This document shows, in pieces, positions 1 to 64,000 of a stretch of 64,000 bases of DNA. The stretch comes from Paracoccus thiocyanatus (GTDB lineage: Bacteria > Pseudomonadota > Alphaproteobacteria > Rhodobacterales > Rhodobacteraceae), in NCBI RefSeq assembly GCF_900156255.1, contig NZ_FTMK01000003.1:62001-126000 (forward strand), given 5' to 3'. The translations under genes and the position numbers were made by a program. Positions within the stretch are counted from its first letter, which is position 1. Each line of letters begins with the position of its first letter. Below the pieces are notes generated by a model, which was not told where the DNA came from, ran no database searches, and saw only the letters and a program-made list of their open reading frames with translations.

Positions 1-159
1 GGGCACCATTCGCGCATCGCCGCCGGCTCGGTGGTGCTGGCCGAGGTGCCGCCCTGCAAGACCGTGGCCGGGGTGCCGGCGCGGATCGTCGGCGATGCCG
101 GCTGTTCGGAGCCGTCGAACACGATGAACCAGCTTTTGGGTTACAGCGACCTGTTCTAA
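1..159 (+). CDS. cysE: Serine O-acetyltransferase, C-terminal fragment
   Basis: Only the last 52 codons are in the window; the start lies off the left edge. The frame reads [13 protein letters not shown], then AGVPARIVG, and ends in [11 protein letters not shown]. The AGVPARIVG turn is the end of the left-handed hexapeptide-repeat acyltransferase fold, and the tail after it resembles CysE proteins, which acetylate serine with acetyl-CoA as the first step of cysteine synthesis. In CysE this tail carries the contact with cysteine synthase. The stop overlaps the stop of the convergent pyrD by 4 bases. Another hexapeptide acetyltransferase cannot be fully excluded from so short a piece. Confidence 0.82.
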
Positions 160-1214
160 AGCCAGTCGGCGTTGCCGCTGCCGGTCAGTTCGGCCAGCGT
201 GACGTTTTCGCGCGCGAGCCGGTCGTCCAGGTCGCGCGCGATCTGCGCCGCCAGCGAAAAGCCCTGATAGACCAGCGCCGAATAGACCTGCACGGCCGAG
301 GCGCCGGCGCGCAGCTTTTGCCATGCCTGCTCGGCCGAGCCGATGCCGCCGACGCCGATCAGCGGCACCCGGCCCTGCGTTTCGCGATAAAGCCGCGCGA
401 GGATGCGGGTGGCGCGGTCGAAAAGCGGCGCGCCGGACAGGCCGCCGGTTTCCCCGGCATCCGGCGAGGCCAGCCCGTCGCGCGACAGCGTGGTGTTGGT
501 GGCGATGATCGCATCGACCGGCGCGGTCAGCGCCACGGCGGCGATGTCGGCCAGGGCGGCATCGTCCAGGTCGGGGGCGATCTTGATGAGCACCGGCGGG
601 CGGTTCGCCAGCGCGTCCCGCGCCGCCAGCACGCCTTGCAGCAGCGCCGCCAGCGCCTGTGGTCCCTGAAGGTCGCGCAGCTTTTCGGTATTGGGCGACG
701 AGACGTTGACGGTCAGGAAATCGGCGTGCAGGCCGGCGATCCGCACCACCTGGGCGAAATCGGCGCTGCGGTCGGCGCTGTCCTTGTTGGCGCCGATGTT
801 CAGCCCGACCGGAATGCCCCGCGGGCGCTGGGCCATGCGCTCGGCGATGGCTTGCGCGCCGTCATTGTTGAAGCCGAAGCGGTTGATGATCGCGCGGTCT
901 TGCGTCAGGCGGAACAGCCGCGGGCGGGGATTGCCGGGCTGGGGCCGCGGGGTGGCGGCGCCGATCTCGACAAAGCCGAAGCCGGCGCGCATCAGCGCGG
1001 GCAGGGCGCGGGCATTCTTGTCATAGCCCGCCGCCAGCCCCACCGGGTTCGGCAGGTCCAGCCCGGCAAGGCGGATGCGCAGCCGGTCCGAGGTGACGGG
1101 CCGGCCCGGCAGCGGCACCAGCCCCCGCCGCAGCGCCAGGATCGAAAGATCATGCGCGCGTTCGGGGTCAAGCCGATGCAGCGCGGCCATGCCCAGCCGC
1201 TCGATGGGGGTCAT
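156..1214 (-). CDS. pyrD: Dihydroorotate dehydrogenase (quinone), class 2
   Basis: This 352-residue flavoprotein oxidises dihydroorotate to orotate in pyrimidine synthesis and passes electrons to the quinone pool, working as a peripheral inner-membrane enzyme. The N-terminal extension (about residues 1-45) is the membrane-associating part typical of class 2. Visible motifs are AAGYDKNA (about 61-68), NRFGFNN (111-117) and NVSSPNT (170-176), whose serine is the class 2 catalytic base. GVGGIGS near residue 290 binds FMN phosphate. Length is normal. It starts in a 4-base ATGA overlap with the upstream DUF952 gene, so the two are probably one transcript, and its 3' end meets cysE head-on. Confidence 0.97.
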
Positions 1215-1543
1215 GACAGCTCTCCCAAATCGTGGCCGGCGGGGCCGAGGGACAGGGGACGAGACCAGACCACGTCGCCCAGGCGCAATTCGCGATAGAG
1301 ATGCGGAAACAGGTCGCCGCCGCGCGAGGGTTCCCAGCGCAGATCGGGCAGGGCATCGGCGTCCAGCGCCAGCAGGTGCAGCCCCGCTTCGCCGGCGAAA
1401 TGGCGCGCAAGCGTTTCGGGAAGCTGCGCGGCGGTGGACAGGTGGACATAGCCGTCGGCCAGGTCCACCGGCGCGCCGTCGCTGCGGCCCTGCTGTTGAA
1501 GGGCCTGGAACTCGTATGTGCGGAAGATCTTGTAAACCAGCAT
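1211..1543 (-). CDS. DUF952 family protein
   Basis: A 110-residue cytosolic protein of the DUF952 family. The start MLVYKIFR is chosen because family members begin with this strand. Longer in-frame starts exist upstream but would read into the divergent nucleotidase leader. [19 protein letters not shown] is the family signature, and FPHLYREL follows later. The family fold is related to ADP-ribosyltransferase-like small proteins, but no activity is established. It overlaps pyrD by 4 bases, which suggests co-translation. No link to pyrimidine synthesis is evident from the sequence. Confidence 0.9.
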
Positions 1544-1667
1544 GACGGTTTCATGCGTCGCGCCATGCGGGCCGTCAAGCGTCATCGCGCCGCGGCTTCG
1601 TCGATTGACGGGGCGGCCGTCATCCCCCAATCTGCCTGTCATCCAGATATTCGGGCAAGGGGGTTCG

Positions 1668-3269
1668 ATGAAACGCGGGCTGATGGTTTCGGCGGCGGCG
1701 GTGCTGTTTTCCGCCGTCGCGGCGCAGGCGGATTACACGCTGCATGTGCTGCATATCAACGATTTCCACAGCCGGATCGAACCGATCAGCGCCTATGACA
1801 GCACCTGTGCCGCCGAGGCCGAGGCGAAGGGCGAATGTTTCGGCGGCGTGGCGCGGCTGGCGACGAAGATCCGCGAATTGCGCGACGGCCTGCGCGCCCA
1901 GGGCCAGAACGTGATCGTGCTGGATGCCGGCGACCAGTATCAGGGCAGCCTGTTTTACACCACCTACAAGGGCCGGGACACGGTCGAGTTCATGAACGCC
2001 ATCGGCTTCGACGCCATGGCGGTCGGCAATCATGAATTCGACGACGGGCCGCAGGGGCTGCAAATCCTGGCGGAAGGGGCGAAGTTTCCGGTTGTCTCGG
2101 GCAACCTGGACCTGTCGCAATCGCCCGAGTTGAAGGGCAAGATCGGCGGCACGCTGGTGCTGGAGGTCGGCGGCGAAAAGCTGGGCATCGTTTCGGCCCT
2201 GGCGATGGACACGCCCGAGACCGCGGCGCCGGGCCCAAATGTCATCTTCATGGACGACATGGACAGCCTTGGCGCCGATGTCCGGGAACTGACCGATCAG
2301 GGCGTGGACAAGATCGTGGCGCTGACCCATTCCGGCTACAAGCGGGACCAGGCGTTCGCCGCCAGCGTGGCCGGGATCGATGCGGTGATCGGCGGGCACA
2401 GCCACACCCTGCTGGGCGATATGGAGGGCGCGGCAGGCCCCTATCCGACCATGGTCGAGGGGGCGGACGGCGCCATGGTGCCGGTGGCGACGGCCTATGC
2501 CTATGGCAAATACCTGGGCCATCTGGTGCTGACCTGGGACGACCAAGGCAAGCTGATCAAGGCCGAGGGGCAGCCGATCCTGCTGGACGGCTCGGTCGTG
2601 CCGGACGAGGCGCTGGCGGCGCGCGTCAAGGAAATGGCCGAGCCGATCGAGCGGCTGAAGCAAAAACGCGTGGCCGAGATCGCAGCGCCCATCGACGGCA
2701 GCCGCGAAACCTGCCGGGCGCGGGAATGCGAGATGGGCAGCCTGGTGGCCGACGCCATGCTGGCGCGCGTCAAGGGACAGGGCATCAGCATCGCGATCCA
2801 GAACGGGGGCGGCTTGCGGGCCTCGATCCCGGCGGGGGTGGTGACGATGGGCGATGTGCTGGCGGTGCTGCCGTTCCAGAACACGCTGTCGACCTTTCGG
2901 CTGAAGGGCGCCGACGTGGTCGCGGCGCTGGAAAACGGCGCCAGCCAGATCGAGGAGGGCGCCGGGCGCTTTGCCCAGGTCGCGGGCCTGAAATACACGC
3001 TGGACCACGCGGCCCCGGCGGGCAGCCGGATCAGCGAGGTCATGGTGCGCGACGGCGCCGACTGGGTGCCGCTTGACCCCCAGGCGATCTATGGCGTGGT
3101 GTCGCAGAACTACATGCGCGCGGGCGGGGACGGCTATCGCGTCTTTGCCGAAAAGGCGACGGATGCCTATGATTTCGGGCCGGACCTTGCGGAAGTGCTG
3201 GCCGATTACCTGGCGAAGCAGGGGCCGGATTTCGCCCCCGGCCTGGATGGGCGCATCACGGTGAAATGA
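1668..3269 (+). CDS. Secreted 5'-nucleotidase / metallophosphoesterase (UshA-like)
   Basis: A 533-residue protein with a signal peptide (MKRGLMVSAAAVLFSAVAAQA, cut after about residue 21), so periplasmic. The start at 1668 follows a GGGGG ribosome site and gives a clean signal sequence; an upstream in-frame start would add 42 unlikely residues. The metallophosphatase domain has HINDFHS (29-35), DAGDQ, GNHEFD and GGHSH metal ligands. The C-terminal nucleotidase domain has QNGGGLRASIPAG. This architecture hydrolyses nucleotides, and sometimes UDP-sugars, to salvage nucleosides and phosphate. The exact substrate is unknown. It stands alone and ends at a strong terminator. Confidence 0.93.
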   Translation: MKRGLMVSAAAVLFSAVAAQADYTLHVLHINDFHSRIEPISAYDSTCAAEAEAKGECFGGVARLATKIRELRDGLRAQGQNVIVLDAGDQYQGSLFYTTYKGRDTVEFMNAIGFDAMAVGNHEFDDGPQGLQILAEGAKFPVVSGNLDLSQSPELKGKIGGTLVLEVGGEKLGIVSALAMDTPETAAPGPNVIFMDDMDSLGADVRELTDQGVDKIVALTHSGYKRDQAFAASVAGIDAVIGGHSHTLLGDMEGAAGPYPTMVEGADGAMVPVATAYAYGKYLGHLVLTWDDQGKLIKAEGQPILLDGSVVPDEALAARVKEMAEPIERLKQKRVAEIAAPIDGSRETCRARECEMGSLVADAMLARVKGQGISIAIQNGGGLRASIPAGVVTMGDVLAVLPFQNTLSTFRLKGADVVAALENGASQIEEGAGRFAQVAGLKYTLDHAAPAGSRISEVMVRDGADWVPLDPQAIYGVVSQNYMRAGGDGYRVFAEKATDAYDFGPDLAEVLADYLAKQGPDFAPGLDGRITVK

Positions 3270-3280
3270 CATCGCTGCAA

Positions 3281-3307
3281 GGGCCGGGCCGATGCCCGGC
3301 CCTTTTT
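3281..3307 (+). terminator. Rho-independent terminator of the 5'-nucleotidase
   Basis: GGGCCGGGC (3281-3289) pairs with GCCCGGCCC (3294-3302) across a CGAT loop and is followed directly by five T. It begins 11 bases after the nucleotidase stop and separates it from the convergent ArsR gene. Confidence 0.87.
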
Positions 3308-3311
3308 GCGT

Positions 3312-3662
3312 TTATGGCTTCGGCTCGCCGGCGTCGATCAGCGATTGGTGCAGGAAGCGTTCGAAATCGTCCAGGTCCACCGGCTCGAACTGGCCGAAAC
3401 CCTGCATCCAGACCGAGGCATCGCGCAGCCCGTCGGGTTCCAGCTTGCACCAGATGATGCGGCCGCGCCGTTCCTGCCGGATCAGCCCGGCGGCGGCTAG
3501 CACGGCAAGATGCTTGGAAATCGCCGCCAGGCTGATGTGGAAAGGCGCGGCGACATCCGTCACCGCCATGTCGTCTTCCAGCAGCATGGCCAGGATCGCC
3601 CGCCGCGTCGGATCGGCGAGGGCAGAGAAAATGGCGTCCAGGCTGGGTTGCTGTGGGTTCAT
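3312..3662 (-). CDS. ArsR family winged-helix regulator
   Basis: A 116-residue transcription factor. The N-terminal part, FSALADPTRRAIL (about 12-24), is the usual ArsR start. The helix-turn-helix is around ISLAAISKHLAVL (43-55) and the wing is RRGRIIWCKLEP. No CXC metal box is present, so it belongs to the metal-independent branch (SdpR/YgaV-like) that is often paired with START-domain (SRPBCC/AHSA1) proteins. None is adjacent here. It is divergent from the F0 ATP synthase operon across a 185-base gap, but no regulation of that operon is implied beyond position. Confidence 0.92.
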   Translation of the reverse strand: MNPQQPSLDAIFSALADPTRRAILAMLLEDDMAVTDVAAPFHISLAAISKHLAVLAAAGLIRQERRGRIIWCKLEPDGLRDASVWMQGFGQFEPVDLDDFERFLHQSLIDAGEPKP

Positions 3663-3789
3663 CGGGCTTTCTTAACCTGCGGGTTGAATATGCGGCGGAA
3701 GGCAGGGCGGCTGCAAGGCCGCGTTGGCCGGGCGCGGACGATTAGAAAAACGATGCATATTCAATAAGCTGAGATTTCCGCCCGCTTGC

Positions 3790-3818
3790 TTGACTCGCCG
3801 GGCGCGAATCCCTATCAC
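3790..3818 (+). promoter_or_regulatory. Candidate sigma70 promoter of the F0 ATP synthase operon
   Basis: TTGACT (3790-3795) and TATCAC (3813-3818) are separated by exactly 17 bases and lie 30 bases before the GTG start of atpI. The -35 is close to consensus and the -10 is weak. The rest of the 3663-3847 gap is AT-richer than its surroundings and holds no gene. Confidence 0.5.
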
Positions 3819-3847
3819 CGCGCCAACCGATAACGGGGGTGTGAGCC

Positions 3848-4189
3848 GTGGCCGAGGACGACCATGACGCCGCGCGGGCCCGTGACGCGGAGCGGCTGCG
3901 CGCGCTGGAGGCCCGGCTGGGCAAGAAGGCCGGCGACAAGGCCCCCTCGCGCGGGGAAGAGCATTTCAGCCAGGCCAACATGGCCTGGCGCATGGTGACG
4001 GAGCTGGTGGCGGGATTGGCCCTGGGCTTCGGCATCGGGTTCGGGCTGGACTATCTGACCGGCCTGCAACCGGTCTTCATGGTGGTCTTCGTGCTGCTGG
4101 GACTGGCGGCCGGCATCAGGACGATGATGCGGACCGCGAACGAGATAGGCAAGACACCGGGGCGTCCCGGCGACGACAAGGGTGAATGA
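3848..4189 (+). CDS. atpI: ATP synthase protein I (AtpI/AtpZ family)
   Basis: A 113-residue small membrane protein encoded first in the F0 operon, as in most bacteria. It starts at GTG after a GGGGGTG ribosome site. The N-terminal half is charged ([19 protein letters not shown]). Two hydrophobic segments follow, about 56-72 ([18 protein letters not shown]) and 78-95 ([18 protein letters not shown]). AtpI proteins are thought to help assembly of the c-ring or ion uptake, and are not part of the finished enzyme. The stop overlaps the upstream candidate start of atpB. Confidence 0.92.
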
Positions 4190-4191
4190 CG

Positions 4192-4938
4192 ATGGCAGAA
4201 GAAGAAGCAGGTGGTCTGGTTTTCCATCCGATGGACCAGTTCGTCGTCAAACCGCTGTTTGGCGAAGGTGCGGTGAACTGGTATACGCCGACCAATGCGA
4301 CGCTGTGGATGGCGCTGGCGGCGCTGGCGATCACCGCGCTTCTGGTCTTTGGCACCCGTGGCCGGGCCATCGTGCCCAACCGCGTCCAGTCCATCGCCGA
4401 ACTGCTTTACGGCATGGTCCACAAGATGGTCGAGGACGTGACCGGCAAGGACGGGCTGAAATATTTCCCCTATGTGATGACGCTGTTCTGCTTCATCCTG
4501 TTCGCCAACTTCCTGGGCCTGCTGCCGAAAAGCTTTTCGCCGACCTCGCATATCGCCGTGACGGCGGTGCTGGCGGTGCTGGTCTTTGCCGGCGTGACCG
4601 TGCTGGGCTTTGTCAAGAACGGCGCGCATTTCTTGGGCCTGTTCTGGGTCAGTTCGGCGCCCCTGGCGCTGCGCCCGGTGCTGGCGGTGATCGAGCTGAT
4701 CTCGTATTTCGTGCGCCCGGTCAGCCATTCGATCCGACTTGCCGGCAACATCATGGCCGGCCACGCGGTGATCAAGGTCTTTGCCGCCTTTGCCGCGGTG
4801 GCCGCCATCGCGCCCGTGTCGGTCGTCGCCATCACCGCGATGTATGGGCTGGAGGTGCTGGTGTGCCTGATCCAGGCCTATGTCTTCACCATCCTGACCT
4901 GCGTCTATCTGAAGGACGCGCTGCACCCGGCGCACTAA
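4192..4938 (+). CDS. atpB: ATP synthase F0 subunit a
   Basis: A 248-residue polytopic inner-membrane subunit that forms the proton half-channels beside the c-ring. The key arginine is in [13 protein letters not shown] (about 178-190), and a late helix contains [20 protein letters not shown]. Start choice: AAGGGTG (4178-4184) is only one base from the ATG at 4186 but seven bases from the ATG at 4192, so 4192 is preferred. Starting at 4186 would add two residues and overlap the atpI stop. Second gene of the F0 operon. Confidence 0.96.
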
Positions 4939-4996
4939 GCCGGGCAGCCAAGGTCTGAAACGAAAAACTCTTTCCAAAGCCTCAAGGAGCATGAAC

Positions 4997-5230
4997 ATGG
5001 AAAATCTGGGTCAACTGGGACAGTATCTCGGCGCCGGTCTGGCTTGCGTCGGCATGGCGGGCGCCGCCATGGGTGTGGGCAACGTTGCCGGCAACTACCT
5101 GGCGGGCGCGCTGCGCAACCCGTCGGCCGCCGCTTCGCAGACCGCCACGCTGTTCATCGGCATGGCCTTTGCGGAAGCCCTGGGCATCTTCTCGTTCCTG
5201 GTCGCGCTGCTGCTGCTGTTCGCAGTCTGA
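4997..5230 (+). CDS. atpE: ATP synthase F0 subunit c
   Basis: A 77-residue two-helix proteolipid, many copies of which form the rotor ring. The loop RNPSAAA contacts F1, and the proton-carrying glutamate lies in AFAEALGIF. The ribosome site AAGGAG (4984-4989) is one base from an ATG at 4991 but seven from the ATG at 4997, so the latter is chosen. That puts the key glutamate at residue 60, matching the usual numbering of the Paracoccus c subunit. It uses glutamate, not the aspartate of E. coli. About 58 bases separate it from atpB, long enough for an extra control site, though none was recognised. Confidence 0.95.
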
Positions 5231-5307
5231 TCCTTTTGCCATCCTTGCGGTTGGGTGGGGGCATGAGGCGCCCACCCGATTGTGAAACGACCGGCATGGG
5301 GTAGGAT

Positions 5308-5958
5308 ATGTTCAGCCTGTTGCAACAGACCGCGCCCGTCGTGGTCGAAGAATCTGAAACGGTGGTCATCACCGAATCCGCCGAAGCGGCGGGACATGGC
5401 GCCGACGCGGTGGCCGCGGCGGATGCCGCCCATGGCGCGGCCGGCCATGCCGCAAGCGCCCCTGGGATGCCGCAACTGGATTTCACCACCTTCGGCAACC
5501 AGATCTTCTGGCTGCTGGTCATCCTGGCGGTGATCTATTGGGTGCTGTCGCGCATTGCGCTGCCGCGCATCGGCGGGGTGCTGTCGGACCGGCAAGGCGC
5601 CATCACCGGCGACCTGATGGCGGCCGAGGAATTCAAGCATAAGGCCAAGGAGGCCGAGGCCGCCTATGACAAGGCGCTGGCCGATGCCCGCGCCGAGGCC
5701 GGCAAGATCGTGGCCGCCAACAAGGCCGAGATCCAGAAGGAACTGGACGCCGCCATCGCCCATGCCGATGCGGAAATCGCCGCGCGTTCGGCGGAATCCG
5801 AAAAGCGCATCGGCGAAATCCGCGCCTCGGCCGTCGAGGATGCGCGTTCCGTCGCGCGTGAAGTCACCGCGGCGCTGGTCGAGAATTTCGGCGGCAAGCC
5901 CGACCAGGGACTGGTCGATACGACAGTGGATCAGCGGTTGAAGGGGGTTCTGCAATGA
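5308..5958 (+). CDS. atpF2: ATP synthase F0 subunit b' (peripheral stalk)
   Basis: A 216-residue stalk subunit, also called AtpX or AtpG in related genomes. It has a long Ala/Glu-rich N-terminal stretch (1-65), one membrane helix (about 69-90, [18 protein letters not shown]) and a long alpha-helical charged region for dimerising with subunit b. Having both b and b' is typical of photosynthetic bacteria and alphaproteobacteria, where a b/b' heterodimer replaces the b2 homodimer of E. coli. Its stop overlaps the start of atpF by 4 bases. Confidence 0.93.
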
Positions 5959-6509
5959 AACGTCTGAGCGTTCTCTTCGCGCTGATGGCAAGCCCGGCGC
6001 TTGCGGCTTCGGGGCCGTTCTTCTCGCTGCGCAATACCGACTTCATCGTCACGCTGGCCTTCCTGCTGTTCGTCGGCATCCTGGTCTGGTTCCGGGTGCC
6101 GCAGATCGTCGGCGGGCTGCTGGACAAGCGCGCCGAGGGCATCCGCAACGATCTGGCTGAGGCCCGCCGCCTGCGCGAGGAAGCGCAGGAGATCTATGCC
6201 AGCTACGAACGCCGCCAGCGCGAGGTGAAATCGCAGGCCGACGACATCGTCGCCAATGCCAAGCGTGAAGCGGTCGCCGAGGCCGAGAAGGCCAAGAAGG
6301 TGCTGCAACTGTCGATCGAGCGCCGCCTGAAGGCCGCCGAGGACCAGATCGCCAGCGCCGAATCCGACGCGGTCCGCGCCGTGCGCGATCGCGCCATCCA
6401 GACCGCGATCGGCGCCGCGACCGAGATCCTGGGCAAGCAGGCCAGCCCGGCCGAGCGCAGTGCCGGCATCGACCAGGCCATCGACGAAGTGGCCCGCCGC
6501 CTGAATTGA
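5955..6509 (+). CDS. atpF: ATP synthase F0 subunit b
   Basis: A 184-residue peripheral stalk subunit. It starts with a hydrophobic stretch that looks like a cleavable leader ([17 protein letters not shown]), then a second hydrophobic helix ([20 protein letters not shown], about 33-52), then a coiled-coil rich in A, E, K and R that reaches up to F1. It is the last gene of the F0 operon and overlaps the b' gene by ATGA. No F1 genes (atpHAGDC) follow, so F0 and F1 are encoded in separate operons, as is usual for alphaproteobacteria. Confidence 0.95.
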
Positions 6510-6566
6510 CCCGACGGAGCCGAAGGATGGGGATGCGTCGAAGCACCCCCTTGGGACAGTGACCGG

Positions 6567-6600
6567 AACCCCCGAGGCGGAGACGCTTCGGGGGTTTTTC
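6567..6600 (+). terminator. Strong terminator of the F0 operon
   Basis: AACCCCCGAGGCG (6567-6579) pairs with CGCTTCGGGGGTT (6584-6596) with a single G-U pair and a GAGA loop, followed by TTTTTCC. It lies 58 bases after the atpF stop. Confidence 0.92.
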
Positions 6601-6631
6601 CGTTTCCGGCCCCCTCGCCGTGCTTCGGCGC

Positions 6632-6667
6632 AAAAGCAAGGGCCGGCCGCCTTTCGGCAGCCGGCCC
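6632..6667 (-). terminator. Terminator of the OmpA-family lipoprotein gene
   Basis: GGGCCGGC (6640-6647) and GCCGGCCC (6660-6667) form a stem. On the minus strand the stem is followed by TTGCTTTT, giving a plausible intrinsic terminator for the leftward gene. The convergent atp terminator is just beyond it. Confidence 0.65.
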
Positions 6668-6691
6668 GCATCCCTACCGTCCCTGCCGGGC

Positions 6692-7339
6692 TTAGCGGGT
6701 CGGCACGATCAGGATCTCGACCCGGCGGTTCTGCGCCCGGCCCGAGGCGGTGTCGTTCGAGGCCACCGGCTGGGTCGCGGCGCGCCCCGTGGTGGTGATG
6801 CGCGATTGCGACACGCCACCGGCGCCCAGGATGCCCGCGACCGAACGCGCCCGGCGTTCGGACAGGTCCTGGTTATAGGCGGCCGAGCCGGTGCTGTCGG
6901 TATGGCCCACCACCTGGATGGTGCTGTTGGGATATTGGGTCAGGTTGCGCGCGATGGTGTAAAGATCGTTCTGGCCCTGCGCGCCCACCGCGGCCGAATC
7001 CGTGGCGAACAGCGTGGTTTCCGGCATGATCACCGACAGGTGGGTCCCGTGGTTGACCACCTGGATATTCGGGTTGTTCAGCGATTGCTGCAAGGCGCGC
7101 TGCTGCTGGTCCAGGATCGAGCCGCCGACGGCGCCCGCCGTCGCGCCGATAATCGCGCCCTTGACGGCGTTCGAGCGGCTTTCGCCGGCGCCGATCAGCC
7201 CGCCCACCACCGCGCCCGCAACGGCGCCTTGCTTGGTGCGGCTCATCTGCTGGGGCTGGCCGTAGGGGTCGGCCGGCGTGCAGGCGCTGATGGCGATCAC
7301 GCCGGCCGAGGCGAGAAGCAGCGAAATACGGGTCTTCAT
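6692..7339 (-). CDS. OmpA-family outer membrane lipoprotein (YiaD-like)
   Basis: A 215-residue precursor. The signal ends in the lipobox VIAISAC, with lipidated Cys20. A glycine-zipper segment follows (about 37-75, GAVAGAVVGGLIGAG and GAIIGATAGAVGG). A C-terminal OmpA domain (about 95-215) carries the peptidoglycan-binding signature GHTDSTGSAAYNQDLSERRA and ends NRRVEILIVPTR. It probably anchors the outer membrane to peptidoglycan. The first residues of the mature protein (TPADPYG) lack an Asp at +2, so export to the outer membrane is expected. A stand-alone gene with its own terminator. Confidence 0.93.
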   Translation of the reverse strand: MKTRISLLLASAGVIAISACTPADPYGQPQQMSRTKQGAVAGAVVGGLIGAGESRSNAVKGAIIGATAGAVGGSILDQQQRALQQSLNNPNIQVVNHGTHLSVIMPETTLFATDSAAVGAQGQNDLYTIARNLTQYPNSTIQVVGHTDSTGSAAYNQDLSERRARSVAGILGAGGVSQSRITTTGRAATQPVASNDTASGRAQNRRVEILIVPTR

Positions 7340-7497
7340 TCTTTCACCTTTCTTTTCGGGGCGATCCTACGCCGCCTGTCCTTGCGACGCGGCCGGCTTT
7401 CCCCAAGGGTGCCGGCGGCTGATGCCCAAACGCGGTCACATTGGCATGGGTTCCGGGCCAACTCCACAGGAATAGGCGGAAATCGGGCGCGGGCGAC

Positions 7498-8094
7498 TCA
7501 CAATGCGGCGATGGCGCGAGGGGCGATGGCGGCGCCTTCGCGCGCCAGCAGGGCGCGCTTTACCGCCTCGCCCCAATGATAGCCGCCAATGCGCCCGTCG
7601 GTGCGGGTCACGCGATGGCAGGGGATCGCCCAGGAAACCGGGTTCTGTCCCACCGCCGTGCCCACCGCCTGCAATGCGTTCGGGCGGCCGATGCGGCCGG
7701 CCAGCATGGCATAGCTGATGACCTGGCCCGGCGGCACCTGGGCCAGGGCGCGCCAGACCTGCATCTGGAACTCGGTCCCGGCCAGGCGCACGGTGATATC
7801 GCCCTGCTCGGCCGACAGCGCCCGGATGGCGGGGTCCAGCGCCTCTGGCGCCTCGACGATGCGGGCGCGGGGCCAGCGCCGCGCCAGGTCCGCCTCGACC
7901 TGGTCCACGGGCAGGGGGCCGGCAAAGCCCAGGCCCCACAGCGCGCCGCCGGCGCCCAGGGCCACCACCGTGCCAAGCGGCGTGGAAAAGCGCCCGCGAC
8001 AAAGCACCGCGCCCAGATCCTGCGCCGGCTGGGTGGTGATCGCGACCCGCAGGCCGGGCTGGGCTGGTGCAGGGGTGAAAAGCGTTCGTGTCAT
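7498..8094 (-). CDS. ogt: Methylated-DNA--protein-cysteine methyltransferase
   Basis: A 198-residue suicide DNA-repair protein that takes the methyl group from O6-methylguanine onto its own cysteine. The active-site motif PCHRV is at 158-162, with acceptor Cys159, and the helix-turn-helix and arginine-finger region is GRPNALQAVGTAV. The start MTRTLFTP is chosen over a 38-codon longer reading because it matches the family and leaves a divergent promoter gap to nth. The 101-base gap (8095-8194) to nth should hold promoters for both repair genes. Confidence 0.93.
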   Translation of the reverse strand: MTRTLFTPAPAQPGLRVAITTQPAQDLGAVLCRGRFSTPLGTVVALGAGGALWGLGFAGPLPVDQVEADLARRWPRARIVEAPEALDPAIRALSAEQGDITVRLAGTEFQMQVWRALAQVPPGQVISYAMLAGRIGRPNALQAVGTAVGQNPVSWAIPCHRVTRTDGRIGGYHWGEAVKRALLAREGAAIAPRAIAAL

Positions 8095-8194
8095 CCTTGC
8101 CTCGCAACTGTTGCCGGGACAGAGTAGCGCGGCTGCGTCGCAAATCCATACGCGACTGCTTGCGCCGGGCCGCGCGGCGGGGCATCTGGAGGCC

Positions 8195-8863
8195 ATGGCA
8201 CGCAGCACCCTGACCCGGCTTCCCCCCGCCTTGCCCTATCCGACCCAGGTCGCGATCTTTTCGCGCCTGCGCGCGGCCAATCCGCAGCCGGTGACCGAGC
8301 TGGAATATACCAACGCCTTCACCCTGCTGGTGGCGGTGGCGCTGTCGGCGCAGGCGACCGATGTGGGCGTGAACAAGGCGACGAAATCGCTGTTCCAGCG
8401 CGTCGCCACCCCGCAACAGATGCTGGAGCTGGGCGTCGAGGCGCTGACCGAAGAGATCAAGACCATCGGGCTTTATCGGCAAAAGGCCAAGAATGTGATC
8501 GCCCTGTCGCGCCGGCTGGTCGAGGAATATGGCGGCGAGGTGCCGCAATCGCGCGCCGCATTGATGACCCTGCCCGGCGTCGGGCGCAAGACCGCCAATG
8601 TGGTGCTGAACAGCGTGTTCCATTTCCCGGCCCAGGCGGTCGACACGCATATCTTCCGCGTCGGCAACCGCACCCGCATCGCGCCGGGCCGCGACGTCGA
8701 GGCGGTCGAGCGCGCCGTCGAGGACAACGTCCCCGTCCCCTTTCAGCAGAACGCGCATCACTGGCTGATCCTGCACGGCCGCTATATCTGCCAGGCGCGG
8801 CGGCCGCGCTGCAAGATCTGCCCGATCGAAGACCTGTGCCCCTATGAGGAGAAGACCGAATGA
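8195..8863 (+). CDS. nth: Endonuclease III
   Basis: A 222-residue base-excision-repair glycosylase/AP lyase for oxidised pyrimidines. The helix-hairpin-helix LPGVGRKTANVVL (126-138) includes the catalytic lysine (about 132), and the catalytic aspartate is in AVDTHIFRV (about 150). The [4Fe-4S] cluster ligands are Cys199, 206, 209 and 215 in the canonical C-X6-C-X2-C-X5-C spacing. The ribosome site GGAGG lies very close to the ATG at 8195, but upstream in-frame residues do not resemble the family. Its stop overlaps the next gene by ATGA. Confidence 0.97.
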   Translation: MARSTLTRLPPALPYPTQVAIFSRLRAANPQPVTELEYTNAFTLLVAVALSAQATDVGVNKATKSLFQRVATPQQMLELGVEALTEEIKTIGLYRQKAKNVIALSRRLVEEYGGEVPQSRAALMTLPGVGRKTANVVLNSVFHFPAQAVDTHIFRVGNRTRIAPGRDVEAVERAVEDNVPVPFQQNAHHWLILHGRYICQARRPRCKICPIEDLCPYEEKTE

Positions 8864-9867
8864 CCACCCCCTATGTGATCGGCATCGGCAATGCCGTCAT
8901 GGACGTGATCGCGCCGACATCGGATGCCACGCTGGCGCGGCTGGAGGTGGAAAAGGGCATCATGCAATTGATCGACCGCGAGCGGTCCGAATTGCTGATG
9001 GCGGCGCAATCGGCCGATGCGCAGGCGGGCAAGGCGCGGCTGGTGCCGGGCGGCTCGGTCGCCAATACCCTGGCGGGGCTGGGGATGCTGGGCCTGCGCA
9101 CCGCCTTTATCGGCAAGGTCGCGGGCGACGCGCTGGGGCTGAGCTATGCCGAGCAGACCGAGGCGCAGGGCACGGTCTTCGTCAACCCGCCGGTGGCCGG
9201 GGATGTGGCGCCGACCTCGCGCTCGATCATCTTCGTGACCCCGGATGGCGAGCGGTCGATGAACACCTATCTGGGGATTTCCGGCGAATTGGGGCCGGAC
9301 GACGTGAACCCCGCCACCTTCAGCGGCGCGGACTGGCTGTTCCTGGAAGGCTATCTTTTCGACAAGGATGCCGGCAAGGCGGCCTTCCTGAAGGCGGCCG
9401 AGGCCTGTCACGCGGCGGGCGGGCAGGCGGGGATTGCGCTCTCTGATCCGTTCTGCGTCGACCGGCACCGCGAAGGTTTCCGCCGGCTGGTGGCCGGGCC
9501 GATGGATTACGTTATCGGCAATGTCCATGAATGGCAGTCGCTTTACCAGGTCGAGGACCTGGAAGAGGCGCTGCGCCTGGCCCGCGCCGATTGCGGCACG
9601 GTGATCTGCACCCGCTCGGGCGAGGATGCGATCCTGATCCGCGGGGCCGAGCGGGTCAGCGCGCCGGTCCACCAGGTGGTGCCGGTGGATGCGACCGGGG
9701 CGGGCGACCAGTTCGCGGCGGGGCTGATCTATGGGCTGGCCATCGGCGCCGACCTGGCGGCGGCGGGGCGCATGGGCTGCATCGCCGCGGCAGAGGTGAT
9801 TTCCCATGTCGGCGCCCGCCCCGAAAGCGACCTGCGCGTGGCCTTCCGGGCCGAGGGGCTGATCTGA
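8860..9867 (+). CDS. PfkB-family kinase, probably adenosine kinase
   Basis: A 335-residue ribokinase-fold enzyme. PGGSVANTLAGLGMLG (about 65-80) is the first PfkB signature, and DATGAGDQFAAGLIYG (about 268-283) is the second, with the catalytic aspartate and anion hole. The sequence GIGNAVMDVIA at the N-terminus and the overall pattern fit the group annotated as adenosine kinase in alphaproteobacteria, which phosphorylates adenosine to AMP. Another nucleoside or sugar substrate is possible. It is coupled to nth by a 4-base overlap and is followed by a long palindromic terminator. Confidence 0.87.
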   Translation: MTTPYVIGIGNAVMDVIAPTSDATLARLEVEKGIMQLIDRERSELLMAAQSADAQAGKARLVPGGSVANTLAGLGMLGLRTAFIGKVAGDALGLSYAEQTEAQGTVFVNPPVAGDVAPTSRSIIFVTPDGERSMNTYLGISGELGPDDVNPATFSGADWLFLEGYLFDKDAGKAAFLKAAEACHAAGGQAGIALSDPFCVDRHREGFRRLVAGPMDYVIGNVHEWQSLYQVEDLEEALRLARADCGTVICTRSGEDAILIRGAERVSAPVHQVVPVDATGAGDQFAAGLIYGLAIGADLAAAGRMGCIAAAEVISHVGARPESDLRVAFRAEGLI

Positions 9868-9882
9868 CGGCGCTCAGGGGCG

Positions 9883-9994
9883 CGGTTGCCGGAGTATTTG
9901 GGAAACGGTGAATTGCCCTGGTCGCGCCTTTTCTGCCGAGGTTGCGGCATCGGCCCGGTTGCTTTCACCGTTTTCTAAAATACTCCGGCAACCG
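9883..9994. repeat. Long palindromic element between convergent genes (family copy 1)
   Basis: The left arm (9883-9912, starting CGGTTGCCGGAGTATTT and ending AAACGGTGAA) is complementary to the right arm (9964-9994) over about 30 bases with one bulge and two or three mismatches, around a 51-base centre. It fills the gap between the kinase gene and the convergent fadJ. The position fits a bidirectional terminator. The same arm sequence recurs at about 14.1, 14.3, 21.0, 48.5, 51.2 and 57.5 kb. Confidence 0.85.
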
Positions 9995-10033
9995 GGCGGA
10001 CAAGGCCAGGCCGGCCCTGTCCGCCGCGAGATT

Positions 10034-12211
10034 TCAGGCGGCCTTGTTGCCGGCGTCGCCATAGAAGCGTTCGCCCTTTTCCGCCATGTCCCTGAGCAGT
10101 CGCGGCGGGGCAAAGCGCGGTCCGAATTTTTCCGCAAGGCTATCGGCGATCTCGACCGCACGGGCGGCGCCCAGCATGTCGAGCCAGCCAAAGGGGCCGC
10201 CTGACCAGGGCGCGAAACCCCAGCCGAGGATGGCGCCCACATCGCCTTCGCGGATGTCTTCCAGCACGCTTTCTTCCAGCGCCCGGACGGCTTCCAGCGA
10301 TTGGGCGAACATCAGCCGGTGCTGGATTTCGGTCAGCTCGGGCTGGCTGTCGGCCTGGGGCCATTCCGCCGCCAGCCCAGGCCAGATGCCCTGGCGCTTG
10401 CCCCCCTCGTCATAGTCGTAGAACCCTGCCTTGGCCTTGCGGCCCAGCCGGCCCTGGTCGGCCAGGCGAAAGATCACCGCATCGACCGCATCGTCCGGGT
10501 AGGTCTCGCCCATGGCCGCGCGGGTCGCCTTGGCGATCTTGACGCCCAGGACGATCGAGGTCTCGTCCACCAGTTGCAGCGGCCCCAAGGGCATCCCCAT
10601 CATCCGGGCGGCATTCTCGATCAGGGTCGGGCTGACCCCTTCGGCCACCATGCGGATGCCTTCGTTCAGATAGGGGATGATGCAGCGATTGGCATAAAAG
10701 AAGCGCGCGTCGTTCACCACGATGGGGGTCTTGCGGATCTGGCGCACGAAATCCAGCGCCTTGGCGACGGCGCGCGGGCCGGTTTCGCGGCCCTTGATGA
10801 TCTCGACCAGGGCCATCTTGTCCACCGGGCTGAAGAAGTGGATGCCGATGAATTGCTCGGGCCGGGCGCTGGCGCGGGCCAGGTCGCTGATCGGCAGGGT
10901 CGAGGTATTGGTGGCAAAGATCGCGTCCTGCGGGATCACCGCCTCGGCGCGTTTCGTGACCTCGGCCTTGACTGCGGGGTCTTCGAACACCGCTTCGACC
11001 ACCAGGTCGCAGCCTTGCAGCGCGGCGTAATCGGTGGTCGCGGTGATGCGCGACAGCACCTCGGCCTTTTTCTCCTCGGTCGCCTTGCGGCGGCTGATCG
11101 CCTTGTCCAGCAGCGTGGCGGAATGGGCCTTGCCGCGTTCGGCCGCATCCTGGGCGGCGTCGATCAGCACCACCTCGATCCCGGCCATGGCGCTGACATG
11201 GGCGATGCCGGCGCCCATCATCCCGGCGCCCAGGATGCCCAGTTTCCTGACCCGCTGGTCCGGGGCCTCGGGACGGTTCGCACCCTTTTCCAGCGCCTCC
11301 TTGTTGATGAACAGGCTGCGGATCATCGCGGTCGAGCTGGGGTTCATCAGCACGTTGGTGAACCAGCGCGCCTCGATCTTCAGCGCCGTGTCAAAGGGGA
11401 CCAGCGCGCCTTCATAGACCGCCGACAGCAGCGCCTTGGCCGCCGGATAGACGCCCAGCGTCTTGCCATGCACCATGGCGCTGGCGCCGACAAAGGTCAT
11501 GAAGCCCGCCGGGTGGTAAGGCTCGCCGCCCGGCATCTTGTAGCCCTTGGCATCCCAGGGCTTGACCAGGTCGGCATCGCCGGCAGCCAGCACCCAGTCG
11601 CGGGCGGCGGCCAGCGGATCGGCGGCCACCTCGTCGATCAGCCCGGCGGATTTCGCCCGCGCCGGGTCGGAAAGCTTGCCTTCCAGCAGGAAGGGCGCAG
11701 CACCCATGGCGCCCAGCTTGCGCACCAGCCGGGTGGTGCCGCCGCCGCCGGGAAAGATGCCGACCATGATCTCGGGCAGGCCGATTTTCGCCTTGGGATT
11801 GTCGGCGGCAAAGATGCGATGCGTGGCCAGCGGCAGTTCCAGCCCGATCCCCAGCGCAGTGCCGGGCAGGACGCTGGCGATGGGCTTGCCGCCCTTTTTC
11901 GTCTTTGGGTCCATCCCCGCCAGCTCGATCTTGCGCAACAGGCGGTGCAGCGACATGATGCCGTCGAAGACCGCCTGCGCGCCGCCGTCCTTCATCGCGG
12001 CGATGACGTTCAGGTCCATTCCGGCGGCGAAATCCGCCTTGCCGCTGGTGATGACGATGCCTTTGACGGCCGGGTCGGCCAGGGCGTCGTCGATCAGCGC
12101 GTCCAGTTCGGCGGCGCCGTCCAGCGACAGCACGTTCATCGACTTGCCGGGCAGGTCCCAGGTGATGATGGCGACGCCGTCGGCGCCTTTATCCATGGTG
12201 AAATCGGTCAT
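10034..12211 (-). CDS. fadJ: Bifunctional enoyl-CoA hydratase / 3-hydroxyacyl-CoA dehydrogenase
   Basis: A 725-residue multifunctional beta-oxidation enzyme that hydrates enoyl-CoA and then oxidises the 3-hydroxyacyl-CoA with NAD+. The crotonase domain occupies about 1-190 (DFAAGMDLN, GTALGIGLELPLATH, PEIMVGIFPGGGGTTRL). The NAD-binding domain starts near 327 with KLGILGAGMMGAGIAHV. The C-terminal dehydrogenase domain has GIHFFSPVDKMALVEII and ANRCIIPYLNEG. Length and order match FadB/FadJ alpha subunits. It is the last gene of the leftward fatty-acid operon, 12 bases after the thiolase gene. Confidence 0.93.
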   Translation of the reverse strand: MTDFTMDKGADGVAIITWDLPGKSMNVLSLDGAAELDALIDDALADPAVKGIVITSGKADFAAGMDLNVIAAMKDGGAQAVFDGIMSLHRLLRKIELAGMDPKTKKGGKPIASVLPGTALGIGLELPLATHRIFAADNPKAKIGLPEIMVGIFPGGGGTTRLVRKLGAMGAAPFLLEGKLSDPARAKSAGLIDEVAADPLAAARDWVLAAGDADLVKPWDAKGYKMPGGEPYHPAGFMTFVGASAMVHGKTLGVYPAAKALLSAVYEGALVPFDTALKIEARWFTNVLMNPSSTAMIRSLFINKEALEKGANRPEAPDQRVRKLGILGAGMMGAGIAHVSAMAGIEVVLIDAAQDAAERGKAHSATLLDKAISRRKATEEKKAEVLSRITATTDYAALQGCDLVVEAVFEDPAVKAEVTKRAEAVIPQDAIFATNTSTLPISDLARASARPEQFIGIHFFSPVDKMALVEIIKGRETGPRAVAKALDFVRQIRKTPIVVNDARFFYANRCIIPYLNEGIRMVAEGVSPTLIENAARMMGMPLGPLQLVDETSIVLGVKIAKATRAAMGETYPDDAVDAVIFRLADQGRLGRKAKAGFYDYDEGGKRQGIWPGLAAEWPQADSQPELTEIQHRLMFAQSLEAVRALEESVLEDIREGDVGAILGWGFAPWSGGPFGWLDMLGAARAVEIADSLAEKFGPRFAPPRLLRDMAEKGERFYGDAGNKAA

Positions 12212-12223
12212 CTTCCCCTCCGC

Positions 12224-13435
12224 TCAGACGCGCTCGATGATGGTGGCCGCGCCCATGCCGGACGCGATGCACAGCGTGGCAAGGCCCAGGGTCTTGTCCT
12301 GCCGCTCCAACTCGTCCAGCAGCGTGCCGATGATGATGGCGCCGGTCGCGCCCAGCGGGTGCCCCAGCGCGATGGCGCCGCCATTGACGTTGACGCGGGC
12401 GGGATCGACCTGGAAGGCCTGCATGAAGCGCAGGACGACGGCGGCAAAGGCCTCGTTCACCTCGAAAAGGTCGATGTCGCTGATCGCCAAGCCCGATTCG
12501 CGCAGGATCTTTTCCGTCACCGGCACCGGCCCGGTCAGCATGATGGTCGGATCGGTGCCGATCTTGGCGGTGGCGCGGATGCGGGCGCGGGGCCTTAGCC
12601 CATGGGCCTTGCCGAATTCCGCATTGCCGACCAGCACCGCGGCGGCGCCATCGACGATGCCCGAGCTGTTGCCGGCATGGTGGATATGCTCGATGCGGTC
12701 CAGATGCGGGTATTTCAGCATCGCCACCTTGTCAAAGCCGGGCATGGTCTCGCCCATCTCCTTGAAGCTGGCCTTCAGCCGGGCCAGGTCCTCCAGCGTG
12801 GTGCCGGGGCGCAGGTATTCGTCGCGGTCCAGGATGGCCAGGCCGTTCTGGTCCCGGACCGGCACGATGGACTTGGCAAAGCGGTCCTCGGCCCAGGCCT
12901 GGGCGGCGCGGCGCTGACTTTCGACGGCCAGGGCATCGGCTTCCTCGCGGGTGAAGCCGTATTCGGTGGCGATGATGTCGGCGCTGATCCCCTGCGGGAC
13001 GAAATAGGTCTTGAAGGCCAGCGCGGGATCCACGGCGATGGCGGCGCCGTCGCTGCCCATGGGCACGCGGCCCATCATCTCGACGCCGCCGGCGATATAG
13101 GCGTCGCCTGCGCCGCCCCTGACCTGGTTCGCGGCCAGGTTCACCGCCTCCATGCCCGAGGCGCAGAAGCGGTTGATGGCAAGGCCGGGGATCGACTCGT
13201 CCAAGTCGGATTCCAGCACCGCCGAGCGCGCCAGGCAGCCGCCCTGTTCCTTGACCTGGGTGACATTGCCCCAGATCACGTCCTCGACCGCATGGCCGGA
13301 AAGCCCGTTGCGTTCCTTGACGGCATTGAGCAGCCGCGCGGAAAGCGCCACCGAACTGACTTCGTGCAGGCTGCCATCGGGACGGCCCTTGCCGCGCGGG
13401 GTGCGGGCGGCGTCATAGATATAGGCTTCGGTCAT
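12224..13435 (-). CDS. fadA: Acetyl-CoA C-acyltransferase (thiolase)
   Basis: A 403-residue thiolase that cleaves 3-ketoacyl-CoA to release acetyl-CoA. The acyl-carrying cysteine is in QGGCLARSAVLESDL (about 83-97), the histidine in GGAIALGHPLGATGA (about 355-369), and the second cysteine in LATLCIASGMGAA near the C-terminus. It sits directly upstream of fadJ, so the two products probably form the alpha/beta trifunctional complex. It overlaps the end of the GST gene by 4 bases (ATGA). A biosynthetic acetyl-CoA acetyltransferase role is possible but less likely in this context. Confidence 0.93.
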   Translation of the reverse strand: MTEAYIYDAARTPRGKGRPDGSLHEVSSVALSARLLNAVKERNGLSGHAVEDVIWGNVTQVKEQGGCLARSAVLESDLDESIPGLAINRFCASGMEAVNLAANQVRGGAGDAYIAGGVEMMGRVPMGSDGAAIAVDPALAFKTYFVPQGISADIIATEYGFTREEADALAVESQRRAAQAWAEDRFAKSIVPVRDQNGLAILDRDEYLRPGTTLEDLARLKASFKEMGETMPGFDKVAMLKYPHLDRIEHIHHAGNSSGIVDGAAAVLVGNAEFGKAHGLRPRARIRATAKIGTDPTIMLTGPVPVTEKILRESGLAISDIDLFEVNEAFAAVVLRFMQAFQVDPARVNVNGGAIALGHPLGATGAIIIGTLLDELERQDKTLGLATLCIASGMGAATIIERV

Positions 13436-14073
13436 GCGTCCTCCTTCGCGGCCCGGTCCGCGGGATTGCCGGGCATCAGGTCATAGGGGTGTTTCCAGCC
13501 GGCCAGCGCCTGGATGCGGCCAAGCCAGGCGTCGATCCCCGGCCATGCGGCGCGGTCGAAGCCGAAGGGCTCGGGGTAAAAAAGATAGCTGCAACAGGAC
13601 AGGTCGGCGACGGTCGGCCGGTCGCCCGCCAGCCAGTCGCGGCCGGCCAGGTGCTGGTCCAGGGTCTTGAGCGCCGCCTTGCAGCGCCCCTGCAACCAGC
13701 CGATCACCTCGGCCGGGCGCTTCTCGGGCGGCAGGAAGTTCATCAGGAAGCGCAGGGCGCCGAATTGCGACGAGCCCTTGTGGTTGTCCCAGAACAGCCA
13801 GCGCAGGATTTCATTGCGGTCGCCATCCATGAAGCGCCCGGTCTTTTCGGCCAGGTGCAGCAGGATCACGCCAGACTGGGTCAGCACCTGCCCGTCCTCG
13901 ACCAGGACCGGCGCCTCGGCCATTTCGTTGAGGGCACGATAGTCGGCGCCGCGCATGGCGCCGCCGAAGAAATCCACGAAGACCGGCTGCCAGGCATGAC
14001 CTGTCAACTGCATCATCAGCGCCACCTTGTAGGAATGGCCGGATTCTCCGAAGCAGTGAAGCTGGGCGGTCAT
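13432..14073 (-). CDS. Glutathione S-transferase family protein
   Basis: A 213-residue cytosolic protein. The N-terminal thioredoxin-like domain (about 1-78) includes NEMAEAPVLVEDGQVLTQSGVI, which has the cis-Pro and glutathione gamma-glutamyl-binding pattern (Q-S). The C-terminal helical domain has the N-capping motif region LAGDRPTVADLSCCSYLF. The start MTAQLHCFG follows a strong GGAAAGGA ribosome site. The gene sits between the acyl-CoA dehydrogenase and thiolase genes. A role in detoxifying acyl-CoA-derived electrophiles is only a guess from position. Confidence 0.88.
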   Translation of the reverse strand: MTAQLHCFGESGHSYKVALMMQLTGHAWQPVFVDFFGGAMRGADYRALNEMAEAPVLVEDGQVLTQSGVILLHLAEKTGRFMDGDRNEILRWLFWDNHKGSSQFGALRFLMNFLPPEKRPAEVIGWLQGRCKAALKTLDQHLAGRDWLAGDRPTVADLSCCSYLFYPEPFGFDRAAWPGIDAWLGRIQALAGWKHPYDLMPGNPADRAAKEDA

Positions 14074-14111
14074 GCTGTTTCCTTTCCTTCGACTTGGCGC
14101 CGGGCTTCCCG

Positions 14112-14310
14112 GTCGCATGGGTATTTATGAAACGGTGAAGCGATTAACCTTTTCTCAACATTTCTGGCCTAGCCTCGAGGGGCGGTACAGGCTGGGGAGC
14201 CGATGACCGCAAACGGTGAAAGCGCCCCGGACGACCCTGGCATTTTCGGAAAGCCCGGTCATCCGGGGCGCAGCATCGCCCTTTCACCGTTTTCCAAATA
14301 CCCATGCGAC
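14112..14310. repeat. Nested palindromic element between acyl-CoA dehydrogenase and GST genes (family copy 2)
   Basis: The outer arms GTCGCATGGGTATTT..GAAACGGTGAA (14112-14138) and its complement (14283-14310) match at all but a few positions across a roughly 145-base centre. A second inverted pair lies inside: AACGGTGAAAGCGCCCCGG (14212-14230) against CCGGGGCG..CCCTTTCACCGTT (14264-14291). The right-hand TTTCACCGTTTT can therefore pair with either of two left partners. The segment lies in a 267-base gap between two leftward genes. Confidence 0.8.
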
Positions 14311-14340
14311 CTTGCCACCAGGCGCCCCGCTTTGCCCGTT

Positions 14341-16119
14341 TCAGAACCGTTCCGCATCCAGCGCCATCACCGGCGCGGCGCCCGAACGGATGCGGGCCAG
14401 ATGCGTCGCGGTCATCGGCAATTGCCGCGCCATGTAATAGCGGCCGGTGGCCAGCTTGGCCTCGTAGAAACCCGCGTCCCCGGCGCCGGCATCCAGCGAC
14501 GTGCGCGCGGCGGCGGCCATGCGCGTCCACATCAGCCCGAGCGCCACATGGCCGAAAAGGTGCATGAAGTCGTAGGAGCCGGCCAGCGCCGCGTTCGGGT
14601 CCTTCATCCCCTGTTCCATGAAGAACATCGCCGCCGCTTGCAGGTCCTTGGACGCGGCCTTCAGCGGCTCGCAGAAGCCGGCCTTCAGCGCCGCGTCGCC
14701 GTCATGCGCCTTGATCTCGGCCTTGACCAGTTCGAAGAAACCCATGATCGGCTTGCCGCCCTCGGCCGCCAGCTTGCGGCCCACGAGGTCCAGCGCCTGC
14801 ACGCCGTTCGCGCCTTCGTAGATCATGGCGATGCGGGCGTCGCGGACGAATTGCGACATGCCCTGTTCCTCGATATAGCCGTGGCCGCCGAAGACCTGCT
14901 GGGCCTGGACCGCCGTGTCGAAGCCCTTGTCGGTCAGGAAGCCCTTGATCACCGGGGTCAGCAGCGAAACCAGGTCATGCGCCTGCTTGTCCTGGCCCAG
15001 CACGGCGCGGTCGATCAGATGCGCGCCCCAGAAGGCCAGGGCGCGCGCGCCCTCCAGGAAGCTTTTCTGGTCCATCAGGTTGCGGCGGATGTCGGGATGC
15101 ACGATCAGCGGATCGGCCGGGCCCGAGGGGTTGGCGTCGCCCGTCACCGCGCGGCCTTGCAGCCGGTCGCGGGCATAGGCGGCGGCGTTCTGATAGGCGG
15201 CCTCGGCCACGGAATAGCCTTGCAGGCCGACGCCGATCCGCGCCTCGTTCATCATGGTGAACATGGCGCGCATGCCCTTGTGAAGGTCCCCCAGCAACCA
15301 GCCCCTGGCGCCGTCATAGTTCATGACGCAGGTGGCATTGCCGTGGATGCCCATCTTTTCTTCCAGGTTGCCGACCGAAACTGCGTTGCGCTGGCCCAGC
15401 GAGCCGTCCTCGTTCACCAGGAATTTCGGCACGATGAAGAGCGAGATGCCGCGGGTACCCTCGCCCCCGCCCGGCGCCTTGGCCAGCACCAGGTGGATCA
15501 CGTTCTGCGCCATGTCGTGGTCGCCGGCCGAGATGAAGATCTTTTGCCCGGTGATCAGGTAGCTGCCGTCGTCCTGCGGCTCGGCCCTGGTGCGCAGCAG
15601 GCCCAGGTCGGTGCCGGCATGGGGTTCGGTCAGGTTCATGGTGCCGGTCCATTCGCAGGACACCATTTTCGGCAGGTAGGTGGCCTTTTGCTGGTCGGTG
15701 CCATGGGCGTGGATGGCGGAATAGGCGCCGTGGGTCAGGCCCTGATACATGGTAAAGGCCATGTTCGCGGCCGAGAACATCTCGCCCGCCGCCAGGCCGA
15801 TCACATAGGGCATGCCCTGGCCGCCATAGTCCGGATCGCAGTCGAGCGCGGTCCAGCCGCCCTCGCGCAGTTGCTCGAAAGCCTCGGCAAAGCCCTTGGG
15901 CGTATGGACCACGCCGTTTTCCAGCGTGCAGCCCTGGCGGTCGCCCACGGCGTTCAGCGGCGCCAGCACTTCGGCTGCAATCTTGCCGGCCGCGTCCAGC
16001 ACCGCCTGGGTGAAGTCGCGGTCCAGGTCGCCATAGCCCGGCAGGTCCTGGCCCGATATCGCCAGCAGGTCGTGCAGCACGAATTGCATGTCGCGGATGG
16101 GGGCGGAATAGGTGTTCAT
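14341..16119 (-). CDS. Acyl-CoA dehydrogenase, long C-terminal type
   Basis: A 592-residue FAD enzyme, longer than the usual 380-400, because of an extra C-terminal acyl-CoA dehydrogenase domain (about 465-585). The FAD/acyl-CoA signatures are [13 protein letters not shown] (about 155-167) and [17 protein letters not shown] (about 186-202). The catalytic glutamate is probably the one in [17 protein letters not shown]. This subfamily includes DmdC-like enzymes acting on methylmercaptopropionyl-CoA as well as general acyl-CoA dehydrogenases. The neighbouring thiolase and FadJ favour general fatty-acid oxidation. Its start overlaps the end of the MerR gene by 4 bases. Confidence 0.93.
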
Positions 16120-16532
16120 CGGTCCTCCCAGGAGGGTTTGCCCTCAGGCGTCGATTTCAGTCTTTGCAGCGCGGCATCGCCCTCGGCGATCTGCTGGCGC
16201 AGCTCGGCGATGGCCTCGGCCAGGTCGCGGTGCTGGCGTTCCATGTCGGCCAGCCGGTCGCGGGCGGTGGCCAGCGTCGCCTCGGTCTGGGTGATGTTGC
16301 GGGTGGCGGGATCGTAAAGTTCCAGCAATTGCCGGATCTGTTCCAGCGAAAAGCCGAACCGCTTGCCGCGCAGGATCAGGGTCAGTCGGGCGCGGTCGGA
16401 ACGGGCGTAAAGCCGGTGCTGGCCGCGCCGCTGCGGAAACAGCAATTCGCGCGATTCGTAGAAGCGCAGCGTGCGCGGCGTGACGTCGAAGGCGTCGCAC
16501 ATCTGGCGGATGGTCAACAGATCGTCGCCCAT
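16116..16532 (-). CDS. MerR family regulator, first gene of the fatty-acid operon
   Basis: A 138-residue regulator. The winged-helix DNA-binding domain has [20 protein letters not shown] (about 11-30) followed by the [36 protein letters not shown] recognition and linker region. It ends in a coiled-coil (about 85-125) that lacks a metal-binding cysteine. It is translationally coupled to the acyl-CoA dehydrogenase, so it probably controls its own beta-oxidation operon in response to an acyl-CoA-type ligand. It is a close paralogue of the next gene upstream. Confidence 0.9.
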
Positions 16533-16553
16533 GGGATCCCTTCCCTGTGGCAC

Positions 16554-16569
16554 ATTCCCCGTGGGGAAT
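16554..16569. promoter_or_regulatory. Inverted repeat upstream of the MerR/acyl-CoA dehydrogenase operon
   Basis: ATTCCCC-GT-GGGGAAT has perfect 7-base arms and lies 21 bases upstream of the MerR start. It is in the only gap between the two MerR genes, a natural place for a MerR operator within a long-spaced promoter. Confidence 0.55.
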
Positions 16570-16608
16570 ATAGGACGAGTTGACGTGCGCGTAAGCCGCG
16601 ACGTGGCG

Positions 16609-17028
16609 TCAGGGCCGGCGCGGGTCGTCGTCGCCGGGCTCGCCCCCGGCCTCCATGCCTTGGATGAGCGAGAGGGTTTCGTCGCGCAGGGCCGCCAGTT
16701 CCGACATCGAGGCGTCCAATTCCTCGCGCTGCTGGCGCAGCACCTGAAGCTGGCGGTCGGCCAGTTCGATCCAGACCCGATACTGTTCGCGCGTGCCCTT
16801 TTCGCCATAGATCAGCAGCCATTGCCGGATGTCCTCTAGCGAGAAGCCAAAGCGGCGGCCGCGCAGGATCAGCTTCATCCGGGCCACTTCGCGCGGGCCG
16901 TAGAAGCGCGAGCGGCCTTCCTTGCGGGGGCTGAGCAGCTCGATATATTCGTAATAGCGCAGCGTTCGCGGGGTCACGTCGAAGCGAGCGCACATTTCCT
17001 TGAAGCCAATGTATTCATTGTCGGACAT
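16609..17028 (-). CDS. MerR family regulator, second paralogue
   Basis: A 139-residue regulator with the same layout as its neighbour. [20 protein letters not shown] starts the winged helix, followed by RSRFYGPREVARMKLILRGRRFGFSLEDIRQWLLIY. A coiled-coil (about 92-122) and an acidic, proline-ending tail close it. The two MerR proteins share most of their DNA-binding domain, so they may bind similar sites or form heterodimers; this looks like an old tandem duplication. It is divergent from two thioesterase genes. Confidence 0.9.
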   Translation of the reverse strand: MSDNEYIGFKEMCARFDVTPRTLRYYEYIELLSPRKEGRSRFYGPREVARMKLILRGRRFGFSLEDIRQWLLIYGEKGTREQYRVWIELADRQLQVLRQQREELDASMSELAALRDETLSLIQGMEAGGEPGDDDPRRP

Positions 17029-17040
17029 CTGGCGTCTCTA

Positions 17041-17059
17041 TGCTGCATATGCGGCAGCA
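17041..17059. promoter_or_regulatory. Inverted repeat in the divergent MerR/thioesterase gap
   Basis: TGCTGC (17041-17046) and GCAGCA (17054-17059) flank a 7-base centre that includes the palindrome GCATATGC. It starts 13 bases upstream of the second MerR gene. It is a candidate operator, and its sequence differs from the ATTCCCC repeat above. Confidence 0.4.
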
Positions 17060-17165
17060 GCCTAGCGCGGTGGCGGCGCGAACTCAACCTCGGCGCGGGT
17101 GGGCTTGCCTGCGGATCGCCGGGTGCTACCATGGCGGCCGGCACGCCAAGCGAAAGGCCAGGGGC

Positions 17166-17609
17166 ATGAACGATCCGACGCCAGAGGGCGATCCTGAACA
17201 GCGCCGCCGCATCGCGCGCCAGTTCATCGAGGTGATCCCCCATGCGCGGGCCCTGGGCATGCGGCTGGACCAGCTTTCGGCCGAGGGCGCCGAGATTTCC
17301 CTGCCCTGGCGCGAGGACCTGGTGGGCGATCCGCGCAGCGGCGTGATCCATGGCGGCGTGATCTCGGCCCTGATGGACACATGCAGCGGTGCGGCGGTGA
17401 TGGCCCATCCGGCGGGGGCGCATTCGACCGCGACCATCGACCTGCGCATCGACTATATGCGCGCGGCGACGCCCGGCCAGACCATCCGCGCCAAGGCGCA
17501 TTGCTATCACATCACCCGGTCGGTCGCCTTTGTGCGCGCCTGGGCCATGGACGACGATGAATCGCGGCCCGTCGCCTCGGCCACCGGCGCCTTTACGGTC
17601 GAGCGCTGA
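17166..17609 (+). CDS. PaaI-type hotdog-fold thioesterase
   Basis: A 147-residue hotdog-fold protein. The active-site helix is SGVIHGGVISALMDTCSGAAV (about 60-80), with the HGG turn followed by an aspartate as in PaaI/YdiI enzymes. IDLRIDYMRAATPG is the dimer strand. Such proteins hydrolyse acyl- or aryl-CoA thioesters in the cytosol. The start at 17166 leaves out 42 arginine-rich residues that do not belong to the fold. One base separates it from the next thioesterase gene, and both read away from the fatty-acid operon. Confidence 0.9.
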   Translation: MNDPTPEGDPEQRRRIARQFIEVIPHARALGMRLDQLSAEGAEISLPWREDLVGDPRSGVIHGGVISALMDTCSGAAVMAHPAGAHSTATIDLRIDYMRAATPGQTIRAKAHCYHITRSVAFVRAWAMDDDESRPVASATGAFTVER

Positions 17610-17610
17610 C

Positions 17611-18114
17611 ATGGCCCCGCGCAATGAACCCCTGGACGTCATCAAGTCACGGCGCAACAACACGCTGAACGCCCTGGTTTCCAGCGTGCCCTATATCCGC
17701 TGGCTGGGCATCGGCTTTGACCGGCGCGGCGATGAATTGACCGCGGTGCTGCCCTTTGACGAAAAGCTGATCGGCAATCCGATGCTGCCGGCGATCCATG
17801 GCGGGGTCACGGCCGCCTTCCTGGAGGTGACGGCCATCGTCGAACTGACCTGGACCGCGATCTGGCAGGACATGGAACAGGGCCGCATCGCGCCCGATGC
17901 CGCGGTGCCCGAAAGCCTGCCGCGCCTGCCCAAGACCATCGACTTCACCGTGGATTACCTGCGGTCGGGCCTGCCGCGCGACGCCTATGCGCGGGCGCGG
18001 GTGGTGCGGTCGGGGCGGCGCTATGCCAGCGTCCATGTCGAGGCCTGGCAGGACCAGCGCAGCAAGCTTTTCGCCCAGGCGACCGGGCATTTCCTGATGG
18101 CGCAGCATGGCTGA
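17611..18114 (+). CDS. PaaI-type hotdog-fold thioesterase, second copy
   Basis: A 167-residue relative of the preceding gene. The active-site region LPAIHGGVTAAFLEVTAIVEL (about 58-78) has glutamate in place of the aspartate, and IDFTVDYLRSGLPRDAYARA gives the dimer strand. An insert of about 25 residues (WQDMEQGRIAPDAAVPESL) separates the two halves and is missing from the first copy. The pair could act as a heterodimer. It overlaps the MATE gene by 8 bases. Confidence 0.87.
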   Translation: MAPRNEPLDVIKSRRNNTLNALVSSVPYIRWLGIGFDRRGDELTAVLPFDEKLIGNPMLPAIHGGVTAAFLEVTAIVELTWTAIWQDMEQGRIAPDAAVPESLPRLPKTIDFTVDYLRSGLPRDAYARARVVRSGRRYASVHVEAWQDQRSKLFAQATGHFLMAQHG

Positions 18115-19441
18115 GCGGTTGCCCGGCCCCTTGGGCCGGGCCCAGGCGGAAATCTCGCATCGCCGCGTCCTGGCCATCGCGCTGCCGGTGGTGCTGTCGA
18201 ATGCGACCATCCCGATCCTGGGCGCGGTGGATACCGGCGTCATCGGCCAGTTGGGCGCCGCCGCGCCCATCGGCGCGGTGGGGCTGGGGGCGGTGATCCT
18301 GACCTCGGCCTATTGGATCTTCGGCTTTCTGCGCATGGGCACCTCGGGGCTGGTGGCGCAGGCGCATGGCGCGGGCGACGACGGCGAATCGGGCGCGCAT
18401 CTGATGCGGGCGCTGGCGATCGGGCTGGCGGCGGGGCTGGCGCTGGTGCTGCTGCAAGCGCCGCTTTTCGCCGCCGCCCTGCGGCTTGCGCCCGCCTCGG
18501 ATCAGGTCGAGGCGCTGGCGCGGCAATACCTGGTGCTGCGCATCTGGGGGGCGCCGGCGACCATTGCGCTTTACGCCCTGACCGGCTGGCTGATCGCGAC
18601 CGAGCGCACCCGGCTGGTGCTGGCCCTGCAATTGCTGATGAACGGGCTGAACATCGTGCTGGACCTGTGGTTCGTGCTGGGGCTGGGCTGGGGGGTGCGC
18701 GGCGTGGCCGGCGCGACGCTGATCGCGGAATGGTCGGGGCTGGCGCTGGGGCTGTGGTTCGCCCGCCATGCCCTGCGCGCGGCAATGCAGCGCGCCGGGC
18801 TTTTCGCCCGCGACCGGATCGAGGAACTGGCGCGGCTGAACGGCGATATCCTGATCCGCTCGATCCTGCTGCAAGGCGCGTTCACCAGCTTCATGTTCCT
18901 GGCCGCGGGCCAGGGGGACGTGACGCTGGCCGCCAACCAGGTGCTGCTGCAATTCCTGTCCATCGTCGCCTATGGGCTGGACGGCTTTGCCTTTGCCGCC
19001 GAATCGCTGGTCGGGCAGGCGGTGGGCGCGCGCCGGCCCGACCGGCTGCGGCAGGCGGCGCGGCTGGCCTCGGCCTGGGGCGCGGCGGGGGCGGGGCTGC
19101 TTGCGGCGGCCTTCCTGCTGGGCGGGCCGGCGATCATCGACCTGCTGACCACCGCGCCCGAGGTGCGGTCCCAGGCGCGCGAGTTCCTGCCCTGGCTGGT
19201 CGCGGCGCCGCTGATCGGCATCGCCTCGTGGATGCTGGACGGCATCTTCATCGGTGCCACCCGCACGCGCGAGATGCGCAACGCCATGCTGGCTTCGGTC
19301 GGGGTCTATGCCGTGCTGGTCGTGGCGCTGCCGCCGGTCCTGGGCAATCACGGGCTATGGGCCGCGCTGATGGCGCTGAACGCGCTGCGCGGGCTGACCA
19401 TGTGGCGGCTTTACCCGCGGGCCGAGGCGGCGGCGGCCTGA
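18107..19441 (+). CDS. MATE family efflux transporter (DinF-like)
   Basis: A 444-residue inner-membrane protein with about 12 hydrophobic segments. It begins with HRRVLAIALPVVLSNATIPILGAVDTGVIGQLG, the standard MATE first helix with its conserved aspartate. A second half-repeat starts near LNGDILIRSILLQGAF (about 242). MATE proteins export cationic drugs or metabolites using Na+ or H+. The substrate is unknown. The short overlap with the thioesterase gene makes an operon likely. Confidence 0.93.
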   Translation: MAERLPGPLGRAQAEISHRRVLAIALPVVLSNATIPILGAVDTGVIGQLGAAAPIGAVGLGAVILTSAYWIFGFLRMGTSGLVAQAHGAGDDGESGAHLMRALAIGLAAGLALVLLQAPLFAAALRLAPASDQVEALARQYLVLRIWGAPATIALYALTGWLIATERTRLVLALQLLMNGLNIVLDLWFVLGLGWGVRGVAGATLIAEWSGLALGLWFARHALRAAMQRAGLFARDRIEELARLNGDILIRSILLQGAFTSFMFLAAGQGDVTLAANQVLLQFLSIVAYGLDGFAFAAESLVGQAVGARRPDRLRQAARLASAWGAAGAGLLAAAFLLGGPAIIDLLTTAPEVRSQAREFLPWLVAAPLIGIASWMLDGIFIGATRTREMRNAMLASVGVYAVLVVALPPVLGNHGLWAALMALNALRGLTMWRLYPRAEAAAA

Positions 19442-19479
19442 AAGCGTGCCCCGAAAGGGGCGCCGCGATCCGGCTGGGA

Positions 19480-19794
19480 TCAGATCTCGCGCAGGATCTG
19501 TTCGCGCGCGGTCAGACGCAATTCGGCCATGCGGGTGCGGATGGCTTCCTCGTCCGCCTTGCCGGCCAGGTCGGCGGCCAGCTTGCGAAACACGTCTTCC
19601 TCGCCCGGCTCGTCGAAATCGGAGCTGACCACGGTCAGCGCATAGGCGCGGGCGTCGTCGCCGGTCTTGCCCAAAAGGCCGGCCGCCCATTCGCCCAGCA
19701 GGCGGTTGCGCCGCGCTTCGGCCTTGAAGTTCAGTTCCGCATCATGGGCGAATTTCGCCTCATGCGCGCGCTCGCGGTCGTCAAAAGTGGTCAT
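19480..19794 (-). CDS. ATPase inhibitor subunit zeta (DUF1476)
   Basis: A 104-residue, highly charged, mostly helical protein, MTTFDDRERAHEAKFAHD at its N-terminus. It is the DUF1476 family, whose founding characterised member is the zeta subunit of the Paracoccus denitrificans F1F0-ATPase. In zeta the N-terminal segment inserts into F1 and blocks ATP hydrolysis while allowing synthesis. From memory the present sequence is nearly identical to that protein over its whole length. It stands alone, divergent from purC, in a different operon from F0 (3.8-6.5 kb). A GCCCC-GAAA-GGGGC hairpin (19448-19461) lies at the convergent end with the MATE gene. Confidence 0.95.
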   Translation of the reverse strand: MTTFDDRERAHEAKFAHDAELNFKAEARRNRLLGEWAAGLLGKTGDDARAYALTVVSSDFDEPGEEDVFRKLAADLAGKADEEAIRTRMAELRLTAREQILREI

Positions 19795-19941
19795 GGCGGC
19801 CTCCGGCTTGGGAATATCCCGTGGTTATTTCGCAGGATATGCCCATGCGGGCCGGCCATCGCAAGCCCGTATTGCCCCGGACCCCGTTTCTGGCCTATAG
19901 CCGCATAAAGATTGTCACCTTGCGGACGGGAGACGCGCAGC

Positions 19942-20706
19942 ATGGCACCAAGGCGCAAGAAAATCTACGAAGGCAAGGCCAAGATCCTTTATGAAGGCAC
20001 CGAACCTGGAACGCTGATCCAGTATTTCAAGGACGATGCCACCGCCTTCAACGCGCAAAAGAAGGCCACGGTCGAGGGCAAGGGGGTGCTGAACAACCGC
20101 CTGTCGGAATTCTTCATGACCGGGCTGACCAATATCGGCGTGCCGAACCATTTCATCCGCCGCATCAATATGCGCGAGCAACTGGTGCGCCAGGTCGAGA
20201 TCATCCCGCTGGAAGTGATCGTGCGTAATTTCGCCGCAGGCTCGATCTCGAAGCGGCTGGGCATGGAGGAAGGCACCCCCCTGCCGCGCCCGATCGTGGA
20301 ATACAGTTTCAAGAACGACGAATTGGGCGACCCCTTCGTCAGCGAGGAATATGTCATCGCCTTTGGCTGGGCCACCCAGCAGGACCTGGACGACATCGTG
20401 TCGCTGGCGCTGCGGGTGAACGATTTCCTGTCGGGCGTGTTCTTCGGCGTCGGCATCAAGCTGATCGACTTCAAGATCGAGATCGGCCGCATCTGGGACG
20501 GCGATTTCATGCGCCTGGTGGTCGCCGACGAGATCAGCCCGGACAGCTGCCGGCTGTGGGACGTGAAGACCGGGCAAAAGCTGGACAAGGACGTGTTCCG
20601 CCGCGACCTGGGCAGCCTGACCGATGCCTATACCGAGGTGGCGCGCCGGCTGGGGCTGATGCCCGCCAACACCACCTCGCTGACCAAACCGACGCTCATC
20701 AACTGA
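19942..20706 (+). CDS. purC: Phosphoribosylaminoimidazole-succinocarboxamide synthase
   Basis: A 254-residue SAICAR synthetase that joins aspartate to CAIR using ATP in purine synthesis. [15 protein letters not shown] is the N-terminal signature. [17 protein letters not shown] and [12 protein letters not shown] are the two PROSITE-type motifs, and [24 protein letters not shown] carries catalytic acids. The start is at MAPRRKK. A weak TTGCCC (19872-19877) / TATAGC (19896-19901) pair with 18-base spacing lies upstream and may be its promoter. purS follows after 11 bases. Confidence 0.97.
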
Positions 20707-20717
20707 AAGGCTCGCCG

Positions 20718-20957
20718 ATGAAAGCTCGTGTCACCATCATGCTGAAGGATGGCGTTCTGGACCCCCAGGGCGAGGCGATCCGGCACGCGCTGGGGGGGCT
20801 GGGCTTTGCCGGCGTCTCGGGCGTGCGCCAGGGCAAGGTGATCGAGCTGGACCTGGCGGCATCCGATGCCGAGGCAGCCCGCGCCGAGGTAGCGCGCATG
20901 TGCGAGGGCCTGCTGGCCAATACCGTGATCGAGAAATACGCGGTCGAGATCGTCTGA
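20718..20957 (+). CDS. purS: Phosphoribosylformylglycinamidine synthase subunit PurS
   Basis: A 79-residue small subunit that bridges PurL and PurQ and helps channel ammonia in the FGAM synthase complex. MKARVTIMLKDGVLDPQGEAI and VIEKYAVEIV at the C-terminus are family hallmarks, and the length is typical. It follows purC in one operon. The operon ends here at a GC-rich hairpin, with no purQ or purL behind it, so those subunits must be encoded elsewhere. Confidence 0.95.
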   Translation: MKARVTIMLKDGVLDPQGEAIRHALGGLGFAGVSGVRQGKVIELDLAASDAEAARAEVARMCEGLLANTVIEKYAVEIV

Positions 20958-20967
20958 TCCGTTCGGG

Positions 20968-21020
20968 CCGGGGGCTTCGCGCCCCCGGACCCCCGCGGAG
21001 TATTTTGAAAACGGAGAAAG
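20968..21020 (+). terminator. GC hairpin plus AGTATTTT single-arm element after purS
   Basis: CCGGGGGC (20968-20975) pairs with GCCCCCGG (20981-20988). Then comes a single arm of the recurrent element, GCGGAGTATTTTGAAAACGG (20995-21014) followed by AGAAAG. There is no matching second arm. The layout, stop codon then GC hairpin then AGTATTTT, is repeated after ispH and resembles an intrinsic terminator whose T-tract is TATTTT. Confidence 0.65.
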
Positions 21021-21045
21021 CCGGCCGGGCGGGGAGGGCGGGTCC

Positions 21046-21918
21046 GTGATCGACAAGCTCTCGATGTTCATGGCGCTGGCGCGCGAGAAGCATTTCGGCC
21101 GCGCCGCCCTGTCGCTGGGTATCACCCAGCCCACCCTGTCATCCGCCATCCGGGCGCTGGAGGATCAGCTTGGCGTGCAACTGGTGCGGCGCGGTTCGCG
21201 TTTCCAGGGGCTGACGCCCGAGGGCGAGCGGGTGCTGGGCTGGGCGCGGCGCATCGTCGCCGATGCCCGCGCCATGCAGGCCGAGATGCAGGCTAGCCGC
21301 AAGGGCGTGTCCGGCCTGCTGCGCATCGGGGTGATCCCCACCGCCATGCCGCGCATTGCCGAATTGACCGGCCCCTTTCTGCGCCGCCATCCCAATGCCG
21401 GCGTGTCGATCCTGTCGCGCAGTTCCGACGAGATCCGCGACCAGATCGAGGCGCTGGAGCTGGATGCGGGGGTGACTTACCTGGACAGCGAGCCGCTGGG
21501 ACGGGTGCAGAGCATGCCGCTGTATCGCGAGACCTATTGCCTGATCGACCGCAGCGCCTTGGACGGGCCGGCGGATTGGGCCGAAACCGCCACTCGGCCG
21601 CTATGCCTGCTGACCCCCGACATGCAGAACCGCCGCATCGTCACCCGCCACCTGGTCGAGGCCGGGGCTGATACGCTGCCGCGGGTCGAATCGACCTCGA
21701 TGCTGGCGATCCTGTCGCATGTGGCGACGGGGGACTGGGCGGCGATCCTGCCGCGGGCGCTGGCGCGCGGCCTGCCGCTGCCCGAAGGGGTGCGGGCGCG
21801 CGACCTGACCGGGCATGGCCATATGGTCGGACTGGTCGTCGCCCGGCGCGAGCCGCATCCGCCGCTGGTCGAGGCGCTGATCCGCATTGTCGCGTCGATT
21901 GATACCTTCAATGAATAG
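21046..21918 (+). CDS. LysR family regulator, probable regulator of formate dehydrogenase
   Basis: A 290-residue LysR-type protein starting at GTG behind GGGGAGGGCGGG. The winged helix (1-60) reads HFGRAALSLGITQPTLSSAIRALEDQLGVQLVRR, and the rest is a periplasmic-binding-like effector domain (LLRIGVIPTAMPRIAEL). It sits 76 bases upstream of fdsG in the same direction. In other bacteria with fds operons a LysR gene (fdsR) is found next to fds, so this is probably the formate-responsive regulator. The ligand is not shown by the sequence. Confidence 0.9.
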   Translation: MIDKLSMFMALAREKHFGRAALSLGITQPTLSSAIRALEDQLGVQLVRRGSRFQGLTPEGERVLGWARRIVADARAMQAEMQASRKGVSGLLRIGVIPTAMPRIAELTGPFLRRHPNAGVSILSRSSDEIRDQIEALELDAGVTYLDSEPLGRVQSMPLYRETYCLIDRSALDGPADWAETATRPLCLLTPDMQNRRIVTRHLVEAGADTLPRVESTSMLAILSHVATGDWAAILPRALARGLPLPEGVRARDLTGHGHMVGLVVARREPHPPLVEALIRIVASIDTFNE

Positions 21919-21945
21919 ACGATAACTCACGATTGTTTTGTCTAT
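21915..21945. promoter_or_regulatory. Candidate LysR operator before fdsG
   Basis: ATAGAC (21915-21920) and GTCTAT (21940-21945) form a widely spaced inverted repeat around an AT-rich centre, the style of LysR recognition and activation sites. It begins at the regulator's stop codon and ends 49 bases before fdsG. The gap 21919-21994 is distinctly AT-richer than the flanks. Confidence 0.5.
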
Positions 21946-21994
21946 CATCGGGTTCTATTCTTGCGCAAAGAGTTGAGCCCGGAACCGCCTAGCC

Positions 21995-22486
21995 ATGACT
22001 TTCCCAGCGACAGACGCTGATTTCCTTTCGCGCCTTGATGAAATCATCGCCGCCCATCAGGGCCGCGAGGGGCCGCTTTTGCCCATCCTGCACGACATCC
22101 AGGCGGAATGGGGCCATGTCCCCGAAGAGGCGCAGCCGGTGATTGCCGCGGCCTTGGGGCTGACCCGCGCCGAGGTTTATGGCGTGGTGAGCTTTTACCA
22201 CGATTTCCACGACCGCCCGCAGGCCCGGCATGTGCTGCGCCTGTGCCGGGCCGAGGCCTGTCAGTCCATGGGCGCCGATGCCCTGGCCGATCAGGTGCGC
22301 GCCGCACTGGGGATCGACTGGCACGAGACGACGCCGGACGGGCGGGTGACGCTGGAGCCGGTGTTCTGCCTGGGGCTGTGCGCCTGTGCGCCCTCGGCGC
22401 AGATGGGCGGCAGGCTGCTGGGCCGGGCGGATCTGGCCAAGGTGCAGAAGCTGGTGGCCGAAGCAGGCATGGGGGCGGGCGCATGA
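21995..22486 (+). CDS. fdsG: NAD-dependent formate dehydrogenase, gamma subunit
   Basis: A 163-residue NuoE-like thioredoxin-fold subunit that carries one [2Fe-2S] cluster. The four ligands are in LCRAEACQSMGA (two cysteines) and FCLGLCACAPSAQ (two in use). It passes electrons between the FdsA clusters and FdsB. YGVVSFYHDFHDRPQARHVL is typical of NuoE/HoxE relatives. First gene of fdsGBA-fdhD-fdsD, it overlaps fdsB by ATGA. Confidence 0.95.
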   Translation: MTFPATDADFLSRLDEIIAAHQGREGPLLPILHDIQAEWGHVPEEAQPVIAAALGLTRAEVYGVVSFYHDFHDRPQARHVLRLCRAEACQSMGADALADQVRAALGIDWHETTPDGRVTLEPVFCLGLCACAPSAQMGGRLLGRADLAKVQKLVAEAGMGAGA

Positions 22487-24015
22487 GGGTCTGGGTTCCC
22501 CTGGACGCCGCCGCGCGCGCCCTGGGCGCCGACGCGGTGGCCGAGGCGCTGGGGCGCGAGTTCACTGTTACCCGCAACGGCACCCGCGGCATGGTCTGGC
22601 TGGAGCCGCTGGTCGAGGTCGAGCGCGACGGCGTGCGCCACGGCTATGGGCCGGTCGGGCCCGAGGACGCGGCCTCGGTCGCCCAAGCGATCCGTTCGGG
22701 CGGCGATCATCCGCTGGCCCTGGGGCCGGTCGAGGAACTGCCCTGGATGAAGGCGCAGACCCGGCTGACATTCGCCCGCGTCGGCGTGATCGACCCGCTT
22801 TCGGTCGAGGAATACCAGGCGCATGGCGGGCTGGAGGGGCTGCGCCGGGCCATCGGCATGGGATCCGAGCCCATCGTCGCGGAGGTCGTCGAATCCGGCC
22901 TGCGCGGCCGCGGCGGCGCGGGTTTTCCGACCGGCATCAAGTGGAAGACGGTGGCCGCCGCCGCCGCCGCCGCCGAGCGCAAGTATATCGTCTGCAATGC
23001 CGACGAGGGCGATTCGGGCAGCTTTGCCGACCGGATGCTGATGGAGGGCGACCCGCTGGTCCTGATCGAGGGCATGGCCATCGCCGGCATCGCCGTGGGC
23101 GCGGTCCAGGGCTATGTCTATATCCGCAGCGAATATCCCGACGCGATCCGGCTGATGGAGGCCGCCATCGGCAAGGCGCGGCAGGCCGGCATCCTGGGCC
23201 AGTCGGTTTTGGGCTCGGCCCATGCCTATGACATGGAGGTGCGGGTCGGCGCCGGCGCCTATGTCTGCGGCGAGGAAACCAGCCTTTTGAACAGCCTGGA
23301 AGGCAAGCGCGGCGTGGTCCGCGCCAAGCCGCCGATCCCGGCGCTGGAGGGTTTCCTGGGCCGGCCGACGGTGGTCAACAACGTGATCTCGCTGGCCTCG
23401 GTGCCGTGGATCCTGGCCCATGGCGGGGCGGAATACGCGAAATTGGGCATCGGGCGGTCGAAAGGCACCATCCCGATCCAGATCGCCGGCAATGTCCGGC
23501 ATGGCGGGCTGTTCGAGGCCGCCTTTGGCATGAGCCTGCGCCAGATCGTCGAAGAGATCGGCGGCGGCACCGCCTCGGGGCGGCCGGTCAAGGCGGCGCA
23601 GGTGGGCGGGCCGCTTGGTTCCTATATCCCGCATTGGAATTTCGACGTGCCCTTCGGCTACGAAGAGCTGGCGACGAAAGAGGGGCTTTTGGGCCATGCC
23701 GGCATCACCGTCTTTGACGACAGTGCCGACATGCTGAAGCTGGCGCGCTTTGCCATGGAGTTCTGCGCCGTGGAAAGCTGCGGCAAATGCACACCCTGCC
23801 GCATCGGCTCGGTTCGCGGCGTCGAGACCATCGACCGCATCGCCCAGGGCGACGAGACGGGGATCCCGATCCTGACCGATCTTTGCAACACGATGAAATG
23901 GGGCTCGCTTTGCGCGCTGGGGGGCTTTGCGCCCTTCCCGGTCATGTCGGCGCTGACGCATTTCCCCGATGATTTCAGGGGCCGCAGCGAGCCTCGGAAG
24001 GAGGCCGCCGAATGA
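22483..24015 (+). CDS. fdsB: NAD-dependent formate dehydrogenase, beta subunit
   Basis: A 510-residue NuoF-like subunit with an N-terminal thioredoxin-like extension (about 1-80) followed by the diaphorase part. GLRGRGGAGFPTGIKWKTV (about 140-158) binds FMN and NADH. The second binding loop is CGEETSLLNSLEGKRG. The [4Fe-4S] ligands are in ESCGKCTPCRIGSVRG plus a later cysteine near LCALGGFA. It moves electrons from FdsA to NAD+. An all-alanine run encoded by GCCGCC repeats (about 22960-22980) is unusual but in frame. It overlaps both neighbours by 4 bases. Confidence 0.96.
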   Translation: MRVWVPLDAAARALGADAVAEALGREFTVTRNGTRGMVWLEPLVEVERDGVRHGYGPVGPEDAASVAQAIRSGGDHPLALGPVEELPWMKAQTRLTFARVGVIDPLSVEEYQAHGGLEGLRRAIGMGSEPIVAEVVESGLRGRGGAGFPTGIKWKTVAAAAAAAERKYIVCNADEGDSGSFADRMLMEGDPLVLIEGMAIAGIAVGAVQGYVYIRSEYPDAIRLMEAAIGKARQAGILGQSVLGSAHAYDMEVRVGAGAYVCGEETSLLNSLEGKRGVVRAKPPIPALEGFLGRPTVVNNVISLASVPWILAHGGAEYAKLGIGRSKGTIPIQIAGNVRHGGLFEAAFGMSLRQIVEEIGGGTASGRPVKAAQVGGPLGSYIPHWNFDVPFGYEELATKEGLLGHAGITVFDDSADMLKLARFAMEFCAVESCGKCTPCRIGSVRGVETIDRIAQGDETGIPILTDLCNTMKWGSLCALGGFAPFPVMSALTHFPDDFRGRSEPRKEAAE

Positions 24016-26891
24016 AGGATTTCATTATCCCCGACCGTGACATGGGCACCCCCGCGGTCAAGTCCGACGTCGCCGTGAACCTGCTGGTGGACGGCATCTC
24101 GGTCAGCGTTCCCGCCGGCACCAGCGTCATGCGGGCGGCGGCCGTGGCCGGTATTTCTGTCCCCAGGCTTTGCGCGACCGACCATCTGGAAGCTTTTGGT
24201 TCGTGCCGTCTGTGCGTGGTGCAGATCGACGGCATGCGCGGCCTGCCTGCATCCTGCACGACCCCGGTGGCAGAAGGCATGGTGGTGCGCACCCAGACCG
24301 ACGAGGTCGCCCAGGTCCGCAAGGGGGTGATGGAGCTTTACATCAGCGACCATCCGCTGGACTGCCTGACCTGCGCCGCCAATGGCGATTGCGAACTTCA
24401 GGACATGGCCGGCGCCGTCGGCCTGCGCGAGGTGCGCTATGAGCCGGGTGCGAACCATTTCGCCCGCCGCGACGCCGAGGGGCCAAACCCGGAATACCGG
24501 CCCAAGGACCAGTCGAACCCTTATTTCACCTTTGATCCGGCGAAATGCATCGTCTGTTCGCGCTGCGTGCGCGCCTGCGAGGAAGTGCAGGGCACCTTCG
24601 CGCTGACCATCGAGGGGCGGGGCTTTGACAGCCGCGTTTCGGCCGGGATGGAATCGGACAGCTTCCTGTCGTCGGATTGCGTGAGCTGCGGCGCCTGCGT
24701 GCAGGTCTGCCCGACCGCGACGCTGATCGAGAACAGCGTGATCCAGATCGGCACGCCGGAACATATCGTCAAAACCACCTGCGCCTATTGCGGGGTCGGC
24801 TGTTCCTTTGACGCGCATATGCGCGGCGAAGAGGTCGTGCGCATGGTGCCCAGCAAGGATGGCAAGGCCAACCACGGCCATAGCTGCGTCAAGGGCCGCT
24901 TTGCCTGGGGCTATGCCACGCATCGCGAACGCCAGACCCAGCCGATGGTGCGCGAGCGGATCACCAATCCCTGGCGCGTGGTGACATGGGACGAGGCGCT
25001 GGATTTCGCCGCCACCCGGCTGCGCCAGGCGCAGGCGGATTTCGGGCGCGATTCCATCGGCGTCATCACCTCGTCGCGCTGCACCAACGAGGAAACCTAT
25101 CTGGTGCAAAAGCTGGCGCGGGCGGTGTTTGGCAACAACAACACCGACACCTGCGCGCGGGTCTGCCATTCGCCGACCGGCTATGGCTTGAAAACCACCT
25201 TCGGCACCTCGGCCGGCACGCATGATTTCGATTCGGTCGATGACACCGACCTGGCGCTGGTCATCGGCGCCAACCCGACCGACGCGCACCCGGTCTTTGG
25301 CTCGCGCATGCGCAAAAGGCTGCGCGAGGGCGCGGGGCTGATCGCCCTTGACCCGCGCGAAATCGACCTGCTGAAAACCCCGCATATGGGCGAAAGCCTG
25401 CATCTGCCGCTGCGGCCGGGCACCAATGTCGCCGTGCTGACCGCCTTGGCGCATGTCATCGTCTCGGAACGGCTTTATGACGAAGCCTTTATCCGCAGCC
25501 GCTGTGACTGGGACGAGTTCCTGGCCTATGCCGAGTTCCTGCTGGACCCGCGCCATGCCCCCGAAGCGGTCGAGACGCTGGCCCGCGTCCCGGCCGAGCT
25601 GATCCGCAAGGCCGCCCGCGCCTATGCCGCCGCACCCCGCGCCAGCATCTATTACGGGCTGGGCGTGACCGAGCATTCGCAGGGCTCGACCACGGTGATG
25701 GCGATCGCCAACCTGGCGATGATGACCGGCAATATCGGCAAGCCGGGCACCGGCGTGAACCCGCTGCGCGGCCAGAACAACGTCCAGGGTTCCTGCGACA
25801 TGGGCAGCTTCCCGCATGAATATCCGGGCTATCGCCATGTCTCGGACCCCGAGACGCGGGCGATCTACGAACGCGCCTGGGGGGTGGAACTGTCGCCCGA
25901 ACCCGGCCTGCGTATCCCCAACATGTTCGACGAGGCGCTGGCCGGCCGGTTCCGCGGGCTTTACTGCCAGGGCGAGGATATCGTGCAGTCCGACCCCGAT
26001 ACCCGGCACGTGACCGCGGCGCTGGCGGCGATGGATATCGTCATCGTGCAGGACCTGTTCCTGAACGAGACCTCGAACTACGCGCATGTGTTCCTGCCCG
26101 GTTCCAGCTTCCTGGAAAAGGACGGCACCTTTACCAATGCCGAACGCCGCATCAACATGGTGCGCCGCGCCATGACGCCCAAGAACGGCTACGAGGATTG
26201 GCAGGTCACGCAACTGCTGGCCAATCGCATGGGCGCCGCCTGGTCCTATACCCACCCGCGCGAGATCATGGCCGAGATCGCGATGACCACCCCCAGCTTT
26301 GCTGGTGTCAGCTATGACCTGCTGGAGCGCGAGGGGTCGGTGCAATGGCCCTGCAACGGCCAGGCGCCGCTGGGCACCCCGGTCATGCATATCGACGGTT
26401 TCGTGCGCGGCAAGGGCCGGTTCGTCCATACCGAATATATCGCGACCGAAGAACGGACCGGGGCGCGCTTCCCGCTGCTGCTGACCACTGGCCGGATCCT
26501 GTCGCAATACAATGTCGGCGCCCAGACCCGGCGGACCGGCAATTCCGTCTGGCACCCCGAGGACATCCTGGAGATCCATCCCTCGGATGCCGAGAACCGC
26601 GGCGTGCGCGATGGCGACCTGGTGCGGCTGGCCTCTCGTGCCGGGGAAACGACGCTGCGCGCGCATATCACCGAGCGGGTGGCGCCGGGGGTGGTCTATA
26701 CGACCTTCCATCACCCGACGACCCAGGCCAATGTGGTGACGACCGACAATTCCGACTGGGCCACCAACTGCCCCGAGTTCAAGGTGACGGCCGTGCAGGT
26801 CAGCCCCTCGAACGGCCCGTCGGAATGGCAAGAGGAGTATCGCCATCATTCCGACCTGGCCCGCCGCATCCTGCCCACCGCTGCCGAATGA
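24012..26891 (+). CDS. fdsA: NAD-dependent formate dehydrogenase, catalytic alpha subunit
   Basis: A 959-residue soluble molybdo-bis-MGD enzyme that oxidises formate to CO2. The N-terminal NuoG-like part holds a [2Fe-2S] ferredoxin domain (SCRLCVVQIDG), a His-type cluster near DHPLDCLTCAANGDCELQ, and two [4Fe-4S] sites (CIVCSRCVRACEE, CVSCGACVQVCP). Another [4Fe-4S] cluster begins the catalytic part at CAYCGVGCSFD. The metal-binding residue is Cys385 in ARVCHSPTGYG, so this is a cysteine, not selenocysteine, enzyme. The C-terminal MGD-binding region includes HHPTTQANVVTTD. Length and order match R. capsulatus FdsA. Confidence 0.97.
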   Translation: MKDFIIPDRDMGTPAVKSDVAVNLLVDGISVSVPAGTSVMRAAAVAGISVPRLCATDHLEAFGSCRLCVVQIDGMRGLPASCTTPVAEGMVVRTQTDEVAQVRKGVMELYISDHPLDCLTCAANGDCELQDMAGAVGLREVRYEPGANHFARRDAEGPNPEYRPKDQSNPYFTFDPAKCIVCSRCVRACEEVQGTFALTIEGRGFDSRVSAGMESDSFLSSDCVSCGACVQVCPTATLIENSVIQIGTPEHIVKTTCAYCGVGCSFDAHMRGEEVVRMVPSKDGKANHGHSCVKGRFAWGYATHRERQTQPMVRERITNPWRVVTWDEALDFAATRLRQAQADFGRDSIGVITSSRCTNEETYLVQKLARAVFGNNNTDTCARVCHSPTGYGLKTTFGTSAGTHDFDSVDDTDLALVIGANPTDAHPVFGSRMRKRLREGAGLIALDPREIDLLKTPHMGESLHLPLRPGTNVAVLTALAHVIVSERLYDEAFIRSRCDWDEFLAYAEFLLDPRHAPEAVETLARVPAELIRKAARAYAAAPRASIYYGLGVTEHSQGSTTVMAIANLAMMTGNIGKPGTGVNPLRGQNNVQGSCDMGSFPHEYPGYRHVSDPETRAIYERAWGVELSPEPGLRIPNMFDEALAGRFRGLYCQGEDIVQSDPDTRHVTAALAAMDIVIVQDLFLNETSNYAHVFLPGSSFLEKDGTFTNAERRINMVRRAMTPKNGYEDWQVTQLLANRMGAAWSYTHPREIMAEIAMTTPSFAGVSYDLLEREGSVQWPCNGQAPLGTPVMHIDGFVRGKGRFVHTEYIATEERTGARFPLLLTTGRILSQYNVGAQTRRTGNSVWHPEDILEIHPSDAENRGVRDGDLVRLASRAGETTLRAHITERVAPGVVYTTFHHPTTQANVVTTDNSDWATNCPEFKVTAVQVSPSNGPSEWQEEYRHHSDLARRILPTAAE

Positions 26892-26895
26892 CGGC

Positions 26896-27711
26896 ATGCG
26901 GGACGTGACGGCCGGCGTCCTGCGCTGGAACGGCGCCGGCGCGGGTGGCGGCTGGCATCAGGTCGAGCCGCCACCCGCCCCCCAGGAATGCCCGGTGGCC
27001 ATCGTCGTCGACGGCATGAGCCAGGCGGTGCTGATGGCGACGCCGCATGACCTGCGCGATTTCGCCCTGGGCTTTGCGCTGACCGAAGGGTTGATCGCCG
27101 CGCCCGCGGATGTCCAGGGCTTCGAAGAGGCCGAGGCCGAGGCCGGCGGCTTTCCCGCGCGCGAGGCGCGGCTGTGGCTGCGCCCCGGCCTTGCCGCGCG
27201 CCTGGCCGAACGCCGGCGCAGCATGGTAGGCCCGGTGGGCTGCGGGCTGTGCGGCATCGACAGCATCGAAGCGGCGCTGCCGCCGGTGGTTCCCGTCGCC
27301 TCGGGCTGGACCATGCCGCCCGCTGATGTGGCCCGCGCCATGGCCGCGCTGGCCCAGGGCCAGGTCCTGCGGCGCCAGACCCCGGCGATCCATGGCGCGG
27401 CCTTCTGGGACGGCGCCCGCGCGGTGACGCGCGAGGATGTGGGCCGCCACAATGCGCTGGACAAGCTGGCGGGGGCGCTGGTCCGCGCCGGGCTTGCGGC
27501 GGATCGCGGCGCGCTTGTCCTGTCCTCGCGGCTGTCGGTCGATCTGGTGCAAAAGGCCGCCCGCATCGGCGCGCCGATCCTGATCGGCGCCAGCGCGCCC
27601 ACGGCGCTGGCGCTGGCCTGGGCCGAACGCGCCGGCATCACCCTGATCGCCCGCGCGCGCGGCGAAAGCTTTGATCTTTACACCCATCCCCGGCGCATCG
27701 CCGGAAGCTGA
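26896..27711 (+). CDS. fdhD: Formate dehydrogenase sulfur-transfer chaperone
   Basis: A 271-residue FdhD/FdsC protein needed to mature formate dehydrogenase. It relays sulfur from a cysteine desulfurase to the bis-MGD cofactor before insertion. The CXXC pair is in GPVGCGLCGIDSIE (about 110-123). RAVTREDVGRHNALDKLAG is the family signature, and SSRLSVDLVQKAARIGAPIL follows. It is called fdsC in R. capsulatus. It lies 4 bases after fdsA and 6 bases before fdsD, clearly in the same operon. Confidence 0.95.
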   Translation: MRDVTAGVLRWNGAGAGGGWHQVEPPPAPQECPVAIVVDGMSQAVLMATPHDLRDFALGFALTEGLIAAPADVQGFEEAEAEAGGFPAREARLWLRPGLAARLAERRRSMVGPVGCGLCGIDSIEAALPPVVPVASGWTMPPADVARAMAALAQGQVLRRQTPAIHGAAFWDGARAVTREDVGRHNALDKLAGALVRAGLAADRGALVLSSRLSVDLVQKAARIGAPILIGASAPTALALAWAERAGITLIARARGESFDLYTHPRRIAGS

Positions 27712-27717
27712 GGCAAC

Positions 27718-27936
27718 ATGTCCGACGATTCCAAACTGATCCGCATGGCCAGCCAGATGGCACAATTCTTCGCAAGCCAGCCCGACCGCCCCGCCGCCGA
27801 GGCGGTGGCCGCCCATATCAACGATTCCTGGACGCCGCGCATGCGGCAGGCTTTTGTCGACCAGATCCGCGCCGGGGTTCAGGCCGACCCGGTGGTGCGC
27901 GACGCTGCGGGTTTTGTCCGGCTGCCCGCGGGCTGA
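27718..27936 (+). CDS. fdsD: Formate dehydrogenase delta subunit
   Basis: A 72-residue small protein of the FdsD family (MASQMAQFFASQPDRPAAEA, then HINDSWTPRMRQAF). It is needed for active NAD-linked formate dehydrogenase and is thought to act in assembly or stability of the complex; it carries no cofactor motif. Last gene of the fds operon, 44 bases before rnr with no obvious terminator between them. Confidence 0.93.
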   Translation: MSDDSKLIRMASQMAQFFASQPDRPAAEAVAAHINDSWTPRMRQAFVDQIRAGVQADPVVRDAAGFVRLPAG

Positions 27937-27980
27937 TTTTTGCCCCTGCCACCCCGCGCGGCCTCGTGCTAGCGTGGGGC

Positions 27981-30245
27981 ATGGCACAGCTACCTTCCCG
28001 ACAGCAGATTCTCGACTGGGTGTCCGCCCACCCGGACGCCACCGCGAAACGCGACATCGCGAAAGCCTTCGGCATCAAGGGGGCCGAGCGGATCGAGCTC
28101 AAGCGCCTGCTGAAAGAGCTGGAGGCCGAAGGCCTGCTGGAGCGCCGCCGCCGCCATTACCACGATGCCGAGCGCCTGCCCCCGGTCACGGTGCTGCAAT
28201 TGCTGCCGCCCGACGCCGACGGCGACATCTTTGCCAAGCCGCTGGAATGGCAGGGCGAAGGGCCGATGCCGCGCATCCTTTACGCGGCGCTGAAATCCGA
28301 TCCGGCGCTGGGTGCGGGCGACCGGATCCTTGCCCGGCTGATCGAAACGCGGGGCGAAGATCACGACTACCAGGCCCGGCTGATCCGCCGCATCGGCACC
28401 GTGCAGCACCGCGTGGTCGGCATCTTTCGCGCCGCGGCCGGCGGGCCGGATGCCGGCGGCCGCATCCTGCCCATCGACAAGGGCCAGGACAAGGAATGGC
28501 AGGTGCGCGCCGGCGATGCGCAGGGCGCCAAAAGCGGCGAGTTGGTCGAGGCCGAGCAGGTCGGCCCGCGTGGCCGGCTTGGCCTGCCCATGGCGCGGAT
28601 CGTCGAGCGGCTGGGCGATCCGTCGGCGCCGCGCGCGGTCAGCCTGATTGCCATCCACCAGCACGGCATTCCCGACGATTTCCCCGACGAAGCCATGGCC
28701 GAGGCCGATGCCGCCCGCCCGGCGACCATGAAGGGGCGCGAGGATCTGCGCGCGCTGCCCTTCGTCACCATTGACCCGGCCGATGCGCGCGACCGCGACG
28801 ATGCCGTGGCGGCCGAAACGCATGATGACGGCGGCGCCACGGTCTGGGTCGCCATCGCCGACGTGGCGCATTACGTCCGCCCCGGCTCGGCCCTGGACCG
28901 CGAGGCGAGAAACCGCGGCAATTCCACCTATTTCCCCGACCGGGTGGTGCCGATGCTGCCCGACATCCTGTCGGGCGACCTGTGTTCGCTGCATCAGGGC
29001 GTGGACCGGCCGGTGATCGCGGTCAGGATGCGGCTGGACGCCCAGGGCAACAAGACCGGCCACAGCTTTCACCGCGGCATGATCCGCTCGGCCGCGAGCC
29101 TGGCCTATGAACAGGCGCAGGCGGCGGCGGACGGCAACCCGGACGACCAGACCGCGCCGCTGCTTGACGCGGCGATCCGCCCGCTCTGGCACGGCTACAG
29201 CCTGCTCAGGGCCGCGCGGCAGCGTCGCCAGCCGCTGGAACTGGACCTGCCCGAGCGCCGGATCGAACTGACCGAGGACGGGCGGGTGAAATCGGTGAAC
29301 TTCCGCGAACGCTACGACGCGCACCGGCTGATCGAGGAATTCATGGTCCTGGCCAATGTCGCCGCGGCCGAGGAGCTGGAGCGCCTGCGCCGCCCACTGC
29401 TCTACCGTGTCCACGAGGAGCCGACGGTGGAAAAGCTGGACGCGCTGCGCGAGGTGGCCGAGGCTTCCGGCTTTACCCTGGCCAAGGGGCAGGTGCTGGA
29501 AACCCGGCACCTGAACCGGCTGCTGGAACAGGCCGAGGGTTCGGAATTCGACGAATTGATCAACATGACGGCGCTGCGCTCGATGCAGCAGGCCTATTAC
29601 CACCCCGAGAATTTCGGCCATTTCGGGCTGGCGCTGCGGTCCTACGCGCATTTCACCTCGCCGATCCGGCGCTATTCCGACCTGATCGTGCACCGGGCGC
29701 TGATCATGGGGCATAAATGGGGCGACGACGGGCTGTCGGCGCAGGACATCGAGATGCTGTCTGACACCGCGCAGCAGGTCAGCGAGACCGAGCGGCGCTC
29801 GATGGCGGCGGAACGCGACACCACCGACCGCTACCTGGCCGCCTATCTGGCCGACCGGGTTGGGGCAGAGTTCACCGGCCGCATCAGCGGCGTGCAGCGT
29901 TTCGGCGCCTTCGTGCGGCTGGACGAAACCGGGGCAGACGGGCTTTTGCCGATCCGCGAGATCGGGCGGGAATATTTCCACTACGACCCGGATGCGCAGG
30001 TGCTGATGGGTTCGGAAACCGGGCTCGAGATCGGCATCGGCCAGCGCGTGACCGTGCGCCTGACCGAGGCGGTGCCGCTGACCGGCGGGCTGATGCTGGA
30101 ACTGCTGGAAGTCGAGGGCCGGCCGCTGCCGCAAGGCTCGGGCACCGGGCGCGGCAAGGGGCCGATGCGCAAGCGCGCCACCCAGGCCCGCCTGGCCGAG
30201 ATCAAGCGCGCGCAAAAGCGCCGGCGTGTCCGGCGGCAGCACTGA
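27981..30245 (+). CDS. rnr: Ribonuclease R
   Basis: A 754-residue 3'-5' exoribonuclease that degrades structured RNA. It has an N-terminal winged helix (about 1-70), cold-shock domains, and the RNB catalytic domain with DPADARDRDDAVAAE (about 263-277) supplying the metal-binding aspartates. YAHFTSPIRRYSDLIVHR is the RNB signature. An S1 domain (about 632-715) is followed by a basic tail (KRATQARLAEIKRAQKRRR). The start MAQLPSRQQ is chosen over one five codons upstream. It ends at a large palindrome facing pckA. Confidence 0.95.
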   Translation: MAQLPSRQQILDWVSAHPDATAKRDIAKAFGIKGAERIELKRLLKELEAEGLLERRRRHYHDAERLPPVTVLQLLPPDADGDIFAKPLEWQGEGPMPRILYAALKSDPALGAGDRILARLIETRGEDHDYQARLIRRIGTVQHRVVGIFRAAAGGPDAGGRILPIDKGQDKEWQVRAGDAQGAKSGELVEAEQVGPRGRLGLPMARIVERLGDPSAPRAVSLIAIHQHGIPDDFPDEAMAEADAARPATMKGREDLRALPFVTIDPADARDRDDAVAAETHDDGGATVWVAIADVAHYVRPGSALDREARNRGNSTYFPDRVVPMLPDILSGDLCSLHQGVDRPVIAVRMRLDAQGNKTGHSFHRGMIRSAASLAYEQAQAAADGNPDDQTAPLLDAAIRPLWHGYSLLRAARQRRQPLELDLPERRIELTEDGRVKSVNFRERYDAHRLIEEFMVLANVAAAEELERLRRPLLYRVHEEPTVEKLDALREVAEASGFTLAKGQVLETRHLNRLLEQAEGSEFDELINMTALRSMQQAYYHPENFGHFGLALRSYAHFTSPIRRYSDLIVHRALIMGHKWGDDGLSAQDIEMLSDTAQQVSETERRSMAAERDTTDRYLAAYLADRVGAEFTGRISGVQRFGAFVRLDETGADGLLPIREIGREYFHYDPDAQVLMGSETGLEIGIGQRVTVRLTEAVPLTGGLMLELLEVEGRPLPQGSGTGRGKGPMRKRATQARLAEIKRAQKRRRVRRQH

Positions 30246-30249
30246 AGAA

Positions 30250-30392
30250 GGGGGCTTTGCCCCCGCGCGTTCCGCGCTCCCCCAGGATATTTCGACACGA
30301 AAGAAGCCGGTGCCCATCCCGCGCCGCTTCTTTCGTGGAAAAATATCCTGCGGGGGAGTCGGCCGCAGGCCGGCGGGGGCGCAAAGCCCCCT
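30250..30392. repeat. Large symmetrical terminator region between rnr and pckA (variant family copy)
   Basis: GGGGGC-TTT-GCCCCC (30250-30264) and GGGGGC-GCAAA-GCCCCC (30376-30392) are each small hairpins and also complement each other. Between them AGGATATTTCGACACG..AAGAAGC (30284-30307) pairs with its complement (about 30327-30350) at 21 of 24 positions. The whole 143-base segment can fold as one long stem. It fits a bidirectional terminator for the convergent rnr and pckA. The ATATTT core is a diverged form of the GTATTT element. The rest of the gap, 30393-30460, shows nothing. Confidence 0.82.
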
Positions 30393-30460
30393 GGCGGCGG
30401 TGACGCAAGCGAAAGGGGCGGCCATTCGACCGCCCCCCGCTTTCATGTCCGGGCCTGGCC

Positions 30461-32059
30461 TCAGCCGATGGCGGCGGCGCGGACGTCGTCGTCGATCTTG
30501 TCGGCATATTGCGCGAAATTGTCGCTGAACATGCCGACCAGCTTGCGCGCCTGGGCGTCATAGGCGGCCGGATCGGCCCAGGTCTGGCGCGGGTCGAGCA
30601 GCCTGTCCTCGACACCGGGGACCGAGACCGGCACGTCGAAGCCGAAATTCGCATCCTTGCGGAACTCGACCTGGTTCAACGAGCCGTCCAGCGCCGCGGT
30701 CAGCAGGGCGCGGGTGGCCTTGATCGGCATGCGCTTGCCGGTGCCGAAGGCGCCGCCGGTCCAGCCGGTATTGACCAGCCAGCAGGCCGCGCCGGTCTTG
30801 GCGATCTTTTCCTGCAACAGCTTGCCATAGACTTCCGGCCGCCGCGGCATGAAGGGGGCGCCGAAGCAGGTCGAGAAGGTGGGCGTCGGCTCGGTCACGC
30901 CGACCTCGGTCCCCGGCGTCTTGGAGGTGAAGCCCGACAGGAAGTGATACATGGCCTGCGCCGGCGTCAGCCGCGCGATCGGCGGCAGCACGCCATAGGC
31001 GTCGCAGGTCAGCATGATCACGTTCCTGGGCTGGCCGCCCAGCGAGTTTTCCGACGCGTTCGAGATCTGCTCCAGCGGATAGGCGCAGCGCATGTTGTCG
31101 GTCAGCGAGTTGTCCTCGAAGTCCAGCTCCAGCGTGTCCTCGTCATAGACCATGTTCTCGATCACGGTGCCGAACTTGAAGCAGGTGGCGTAGATTTCCG
31201 GCTCGGCCTCGGCCGAGAGGTTGATGGTCTTGGCGTAGCAGCCGCCTTCGAAGTTGAAGATGCCGGTGTCGGACCAGCCATGTTCGTCATCGCCGATCAA
31301 CGTGCGCGCGGGGTCTTGCGACAGCGTGGTCTTGCCGGTGCCCGACAGGCCGAAGAAGATGGCGCTGTCGTCGGGCTTGCCGATGGCGTGGTTGGCCGAG
31401 CAATGCATCGGCATCACGCCCTTTTCCGGCAGGATGTAGTTCAAGAGCGTAAAGACCGATTTCTTGTTCTCGCCGGCATAGGCGGTATTGCCGATCAGGA
31501 TCAGCTTCTTTTCGAAGTTGAGCGCGATCACCGTTTCCGAGCGGCAGCCGTGCCGCGCCGGGTCGGCCTTGAAGCTGGGGCAGTTGATGATGGTGAAATC
31601 GGGCACGAAGCTTGCCAGTTCGGCCGCGTCCGGGCGGCGCAGCAGGTGGCGGATGAACAGCCCGTGCCAGGCCAGTTCGGTCACCACCCGGACATCCAGG
31701 CGCAGGGCAGGATCCGCGCCGCCGTAAAGGTCCTGGACGAAATAGTCCTTGCCCTTCATGTGCTCCAGCATGTCGGCATGCAGCCGGTCGAATGCCTCGG
31801 GCTCCATCGGGCGGTTGTTTTCCCACCAGATGCTGTCTTCCACCGAAGCGGTGCGCACCACGTGCTTGTCCTTGGGCGAGCGGCCGGTATGGACGCCGGT
31901 GGAAACCAGGAAGGTGCCGCCCAGGCCCAGCTTGCCTTCGCCGCGCTGGATCGCCGCCTCGACCAGCGCCGGTTCGAGCAGGTTGTAGTGGACATTGCCG
32001 AGTCCGGCGATCCCCTGGTCTTCAAGACGGCAATTCGGATTGACGCGCGATTCGGTCAT
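30461..32059 (-). CDS. pckA: Phosphoenolpyruvate carboxykinase (ATP)
   Basis: A 532-residue enzyme that converts oxaloacetate and ATP to PEP and CO2, the entry step of gluconeogenesis from organic acids. The kinase-1a P-loop is [14 protein letters not shown] (about 239-252) and kinase-2 is [22 protein letters not shown] and [21 protein letters not shown] are other family blocks. Length is typical of the ATP-dependent class. It is divergent from hprK, the usual alphaproteobacterial neighbourhood linking PTS-type regulation and gluconeogenesis. Confidence 0.97.
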
Positions 32060-32154
32060 GGCACCTTTGCTCCTGCTGATAGTCCGGGCCGGCAGCGGCC
32101 GTTGCGCGTCCTATAACACGGCATATCCCCGGCGAAAGCGCACATATGGGCAGG

Positions 32155-32186
32155 GTTAGCGCAATCACATGCAGTTAGCGCAATCA
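32155..32186. promoter_or_regulatory. Tandem GTTAGCGCAATCA repeats in the pckA/hprK gap
   Basis: GTTAGCGCAATCA occurs exactly twice (32155-32167 and 32174-32186), 19 bases apart, about 100 bases upstream of both divergent genes. Each unit is a partial palindrome around GCGC, resembling the TTAGCGCTAA-type site of LacI-family regulators such as CceR, which is known to control pckA in Rhodobacter. They are probably tandem operators. Confidence 0.55.
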
Positions 32187-32285
32187 TACGCCCGGCCGTG
32201 GCCTGGGCGTCGGAAATCCGTCACAAATGCCTTGGTGGCGGGGCTGGAAAACCGCCGGTTGAGGCCGCGGAAACGGGGGTGCGCG

Positions 32286-32714
32286 ATGATCCTGCATGCA
32301 AGCTGCGTGGCCGTCGGGCGCAGGGGGCTGTTGATCCTGGGGCCTTCGGGCGCAGGCAAATCCGGGCTGGCCCTTGAATTGATGGCCTTTGGCGCGGCGC
32401 TTGTGGCGGATGACCGGACGGTGCTGCGGGCCGAGGCGGGGCGAATCATCGCCGATGCGCCGCCCTCGATCCGCGGCCTGATCGAGGCGCGCGGCGCCGG
32501 TATCCTGCATGCCCGGCCGCATGGCCCGGTGGACCTGGCCCTGGCGGTCGACCTGGGCCGCCCCGAGCCGCAGCGCCTGCCGCCGGACCGCCGGCTGGAG
32601 CTTTTGGGCCTGTCCCTGCCCCTTGTCCTTGGGGCCGGGGCCGGTCATCTTGCGCCCATATTGCTGCAATATCTTGTCGCCGGCCGGGCGGACGGCGACA
32701 TGGGCGAAAGGTAG
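32286..32714 (+). CDS. hprK: HPr kinase/phosphorylase, short alphaproteobacterial form
   Basis: A 142-residue protein that contains only the C-terminal catalytic domain of HprK; the N-terminal domain of the Firmicute enzyme (about 310 residues) is missing, as is normal for alphaproteobacteria. The P-loop is GPSGAGKS (19-26), and LVADDRTVL and [23 protein letters not shown] follow, the latter being the HprK signature. It phosphorylates or dephosphorylates a serine of HPr, whose gene is three genes downstream. The start MILHASCVA fits family members. Confidence 0.92.
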
Positions 32715-32722
32715 GCCAGACC

Positions 32723-33682
32723 ATGCCGACGGCGACGGATGCCATGGAATGCCAGGACGAGCAGGCCCAGCGGCTGGTGCTGATCACCGGCCCGTCGGGG
32801 GCCGGGCGTTCGACCGCGATCAACGTGCTTGAGGATCTGGGCTACGAGGCCATCGACAACCTGCCCCTGTCGCTGATCCCGCGGCTGCTGGACGGGCCGG
32901 CGCGGCCGATGCCTCTGGCCCTGGGTCTGGACGTGCGCAACCGCGATTTTTCGGTGGCCAATCTGATCGAGCTGATCGACCGGCTGACCCGGCTGCCGGA
33001 ATATGCGCCCGAGGTGCTGTTTCTGGACTGCACGACCGAACAGCTTTTGCGACGGTTCAACGAAACCCGCCGCCGCCATCCGCTGCGGGCCGAGGGCTCG
33101 CCCCTGGACGCCATCCGGGCCGAACGCGACATGCTGGCGCCGATCCGCGCCCGCGCCGATGTGCTGGTCGATACGTCGGACCTGTCGCCCCATGACCTGA
33201 AGGCCGAACTGGCCCGCTGGTTCGAGACCGAGCCGGGGCGGCGGCTGACGGTTTCGGTGCAGTCCTTTTCCTATAAGCGCGGGGTGCCGCGGGGCGTGGA
33301 CATGATGTTCGACTGCCGTTTCCTGTCCAATCCGCATTGGCGGCCCGCGCTGCGGCCCCTGGATGGGCGCGATCCGGCGGTTCAGCACTATGTGATGGCC
33401 GATTCGCGATTCGACGAATTCTTCCGCCGGGTGCGGGATCTTGCGCTTTTCACCCTGCCTGCCCATCTGGAAGAGGGTAAGGCCCACCTGGCGATCGGCT
33501 TTGGCTGCACCGGGGGGAGACACCGTTCCGTCACAATGGCGGAAAAAATGGCGGATGCGCTTGCGAAAGCAGGCTGGCAGGTGTCAATTAGACATCGGGA
33601 ACTTGAACGCCGTGAAAAGGCGCCGGCACCTGGGGATGATGGTCCTGTTCGGGCCTCTCGCACGGCTTTGGCGCAAGGGTGA
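32723..33682 (+). CDS. rapZ: RNase adapter RapZ
   Basis: A 319-residue nucleotide-binding protein of the YvcJ/RapZ family. The P-loop is GPSGAGRS (23-30), and [15 protein letters not shown] near the C-terminus is the conserved signature of the C-terminal domain. In E. coli RapZ delivers a small RNA to RNase E to control glucosamine-6-phosphate synthase, but those sRNAs are not known in alphaproteobacteria, so the target here is unknown. Position between hprK and the EIIA gene is conserved. AAGGTAGG upstream supports the ATG at 32723. Confidence 0.93.
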
Positions 33683-33706
33683 ACGGCTGCTGCGTGGTGG
33701 AGTGAA

Positions 33707-34132
33707 TTGATCGGGATTGTCATCGTGGCGCATGGGGGCCTTGCGCGGGAATATCTCTCGGCGGTCGAGCATGTGGTGGGACCTCAGATCGGGATCAAGG
33801 CCGTGGCGATCGAGGAAAGCCATGACCGGGGCGAGAAGCAGGCCGAAATCTGCGCCGCCGCGGATGCGGTCGATTCGGGCGACGGCGTGGTCGTGGTCAC
33901 GGACCTGTTCGGGGGCTCGCCTTCGAACCTGTCGCTGATGGCTTGTGCGATGCGCAACCGCTCGATCCTTTATGGCGCCAACCTGCCGATGCTGGTCAAG
34001 CTGGCCAAGTCGCGCAAGCTGTCGGTGGCGGATGCGGTGACGCTGGCCAAGGATGCGGGACGCAAATACATCAACAGCTATGACGTGCTGCCCGCCGACG
34101 TGCTGCCCATCCCCAAACGTGCCGCTTCATGA
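33707..34132 (+). CDS. PTS EIIA component, mannose family (regulatory)
   Basis: A 141-residue EIIA of the fructoselysine/mannose family. The phosphorylated histidine is His9 in MIGIVIVAHGGLAREYL. VVTDLFGGSPSNLSLMAC follows. It begins with a rare TTG codon, since the only nearby GTG runs straight into a stop, so the protein may be made at low level. No PTS permease gene is near, so it probably acts as a regulatory phosphate acceptor from HPr. It overlaps the HPr gene by 4 bases. Confidence 0.92.
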   Translation: MIGIVIVAHGGLAREYLSAVEHVVGPQIGIKAVAIEESHDRGEKQAEICAAADAVDSGDGVVVVTDLFGGSPSNLSLMACAMRNRSILYGANLPMLVKLAKSRKLSVADAVTLAKDAGRKYINSYDVLPADVLPIPKRAAS

Positions 34133-34419
34133 ACGACCTGAGCAACGGGACCGTCACCCGCGAACTGGCGATCATCAACGAAAAGGGCCTGCATGCGCGG
34201 GCCAGCGCGAAATTCGTCGAAACGGTCGAGCGTTTCGATGCCAGGGCCACGGTCGAAAAGGACGGGATGAGCGTTTCGGGCGATTCGATCATGGGCCTGC
34301 TGATGCTGGCCGCGCCCCGCGGCAGCGCCATCCGCGTCACCACCCGCGGCGCGCAGGCGCGCGAGCTTGCCGATGCGCTGGCGGCGCTGGTCGGGGATTA
34401 TTTCGGCGAAGGCATGTAA
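34129..34419 (+). CDS. ptsH: Phosphocarrier protein HPr
   Basis: A 96-residue HPr. The PEP-derived phosphate goes on His22 in EKGLHARASAKFV, and the regulatory serine is in GDSIMGLLMLAAP, which corresponds to the Ser46 region of Firmicute HPr and is the site for HprK. Both sites intact supports a working kinase/HPr pair. Enzyme I (ptsP/ptsI) is not in the window. Last gene of hprK-rapZ-EIIA-ptsH. Confidence 0.94.
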   Translation: MNDLSNGTVTRELAIINEKGLHARASAKFVETVERFDARATVEKDGMSVSGDSIMGLLMLAAPRGSAIRVTTRGAQARELADALAALVGDYFGEGM

Positions 34420-34428
34420 GGGCCCGGC

Positions 34429-35040
34429 ATGGCCCGAACCTCTTATCACCACGGCAACCTGCGCCAGGCCCTTGCCGAAGCCACCGTGCGGCTGATCGAG
34501 GAAAAAGGTCCGCAGGCATTCACCCTGGCCGAGGCCGCCCGGCTGGCGGGCGTCAGCGCCGCGGCGCCCTATCGCCATTTCACCGGCCGCGAGGACCTGC
34601 TGGAAGAGGTGGCGCGCCAGGGATTCCAGGAATTTGCCGACCGGCTGGAAGCCGCCTTTGACGAAGGGCGGCCGCGGCCTTTGACCGCCTTTCTGCGCAT
34701 GGGTCAGGAATACCTGAATTTCGCCGCCCAGCGGCGCGGCTTTTACATGGCGATGTTCGAATCCGGCATCTCGATCACCGGCAATGCCGGGCTGGCGCAG
34801 GCGTCCGAACGGGCGCGCGGCATCCTGGTGCGCGGGGCCGAGGCGCTGTTTGCGCCCCTGCCTGCCGGGCGCCGCCCGCCGCCCGGCATGGTCGCCGACC
34901 ATATCTGGGCCATGAGCCATGGCGTGGTCGAGCTGTTCGGCCGCGGCAAGCCGGGTGCGCGCTCGCCCATCGCGCCGGCGGATATGCTGGAAAGCGGGGC
35001 GCTGATCTATCTGCGCGGGCTGGGGGTCATTTCCGACTGA
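34429..35040 (+). CDS. TetR/AcrR family regulator with WHG domain
   Basis: A 203-residue repressor-type protein. The helix-turn-helix is FTLAEAARLAGVSAAAPYRHF (about 35-55) and starts from YHHGNLRQALAEATVRLIEE. The C-terminal part resembles the WHG ligand domain (HIWAMSHGVVELF). Nine bases separate it from ptsH, so it may share that transcript. The downstream gap before the DUF2852 gene holds two palindromes that are candidate binding sites. Ligand unknown. Confidence 0.9.
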   Translation: MARTSYHHGNLRQALAEATVRLIEEKGPQAFTLAEAARLAGVSAAAPYRHFTGREDLLEEVARQGFQEFADRLEAAFDEGRPRPLTAFLRMGQEYLNFAAQRRGFYMAMFESGISITGNAGLAQASERARGILVRGAEALFAPLPAGRRPPPGMVADHIWAMSHGVVELFGRGKPGARSPIAPADMLESGALIYLRGLGVISD

Positions 35041-35047
35041 AGCCTTG

Positions 35048-35063
35048 GGCGAAAATTTTCGCC
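35048..35063. promoter_or_regulatory. Perfect 16-base palindrome GGCGAAAATTTTCGCC
   Basis: It lies 8 bases after the TetR stop. Being perfectly symmetric with an AT core and no trailing T-run, it looks more like a protein-binding site than a terminator, but either is possible. Confidence 0.45.
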
Positions 35064-35102
35064 TTGGCCTTGACGGCGGCGGGCTGCGCTCCATTTATGT
35101 AA

Positions 35103-35121
35103 ATGTGATTAACATTCACAT
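35103..35121. promoter_or_regulatory. Inverted repeat ATGTGA-N7-TCACAT before the DUF2852 gene
   Basis: ATGTGA (35103-35108) and TCACAT (35116-35121) flank TTAACAT, 15 bases upstream of the DUF2852 start. The surrounding 35095-35121 is very AT-rich for this genome. It is a plausible operator for the adjacent TetR protein and may overlap the promoter. Confidence 0.55.
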
Positions 35122-35136
35122 CGGAAAGGGACCGCC

Positions 35137-35601
35137 ATGAATACCGACTTCGCCCCGCGCCCCTCTGTCCTGGACCGGGTCGGCGCCTTGCTGGCCGGTG
35201 TCCGGGACTGGCTGGACGATCGCGGCAAATGGGCCTGGATCGTCGCCATGATCCTGGGCTTTATCGCCTGCTGGCCCTTGGGCCTTGCCATCCTGGGTTA
35301 CATGATCTGGAGCAAACGCATGTTTTCCTGTCGCCACCGCCATAATCACCATAACCACCACCACCACCGCGGCCATGGCCATGGTCACGGGCGCGGCTAT
35401 GCCGCCTCGACCGGCAACACGGCTTTCGACGCCTATCGCGAAGAAACCCTGAAGCGGCTGGAGGACGAGCATCGCGAATTCCTGGACTTCCTGCAAAAGC
35501 TGCGCGAAGCCAAGGACAAGGCCGAGTTCGACCAGTTCATGCAGGGCCGCAAGGAACAGCCGGCCGAGCCGCAGGCTGGACCGGCCGCACCGCAGGCATG
35601 A
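35137..35601 (+). CDS. DUF2852 membrane protein with histidine-rich loop
   Basis: A 154-residue protein of the DUF2852 family. One or two hydrophobic segments (about 31-53, WAWIVAMILGFIACWPLGLAI) are followed by a cysteine and a strongly histidine-rich stretch (about 66-90; HNHHNHHHHRGHGHGHGRG). The C-terminal helix includes FDAYREETLKRLEDEHREFLDFL, the conserved family block. The function is unknown; the His cluster could bind divalent metal, though many DUF2852 proteins lack so long a run. Probably controlled by the palindrome just upstream. Confidence 0.88.
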   Translation: MNTDFAPRPSVLDRVGALLAGVRDWLDDRGKWAWIVAMILGFIACWPLGLAILGYMIWSKRMFSCRHRHNHHNHHHHRGHGHGHGRGYAASTGNTAFDAYREETLKRLEDEHREFLDFLQKLREAKDKAEFDQFMQGRKEQPAEPQAGPAAPQA

Positions 35602-35605
35602 TGCG

Positions 35606-35631
35606 AAAAGGGCCGGGGATCACCCGGCCCT
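35606..35631 (-). terminator. Terminator between DUF2852 gene and gshA
   Basis: AGGGCCGGG (35609-35617) pairs with CCCGGCCCT (35623-35631) around a 5-base loop. On the minus strand it is followed by TTTT, so it ends gshA best, though it can also stop the rightward gene. Confidence 0.75.
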
Positions 35632-35634
35632 GCT

Positions 35635-37014
35635 TCAATAGGAATATTCGGCATAGATGCGGTTCAGATCGCCCGCCCATTCGCCGTGGTATTTGTCCAG
35701 CAATTCGTCGGCCGGCACCTTGCCGGTTTCGACGCTTTCCTTGAGCGTGTTCAGGAAATGCGTCTCGTCCGGGACCAGCCCGCCCGAGCCGGCCCGCCCG
35801 CGCGCCCTTAGCCCGGCTTCGGAAATCGCCAGCACCTCGCGCGCCAGGTCGCGCATCTTGGTGCCGCCGACCTGGGCATCCAGGGCCATTCGTCCCGCGC
35901 CCTGCCGCCAGGATTCCCGCGTCTCATGGTCCCAGCCCTTGACCAGGTCCCAGGCCGCATCCAGCGCCGATTGGTCGTAAAGCAGCCCGACCCACAGCGC
36001 CGGCAACGCGCAAAGCCGCCGCCAGGGGCCGCCGTCGGCGCCGCGCATCTCGATGAATTTCTTGACCCGCGCCTCGGGGAAGACCGTGGTCAGGTGGTCG
36101 GCCCAGTCCGACAGCGTCGGAATCTCGCCGGGCAGGGCGGGCAGGCGGCCGTTCAGGAAGTCGCGGAAGCTTTGCCCCAGCGCGTCGATATACTTGCCGT
36201 CGCGATAGACGAAATACATCGGCACATCGAGCACGTAATCGACCCAAGCCTCGTAGCCGAACCCGTCCTGGAAGACAAAGGGCAGCATGCCGGTGCGCGC
36301 CGCGTCAAGGTTCTGCCAGATATGCGCGCGCCAGCTTTTCCAGCCATTGGGCTGGCCGTCCAGGAAGGGCGAATTGGCGAAAAGCGCATTCGCCACCGGC
36401 TGCAAGGCCAAGGCCACGCGCAGCTTTTGCACCATGTCGGCTTCGGATGCGAAGTCCAGGTTCACCTGGACCGTGCAGGTGCGATACATCATCTGCGTGC
36501 CCAAAGTGCCGACCCGGCCCATATAGTCGGTCATCAGCCGATAGCGCCCCTTGGGCATCATCGGCATCTGGTCCTGCGTCCAGACCGGCGCCGCGCCCAG
36601 GCCGATGAAGCCCGCGCCCAGATCGTCGGCGACGGACTTCACCTCGGCCAGGTGCTGGTTCACCTCGTCGCAGGTCTGGTGGATGGTTTCCAGCGGCGCG
36701 CCCGACAGTTCAAGCTGCCCGCCCGGCTCCAGGCTGACATTGGCGCCGTTGCGTTCCAGCCCGATGATCTGGCCCGCCTCCTGCACCGGGGTCCAGCCAA
36801 AGCGGGCCTGCAACCCCTCCAGCATGGCGCGGATCGAGGGCTGGCCGGGCGCCGCCTCATAGGGCAGGGGCATCAGGTCGGCATGGCGATAGCCGAATTT
36901 CTCGTGTTCGGTGCCGATCCGCCAGTCCGCCCGTGGCTTTTCACCCGAGGCGATGTATTCGACAAGCTGTTCGGAATGTTCAATCGGGCCGCCGCCCTGT
37001 TGGGGAATGGACAT
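35635..37014 (-). CDS. gshA: Glutamate--cysteine ligase, plant/alphaproteobacterial type
   Basis: A 459-residue enzyme for the first step of glutathione synthesis. RIGTEHEKFGY (about 37-47) and NVSLEPGGQLELSGAP (about 91-106) are active-site blocks. YRTCTVQVNLDFASE carries the conserved cysteine region seen in the plant-type class. Length and motifs fit the EgtA/GshA2-like class used by alphaproteobacteria, not the E. coli GshA type. The product feeds glutathione-dependent enzymes such as the GST at 13.4 kb. A single gene bounded by a terminator. Confidence 0.94.
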   Translation of the reverse strand: MSIPQQGGGPIEHSEQLVEYIASGEKPRADWRIGTEHEKFGYRHADLMPLPYEAAPGQPSIRAMLEGLQARFGWTPVQEAGQIIGLERNGANVSLEPGGQLELSGAPLETIHQTCDEVNQHLAEVKSVADDLGAGFIGLGAAPVWTQDQMPMMPKGRYRLMTDYMGRVGTLGTQMMYRTCTVQVNLDFASEADMVQKLRVALALQPVANALFANSPFLDGQPNGWKSWRAHIWQNLDAARTGMLPFVFQDGFGYEAWVDYVLDVPMYFVYRDGKYIDALGQSFRDFLNGRLPALPGEIPTLSDWADHLTTVFPEARVKKFIEMRGADGGPWRRLCALPALWVGLLYDQSALDAAWDLVKGWDHETRESWRQGAGRMALDAQVGGTKMRDLAREVLAISEAGLRARGRAGSGGLVPDETHFLNTLKESVETGKVPADELLDKYHGEWAGDLNRIYAEYSY

Positions 37015-37064
37015 CGGTGGCCTTTCGTTTGCCTTTGCCCGTCACAGGTGGCAAGCGTTGGGCG

Positions 37065-37580
37065 TCAAGTCAAGCGGGCGCGAGCCGGCCTGGTCCAAAC
37101 GGTTTGGATTGCCGGCGCAGCCTCGGCCAGGGCGGCGGCGACCCGGCCCATCTCGATCCCCGGCAGGGTGGCAAAGGCACCGGCAAGATGTTCGGCCCCG
37201 GCGGCATCGACCGGGATCAGCAGCGCCTGGCCGTCGCCGCTTTTCAGCCGCCAATGCCGGCGGCCGTTCAGCCGCATCAGCCGGATCTCGTTCAATTCGC
37301 GCAGCGCGATTTCGCCGCCCAGCAGGCGGTTCGGCGACAGGTAGCGGATCGCGCCTTCGTCCAGTTCGACCATGCCGGGACCAAGCGTGTCGTGGCGAAA
37401 GCGCATCCGCCGCCGCGCATCCAGCGCCCATAGCGCCGAGGCCGCGGCGATTGCCGCGCCGATCGGCCACAGGATCCAGCCGCCCAGCGAGAACACCCAT
37501 AGCCCAAAGGCGGTCGCGGCCAGCGCGGCGCCGGTTTCCGCCCAAGGGCGCAGCCTTTCGGCCAGTTCGGGACGGATCAT
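37065..37580 (-). CDS. Hypothetical membrane protein
   Basis: A 171-residue protein with two hydrophobic helices (about 16-33 and 36-52, ALAATAFGLWVFSL then WPIGAAIAAASALWAL) and a soluble C-terminal part that reads like a PH-type domain (MVELDEGAIRYLSPNRLLGGEIALRELNEIRL). The start is set by the ATGA overlap with the upstream acetyltransferase gene. The reading could extend to 37907 in frame, but that would cross the acetyltransferase gene. I do not recognise a function. Confidence 0.82.
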   Translation of the reverse strand: MIRPELAERLRPWAETGAALAATAFGLWVFSLGGWILWPIGAAIAAASALWALDARRRMRFRHDTLGPGMVELDEGAIRYLSPNRLLGGEIALRELNEIRLMRLNGRRHWRLKSGDGQALLIPVDAAGAEHLAGAFATLPGIEMGRVAAALAEAAPAIQTVWTRPARARLT

Positions 37581-37996
37581 TCCAGGTCCCGCGCCATGTC
37601 GCGATGCGGGATGCCGGCATCGTCGTATTCCGGGCCATAGGCGGCAAAGCCCAGCTTTTCGTAAAAGCCGATGGCATGGGTCTGGGCGCCCAGCTTGGCG
37701 CGGGTCAGCCCCGGCAGGGCGCGCAGTTCCGCCAGCGCCGCGCGGATCAGCGCCGCGCCGATGCCGGTGCCGCGCGCGGATCGCAGAACGGCGACGCGGC
37801 CGATCTTGCCGGTCGCGCCCTGGACCAGGATGCGGGCGGTGCCCACCGCCGCGCCCGAGGCGTCGCGGGCCAAGAGGTGGATCGCCTCGCCGTCGCGGCC
37901 GTCCCATTCCTCGGCTTCGGGGACGGATTGTTCGGTGACGAAAACCGCGTGGCGGATGGCCCGGCAGGTTTCCAGATCGGTCGTGCGTTCGATCAT
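37577..37996 (-). CDS. GNAT family N-acetyltransferase (ElaA/YjcF-like)
   Basis: A 139-residue GNAT protein. The acetyl-CoA pyrophosphate loop is [18 protein letters not shown] (about 73-90), and [27 protein letters not shown] near the end is typical of the YjcF/ElaA group, where [16 protein letters not shown] also matches. Substrate unknown. It overlaps dapE upstream and the membrane-protein gene downstream by 4 bases each, so the three form one leftward unit. Confidence 0.92.
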
Positions 37997-39150
37997 GCGA
38001 AATAACGCTCTAGGATGCGGCGATAGATGCGGGCAAGCTGGCGCACCTGTTCGGCCGGCACGCGTTCGTCCACCTGGTGCATGAAATGCCCCACCAGCCC
38101 GAATTCCAGCACCGGACAGTGATCCTTGACGAAACGCGCATCCGACGTCCCGCCCGAGGTGGACAGCACCGGGTCCAGCCCGGTTTCCTCGCGCACCACG
38201 CCGGCGACCAGATCGACAAAGGGGCCGGGCGCGGTCAGGAAGCTTTCGCCCGACACCTCGGTCGCGATGGCGAAATCGACCCCGGTCCGGGCCGAGATCG
38301 CCGCCGCCCGCTCGCGGACCATCCGGTTCAGGCTTTCGGAGCTATGCGCGTCGTTGAAGCGGATGTTCACCGTGGCCCGCGCCCGTTCGGGGATCACGTT
38401 CGAGGCGGGGTTGCCGCAATCCACCGTCGTCACCTGCAAGCCCGAAGGGTCGAAATGCGCGGTCCCCGCATCCAGCGGCGCGGCGGTCAGTTCGTGCAGC
38501 AGGTCCAGCAGCGCGTGGATCGGGTTGCGGGCGCGGTGCGGATAGGCGGCATGGCCCTGGACCCCCTGCGCCGCGATCCGCAGGGTCATCGAGCCGCGGC
38601 GGCCGATCTTGATCATCTCGCCCAGCCGGTCGGGGTTCGAGGGCTCGCCGACGATGCAGACATCCATCCGCTCGCCCGTCGCCGCCATCCAGTCCAGCAG
38701 CGCGCGGGTGCCGTGCTTGCCCGGCCCCTCTTCGTCGCCGGTGATGGCCAGGATCACCGCGCCGTCCGGCGGCGTCTCGGTCACGAAGCCGATGGCGGCG
38801 GCGGCAAAGGCCGCGACCCCGGATTTCATGTCGGTGGCGCCGCGGCCCCAGATCCAGCCGTCCTCTTCATGCCCGGAAAAGGGCGGATGCGTCCAGCTTG
38901 CCGGATCGCCCGGCGGCACCACGTCGGTATGGCCGTTGAAGCCGAAGGTCCTGGCGCCCCTGGCCCCCCAGCGCGCGAACAGGTTCGGCACCCCCTCGCG
39001 GTCGACGCGATGGCATTCGAAGCCCGCCGCGCCCAGCAGATCGGCCAGCAGGACCAGCGCCCCGCCCTCGTCCGGCGTGACCGAGGGGCAGCGGATCAGA
39101 CGGGCGGTCAATTGCGCGGGGTCGGGGATGGTGGTCGGGGGCGCAGTCAT
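37993..39150 (-). CDS. dapE: Succinyl-diaminopimelate desuccinylase
   Basis: A 385-residue M20-family zinc enzyme that removes succinate from N-succinyl-diaminopimelate, the penultimate branch step to diaminopimelate and lysine. Metal ligands and catalytic acids are in [16 protein letters not shown] (about 71-86), [14 protein letters not shown] (about 98-111) and [16 protein letters not shown] (about 136-151), with a final histidine in [13 protein letters not shown]. Length is typical. First gene of the dapE-GNAT-membrane protein unit. Confidence 0.96.
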
Positions 39151-39179
39151 GGCGGGCCTTTCGCTTGTCGCGCCCCTGA

Positions 39180-39953
39180 TTACACCGCCCGGCCGGCAAG
39201 CTCCAGCGCGCGGCGCAGCAGGTTGGCGCCGGCCAGAGCCAGCAGGACCAGCGTCCAGCGCCGGAACCGCGCCGCGTCCAGCCGGTCATGTGCCAGATAG
39301 CCCAGCCCCATGCCCGCCAGCGCCGGCACCACCAGCGCCGCCGAAAAGGGCAGGGTCTGCGCGTTCAGCAGCCCCGATTGCAGATGCGATACGGTCAGCA
39401 CCGCCGCGCCGATAAAGAACACGACGCCCTGCACCCGCATCTGTTCGGCCTTGGGCACATGCAGCGACAAAAGCAGCACCAGCAGCGGCGGCCCCCAGAT
39501 GCCGGAAATGCCGCCGATCAGCCCGCCGGACACGCCGGTCGCGATCTCCATCCGGCGGCGGTGATGGACGGGCAGGACCAGGCTGCGCCCCAGGATCTGC
39601 CACAGCGCGAAGCCGGTAATGGGCAGGCCGATCAGCGCATACATCAGCCATTGCGGCACCCGCGTCGCGAAAAAGGCGCTGACCGGAATGAACAGCACGA
39701 CTATGCCGACGTGCCAGCGCCAGTCCCAGGCCGCCTGCCAGGCCGGGCGCCAGCCCTGGCGCAGCGCTTGGCGGATATTCGTGACCAGCACCGGCAGGAT
39801 GACCGCCGCAACGGCCTGCCGGGCGTCCAGGAACGAGCCCAAGGCCGCCAGCATGATCATCGGCATGGCGAAGCCGATGGCGCCCTTGACGAAGCCTGAA
39901 AACAGCGTGACCGCGGCAGCGATCCAGAAATGCAGGGGATCAAGGCCGAACAT
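39180..39953 (-). CDS. Sulfite exporter TauE/SafE family protein
   Basis: A 257-residue membrane protein with about eight hydrophobic segments and the paired TauE/SafE half-repeats ([19 protein letters not shown] at about 21-39 and [25 protein letters not shown] at about 140-164). Family members export sulfonate-related anions, sulfite or other organic anions. The substrate here is not shown. A stand-alone leftward gene. Confidence 0.92.
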
Positions 39954-40237
39954 CGGCCCGCAGGACTGGAGGATGAAATGTCATGCGGTTTGGATATTCC
40001 CTTGCCGGGGCGATCTCAAGCGCGCAAGCCCCGGCTACGGGGTGAAGCCGCCGGGGGCTGGGGGGAAAGACGGCATCCTGATACCCACGGCATTTCATGT
40101 GGAGGCGGGTTTTCCATGCGTTTGCCCTGGCTGCATTGTCCAGACAAGCCGGCCAGGGCCGGGTGTGCAAAAGCTTGGGGGAAGGTTCAATCGACTTAGG
40201 CGCGCTTCGTATGCGCTGACCTAAGCCGATGAAAACA
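39954..40237. other. Non-coding gap between the TauE gene and tRNA-Val
   Basis: These 284 bases hold no convincing gene; the short open frames here lack family features. Visible structure: a palindrome CCGGCC-AG-GGCCGG (40149-40162) and a hairpin CTTAGG (40195-40200) / CCTAAG (40220-40225) with an inner GCGC pair. The hairpin lies directly beyond the 3' end of the leftward tRNA and may end its transcript. No copy of the tRNA 3' end was found here. Confidence 0.6.
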
Positions 40238-40312
40238 TGGTGGGCGATAACGGATTTGAACCGCTGACATCTTCGATGTGAACGAAGCGCTCTACCGCTG
40301 AGCTAATCGCCC
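40238..40312 (-). tRNA. tRNA-Val (anticodon CAC)
   Basis: On the minus strand: acceptor GGGCGAT pairs with ATCGCCC. The D-arm is GCTCAGCGGTAGAGC, and the anticodon stem CTTCG/CGAAG encloses loop TTCACAT, giving anticodon CAC, which reads GTG codons. The variable loop is ATGTC and the T-arm AGCGG-TTCAAAT-CCGTT. The CCA end is encoded. All parts are canonical. Confidence 0.97.
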
Positions 40313-40321
40313 GGTGCGCGC

Positions 40322-40350
40322 TAGATAGCCGCAGCCGCGGCAGGCTGCAA
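40322..40350 (-). promoter_or_regulatory. Promoter of tRNA-Val
   Basis: On the minus strand TTGCAG (complement of 40345-40350) and TATCTA (complement of 40322-40327) are separated by exactly 17 bases and end 9 bases before the tRNA. It is a good sigma70 match in an otherwise GC-rich area. Confidence 0.7.
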
Positions 40351-40368
40351 GAGGGGTCCGGCGAAAAA

Positions 40369-40659
40369 TCACGCCGCCCCGGTGGTGCGGCGGCGCAGGC
40401 GCAATGTGATGACCTCGCCGCCCGACCTGTCGTGGCGCCGGCTGATGCGCGCCCGGCCCAGGGGCGGCAATGCCAGCGTCATGCCCGAGGCGATGGCTTC
40501 GCCCAATTCGGCCAAGGTGGCCTCGACGACCGCCTTGACTTCGCTGTTGCGCAAGCCGGTTCGCCGCGCCACCTGGGCCAGAAGCTGGCGCTTTTGCAGA
40601 ACGGTGGCGGGTGTCGGCTCGTCCGGGTCGGGATCTTGTCTTGCCTGGGAACTTGCCAT
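40369..40659 (-). CDS. HU-family DNA-binding protein
   Basis: A 96-residue histone-like protein. LLAQVARRTGLRNSEVKAVVEATLAELGEAIASG (about 27-60) is the helical dimerisation half, and ALPPLGRARISRRHDRSGGEVITLRLRRR matches the beta-arm region, shortened compared with classical HU. The N-terminal 20 residues are acidic and proline-rich. It is downstream of lon, behind a terminator, with an AAGGAG ribosome site. It probably bends or coats DNA; it is not the main HU judging from its divergence. Confidence 0.87.
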   Translation of the reverse strand: MASSQARQDPDPDEPTPATVLQKRQLLAQVARRTGLRNSEVKAVVEATLAELGEAIASGMTLALPPLGRARISRRHDRSGGEVITLRLRRRTTGAA

Positions 40660-40697
40660 GAGCGAACTCCTTTCCGAATGGAGCCTCGGTCAAGAAG

Positions 40698-40728
40698 AAG
40701 CCGCGCGGGCTGTTGGCCCGCGCGGCTT
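40698..40728 (-). terminator. Terminator of lon
   Basis: AAGCCGCGCGGGC (40698-40710) and GCCCGCGCGGCTT (40716-40728) form a perfect 13-base stem with a TGTTG loop. On the minus strand it is followed by CTTCTTCTT. It lies just past the lon stop. Confidence 0.88.
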
Positions 40729-40732
40729 GATG

Positions 40733-43147
40733 TCAATGGGCGACCGTCGCGCCGCCGCCCTGGCCGCGGGTCGCGGCCAGGCGGCTGGCCTCGGCCGCTT
40801 CTTCGGCGGCTTCGTCCCATTCGATGGGCTCGGGCATCCGCACCAGCGCATGGCGCAGCACTTCGCGCACATTGCTGACCGGGATGATCTTCAGCCCTTC
40901 CTGGACATTCGCCGGGATCTCGGCCAGATCCTTTTCGTTATCGGCCGGGATCAGCACCGTCTTGATGCCGCCGCGCAGCGCCGCCAGCAGCTTTTCCTTG
41001 AGCCCGCCGATGGCCAGGACATTGCCGCGCAACGTGACCTCGCCGGTCATGGCGACATCCTTGCGGACCGGGATCTGCGTCAGCACCGAAACGATCGACG
41101 TGACCATGGCGATCCCTGCCGAGGGACCATCCTTGGGCGTCGCCCCTTCGGGGACGTGGACGTGGATATCCACCGTTTCGAACTTCGGCGGCTTCACCCC
41201 CAGTTCAGGGCTGACCGAGCGGACAAAGGACGATGCGGCGTCGATCGATTCCTTCATCACATCGCCCAGTTTGCCGGTCGTTTTCATGCGGCCCTTGCCG
41301 GGCAGCTTCAACGCCTCGATCTGAAGCAGATCGCCGCCGACCTGGGTCCAGGCCAGGCCCGTCACCACGCCGATCTGGTCGTCCTTTTCGGCAAGGCCGT
41401 AGCGGTGGCGGCGCACGCCCAGATAGTCCTCGGCCTGGTCGGGCGTCACTTCGACAGACTTGACCTTGCCCTTGAGGATTTCGGTCACGGCCTTGCGGGC
41501 CAGCTTGGCGATCTCGCGTTCCAGCGACCGCACCCCCGCTTCGCGGGTGTAATAGCGGATCACATGGGTCAGCGCCTCGTCCGTTACCGAGAACTCGCCC
41601 TTGCGCAGCCCGTTCGCCTTGATCTGCTTGGGCAGCAGGTGCTGGCGCGCGATCTCGCGCTTCTCGTCCTCGGTATAGCCGGCCAGCGGGATGATCTCCA
41701 TCCGGTCAAGCAGCGGCCCCGGCATGTTGTAGCTGTTGGCGGTGGTCACGAACATCACGTTGGACAGGTCGTATTCCACTTCCAGATAGTGGTCCACGAA
41801 AGTCGCATTCTGTTCGGGGTCCAGCACCTCCAGCATGGCGCTGGCCGGATCGCCGCGGAAATCCTGGCCCATCTTGTCGATTTCGTCCAGAAGGATCAGC
41901 GGGTTGGTCGTCTTGGCCTTTTTCAGCGCCTGGATGATCTTGCCGGGCATCGAGCCGATATAGGTCCGGCGGTGGCCGCGGATCTCGGATTCGTCGCGCA
42001 CGCCGCCCAGGCTGATGCGGATGAACTCGCGCCCCGTGGCCCGCGCCACCGAACGCCCCAGCGAGGTCTTGCCGACACCCGGAGGCCCGACAAGGCACAG
42101 GATCGGCCCCTTGAGCTTGGCCGAGCGGTTCTGCACCGCCAGGTATTCGACGATCCGTTCCTTGACCTTTTCCAGGCCGTAATGATCGGCGTCCAGCACT
42201 TCTTCGGCCTTGGTCAGGTCCTTGCGGACGCGCGATTTCACGCCCCAGGGCAGCGCCAGCAGCCAGTCCAGATAGTTGCGGCTGACCGTGGCCTCTGCCG
42301 ACATCGGCGACATCGACTTCAGCTTCTTCAGTTCGGCCTCGGCCTTTTCACGGGCCTCCTTGCTGAACTTGGTCGCGGCGATCTTTTCCTCAAGCTCGGT
42401 GATTTCGTTGCCGCCATCCTCGCCGTCGCCCAGCTCTTTCTGAATGGCCTTCATCTGCTCATTCAGATAGTATTCGCGCTGGGTCTTCTCCATCTGCGTC
42501 TTGACGCGGGACTTGATCTTCTTTTCGACTTGCAGGACCGACATTTCGCCCTGCATCAGGCCGTAAACCTTTTCCAGCCGCTCGGCCGTCACCAGGGTTT
42601 CCAGCAGTTCCTGCTTTTTATCCAGGGCGATGCCCAGGTGACCGCTGACCAGATCGGCCAGGCGCGCGGCGTCGCCCGCCTCGGCCACGGCAGAGACCAC
42701 TTCTTCGGGGATGTTCTTGCGCACCTTGACGTAACGCTCGAACTCTTCGGCGACGGCGCGGGTCAGGGCGGTGACGGTATCTTCGTCCCCCGCCTCTTCC
42801 GCCAGCGTCTCGCTGCGGGCCTCGAAATAGGCGTCATTGGGGATGAAATCGGTGATGCGCACCCGCTCGCGCCCTTCGACCAGGACCTTGACGGTTCCGT
42901 CGGGCAGCTTCAGCAGTTGCAGCACATTGGCCAGCACGCCGGTGCGGAAGATCCCCTCGGCGGCGGGCTCGTCGACGGCGGCATCCTTTTGCGCCGCAAG
43001 AAGGATCGGGCGATCCTGCTCCATCACGGCTTCGAGCGCCCGCACCGATTTTTCGCGTCCGACGAACAGCGGCACGATCATGTGCGGAAACACCACGATA
43101 TCCCGCAAGGGCAGGACCGGATGGGTAGTCTGGGCGAATTCGTTCAT
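40733..43147 (-). CDS. lon: ATP-dependent protease Lon
   Basis: An 804-residue cytosolic AAA+ protease that degrades misfolded and short-lived regulatory proteins. It has the N-terminal substrate domain (about 10-200), the P-loop GPPGVGKTS (about 355), Walker [11 protein letters not shown], and the Ser-Lys protease domain with [10 protein letters not shown] carrying the catalytic serine (about 680) and the lysine in [12 protein letters not shown]. The start [21 protein letters not shown] is chosen because it matches the family and follows AAAGGA. The longer in-frame reading is not credible. Confidence 0.97.
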
Positions 43148-43216
43148 GGAATCAGTCCTTTCTCGCCAAGAAGCGCAACCCCTAAGACAGGCAGTCTGCG
43201 CCCCCTGCTTGGCTGA

Positions 43217-43246
43217 CAAGATAGGAAGCTCGCGCCGGAGGTTCAA
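43217..43246 (-). promoter_or_regulatory. Candidate heat-shock (sigma32-type) promoter of lon
   Basis: On the minus strand TTGAAC (complement of 43241-43246) is followed after 15 bases by CCTATCTTG (complement of 43217-43225). This resembles the alphaproteobacterial sigma32 pattern (CTTGAA, CYTATNTNNG). It starts about 70 bases before the lon start codon. Confidence 0.5.
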
Positions 43247-43296
43247 TGGGCGATTAGTTCGTATTTTGTTCCATTTTATACGACATTCGCCGCGTC

Positions 43297-43331
43297 GAAA
43301 AAGGGCCTCCGCCATGCGGCGAAAGCCCCTT
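43297..43331 (-). terminator. Terminator of the CsbD gene
   Basis: On the minus strand an AAGGGGC..CGCC / GGCG..GCCCTT stem with a GCAT loop and a 3-base internal bulge is followed by TTTTT. It lies 11 bases after the csbD stop. Confidence 0.8.
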
Positions 43332-43342
43332 GTCTGCGCGGT

Positions 43343-43543
43343 TCAGACCTTGTCGCGGAAGAAGCCGTCGATCTGCTCGTCGGCCTGTTCCTTGGTCCAG
43401 CCGTATTTCTCTTGCAGCTTGCCGGCCAGCTTGTCCCTTTTGCCGCCGACCTCGGTCAGTTCGTCATCGGTAAGGTCGCCCCAATTCTCTTTGACGCTGC
43501 CCTTGAGCTGGTTCCATTTGCCTTCGATGATATCCCAGTTCAT
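43343..43543 (-). CDS. CsbD family stress protein
   Basis: A 66-residue protein of the CsbD family (MNWDIIEGKWNQLKGSVKE at the start; ELTEVGGKRDKLAGKLQE and YGWTKEQADEQIDGFF after). Members are induced by general stress in many bacteria, including under sigma-factor control in Bacillus, but their molecular role is not known. It has its own terminator. The gap to lon upstream carries the lon promoter region. Confidence 0.94.
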   Translation of the reverse strand: MNWDIIEGKWNQLKGSVKENWGDLTDDELTEVGGKRDKLAGKLQEKYGWTKEQADEQIDGFFRDKV

Positions 43544-43638
43544 TGGCGTTCCTTTCAGTCGGATTGCGTTTTCGATACGGGAAGGAAACGCCCATTTCGC
43601 CGGTGAAGTTCCCGCCGTCGCGCCGGCTTGGCTGCCGC

Positions 43639-44487
43639 TTAGCCCGCGCTATCCCGAAGCGCCATCAACCCGGACAGGCAGGACGGATCGAGAAAGGGGA
43701 AATTGCGGGCAAGCAATTCGCGAAACCCCGGCTCGTCCAGCGGCGACAGGCCGCTGCCGGGAACGGCCGCGACCATGCGCGAATCGTGGCCCTGAAACTT
43801 CAATTGCAACGAGCCGATGGCGCCATGGTCCAGCATTGCCGGAAAACGCCGCATCAGCGCGTAATGCCCAAAGGCAAAGACGCTGCGATGGGGCTGGCTT
43901 AGCCGCGCTGCCGCGCCGGCGGCGTGAAACGGCAGGCTGCATTCGTAATGGCGCGGCCCGCCGCCCTGGTAATGCGTGACCACAAGCGCGCGCGGCAGGG
44001 AAAAGGCAAAGCTGCGCTGGTCCTGCATGATCCGGGCCGCCCGCCCCAACCGCGCGACGTAATCGCCGCACAGGCAATCGTCGTCATCCAGCCGGAACTG
44101 GATCGCCGGCCCGGCCGGGCGCGCCAATTCGGCCAGCACCGGCGCCAGCGCGGTGCCCACATCCGCCGCATCGGAAAGAACCAGCCGCGCTTGCGGCAGG
44201 GTTTGGCACAGCGCCCGCAGCCGCTCTTGCCAGGGGCGGGGCAGGGCGGGCGAACTCAGCACCAGGAAGTGAAAATCCGGGTCAGTCTGCGCCCGAAGCG
44301 AGGCCAGGGTCAGCCGTTCGAAACTGTGAAAGCGAAAGCGCAGCCGCGCATCGTCGTAAAGCGCGGCGCGGCTGCGCTCTATCGCCGCCGCCTCGGCCGC
44401 CGAGCCGCGCGGGATGCCGGAAAACGCCTGCCAATCGCCGCGGCCCAGAAAGGAAAAGCGGCAAATCCCCACGATCGGCGCAACCAT
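43639..44487 (-). CDS. Putative rhamnosyl transferase-like glycosyltransferase
   Basis: A 282-residue protein that resembles the putative rhamnosyl transferase family (GT-A-like fold). FSFLGRGDWQAF near the start, ARLRFRFHSFERLTLASLRAQ, then FRLDDDDCLCGDYV (about 129-142), where the DDDD block takes the place of the sugar-nucleotide-binding DXD. It probably modifies a surface glycan or LPS in the cytosol. The start at 44487 has a GAGGGGTGGC ribosome site; the longer frame adds residues unlike the family. Divergent from another glycosyltransferase across 617 bases. Confidence 0.82.
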   Translation of the reverse strand: MVAPIVGICRFSFLGRGDWQAFSGIPRGSAAEAAAIERSRAALYDDARLRFRFHSFERLTLASLRAQTDPDFHFLVLSSPALPRPWQERLRALCQTLPQARLVLSDAADVGTALAPVLAELARPAGPAIQFRLDDDDCLCGDYVARLGRAARIMQDQRSFAFSLPRALVVTHYQGGGPRHYECSLPFHAAGAAARLSQPHRSVFAFGHYALMRRFPAMLDHGAIGSLQLKFQGHDSRMVAAVPGSGLSPLDEPGFRELLARNFPFLDPSCLSGLMALRDSAG

Positions 44488-45104
44488 GCCACCCCTCACA
44501 ACAGCCCAAGCCCGATTTCGGCCGGACTTTCCCGATCCGGCCGGAAAACGCAATGGCCGGCCGCAGATCAAAGGCCCGGCCGATTCGCGCCATTCGCTGC
44601 CGGATACGGGGTAGGGGCGGATGCGGACCCTGCATTATTCCTTGCGCGGCCGGGTCCAAATGCACGGAATGCGCGAATATCGGGTCCCGCCGCGGGATAA
44701 TCGGCGAAAATCAGGCATTTTTCCGGTGATCCGTCGGCGAAAAAGCGCCTTGCATTGTCGAGGTAATCGACAATGAAAAGCCGAAATGGCAAATTCGAAA
44801 AAGAGCGACCGGATGAGCGCAGTGCCCTATTGTCTCATCCGGTCTGGCCGAACCTGTAAAAGCGGAAATCGTTCAACGGCTGAGGCTAGCCTGCAACGAA
44901 AGGCTTAGGCCGAACACCTGCCTTTTTAGTGAGGTTTTTGCCGCGTTCGGGCGGTTTTAGCTAATTCGAAAACCCTTTGGCATCATTGTCCTAGGCCGCT
45001 TTATCGTATACAGGTTGAGCAAAGAAAAATCAATTCACCTCTGGAACGAGGTGGACCGTTGTTGCTAGACCTGTCGCGGTTAAAGATTCGCACAGGGGCG
45101 TGGC
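44488..45104. other. 617-bp non-coding gap between divergent glycosyltransferase genes
   Basis: This is the longest gene-free stretch in the window and is clearly AT-richer than its flanks. It contains three inverted repeats (44753-44775, 44807-44844, 45036-45053) and a terminator-like stem followed by T (44899-44927). No family-like open frame was found. It must contain the promoters for both glycosyltransferase genes, and is a candidate site for a small RNA or for binding of several regulators. Confidence 0.7.
44753..44927 (+). ncRNA. Possible small RNA with two hairpins and a terminator-like end
   Basis: CATTGTCGA (44753-44761) pairs perfectly with TCGACAATG (44767-44775). GACCGGATGAG (44807-44817) pairs perfectly with CTCATCCGGTC (44834-44844). 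AAAGGC..AGG (44899-44909) pairs with CCTGCCTTT (44917-44925), followed by TT. Three successive stems, the last with a T-run, resemble a small RNA. They could also be protein-binding palindromes, and no promoter was identified with confidence. Confidence 0.25.
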
Positions 45105-46283
45105 ATGACGGACAAGGACAAGGGCGAGATTCGGGACGAAACCCAGGCGCCGCCGTCGTCGGACCGGGCCGCCGAGCGGGCGGCGCGGCAGGCCGCCAAT
45201 CGCGCCGAGCGCGAAGCCCGCCGCCAGGCCCGCCAGGCCGAAAGAGTCCGGCGCCGCGATTCGCCCGCGGCCGAAGTTCCAGCCGCGCCGCCTGCGTCCA
45301 CCGGCGTCTTCAACATCCTTGTGGTGGGGCAGGGCCAGCGCCTGGGAATGGAGGCGCTGCTTTTCGCCGCCAGCCTGCGCCGCCACGCGCCGGGCTGGAG
45401 CGGCCGGCTGGTCGTTGCAGAACCCCGCCCCGAGGGGGCCTGGGCCGGGGCGCAAACCGCGATGCCCGGCCCGATTCGCGATGCCTTGACGGGTTTCGGC
45501 GCCGAAATCCTGCCCTTTACCGCCCAGCATTTCGGCGCCGGCTATCCCTATGGCAACAAGATCGAGGCGCTGGCGGCCCTGCCGCCCGGCGAGCCCTTTA
45601 TCTTCTTCGACAGCGATACGCTTGTCACCGGCCCGCTGGATCGGCTGCCCCTGGAGTTTTCGCGTCCCTCCGCCTCGATGCGGCGCACCGGCACATGGCC
45701 CGAGCCGCCGCTTTACGGCCCCGGCTATGGCGCGATCTGGAAATCGCTTTATGACCGTTTCGGGCTGGATTACGAAAGCTCGCTGGACCCCGGCCAGCCC
45801 GACGAGCATTGGGAACGGTACCTGTATTTCAACGCGGGCTGGTTTTTCGGCGCCGATCCGCAGGAATTCGGCCGGCGCTTCCTGGACTGGGCGCTGGCGA
45901 TCCGCGAGGAACCTGGCGAGGCGCTGGCCAGCCAGACGCTGGAGGTGCTGCTGGACCAGGTGGCGCTGCCGCTGGTGATCCATGCCCTGGGCGGCGGCCG
46001 GCCCGGTCCCGGCCTGGCGGGGCTGGACGGCGACGTGACTTGCCATTACCGCGACCTGCCGCTGCTTTACGCCCGAGAAAGCGACCTGGCGGTCGAGACG
46101 GTCGAGGCGGTCTTGCACGACCCGCGGCTGAAGACCCTGGCCGAGGCGTGGGAACCGGCCCGCACCATCGTGCTGCAAGGGGTGGGCCGGGACCGCATCC
46201 GCCCCATGTTCCAGCGCGACCGGCCCCTGAACGAAGGGCGGACCCGGCAGATGCTGAAGAAAGCCGGGCTCTGGCTGCGCTAG
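45105..46283 (+). CDS. Predicted glycosyltransferase with arginine-rich N-terminal coil
   Basis: A 392-residue protein. Residues about 18-52 are a highly charged Ala/Arg/Glu helix (AAERAARQAANRAEREARRQ), likely a coiled coil. The rest looks like a GT-A glycosyltransferase: VFNILVVGQGQRLGMEALLFAAS starts the Rossmann-like part, EPFIFFDSDTLVTGPL (about 162-177) has the DXD metal site, and YLYFNAGWFFGADPQEF is the acceptor loop. No signal peptide or membrane segment. Substrate unknown. A CACCTC..GAGGTG hairpin (45036-45053) lies in its leader. Confidence 0.75.
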   Translation: MTDKDKGEIRDETQAPPSSDRAAERAARQAANRAEREARRQARQAERVRRRDSPAAEVPAAPPASTGVFNILVVGQGQRLGMEALLFAASLRRHAPGWSGRLVVAEPRPEGAWAGAQTAMPGPIRDALTGFGAEILPFTAQHFGAGYPYGNKIEALAALPPGEPFIFFDSDTLVTGPLDRLPLEFSRPSASMRRTGTWPEPPLYGPGYGAIWKSLYDRFGLDYESSLDPGQPDEHWERYLYFNAGWFFGADPQEFGRRFLDWALAIREEPGEALASQTLEVLLDQVALPLVIHALGGGRPGPGLAGLDGDVTCHYRDLPLLYARESDLAVETVEAVLHDPRLKTLAEAWEPARTIVLQGVGRDRIRPMFQRDRPLNEGRTRQMLKKAGLWLR

Positions 46284-46319
46284 GCTGCCGGGCGGCGCGC
46301 GGGATGCCGCCGGGCAGCC
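46283..46319. terminator. Bidirectional hairpin between the glycosyltransferase gene and ileS
   Basis: GGCTGCCGGGCGGC (46283-46296) pairs with GCCGCCGGGCAGCC (46306-46319) with one mismatch across a 9-base loop. It lies between convergent stops. No clear T-run on either side, so termination efficiency is uncertain. Confidence 0.6.
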
Positions 46320-46331
46320 GCGGACCGGCGG

Positions 46332-49265
46332 CTAGGCGTCCAGCACCGCGTCGCAGCGCGCACAGGTGCCCGGATGCGCGTGGCTGCCGACATCGGGCAG
46401 GATCTTCCAGCAGCGCTGGCATTTCTTGCCCTCCGCCCGCTCGAACACCACGCCGATTCCGGGCACGTCCGACATGCGGAACGCCTCGGCCGGGGCCGGA
46501 TCGCTGGTCAGGCTCAGCGCCGAGGTGATGCAGATATCGGCGAAATCCACCGATTTCAGCGCCTGCAACTCTTCGGCGGCCTCGACATGCACCACCGGCC
46601 CGGCTTCCAGGCTGGCGCCGATAACCTTGTCGGTCCGCTTGATCTCCAGCGCGGCGGTGACGGCGCGGCGCACGCGGCGGATGGTTTCCCATTTGCGCGC
46701 CAGCGGCTCGTTCAGCCATTCAGCCGGGGTTGCCGGGAAATCGTGCAGATGCACGCTGTCATCCTCGGACGGAAAGCGGCTCAGCCAGACATCCTCCATG
46801 GTAAAGGGCAGGATCGGCGCCAGCCAGGTGACGAGCCGGTGGAACAGCAGGTCCAGCACCGTGCGCGCCGCCCGCCGACGCAGCGCATCGGGGGCGTCGC
46901 AATAAAGCGCGTCCTTGCGGATGTCGAAATAGAAGGCCGACAGGTCCACGGTGGCGAACTGGAACACCGCCTGGAACACGCCCTGGAAATCGAAGCGGTC
47001 ATAGCCCTGGCGCAATTGCCCGTCGATCTGGGCAATGCGGTGCAGCACCCACTGTTCCAGTTCGGGCATCGCCGCCGGCTCGACGCGCTCGGCCTCGGAA
47101 AAATCCGCCAGGTTGCCCAGGATGAAGCGCAGTGTGTTGCGCAGCCGGCGATAGCTGTCGGCGGTGCCCTTCAGGATTTCCGGCCCGATGCGCTGGTCGG
47201 CGGTATAGTCGGTCTGCGCCACCCAAAGCCGCAGGATGTCGGCGCCGTATTGCTTGATGACCTCGGCCGGCACGATGGTATTGCCCAGCGACTTGGACAT
47301 CTTCATGCCCTTTTCGTCCAGGGTAAAGCCATGCGTGACCACGTTGCGATAGGGCGCCCGGCCCCTGGTCGCGCAGGCCTGCAAGAGCGAGGACTGGAAC
47401 CAGCCGCGATGCTGGTCGGTGCCCTCCAGATAGACGTCGGCGATGCCGTCCGGCGCCCCGTCGGCGCGGTCGCGCAGCACGAAGGCATGGGTCGAGCCGC
47501 TGTCGAACCAGACGTCCAGCACGTCCATCACCTGGTCGTAATCGGCCGGATCGGCCACGCCCGCCAGCACCTGGGCGGCAAAGCCGGGGCGATACCAGGC
47601 ATCGGCGCCGTCCCGTTCGAAGGCGGCAATGATGCGGTCGTTCACCCGCTGGTCGCGCAGCAGGAACTCCGGGTCCGTGGGCCTTGCGCCCTTCCTGACG
47701 AAGCAGGTCAGCGGCACGCCCCAGGCGCGCTGGCGCGACAGCACCCAGTCGGGCCGGTTCTCGACCATGGAATGGATGCGGTTGCGGCCCGATTGCGGCC
47801 ACCATTTCACCAGCCTGTCGATGCTGGTCAGCGCGCGCGCGCGGATGGTGTCGCCATAGTCGCCCATGCCGTCCGTCAGCCCGTGGTCGATGGCGGCGAA
47901 CCATTGCGGCGTGTTGCGATAGATCAGCGGCGCCTTGGAGCGCCAGCTATGCGGATAGGAATGCTTGATCTTGCCCTTGGCCAGCAGCGCGCCCGCATAA
48001 GCCAGCTGCTTGATGACGCTGACATTGGCCGGGCCGTCCTTGCCGTCCGGCGCGATGATCGCCTGGCCGCCAAAGATCGGCAGGTCGGCGCGATAAGAGC
48101 CGTCGGGTTCCACATTATAGGTCATCGGCAGCTTGAAGCGCAGCCCAAGCTGATAGTCGTCGTCGCCATGGCTGGGCGCGGTATGCACAAAGCCGGTGCC
48201 CGCATCCTCGGTCACATGCTCGCCGGGCAGCATGGGCACGGCGTAATCCCACTCGCCCGCGCCGCCCTCGACCCCGCGCAGGGGGTGGGCCAGCACCAGC
48301 CCCTCCAGGTCGGCCGCGGCCACGTCGCGGACCCGCTCCCACTCCTCGACCTTGGCGGCGGCGCGCACGCTCTCGGCCAGCGCATCGGCCAGCACCAGCA
48401 ATTCGCCCGCCTTCGCGGTCGCATTCTCGGCCACCGCGCCCACGCGATAAAGCCCGTAAGCCACGCCCGGATTATAGGCCACCGCCCGGTTCTGCGGGAT
48501 GGTCCAGGGGGTGGTGGTCCAGATCACCACGCTTGCAGGTTTCTCCGTTGCCCAAATACCCTGCGACGATTCCACCGGGAAGCGCACCCAGATGGTGTGG
48601 CTCTGATGGTCGTGATACTCGACCTCGGCCTCGGCCAGCGCGGTCTTCTCGACCGGCGACCACATCACCGGCTTCGAGCCCTGATAAAGCGAGCCGTTCA
48701 TCAACAGCTTCATGAACTCGGCCGCGATCACCGCCTCGGCGTGATGGTCCATGGTCAGATAGGGGTCGTCCCATTTGCCGGTGATGCCCAGCCGCTTGAA
48801 CTCTTCGCGCTGGATGCCGACCCAGGATTCGGCAAAGCGGCGGCATTCCTGGCGGAACTCGACCACGTCCACCGCGTCCTTGTCGCGGCCTTCCTTGCGA
48901 TATTGCTCCTCGATCTTCCATTCGATCGGCAGTCCGTGGCAGTCCCAGCCCGGCACGTAGCGCGCATCCCGGCCCATCATCTGGTGGCTGCGCACGATGA
49001 TGTCCTTGATCGTCTTGTTCAGGGCATGGCCGATATGCAGGTGGCCGTTCGCATAGGGCGGGCCGTCATGCAGGATAAAGGGCGCCCGGCCTCCCGGCTG
49101 TCCCGCCGCCCGCTCGCGCAGCCGGTCATAGATGCCGATCCGCTCCCAGCGGGCCAGCCATTCCGGCTCGCGCTGCGGCAGGCCGGCGCGCATCGGGAAA
49201 TCGGTCCGGGGCAGGAAGACGGTGTCGCGGTAATCGGGCGCGGTCGGGGTGGTCGTGTCGCTCAT
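46332..49265 (-). CDS. ileS: Isoleucyl-tRNA synthetase
   Basis: A 977-residue class I synthetase that charges tRNA-Ile. The HIGH motif is in PPYANGHLHIGHAL (about 69-82). The editing domain is inserted from about 190 to 400 and begins with VIWTTTPWTIPQNRAVAY (about 247-264). KMSKS is in KGMKMSKSLGN, and the C-terminal zinc finger has KKCQRCWKILPDV and GTCARCDAVL. The start MSDTTTPTAP fits the family; 54 extra upstream codons in frame are rejected. Residues about 230-243 (SSQGIWATEKPA) coincide with a copy of the dispersed palindrome arm. Confidence 0.97.
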   Translation of the reverse strand: MSDTTTPTAPDYRDTVFLPRTDFPMRAGLPQREPEWLARWERIGIYDRLRERAAGQPGGRAPFILHDGPPYANGHLHIGHALNKTIKDIIVRSHQMMGRDARYVPGWDCHGLPIEWKIEEQYRKEGRDKDAVDVVEFRQECRRFAESWVGIQREEFKRLGITGKWDDPYLTMDHHAEAVIAAEFMKLLMNGSLYQGSKPVMWSPVEKTALAEAEVEYHDHQSHTIWVRFPVESSQGIWATEKPASVVIWTTTPWTIPQNRAVAYNPGVAYGLYRVGAVAENATAKAGELLVLADALAESVRAAAKVEEWERVRDVAAADLEGLVLAHPLRGVEGGAGEWDYAVPMLPGEHVTEDAGTGFVHTAPSHGDDDYQLGLRFKLPMTYNVEPDGSYRADLPIFGGQAIIAPDGKDGPANVSVIKQLAYAGALLAKGKIKHSYPHSWRSKAPLIYRNTPQWFAAIDHGLTDGMGDYGDTIRARALTSIDRLVKWWPQSGRNRIHSMVENRPDWVLSRQRAWGVPLTCFVRKGARPTDPEFLLRDQRVNDRIIAAFERDGADAWYRPGFAAQVLAGVADPADYDQVMDVLDVWFDSGSTHAFVLRDRADGAPDGIADVYLEGTDQHRGWFQSSLLQACATRGRAPYRNVVTHGFTLDEKGMKMSKSLGNTIVPAEVIKQYGADILRLWVAQTDYTADQRIGPEILKGTADSYRRLRNTLRFILGNLADFSEAERVEPAAMPELEQWVLHRIAQIDGQLRQGYDRFDFQGVFQAVFQFATVDLSAFYFDIRKDALYCDAPDALRRRAARTVLDLLFHRLVTWLAPILPFTMEDVWLSRFPSEDDSVHLHDFPATPAEWLNEPLARKWETIRRVRRAVTAALEIKRTDKVIGASLEAGPVVHVEAAEELQALKSVDFADICITSALSLTSDPAPAEAFRMSDVPGIGVVFERAEGKKCQRCWKILPDVGSHAHPGTCARCDAVLDA
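48541..48567 (-). repeat. Copy of the AGTATTT/ACGG element inside ileS
   Basis: In the sense direction of ileS this reads GTCGCAGGGTATTTGGGCAA followed by CGGAGAA. Compared with the 14.3-kb arm (GTCGCATGGGTATTTGGAAA then ACGGTGAA) it differs by one gap and a few substitutions. It is translated in frame as SQGIWATE and lies at the entry to the editing domain, a region of variable length in IleRS proteins. Confidence 0.6.
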
Positions 49266-49468
49266 CTGGCGGGGATCCTTCGGTGGCAGGGCAGGCATGC
49301 GTGACCCGGCGGCGAGGGGTTCCCTACGCCGCCGGGCGAATAATTCGGAAAATCCGCGCCCTGCTGAACATGCGCGGGTTATAGGAAACCGCCCCCCGCC
49401 CTGCAAGCGCCGCTTGCAGCCGGGCAAGGGGGCTTGCGGCGCCGGCGCTTGGGGTCCATATCCGGGCC

Positions 49469-49870
49469 ATGATCCCGCCCCGTTTCGATGTCACGCCCGA
49501 ACAGATCGACCGCGTCGTCGCCACCTTCTACGCCGCGGTGCGCCGGCACGAGGTGCTGGGCCCGGTCTTTGCCGGCCATGTCGCCGACTGGCCCGAGCAC
49601 GAGGCCAAGATCGCCCGCTTCTGGCGCAATGCCATCCTTTACGAGCGCGGCTATGACGGCAATCCGATGCAGGTCCATATGCGCGCCGGCGACGTGAAGG
49701 CCGGCCATTTCGCGCCCTGGCTGATGCTTTTCGACGAAACCCTGCGCCGCACGCTTCCGCCCGAAACGGCGGCGGCCTGGTCGGCGCTGGCGCATCGCAT
49801 CGGCGCCGGCCTGCGCATGGGGGTCGAGGATCTGCGCGAACGTCGCCCCGGTCCCCCCGCCCTGCGCTGA
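49469..49870 (+). CDS. Group III truncated hemoglobin
   Basis: A 133-residue heme protein of the trHbIII class. VVATFYAAVRRHEVLGPVF is the B helix/CD region, FWRNAILYERGYDGNPMQVHM contains the E-helix positions, and the proximal histidine is probably His80 in KAGHFAPWLMLF. Group III globins may bind oxygen or nitric oxide under low oxygen, but their roles are poorly known. A stand-alone gene behind the divergent ileS. Confidence 0.93.
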   Translation: MIPPRFDVTPEQIDRVVATFYAAVRRHEVLGPVFAGHVADWPEHEAKIARFWRNAILYERGYDGNPMQVHMRAGDVKAGHFAPWLMLFDETLRRTLPPETAAAWSALAHRIGAGLRMGVEDLRERRPGPPALR

Positions 49871-49933
49871 CCCACGCGCCAGGCCAGACAAAAGATCCGC
49901 CCCTGGCAATCTTGCCGGTCCGGCCTGCCGAAC

Positions 49934-50566
49934 CTAGCGCCGCGGCGGCCGGGCCTTGTAGACCGGCAACCGCCAGCCGAAAACCATGCTGCCCGCGCGC
50001 AGCAGCAGCACCACCGCGCCGCCGCCGATCAGCGCCCAGCCGCGCGGGCTGCCCAGCGTCAGCAACAGCAGCGCCGCCACCGCCCCGCCAAAGGCGGCCG
50101 TGACGTAAAGCTCGCGCTGCTTCAGCACCAGGGGCATCTCGTTGCCGACCACATCGCGCATCAGCCCGCCGAAGGTGCCGGTCATCACCCCCATCAGCAC
50201 CGTGACGACCGGGCCGACCCCCGCCTCCAGCGCCACCCCGACCCCGGCCGGCACCGCCACGGCCAGGGCAAAGGTGTCCAGCCACAGGATGGCGCGATAG
50301 CGGCTTTCCAGCAGATGCGCGGTCAGGAACACCGCGGCGGCGGCCCCGGCCGTCAGCAGCAGCAGTTCCGGCCGCTCGACCCAGAACACCGGCGCCCGGC
50401 CCAGCACCAGGTCGCGCAGGGTGCCGCCGCCGATCCCGGTCAGCGTGGCCAGAAAGACGAAACCCACCAGGTCAAGCTGGGCGCGGCTGGCGACCAGCGC
50501 CCCGGTCAGGGCAAAGACCAGCACGCTGGCATGATCCAGCAGCGCGATCAGCGCCCCGATGCTCAT
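49934..50566 (-). CDS. TRIC / UPF0126 family membrane protein (YicG-like)
   Basis: A 210-residue protein with about seven membrane segments in two repeats: [43 protein letters not shown] (about 10-53) and [17 protein letters not shown] (about 123-139). The GGG.LRD signature is that of bacterial trimeric intracellular cation channels, and transport of glycine has been suggested for YicG. Its start overlaps rnhA by 4 bases. Confidence 0.92.
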
Positions 50567-51030
50567 CCCGAAACCTTCGCCGGCTTGAAGGGCGCCATGC
50601 CCGCCCGCGCCAGTTCATCGGCGCGCTCGTTCTCGGGATGGCCGGCATGACCCTTGATCCATTCCCAGCGCACCCGGTGCCGGGCCTGCGCCAGGTCCAG
50701 CCGCTGCCACAGGTCGGCATTCTTCACCGGCTTGCGGTCGGCGGTGCGCCAGCCGTTCTTCTTCCAGCCGTGGATCCATTGCGTGACGCCGTTCTTTACA
50801 TAGGCGCTGTCGGTGGTCACGGTGATCTCGCTGGGCCGCTTCAGCGTCTCAAGCGCCGCGATCGCCGCCATCAACTCCATGCGGTTGTTGGTGGTCAGCG
50901 CCTCGCCGCCGGACAATTCGCGTTCCTTCAGCACCTGCCCGTCCTCCAGGGCGCGCATCAGCACCCCCCAGCCGCCGGGGCCGGGATTGCCGCTGCATGC
51001 GCCGTCGGTCCAGGCATAAAGCGCGCTCAT
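50563..51030 (-). CDS. rnhA: Ribonuclease HI
   Basis: A 155-residue endonuclease that cuts RNA in RNA-DNA hybrids. The catalytic acids are in [18 protein letters not shown] (Asp8, with the segment at 5-22), NRMELMAAI (Glu), [13 protein letters not shown] (Asp) and [13 protein letters not shown] (His/Asp near 125-137). The length equals that of the E. coli enzyme. The start MSALYAW is set by alignment to the family; 31 further codons in frame upstream are rejected. Confidence 0.96.
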
Positions 51031-51197
51031 CCCACCATCCTTTCCAGGCCGGCCAGCGTGCCTGGGTCCAAACAGCCCCGGCGCGACGGCGCATCCACCA
51101 TATCGGCGGCCCCGCAATCGCAAACTCGGGACATCCCCGGCGGCTGCGCCTTGCCGCGATATCCTTGGACCGGCATCGACCAGAGCTTCATCCCCAT
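51027..51197 (-). CDS. Possible 56-residue protein upstream of rnhA
   Basis: An open frame starting at ATG 51197 ([20 protein letters not shown]) and ending in a 4-base overlap with the rnhA start. It has four to five cysteines spread as C-D-C and RRGCLDPG, but no known family was recognised. The junction with rnhA would allow translational coupling. It begins inside or next to the repeat element, so it may equally be leader sequence. Confidence 0.3.
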
Positions 51198-51255
51198 CTT
51201 TCTCCGTTTCAAAAATACTCCGGGGGAGGCCCGCAGGGCCGGGGGCAGAGCCCCC
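51198..51255 (-). terminator. GC hairpins plus single-arm element after ispH
   Basis: In the direction of ispH: GGGGGC-TCT-GCCCCC (51241-51255), then GGCCC-TGC-GGGCC (51228-51240), then CCGGAGTATTTTTGAAACGG (51203-51222) followed by AGAAAG. The order and the TATTTTTGAAA tract are the same as after purS. It probably ends ispH; no second arm is present. Confidence 0.62.
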
Positions 51256-51281
51256 GCGACAGTCCCGCCGGCCGTCCCGCC

Positions 51282-52232
51282 TCAGGCTTCGCGCAAGACC
51301 CGCGGCACCTTGAACTCGACATTCTCGCGCGCCGTCTCGACCAGTTCGACCGTCACCTCATAGCGGTCGCGAAAGGCCGCGACCACCTCGTCCACCAGCA
51401 CCTCGGGGGCCGAGGCGCCGGCGGTCACCCCCACCGCCCGCGCCCCCGCGATGGCGCGCCAGTCGATCTGGTCGGCGCGCATCACCAGTTGCGAATAGGC
51501 GCAGCCGGCGGCGCGGCCGACCTCGACCAGCCGGCGCGAATTGGAACTGTTCGGCGCCCCGATCACCAAAAGCGCGTCGATCCGCCCGGCGATGGCCTTG
51601 ACCGAGGCCTGGCGGTTGGTCGTCGCATAGCAGATATCCTCCTTGGCCGGGCCGACGATGCCCGCAAACCGGGCCTGCAAGGCGGCGACGATGGCGGCGG
51701 TGTCATCGACCGACAGCGTGGTCTGGGTGATGAAGGCCAGCCGCCCAGGGTCGCGCGGCTCGATCCGCGCCACGTCCTCGACCGTCTCGACCAGCAGCAC
51801 CTCGCCCTCGGGCAATTGTCCCATGGTGCCCAGCACTTCCGGGTGGCCGGCATGGCCGATCATCACCATCTGCAAGCCCTCGGCGTGATGGCGCTCGGCC
51901 TCGACATGGACCTTGCTGACCAGGGGGCAGGTGGCGTCGACAAAGACCATCTCGCGCCGCCGCGCCTCGGCCGGGACCGATTTCGGCACGCCATGGGCGG
52001 AAAAGATCACCGGCCGGTCGGAGGGCGCATCGTCCAGTTCCTCGACGAAGACCGCGCCCTTGTCGCGCAAGCTGTCCACGACGAACTTGTTGTGCACGAT
52101 CTCGTGGCGGACATAGACCGGCGCGCCCCATTTCTGAAGCGCCAGCTCGACGATCTTGATGGCGCGGTCCACGCCGGCGCAAAAGCCGTGCGGCGCGGCC
52201 AGGTAAAGGGTCAGGGGCGGTTTCTTGTCCAT
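51282..52232 (-). CDS. ispH: 4-hydroxy-3-methylbut-2-enyl diphosphate reductase
   Basis: A 316-residue iron-sulfur enzyme, last step of the methylerythritol-phosphate pathway giving IPP and DMAPP. The cluster cysteines are in [13 protein letters not shown] (Cys18), [14 protein letters not shown] and [31 protein letters not shown] and [11 protein letters not shown] are substrate-binding blocks. The length matches the E. coli protein. The start [10 protein letters not shown] is chosen by alignment. Confidence 0.96.
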
Positions 52233-52272
52233 GGGCCACCACCTAACCCCGGCCCGTGCGGCCCGCAAGGGA

Positions 52273-52836
52273 TCAGGCGCCCTCGAAACTGGTCAGGGCA
52301 TGGACCTCTTGGCCCAGCCCCTCCAGCACCGCGCGCCCGCCCAGCTCGGGCAGCTCTATCACAAAGGCGCAGCCCACGACCTCGGCCCCCAGCCGCTCGC
52401 AAAGCGAGATCCCGGCCGCCGCGGTGCCGCCGGTGGCCAGCAGGTCGTCCACGATCAGCACCCGTTCGCCGGGACGCAGCGCGTCGTCATGGATCTCCAT
52501 CACCGCCTCGCCATATTCCAGGGCATAGGCCTGGCTGATGACGGCGCCGGGCAGCTTGCCTTTCTTGCGGATCGGCACGAAACCCACGGAAAGCTGATGC
52601 GCCACCGCGCCGCCCAGGATGAAGCCCCGCGCCTCCAGCCCCACCACCTTGTCGATATCCTCGCCGGCATAGGCGGCCAGAAGCTGGTCCACCGCCATGC
52701 GAAAGCCCCGCGCATCGGCGAAAAGCGTGGTCACGTCGCGAAACAGGATGCCTTCATGCGGGAAATCGACGATGGTGCGGATATAGTCGCGCACCGCGCG
52801 ATTGTCGCGGCGGCGCTTTCCGTTGGTCGTTTCCAT
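52273..52836 (-). CDS. apt: Adenine phosphoribosyltransferase
   Basis: A 187-residue purine salvage enzyme joining adenine with PRPP. The PRPP loop is [17 protein letters not shown] (about 121-137). [19 protein letters not shown] binds the base, and the N-terminal [20 protein letters not shown] is typical of Apt. It shares one base with the stop of the flavin reductase upstream (TGATG), so they are co-transcribed. Confidence 0.96.
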
Positions 52837-53432
52837 CAGGGGCGCTCCATTTCGAAGGTCTGGGTGGTGATGGCGTAATCCCGGTAGCCCAGCCGCGACA
52901 ACCAGCCCAGGCCATGCAGGTCGAAGCGGCCGTCCTTCAGGCAATCCTCGCGCAGGTGGATGCCGGTCACGACGCCCAGCACCATGAAATTCGCCTCGCC
53001 CGCCAGGCGCTGGATGCGCGTGGCGCGGCATTCCAGCGCCGCGGCCGCGCCCTTGACGCGCGGGCAGTCGATGGTCTGGCAATCGGCGGGCTCGATGCCC
53101 GCGGCCTGGAACTCGTCCATGCCGGCAGGCAGGGCGGCGGAACTGGCGTTCACCTGCTCTTTCAGCGTGCCGTCGGCGATATTGACGCAAAAGACCCGCG
53201 ATTCGGCGATCTGCGCCACGCTGTCCTTGGTGCCCGGCCGGTCCGGCTTGTCCGAGGTCGAGGCGAACATCACCTGCGGCGGCACATAGGCGGTCAGGTT
53301 GAAAAAGGAATAAGGCGCAAGATTGTCGCCCAGCCGCCCGCGGGTCGAGATCCAGCCGATGGGACGGGGCGCGACGATGGCGCTCAGCGGGTTGTGCGGC
53401 AGCCCGTGGCCGTCCTGGGGTCGGTAGAACAT
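52836..53432 (-). CDS. Flavin reductase / FMN-binding split barrel protein
   Basis: A 198-residue flavoprotein of the flavin reductase-like family. [19 protein letters not shown] (about 14-32) is the characteristic FMN-binding start, then [11 protein letters not shown] and [15 protein letters not shown]. Members either hold FMN or supply reduced flavin to a partner; no partner is adjacent. The start [10 protein letters not shown] is preferred to one 15 codons upstream. Confidence 0.9.
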
Positions 53433-53787
53433 GGTGCCTCGCTGGTCCTTGGATTGCGGGTCCAGAAGTGGCCCCATGCGCGCGGCGCGTCAAGCACCCA
53501 GGCCGGCACGGCCGGGAGGTCGAGGCCGGGAGTGCGCCACATCTCCGCAGGGACATGCCCAGAACCGGCGACGGAAACGGCCTCGGCCCCGATTTTAACG
53601 CGATGGAATCGCGCATCAAGCGCAAAGATCCTGCGTAGCCGCCCTGGCCCCCATCGCCCGGCCGCGCGCCCCGGAACTCGGGGCGGGATTTTTAGCCCGC
53701 CCGTCTCCGCAGGCGGTTTTCGCGGCGGCGCCCGCATGCTAGGCCGTCCTGCGCCGCGCCCCGATCCATGCCAGTCCAGGAGGCAGG
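53433..53787. other. 355-bp gap between divergent genes
   Basis: No open frame with family features. A hairpin GGGCGGG (53681-53687) / CCCGCCC (53696-53702) with an AT loop lies in the right half. A GCCAGTCCAGGAGGCAGG stretch at the end is the ribosome site of the acetyltransferase gene. Otherwise nothing recognised; promoters for the two outward genes should be here. Confidence 0.55.
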
Positions 53788-54345
53788 ATGTACGAACTTT
53801 GCCCCGAAACCCCCGCCGACACGCCCGAGGTCGAGGCGCTTTTGGACCTGTGCTTTGCGCCGGGGCGCACGGCGCTGTCCTCGTATCGGCTGCGCGAGGG
53901 GGTGGCGCCGGTTCTGCCGCTATGCCTGATGCTGCGCGACGATTTCGGCGCGCTGATGGGCGCGATCCGCTATTGGCCGGTGCGGGTCGGCGCCAGCCCG
54001 GTCCTGCTGCTGGGCCCCGTCGCCGTCCACCCGACGGCGCAGGGCGAAGGGCTGGGCGGCCTGCTGATGCGCGAAAGCCTGTCGCGGGCGACCGCCATGG
54101 GCTGGCAGCGGGTCATGCTGGTCGGCGATCTGCCCTATTACCGGCGTTTCGGCTTTTGGAAGCTGGAAGGCGTCGAGATGCCCCCTCCGACCAACCCCGA
54201 CCGGGTGCTGGGGATCGAACTGGTGCCCGGCGCCTGGTCCGGGATCACCGGCGCGGTCGAGCGCGAAACCGGCGATCCGCGCCCGGCGGACCGGCGCAGC
54301 CCAGGCTGCATTCAGGTCGCGCCGCCCGATCATCATTCGGCATAG
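53788..54345 (+). CDS. GNAT family N-acetyltransferase (YhbS-like)
   Basis: A 185-residue GNAT protein. The acetyl-CoA loop is LGPVAVHPTAQGEGLGGLLM (about 72-91), followed by RVMLVGDLPYYRRFGFWK, the YhbS pattern. Substrate unknown. An AGGAGGCAGG ribosome site supports the start. Its last 13 bases overlap the end of the convergent lysozyme-inhibitor gene. Confidence 0.9.
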   Translation: MYELCPETPADTPEVEALLDLCFAPGRTALSSYRLREGVAPVLPLCLMLRDDFGALMGAIRYWPVRVGASPVLLLGPVAVHPTAQGEGLGGLLMRESLSRATAMGWQRVMLVGDLPYYRRFGFWKLEGVEMPPPTNPDRVLGIELVPGAWSGITGAVERETGDPRPADRRSPGCIQVAPPDHHSA

Positions 54346-54869
54346 CGGAAATCCTGCGGGTGGTTGGCCAGGCTGCCGGTCAGCGCCGCGTAAAGGATGG
54401 TGCGCCCGTCGATGGTCTCGGGTCCGCCGGCCATACCAAGCCAGGTCAGCAGCTCCGCCCCCTCGCCGTCGCGCACCGAAAGAACCCCGTGCGCCGTGCC
54501 GCTGCCCGGTGCGTAAAGCACCGCGAACTGGTTTTCGGCGCAGTCGTGCTGCTTGCAGGCGATCATGGCCAGGTATTCCTGGCCGCCGAAAGCCACGGTC
54601 TGGCTGGGCGAGATCACCGCGCCCTCGCGCAGCCATTCGGGCATCTGGTGGCCCTCGGCCATCTTCTCGACCGCCGCGGTCAGGCCCTGGTCCCTGCCCA
54701 GATCGGCCAGCGTCAGCCCCATCTCGGGGGCCGCGGCCTGGGCAGTCGCCTGCTCTGCCGTGCCTTGCGTTCCGGTGTCTTGCGCCCCGCTTTCCTGCGC
54801 CAGGGCGGCCGGTCCCAGCACCAGCGCGGCGGTCAGGGTCAGGGCGGGGATGATGCGGCGGATGGTCAT
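54333..54869 (-). CDS. Ivy-type periplasmic lysozyme inhibitor
   Basis: A 178-residue secreted protein. The signal peptide is about residues 1-24 (MTIRRIIPALTLTAALVLGP), then a Gln/Ala/Thr-rich linker to about 47. The C-terminal domain has CKQHDC (105-110), which corresponds to the CKPHDC loop that plugs the lysozyme active site in Ivy proteins. The Pro to Gln change in that loop is the one departure. It probably protects peptidoglycan from host or foreign lysozyme. Confidence 0.85.
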   Translation of the reverse strand: MTIRRIIPALTLTAALVLGPAALAQESGAQDTGTQGTAEQATAQAAAPEMGLTLADLGRDQGLTAAVEKMAEGHQMPEWLREGAVISPSQTVAFGGQEYLAMIACKQHDCAENQFAVLYAPGSGTAHGVLSVRDGEGAELLTWLGMAGGPETIDGRTILYAALTGSLANHPQDFRYAE

Positions 54870-55025
54870 GGCGGTCTTCCTTGTCCTTGTTCTTTCCGTC
54901 GTTCTTGCGTCCCGCCCTGCGGCGGCGGGCTGCCGATTCGCCTTAGGAACCTCTGGCACGGGTTGCGGGTTCCTCTGCCAATGCCCAGTTCTAGCACAGC
55001 CATGACATCGCAAGGTATCCGCAGG

Positions 55026-55847
55026 ATGACCGAACAAAGCCAGATCCCCCTCCGCCAGACCGTGCTGCCGCCCATCGACGACCCGACCGTGCATGCCGCG
55101 ATCGACAGGCTGGCGCGGCGCTACCTTCAGGCCGGGGGCATCGCGATGGAATTGCTGACCGCCGTCGGTGGCAAGGCCGAGGGGCTGATCGAACGTTTTC
55201 CGGCGGGCGTGCGCGGCCGCGTGGACCGCATCACCTTGGCGGCGCTGAACCGCGCCTTTGACGCCGCCTCGCGGTCGCGGGGGGTGCTGCGCGAACGCGG
55301 CGACATGTTCAACCGGCTGCTCTCGACCACCTCGGGGGCGGTGGGCGGGCTTGCCGGGATCGGCGGCGCGGCGCTGGAACTGCCGGTGACGGTGACGCTG
55401 CTTTTGCGCGCCATCATGGATATCGCCGCCGAACATGGGTTCGACCCCGTCTCGGACGAGGCGCGGCGCGAGGCGCTGCACGTCTTTGCCTCGGCCGGGC
55501 CGATGGCGGATGACGACGGCGCCGACCTGGGTCTCTTGGCCGCGCGCATGACCATCACCGGCCAGACCGTGCAGGCGCTGATCGCGCGGGTGGCGCCGCG
55601 GCTTTCGGCCTCACTTGCGCAGAAGCTGGCGGCGCAGGCGGTGCCGGTCTTGGGGGCGCTGGCCGGGGCGTCGATCAACTACAGCTTCACCCGCTATTAC
55701 CAGGAACTGGCGCGGGTGCATTTCGGCCTGCTGCGCCTGTCCCAGGAAACCGGCATCCCGCGCGAGGCCCTGGCCGAGGCGCTGGAGCTGCGCATGGCCC
55801 AGCTACGTCCAGCCGGCGGCGCGCGCAAACCGTCGCGGCGCGGCTAG
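55026..55847 (+). CDS. EcsC family protein
   Basis: A 273-residue protein of the EcsC family. LLSTTSGAVGGLAGIGGAALELPVTVTLLLRAI (about 98-130) is a glycine-rich hydrophobic region, followed by DIAAEHGFDPVSDEARREALHVF; a second glycine/alanine-rich hydrophobic segment is near 205-225. EcsC-type proteins are of unknown function, and no ABC transporter genes (EcsAB) are adjacent. It overlaps the convergent helicase gene by 4 bases. Confidence 0.85.
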   Translation: MTEQSQIPLRQTVLPPIDDPTVHAAIDRLARRYLQAGGIAMELLTAVGGKAEGLIERFPAGVRGRVDRITLAALNRAFDAASRSRGVLRERGDMFNRLLSTTSGAVGGLAGIGGAALELPVTVTLLLRAIMDIAAEHGFDPVSDEARREALHVFASAGPMADDDGADLGLLAARMTITGQTVQALIARVAPRLSASLAQKLAAQAVPVLGALAGASINYSFTRYYQELARVHFGLLRLSQETGIPREALAEALELRMAQLRPAGGARKPSRRG

Positions 55848-57385
55848 TCCCCGGCCTCGGCTTCAGCGGCCAGTTCCAGCGTGGCGGCCGGCACGGCAAG
55901 ATGGTCGATGCCCAACGGGGCCGAGGGTCGGGCGAGGCGCGATTTGACCACCCAGTGCAGCCGTTCCTGGGCGCGGGTGATGGCGACATAGGCCAGCCGC
56001 TTCCACAGCGCGATGCCGGCCTCGGAGCGGCCCGACCAGGCGGCGGCGGCAATGTCGGGGGCAAAGACCTGCACGTCGGGCCATTGGCTGCCCTGCGCCT
56101 TGTGGATCGTCACCGCCGCGCCATGCAGGAAGGTCGCGCCCATGCGGGCGGCAAAGGGGATGAAGGGCTCTTCGACATCGGGCATCTCGATCTTGACGAT
56201 GCTGGCCGCGGAAAGCCGGGGGTCTTCGGCCCCCACCACATGCAGGCGCGAAAAGCCGGGCTTGCGGCCCGGCCCCAGATAGACCACCTGCGCGCCCTTG
56301 ATCAGCCCCCGCGCCTCCAGGTCGATGCGCTTCTTGCGGTGCTTCAAGGGTAGTTCCAGCCCGTCGCAGATCAGGGGCTCGCCCGGCAGCAGCGCGTCGC
56401 CCGGCGCGCCATAGGCGGAGCGAAAGGCCTGGATCAGCTTGATGCGGGTGATATTGCGCCAGACCAGCACCGGGCTTTGCGCCATCAGGTCGGATTCCAC
56501 CCGTTCGGCCCAGATTACCCGCGGGTCGCGGGCGGCGGCGTCGCGGATCATCCGCTCGAACGCGTCGAATTCCAGCGCCGGATCGGCCAGCGCATGGGCA
56601 AGGTCCAGGATCGGGCTGTCGCCTTCCTGGCGGTGGATGCGGCTCAGCACCAGCCGCTGCGAGGGGGCCAGCCGCTCGAACACCATCTGCCCCGACTGGC
56701 CCACCGGGGCAAGCTGGGCCGGGTCGCCGAACAGCACCAGCACCGGAAAGATCTCGCGCAGGTCGTCGAATTGCCGTTCGTCCAGCATCGAGGCTTCGTC
56801 GATCAGCCCGATGTCCAGCCCTTCCTCGCGCCGCTTCCAGCCGCGAATGAAGTCCGAGCCGCGCAGCCCCGCCGCGGCCAGCGCGCCGGGGATCGAGGCA
56901 TGCTGGTCGTAGAACGCCTTGGCGCGGTCCAGCGCCGCGTCGGTCAGCCCCTCCATCAGCCCCGCGACCGACGGACGCTCGCCGGCGCCGGTCAGCCAGT
57001 CGGCGATGCGTTCGTATTCGGGGTCATAGACCGGGGTGTAAAGGATGCGGTGGATCGTGGTCGCCGGCACGCCGCGCATGCGCAGCACGAAGGCCGCCTT
57101 GTTGGTGGGGGCCAGGATGGCGACGGTGCGGCGGTCCTTGCGCTTCTTGCCTTCGTAATCGCCCGAGATGATGTCGACCCCGGCCGCCTTCAGCGCCTTG
57201 GTCAGTTCCGCCAGCAGCAGGGTCTTGCCCGAGCCGGCCTTGCCGATCACCGCCATCACCCGCCCCTTGCCGGGCTGCGGCGGCGCGATTTCTTCCGAGA
57301 CCAGGTCGATGCCGGCCTCTTCCAGGATGGCGGCAAGCGCATCCCAGGCTTCGGCCTGATCGGGGGAAAGGGCGGGCAGGGTCAT
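55844..57385 (-). CDS. RecD-like SF1 DNA helicase
   Basis: A 513-residue superfamily 1 helicase. The P-loop is VIGKAGSGKTLLL (about 46-58), Walker B is GLIDEASMLDER (about 193-204), motif III is LFGDPAQLAPVGQSGQM, and the UvrD-like C-terminal signature is AAVTIHKAQGSQWPDVQVF then AYVAITRAQERLHWVV. It is shorter than RecD2, lacks the N-terminal HhH region, and no recB/C genes are near, so it is a solitary Dda/RecD-like enzyme. The target DNA process is unknown. Confidence 0.9.
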   Translation of the reverse strand: MTLPALSPDQAEAWDALAAILEEAGIDLVSEEIAPPQPGKGRVMAVIGKAGSGKTLLLAELTKALKAAGVDIISGDYEGKKRKDRRTVAILAPTNKAAFVLRMRGVPATTIHRILYTPVYDPEYERIADWLTGAGERPSVAGLMEGLTDAALDRAKAFYDQHASIPGALAAAGLRGSDFIRGWKRREEGLDIGLIDEASMLDERQFDDLREIFPVLVLFGDPAQLAPVGQSGQMVFERLAPSQRLVLSRIHRQEGDSPILDLAHALADPALEFDAFERMIRDAAARDPRVIWAERVESDLMAQSPVLVWRNITRIKLIQAFRSAYGAPGDALLPGEPLICDGLELPLKHRKKRIDLEARGLIKGAQVVYLGPGRKPGFSRLHVVGAEDPRLSAASIVKIEMPDVEEPFIPFAARMGATFLHGAAVTIHKAQGSQWPDVQVFAPDIAAAAWSGRSEAGIALWKRLAYVAITRAQERLHWVVKSRLARPSAPLGIDHLAVPAATLELAAEAEAGD

Positions 57386-57448
57386 GCGCCCTTGTTAGCC
57401 CGCAGCGCGCGGGGCGGAAAGGCCGATCCGGTGGCAGGGCGGTGATTT

Positions 57449-57510
57449 GAGTATTTGAAAAACGGTGAAATGGACCGCTTGGGGGGCTGTTCACCGTTTT
57501 CCAAATACTC
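57449..57510. repeat. Compact palindromic element (family copy, best-matched)
   Basis: GAGTATTTGAAAAACGGTGA (57449-57468) pairs with its complement (57491-57510), 20 of 21 positions overall, around a 20-base spacer. It is the clearest copy of the dispersed element. It sits between two leftward genes, after the DMT transporter and before the helicase, and is a probable terminator. Confidence 0.87.
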
Positions 57511-57518
57511 ATGCGATT

Positions 57519-58394
57519 CTAGCCGCTCGTCGCGACCAGTGCCGCGACGCCCAGCACGACCAGCGCCATCCCGGCCAGTTGCCGGCGCGAGACGCCTTCG
57601 CGAAACAGCCGGCCCGAGACGATCTGCGCCAGCACCACCTCGACCAGGGCCAGGGTGCGGACATTGGCCGCCGCCGTCAGCGCAAAGCCCAGGAACCAGA
57701 ACAGCGAGGCCAGCGCCCCCAGCGCGCCCGCCCCCAGCGAGCCGCGCCAGTGCCGGGCGATGCCGGCCAGGGCGGGGCGGTCGCGCGCGCCGAGCCATGC
57801 CAGCATGATCGCGCTTTGCAGGGCCAGGGCCAGGACCAGCACGGTTGCCGCCCGCACCGCGCCGTCGCCAAAGGGCAGCGCCAGGATCGCACCGCGAAAG
57901 CCGATGGCCGACAGGCCGAACAGCGCCCCGGCCGCGATGCCCAGCCCCGCCGCCCGCCAGCCGCCGCGCCGCCAGTCGGCGCCGGACATCAACGTCACGC
58001 CCAGCGTCGCCGTGGCGATCGCGCCCATGCGCGCGGGGCCCAGCGGTTCGGCCAGCAGCAGGGCGCCGATCAGGGCCAGCGTCACCGGCTCGGTCTTGAT
58101 CAGCGCCGTGGTGACGCCGAAGCCGCGGTTTTCCATCGTCAGCAACATCAGCGCGGTGGCGGCGATCTGCGCGCCCGCCCCCAACGCCGTCCAGGCCAGC
58201 ACCGTGGCATCGGGCCTGGGCACCGGCGCAAGCCACGCCATGCCAGCCAGAACCAGCGCGGCAAAGGGCAGGCCGAAGAGAAAGCGCACCGCGGTCGCGC
58301 CGATGGTGCCCAGCTCCGCGGTCAGCCGCCGCTGCGCCGCGTTGCGCCCGGTCTGGGCCGCGGCGGCGATCAGCGTGGCCAGGATCCAGCTCAA
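57519..58394 (-). CDS. DMT/EamA family transporter
   Basis: A 291-residue inner-membrane protein with about ten hydrophobic segments in two EamA halves (first block LGTIGATAVRFLFGLPFAALVL, second about 150-285). Family members export metabolites such as amino acids or drugs, or import nucleotide sugars. The substrate is unknown. It is 16 bases downstream of hemE and may share its transcript. Confidence 0.9.
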   Translation of the reverse strand: MSWILATLIAAAAQTGRNAAQRRLTAELGTIGATAVRFLFGLPFAALVLAGMAWLAPVPRPDATVLAWTALGAGAQIAATALMLLTMENRGFGVTTALIKTEPVTLALIGALLLAEPLGPARMGAIATATLGVTLMSGADWRRGGWRAAGLGIAAGALFGLSAIGFRGAILALPFGDGAVRAATVLVLALALQSAIMLAWLGARDRPALAGIARHWRGSLGAGALGALASLFWFLGFALTAAANVRTLALVEVVLAQIVSGRLFREGVSRRQLAGMALVVLGVAALVATSG

Positions 58395-58410
58395 GCGCCG
58401 ATCCCGCCCG

Positions 58411-59439
58411 TCAGCCGCGGATGGCTTCCAGCATCCGCGTCACATTGTCGGGGTCGGCCTCGGGGGTGATGCCATGGCCGAGGTTGAAGATATGCGGCCC
58501 CTGCGAGAAAGCCTGCACGATCCGCCGCGTCTCGGCCACCAGTTCGTCGCCGCCGCTGACCAGCAGGCGCGGATTGAGGTTGCCCTGGACGCAGCCGTCC
58601 TTTTGCACCTCGGCCGCTGCCCAATCGGCGCTGACCGAATTGTCCAGCGCCACGCAATCGGCCCCGGTGGCACGGGCAAAGCCCGCATAGCGCGGCCCGG
58701 CTTCGCGCGGAAAGGCGATGACCGGAATGCCGGGATGGCGCGATTTCAGCGCCGCGATGATCCGCCGCGTCGGTTCGAGCGCGAAATCGTCGAAGTCCCG
58801 GCCCTTGAGCGAGCCGGCCCAGCTGTCGAACAGCTTGACGACCTCGGCCCCGGCCTCGATCTGGGCCGACAGGTAGTCGATGGTTCCCTGGGTGATCAGG
58901 TCGATCAGGGCGGCGAAGGCGGCGCGGTCCTGGGCCATGAAGGCATGGGCCGGTGCCTGGTCGGGGGTGCCGCGGCCGGCGACCATATAGGTCGCGACGG
59001 TCCAGGGCGCGCCGGCAAAGCCGATCAGCGTCGTTTCGCGCGGCAGTTCCCGCGCCAGGATGCGCACGGTTTCATAGATGGGCGACAGGGTGTCGTGGAT
59101 CGCCGCGGCCGGTTTCAGCGCCGCGACCTGCGCCGCGGTGGTGACGGTCGACAGCCGCGGCCCCTCGCCGGTGACGAACCACAGGTCCAGCCCCAGCGCC
59201 TGCGGCAAAAGCAGGATATCGGCAAAGAGAATCGCCGCGTCGAAGCCATAGCGGCGGATCGGTTGCAGCGTGACCTCGGCCGCCAGGTCGGGGTTATAGC
59301 ACAGCGACAAAAAGTCGCCGGCCTGGGCGCGGGTGGCGCGGTATTCCGGCAGGTAGCGGCCGGCCTGGCGCATCATCCAGACGGGCGGAACGGGCAGACG
59401 CTCGCCCTTGAGCGCGCGCAGGATGGTTTTTTCGGACAT
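58411..59439 (-). CDS. hemE: Uroporphyrinogen decarboxylase
   Basis: A 342-residue enzyme that removes four carboxyls from uroporphyrinogen III to give coproporphyrinogen III in heme synthesis. [16 protein letters not shown] (about 20-35) is the first signature with active-site arginines, and [14 protein letters not shown] carries the catalytic aspartate. [15 protein letters not shown] is the second signature. Divergent from hemC with a 75-base shared promoter gap. Confidence 0.97.
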
Positions 59440-59514
59440 AATTCACCTCTCGCCCCCTTCATGGCGCGCCCGCCCCCGTTGTCAAGGCCGAGGGGGCGGG
59501 CTAAGCCCTGTGCC

Positions 59515-60456
59515 ATGACCCAGATGCCCGACCCCCAGAACCCCCTCCGCATCGGCACCCGCGGCTCGGCGCTTGCGCTGGCCCAGGCGCATGAAACCCG
59601 CGACCGGCTGATCGCCGCGCATGGCCTGGCGGCCGATGCGTTCGAGATCGTGGTGATCAAGACCACCGGCGACCGCGTGCTGGACCGGCCGCTGAAAGAA
59701 ATCGGCGGCAAGGGCCTGTTCACCCGCGAGATCGAGGATGCGCTGCTGGCGCAGGACATCGACATCGCCGTGCATTCGATGAAGGATATGCCGACGATCC
59801 AGCCCGACGGCTTGATGATCGACTGCTACCTGCCGCGCGAAGATGTGCGCGACGCCTTTGTCAGCGCGCAATACGGCGCGATTTCCCAGCTTCCGCCCGG
59901 CGCAGTGGTCGGATCATCCAGCCTGCGGCGGCGGGCGCAACTGGCGGCGCGGCGGCCGGACCTGAAGCTGGTGGAGTTTCGCGGGAACGTGCAGACCCGC
60001 CTGAAGAAGCTGGAAGAGGGGGTCGCCGTGGCGACCTTTCTGGCCATGGCCGGGCTGACCCGGCTGGGCATGCTGCATGTGGCGCGGGGCGCGGTCGAAC
60101 CGGACGAGATGCTGCCGGCCGTGGCCCAGGGCTGCATCGGGGTCGAGCGGCGCAGCGGTGATGCGCGCGTCGCCGCGCTGCTGGCCGCCATCGCCGACCG
60201 CGACAGCGGGCTGCGGGTCACGGCCGAGCGCGCCTTTCTGGCCGGGCTGGACGGTTCCTGCCAGACGCCCATCGCCGGGCTTGCGGAACTGGACGGCGAC
60301 CGGCTGCACCTGCGCGGCGAGATCCTGCGCCCCGACGGCAGCGAGGTGATCGTGGGCGAGCGCCGCGGCCTTGCCGCTGACGGCGCCGCCATGGGCAGCG
60401 ACCTGGCCGAGGAATTGCGCGCCCGCGCGCCCGCCGATTTCTTCGACTGGAGCTAA
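59515..60456 (+). CDS. hemC: Hydroxymethylbilane synthase
   Basis: A 313-residue enzyme that links four porphobilinogen units. RIGTRGSALALAQA begins the protein, KEIGGKGLFTREIEDAL and HSMKDMPT contain catalytic and cofactor-binding residues, and LKLVEFRGNVQTRL follows. The dipyrromethane cofactor is attached at Cys249 in LDGSCQTPIAG. The start MTQMPDPQ is just after the divergent hemE. The stop overlaps convergent cobD by 4 bases. Confidence 0.97.
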   Translation: MTQMPDPQNPLRIGTRGSALALAQAHETRDRLIAAHGLAADAFEIVVIKTTGDRVLDRPLKEIGGKGLFTREIEDALLAQDIDIAVHSMKDMPTIQPDGLMIDCYLPREDVRDAFVSAQYGAISQLPPGAVVGSSSLRRRAQLAARRPDLKLVEFRGNVQTRLKKLEEGVAVATFLAMAGLTRLGMLHVARGAVEPDEMLPAVAQGCIGVERRSGDARVAALLAAIADRDSGLRVTAERAFLAGLDGSCQTPIAGLAELDGDRLHLRGEILRPDGSEVIVGERRGLAADGAAMGSDLAEELRARAPADFFDWS

Positions 60457-61382
60457 AGCGCCAAGGCCAGCGCCAGCGCCAGTCCCAGCAGCACCATCGC
60501 CCGGCGATAAAGCGCCAGCCCGCGCAGCAGGTCTTGCGGGCCGGGGTCGCGGGCGTCTTCGTTCAGCCAGGGCTCGGGGCTTTCCACGCCGTGATAGCGG
60601 CGCGGACCCGACAGGCGCACGTCCAGCGCACCGGCCATGGCGGCCTCGGGCCAGCCGGCATTGGGCGAGCGGTGGCGGCGCGCATCGCGGCGCATTACTC
60701 GCCAGGCCCGCCGCGACCCCGCCGCCACGACAAAAAGCAGCCCGGTCAGGCGCGAGGCGGGCAGGTTCACCAGGTCGTCCAGCCGCGCCGCCACCCGCCC
60801 GAACAGCGCGTGGCGCGGGCTCATGTGGCCGATCATCGAATCAAGCGTGTTGATCGCCTTATAGGCCGCGATCCCCGGCAGACCTGCCACCGCCGCCCAA
60901 AACAGCGGCGCGACCACCCCGTCCGAGGTGTTTTCGGCCAGGCTTTCCAGGGCGGCGCGGGCGATGGGCTGGGGCCGGTCGTCCAGGTCGCGGCCGACGA
61001 TCATCGCCACTGCCGCCCTGGCCTGCGGCACATCGCCCTGGGCCAGCGGCCGGGCCACGGCGGCGACGTGATCGTGCAGCGACCGGGTGGCGACCAGCGG
61101 CCAGGCCAGCAGGCCCAGCAGAACGGGGCCGAGGGTCAGCGGCAAGAGCGCCCAGGTCAGCAGCAGCGCCGGGACGACCGCCGCGCCAAGCGTCACCGCG
61201 ACCGCCAGCGCGCCGCGGGCGATGCGGTGCCCGCCGCCATTCCAGCGCCGGTCCAGCGCCGAGATCAGCCGGCCGATCCAGACCACCGGGTGCGAGATGC
61301 GGCGATAAAGCGCATCCGGCCAGCCGATCAGCGCATCGGCCAGCATTGCCGTAAGCGCGATGGTCAAGGTTTCCTGCGTCAC
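60453..61382 (-). CDS. cobD: Adenosylcobinamide-phosphate synthase
   Basis: A 309-residue CbiB/CobD inner-membrane protein that attaches the aminopropanol arm to adenosylcobyrate. HPVVWIGRLISALDRRWN (about 31-48) and SLAENTSDGVVAPLFWAAV (about 148-166) are family blocks, followed by KAINTLDSMIGHMSPRH. About five membrane segments. It starts at GTG overlapping the cobC stop. The remaining cobalamin genes are not in the window. Confidence 0.94.
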   Translation of the reverse strand: MTQETLTIALTAMLADALIGWPDALYRRISHPVVWIGRLISALDRRWNGGGHRIARGALAVAVTLGAAVVPALLLTWALLPLTLGPVLLGLLAWPLVATRSLHDHVAAVARPLAQGDVPQARAAVAMIVGRDLDDRPQPIARAALESLAENTSDGVVAPLFWAAVAGLPGIAAYKAINTLDSMIGHMSPRHALFGRVAARLDDLVNLPASRLTGLLFVVAAGSRRAWRVMRRDARRHRSPNAGWPEAAMAGALDVRLSGPRRYHGVESPEPWLNEDARDPGPQDLLRGLALYRRAMVLLGLALALALAL

Positions 61383-61930
61383 GGCGCGACCCGGTTGACG
61401 GCCTCGACCGCCCAGCCGGCGGGGCTGCGCGCCAGGATGGTCAGCGACAGCGGCGCCACGGAAAAGGACAGCGCCGCCGGGCCGACCGCCAGCGCCAGCG
61501 CCGCCCGCACCGTGCCGGCATGGGCGACCACGGCCACGGTGCCCTGCGCCCGATCCAGCAGCGGCTGCACCCGCGCGGCCATGTCCAGGAAGCTTTCGCC
61601 CCCCGGCGGGCGCTGGCGGGCCAGTTCCTCGGGCAGCAGCGGGCCAAGGTCGGGGATCGTGGCGCCGGGTTCCTCCCAGGCGCCGAAATCCTGCTCCCAC
61701 AGGGCGGGATGCCATTCCGGGGACAGATCCAGCGCCGCGCAGGTCTGCCGGCAGCGCCGGGCGGGGCTGGACCAATGCGTCCCGGCGCCATCCAGCGCGG
61801 CGCGCGCCCAGTCCAGCGCCGCGCGGTCGCTGCAATCCGCCGCGACGTCGCGGCGACCGGCCAGACCCGGCACGGCCAGCGGCGCATGGCGCAGCATCAG
61901 CAGCCGCGCGGCAACAGGGGCAGGGTTCAT
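61379..61930 (-). CDS. cobC: Histidine phosphatase, probable alpha-ribazole phosphatase
   Basis: A 183-residue phosphoglycerate-mutase-fold protein. The catalytic histidine is in LMLRHAP (about 11-17), a RHA variant of the usual RHG, and the second histidine is in VAVVAHAGTVRAAL. The adjacent cobD points to CobC, which removes the phosphate from alpha-ribazole phosphate. Another substrate is possible from sequence alone. It starts the leftward cobC-cobD pair. Confidence 0.85.
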   Translation of the reverse strand: MNPAPVAARLLMLRHAPLAVPGLAGRRDVAADCSDRAALDWARAALDGAGTHWSSPARRCRQTCAALDLSPEWHPALWEQDFGAWEEPGATIPDLGPLLPEELARQRPPGGESFLDMAARVQPLLDRAQGTVAVVAHAGTVRAALALAVGPAALSFSVAPLSLTILARSPAGWAVEAVNRVAP

Positions 61931-62072
61931 CGGGCATCCTTGCGGTTTGGCCGGCCTTGGATGGCCGCGGGGCGCGGACTTGTCAACGCGCGCCCCGCAG
62001 GCGCAGGATGGCCCCGGACCGCCCAGAACAGGCTTGACGCGGGCCGGGCACCGGCCGCATAAGTCAGTTAAA

Positions 62073-62086
62073 TGAACACTTGTTCA
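62073..62086. promoter_or_regulatory. Inverted repeat TGAACA-CT-TGTTCA before the isovaleryl-CoA dehydrogenase gene
   Basis: Perfect 6-base arms, 20 bases before the start codon and just ahead of the GAGGAGAAGG ribosome site. The position fits a repressor operator, such as a TetR or MerR-family regulator of leucine or fatty-acid catabolism. Confidence 0.55.
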
Positions 62087-62106
62087 ATAAACAGAGGAGA
62101 AGGCCG

Positions 62107-63267
62107 ATGTTCACCGCGGGAATGCAGTTCGACCTGGGCGAGGACGTGAACGCGCTGCGCGACACCGTCCACCGCTGGGCGCAGGAGCGGGTGAAGCCGA
62201 TGGCGGCCCAGGTGGACCGATCCAATGCATTCCCGAACGAGCTGTGGCGCGAAATGGGCGATCTGGGCCTGTTGGGCATCACCGTGTCCGAGGAATATGG
62301 CGGCGCCGGCCTGGGCTATTTGGCCCATGTCGTCGCGACCGAGGAAATCGCCCGCGCCTCGGCCTCGGTCAGCCTGTCCTATGGCGCGCATTCGAACCTT
62401 TGCGTGAACCAGATCAAGCTGAACGGCAGCGATGAACAGCGGCGGAAATACCTGCCCGGCCTGTGCAGCGGCCGCGCCGTCGGCGCCCTGGCCATGTCCG
62501 AGGAGGGCGCGGGCAGCGACGTGGTCGGCATGAAGCTGCGCGCCGAAAAGCGCGGCGACCGCTATGTGCTCAATGGCAATAAATACTGGATCACCAACGC
62601 GCCCGACGCCGATACGCTGGTGGTCTATGCCAAGACCGACCCCGAGGCCGGCAGCCGCGGCATCACCGCCTTTATCGTCGAGCGCGGCATGGCCGGCTTT
62701 TCGACCAGCCCGCATTTCGACAAGCTGGGCATGCGCGGCTCGAACACCGGCGAGCTGATCTTCCACGATTGCGAGGTGCCCGCGGAAAACGTGCTGGGGG
62801 CCGAGGGCAAGGGCGTGCGGGTGCTGATGTCGGGCCTTGATTACGAACGGCTGGTGCTGTCGGGCATCGGCACCGGCATCATGGCCGCCTGCCTTGACGA
62901 GGTCATGCCCTATGTCAAGGAACGCAAGCAGTTCGGCCAGCCCATCGGGTCCTTCCAACTGATGCAGGCCAAGGTCGCCGACATGTATGTCGCGCTGAAC
63001 ACGGCGCGCGCCTATGTCTACGAGGTAGCGAAGGCCTGCGACGCGGGCCGCGTCACCCGCCAGGATGCGGCCGGCGCGGTGCTTTACGCCAGCGAACAGG
63101 CCATGGTGCAGGCGCATCAGGCCGTGCAGGCGCTGGGCGGCGCCGGCTTCCTGAACGATTCCGCGGTCAGCCGGCTGTTCCGCGATGCCAAGCTGATGGA
63201 GATCGGCGCCGGAACCTCGGAAATCCGCCGGATGCTGATCGGGCGGCAGTTGATGGACATTGCCTGA
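62107..63267 (+). CDS. ivd: Isovaleryl-CoA dehydrogenase
   Basis: A 386-residue FAD acyl-CoA dehydrogenase in leucine breakdown. The FAD/substrate block is [19 protein letters not shown] (about 127-145). The catalytic base is Glu247 in [15 protein letters not shown], the position specific for isovaleryl-CoA dehydrogenase, and [20 protein letters not shown] and [16 protein letters not shown] are family blocks. The start at 62107 has an ideal ribosome site. The methylcrotonyl-CoA carboxylase genes usually found after it are absent here. Confidence 0.95.
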
Positions 63268-63716
63268 TGCGCGCGCTAGCGCTGCTGCTGCTGATGGGCG
63301 CGCCTGCGCTGGCCGGCGATGCCTCGGGCTTCGATCCGGCGGCGATCGACCGATGCCTTGATGCGGCCCAAACCCAGGGCGCGCGGGCCGATTGCGCCGG
63401 GGCGGGGATGCCGCCCTGCCTGGACTATGCCCGGCAGAAATATACCGGCGACGACCCGGATTTCCCGATGGCGAACTGCCTCGACGCCTCGCACCAGGCA
63501 TGGGAGGCCAAGCTGACCGCCGTCTACGCGGCGGCGCTGGCGGGTGCAGCCCAGCAAGAGCCGCTGCGCCGGATGGAACGCGCCTGGATCGCGTTTCGCC
63601 AGGCGCTTTGCGACCGGGCAGGCCAGGCCGGCGAGGACCTGGCCCGCGCCCGCTGCCTGCGCGACGAGACCGCGCGGCAAGCGGCGCTGCTTCTGTCCGT
63701 GGCGGAACCGAAATGA
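63267..63716 (+). CDS. LprI/DUF1311-type secreted protein
   Basis: A 149-residue protein with a signal peptide ([16 protein letters not shown]) and six conserved-type cysteines. CLDASHQAWEAKLTAVYAAAL then AWIAFRQALCDRAG and ARCLRDETARQAALL match the lysozyme inhibitor LprI (DUF1311) pattern. Likely periplasmic; lysozyme inhibition is known for LprI of mycobacteria but not tested for most members. It starts in a TGATG overlap with ivd. Confidence 0.85.
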   Translation: MRALALLLLMGAPALAGDASGFDPAAIDRCLDAAQTQGARADCAGAGMPPCLDYARQKYTGDDPDFPMANCLDASHQAWEAKLTAVYAAALAGAAQQEPLRRMERAWIAFRQALCDRAGQAGEDLARARCLRDETARQAALLLSVAEPK

Positions 63717-63719
63717 TCC

Positions 63720-63745
63720 GGGGCGCGCAAAACGGGCGGCGCCCC
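63720..63745. terminator. Hairpin between LprI-like and OmpW-like genes
   Basis: GGGGCGC (63720-63726) pairs with GCGCCCC (63739-63745), just past the LprI-like stop and before the convergent OmpW-like stop. No strong T-run, so the call is moderate. Confidence 0.5.
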
Positions 63746-63766
63746 GCCAAGGGCCGCGATGGCGGC

Positions 63767-64000
63767 CTAGAACTTCATCACATAGCTGACGCCGGCCACC
63801 ACCGGATCGACATCGACCGAACCGATATTGGCGCCGTTCAACTCGACATCGGCATTGATGTCGATCCAGCGCAGGTCGGCGCGCAGGGCCGAGCGGTCGT
63901 TGATCCAATGGTCCACGCCCAGATGCGCGGCCAGTCCCCAGCTATTCTTGACCCGCAACTGGTTGCCGGCCAGCGGCCCCTTGGCCTCGCCGTCCCAGAA
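63767..64000 (-). CDS. OmpW-like outer membrane protein, C-terminal part
   Basis: The last 77 codons of a gene that enters from the right edge. The sequence (SWGLAAHLGVDHWINDRSAL, then RWIDINADVELNGANIGSVD, ending VVAGVSYVMKF) has alternating strands and a terminal phenylalanine, which are marks of an outer membrane beta-barrel. The pattern fits OmpW. The N-terminus and signal peptide are outside the window. Confidence 0.83.
   Translation of the reverse strand, partial: FWDGEAKGPLAGNQLRVKNSWGLAAHLGVDHWINDRSALRADLRWIDINADVELNGANIGSVDVDPVVAGVSYVMKF

Follow-up and report, generated by a model that had tools for sequence, protein, structure and literature searches.

Repeats that have turned into protein are, to our knowledge, known above all from Rickettsia. 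The Rickettsia palindromic elements (RPEs) are about 150 bp long, with nearly half of them located within genes, and are found in frame within unrelated protein genes, as described in the accessible part of a review (PMC10969869, citing Ogata 2000, 2002) that there deems similar events in other prokaryotes merely conceivable. The repeat described here from Paracoccus thiocyanatus resembles the RPEs in being read in frame in unrelated protein genes. Unlike in the RPEs, the coding unit is one arm only, about 28 nt long, and only four of about 150 copies were judged to be both internal to a gene and in frame. The two were compared by description, and the Paracoccus repeat is not claimed to be an RPE. 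By this analogy, the Paracoccus case would be an event of the kind known from Rickettsia, differing in its half-element form and in its host, as Paracoccus is not an intracellular parasite.

The repeat also resembles REP elements with RAYT in having many short non-genic copies, partly arranged as inverted pairs that form hairpins. Known REPs carry GTAG/CGTC tags, according to the accessible part of PMC3733652. No RAYT (Y1_Tnp) gene was found in the source genome (G000) by a search that was positive in 5 of 14 control genomes. Given the missing Y1 transposase match, mobility by REP/RAYT was rejected here. Across the genus, a Y1 transposase match was present in 12 of 125 Paracoccus genomes, two of which are repeat-rich (G078 and G097). 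By form, the repeat can also be likened to MITEs, being small, dispersed and partly palindromic, with no coding gene of its own seen. A literature search covering titles and the beginnings of abstracts returned no report of the present case.

A dispersed Paracoccus repeat with a copy in ileS

The window, i.e. the whole 64,000-nt stretch of DNA that was analyzed, belongs to a 3.52-Mb genome assembled in 62 contigs (99.92% complete). Its ileS frame matched NCBIfam TIGR00392 with 804 bits (cut-off 621.4), and the closest named relatives of the encoded IleRS are those of P. siganidrum (86%) and P. sulfuroxidans (82%). Allowing at most one mismatch, GTCGCATGGGTATTT was found at 16 sites in the genome and at none in the reversed control. 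Twenty-six arms, taken from around these 16 sites and from 57.4-57.5 kb of the window, were aligned to build a model (R1) from which the ileS copy was left out. This model identified at least 151 genome matches at E values up to 10, with 150 of 800 first-look candidates scored, and nine matches of at least 20.2 bits in the window, where the next best reached 9.6 bits (Table 1). A weight matrix from the same arms was applied to 0.74 Mb of the genome, a sample picked in part to contain known matches, and gave 156 matches scoring at least 14 compared to one in the reversed sequence, with 150 distinct copies scoring at least 18.

A neighbor within 250 bases was present for 76 of the 150 copies, and the other 74 were single. 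The neighbor pairs comprised 22 inward-facing, 11 tandem and eight outward-facing arrangements; strong hairpin folding was obtained for five of the inward-facing pairs (z -5.3 to -10.0), with the pair near 57.5 kb in the window at -33.8 kcal/mol (z -5.31). By codon-preference thresholds of our own, one or both 90-nt flanks are not coding-like in 142 of the 150 copies, while five lie in frame and three out of frame between coding-like flanks, the term intergenic being based here on flanks and not on gene annotation. Rfam at gathering score matched only a tRNA in the window and left the repeat unmatched. Repeat matches at E≤1e-3 were present in 50 of 125 Paracoccus genomes, 14 of which had at least 53, close to the 55 scored per genome. 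In a sample of 197 other genomes of the family, 26 have between one and 10 divergent matches. Divergent copies were also observed just downstream of ileS, but not within it, in some other Rhodobacteraceae genera (L055, L063, L073, L079 and L090).

Table 1. The ileS gene and the repeat arms in the window. Arms were scored with model R1; the E value was obtained in the window with filters off.
Feature	Position	Strand	Score or basis
Repeat arm, inward pair	9883..9912	+	27.1 bits
Repeat arm, inward pair	9961..9994	-	20.2 bits
Repeat arm, inward partner of 14279..14311	14110..14141	+	33.3 bits
Repeat arm, the 14.3-kb arm of the sequence-only reading	14279..14311	-	36.1 bits
Single repeat arm	20998..21022	+	22.7 bits
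ileS, isoleucine--tRNA ligase, 978 aa	46332..49268	-	ORF; TIGR00392; PDB IleRS 1ffy, 8c9e
Single repeat arm, in frame in ileS	48539..48567	-	23.3 bits, E 3.2e-6
Single repeat arm between minus-strand ORFs 51282-52268 and 50563-51123	51198..51221	-	22.3 bits
Repeat arm, inward pair	57440..57472	+	26.6 bits
Repeat arm, inward pair	57489..57516	-	29.5 bits

The ileS arm codes for IleRS residues 234-243 (minus-strand segment 48567-48541), where the coding strand reads GTCGCAGGGTATTTGGGCAACGGAGAA and the full segment GTCGCA-GGGTATTTGGGCAACGGAGAA is located. The sequence-only reading had quoted a 17-mer from this place (48567-48551, minus strand) and had described it as nearly the same as the 14.3-kb arm, GTCGCATGGGTATTTGG (14310-14294, minus strand). 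A hand alignment bears this out, with 24 of 28 columns identical, one 1-nt gap and three substitutions, and the segment encodes SSQGIWATEKPA, as had been claimed. Model R1, although built without this copy, scores it with a genome-wide E value of 1.8e-4 (3.5 Mb). The weight matrix gives the segment a score of 34.9, compared to -0.5 or less for 612 other ileS windows. When the 21-residue peptide was recoded synonymously 20,000 times with Paracoccus ileS codon usage, no recoding reached this score (maximum 30.7), and thus the likeness lies in the DNA rather than in the peptide. The ileS segment is homologous to the dispersed genomic repeat, and the resemblance is beyond chance.

That an ordinary IleRS loop resembles the repeat by chance could be argued from the loops of similar length in L055, L056, L057, L059, G113 and PDB 1ffy. 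However, the DNA of 72 IleRS loops from other genera is not repeat-like (best score 6.5), and the same peptide in distant relatives, named beforehand as evidence for chance, was not seen among them. Model R1, which recovered 10 of 11 supplied repeat-bearing loops and missed L005, likewise gave no match inside ileS in the non-Paracoccus loci supplied, L053-L110 included, and matched there only outside the gene. No recoding reached the observed score, and the same arm occurs in two further genes. On the basis of the genome-wide E value, the recoding test and the other-genus loops, chance similarity was rejected and is considered extremely improbable. The ileS copy consists of one arm only and not of the whole palindrome, and it folds into no local hairpin (z 0.87).

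A probable insert at a predicted hairpin tip of the IleRS editing domain

A structure model with a mean pLDDT of 72.8, built from 31 fairly close sequences, places the arm residues between strands 216-232 and 245-251, at the tip of a hairpin just before WTTTPWT, which we take to be the threonine-rich editing peptide. The pLDDT is 80 for residues 231-240 and 85 for residues 241-250, and falls under 50 for residues 194-220. Alignment with S. aureus IleRS (1ffy) shows a two-residue gap at the arm site; the same place holds KGVV in S. aureus and GDALFTKTPTD in some other Rhodobacteraceae. With high probability, the loop is the predicted tip of a β-hairpin in the editing (CP1) domain and exceeds the short loops of sister species by about five residues. 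We infer that the enzyme tolerates this loop because the loop has survived, because of where a model of moderate confidence places it and because the site is variable.

Of 125 Paracoccus genomes, 123 gave an IleRS, and the loop could be read in 122. A repeat-derived loop is present in 33 of these (scores 17.4-36.5), and the remaining 89 score at most 5.3. This clean split answers the alignment of Rhodobacteraceae IleRS proposed in the sequence-only reading and supports the reading of the loop as an insert; sisters that lack the repeat have loops five residues shorter (G066 versus G115, G015 versus G085). Two sequences first sorted as repeat type by length and motif (G031 and G087) were dropped with scores of -1.1 and -7.1; the main counts were redone without them, and they remain in the 35-row tree mentioned below and, one or both, in the pair and flank tests. 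The earlier proposal that a repeat was inserted into the synthetase and tolerated as a loop is therefore supported, but for one arm instead of a whole palindrome. The loop is common to many species and not special to this lineage, and at least two other genes carry such inserts.

We infer an insertion event, and very probably the segment is a half copy (about 28 nt) of the Paracoccus palindromic repeat that was captured in frame and is tolerated as a loop. A repeat copy would have been inserted or copied into ileS once or a few times, with disruptive insertions at other places being lost, and the ileS insert would have survived because the loop accepts very different sequences. The loop would then have passed to descendants, moved between species through recombination and disappeared from some lineages, with no new enzymatic function required.

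An IleRS tree from which the loop was left out requires 15 changes of the trait; a first version with 35 loop rows also had 15 changes, 13 of them forced by well-supported branches. One insertion followed by simple descent is therefore not the history. The 15 changes could also reflect many independent insertions of the arm into the same IleRS loop, instead of one insertion with transfer and loss, and another repeat family does occupy this loop in a Roseovarius. However, the copies share strand and reading frame and, wherever this part is preserved, read CGCAGGG, without the T of intergenic CGCATGGG, whereas independent insertions should differ. Many independent insertions are thus considered unlikely. 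The opposite direction, in which the repeat family would descend from the ileS segment, could draw on F-type loops such as GTATTTTCGCAACGAAGAAGCC in G115, which closely resemble some intergenic arms. Such an origin is barely credible given that the ileS copies are without the T found in most of the 26 aligned intergenic arms, that divergent matches extend to 26 of 197 other family genomes, and that in some other genera the repeat lies just behind ileS while the loop there is not repeat-like.

The site is hypervariable. Between fixed anchors, the stretch measures as little as 35 and as much as 76 residues in different members of the genus, and near neighbors can have very different loops (G107 versus G018 and G067; G005 versus G081). 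A search for recent spread of the loop by recombination compared flank divergence between carriers, as a ratio to the gene, and gave 0.53 versus 0.58 for the 20 codons upstream and 0.75 versus 0.81 downstream, only a slight reduction.

Several further observations were made at this site. In the 122 Paracoccus genomes, residues 231-246 can differ wholly in very close relatives, in the manner of a cassette-like swap, and distant species can share similar long loops (G077 and G107; G005 and G108). The IleRS loop of an uncultured Roseovarius (L106:1185-1262) is a different GC-rich palindromic repeat with 18 mostly partial matches in its own genome, ileS included; the Paracoccus repeat model gives no match to it.

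Carriers of the loop tend to have repeat-rich genomes, as at least five matches at E≤1e-3 were present in 23 of 33 carriers versus 8 of 89 others and at least 20 in 17 of 33 versus 1 of 89, in counts that are capped near 55 and can include the ileS copy itself. In 13 independent pairs, 4.6 pointed the same way and 0.2 the other way (median p 0.125), a trend in the right direction that is not significant, and much of the association may be shared ancestry. No genomic repeat match at E≤0.05 was obtained for three of the carriers (G063, G085 and G127); weak copies may escape that search, because the ileS copies of these same genomes were missed too. The genome G089 is repeat-rich, yet has a short ileS loop and a helicase gene without insert.

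In-frame copies in other genes

Of the 156 weight-matrix matches, nine were candidates for being read through. Four of these were judged to lie in frame within a gene (ileS, cobG, a ligase-associated DEXH helicase and a TIGR03862 flavoprotein), and four adjoin or overlap stop codons or gene starts. The ninth, a weak match (15.7) in what is presumably a ligA-like gene, was taken as false. One copy (L312:12482-12515) was observed to provide the last codons of one gene, presumably xdhC-like, as well as the start codon of the next, presumably guanine deaminase-like.

The helicase gene was present in 27 of the 28 genomes searched. Its arm lies in frame at L325:1111-1138 (G000:C4:111610-111637), between LAGFLPSL and LYVSPLKAL. 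The insert is present in the source genome and in 16 of 27 relatives (loci L357-L383), giving 21-26 residues at the site, compared to 12-14 residues in the 11 relatives without it. In CobG, the arm is read in the antisense frame (SPFPKYSCDS) and lies in a linker at L339 (G000:C9:75737-75764). CobG (loci L412-L426) was matched in 25 of 28 genomes. Besides the source genome, the arm is present in 8 of 14 parsable relatives and absent in the other six, where the linker is shorter; 11 more fell outside the parsing pattern. The repeat is read as GIW in ileS, as GYL in the helicase and antisense as KYPCD in CobG. Translation of one and the same element in several frames and in both orientations indicates that the DNA came before its use in protein.

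The flavoprotein (L324) has its repeat-like stretch in nearly all parsed relatives, including repeat-free genomes, and for this reason it is not counted as an insertion. In the flavoproteins of G143 and G097 (L391 and L393), a further GC-rich palindrome was observed in frame just before this stretch. An arm apparently in frame, AVAGYLGNGEMA, was also observed in CobN of Paracoccus G076 (L279:1501-1533; G076:C9:32049-32081).

The same repeat is found both outside and inside genes. As judged by comparison with orthologs that lack it, an apparent in-frame insert is present in ileS, the helicase and CobG. The ileS loop is thus one of a small class of in-frame repeat inserts in Paracoccus.

Codon conservation and what the inserts may mean

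The loop codons of the 33 carriers are strongly conserved, with GGT in 27 of 31 Gly, ATT in 28 of 29 Ile and GCA in 20 of 21 Ala. As majority codons, these three are unique to the loop among the 61 Gly, 37 Ile and 85 Ala ileS columns counted, their overall use being 8.8% (GGT), 7.1% (ATT) and 4.7% (GCA). In the rest of ileS, comparing carriers pairwise shows different codons for the same residue in 28.9% of cases. In the helicase, where the frame is unlike that in ileS, all 17 sequences retain TAT and TTG; TTG (13.5% of Leu) alone is informative here, because TAT already accounts for 63.9% of Tyr codons.

Two explanations are available: the inserts may be young or renewed, or selection may act on the DNA. 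Steady renewal from genomic copies is disfavored because the carriers in which no repeats were detected keep GGT and ATT, with the caveat that weak copies may be missed. A local mRNA hairpin as the cause of the ileS codon conservation was rejected on the basis of the z of 0.87. The coding copies could instead be retained as DNA, in which case the arm would be recognized by a DNA-binding protein or used in some other DNA-level process, and the genes would serve this role and their protein at once. The conservation of GGT, ATT and GCA beyond the rest of ileS and of the helicase TTG beyond its overall use would fit such retention. However, GGT and ATT persist in G063, G085 and G127, in which no repeat was found, a young or repeatedly renewed insert would give the same picture, and the ileS copy is without a local hairpin, so that retention for a DNA-level role is considered quite improbable. 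We know of no binding protein for the repeat arm. It is a tentative and rather unlikely idea that the arm is a functional DNA element whose core is selected at synonymous sites in at least two genes, ileS and the DNA-repair-associated helicase, in different frames. If true, genes would carry a chromosome-level signal through their protein code, and variable loops could house such signals.

For the preferred reading of a half repeat captured in frame and tolerated as a loop, Paracoccus provides a clear case outside Rickettsia. It concerns an essential synthetase, and three genes offer natural pairs of orthologs with and without the insert. The origin of new protein segments from non-coding repeats thereby becomes directly testable, and one hairpin of the IleRS editing domain emerges as a site that accepts inserts.
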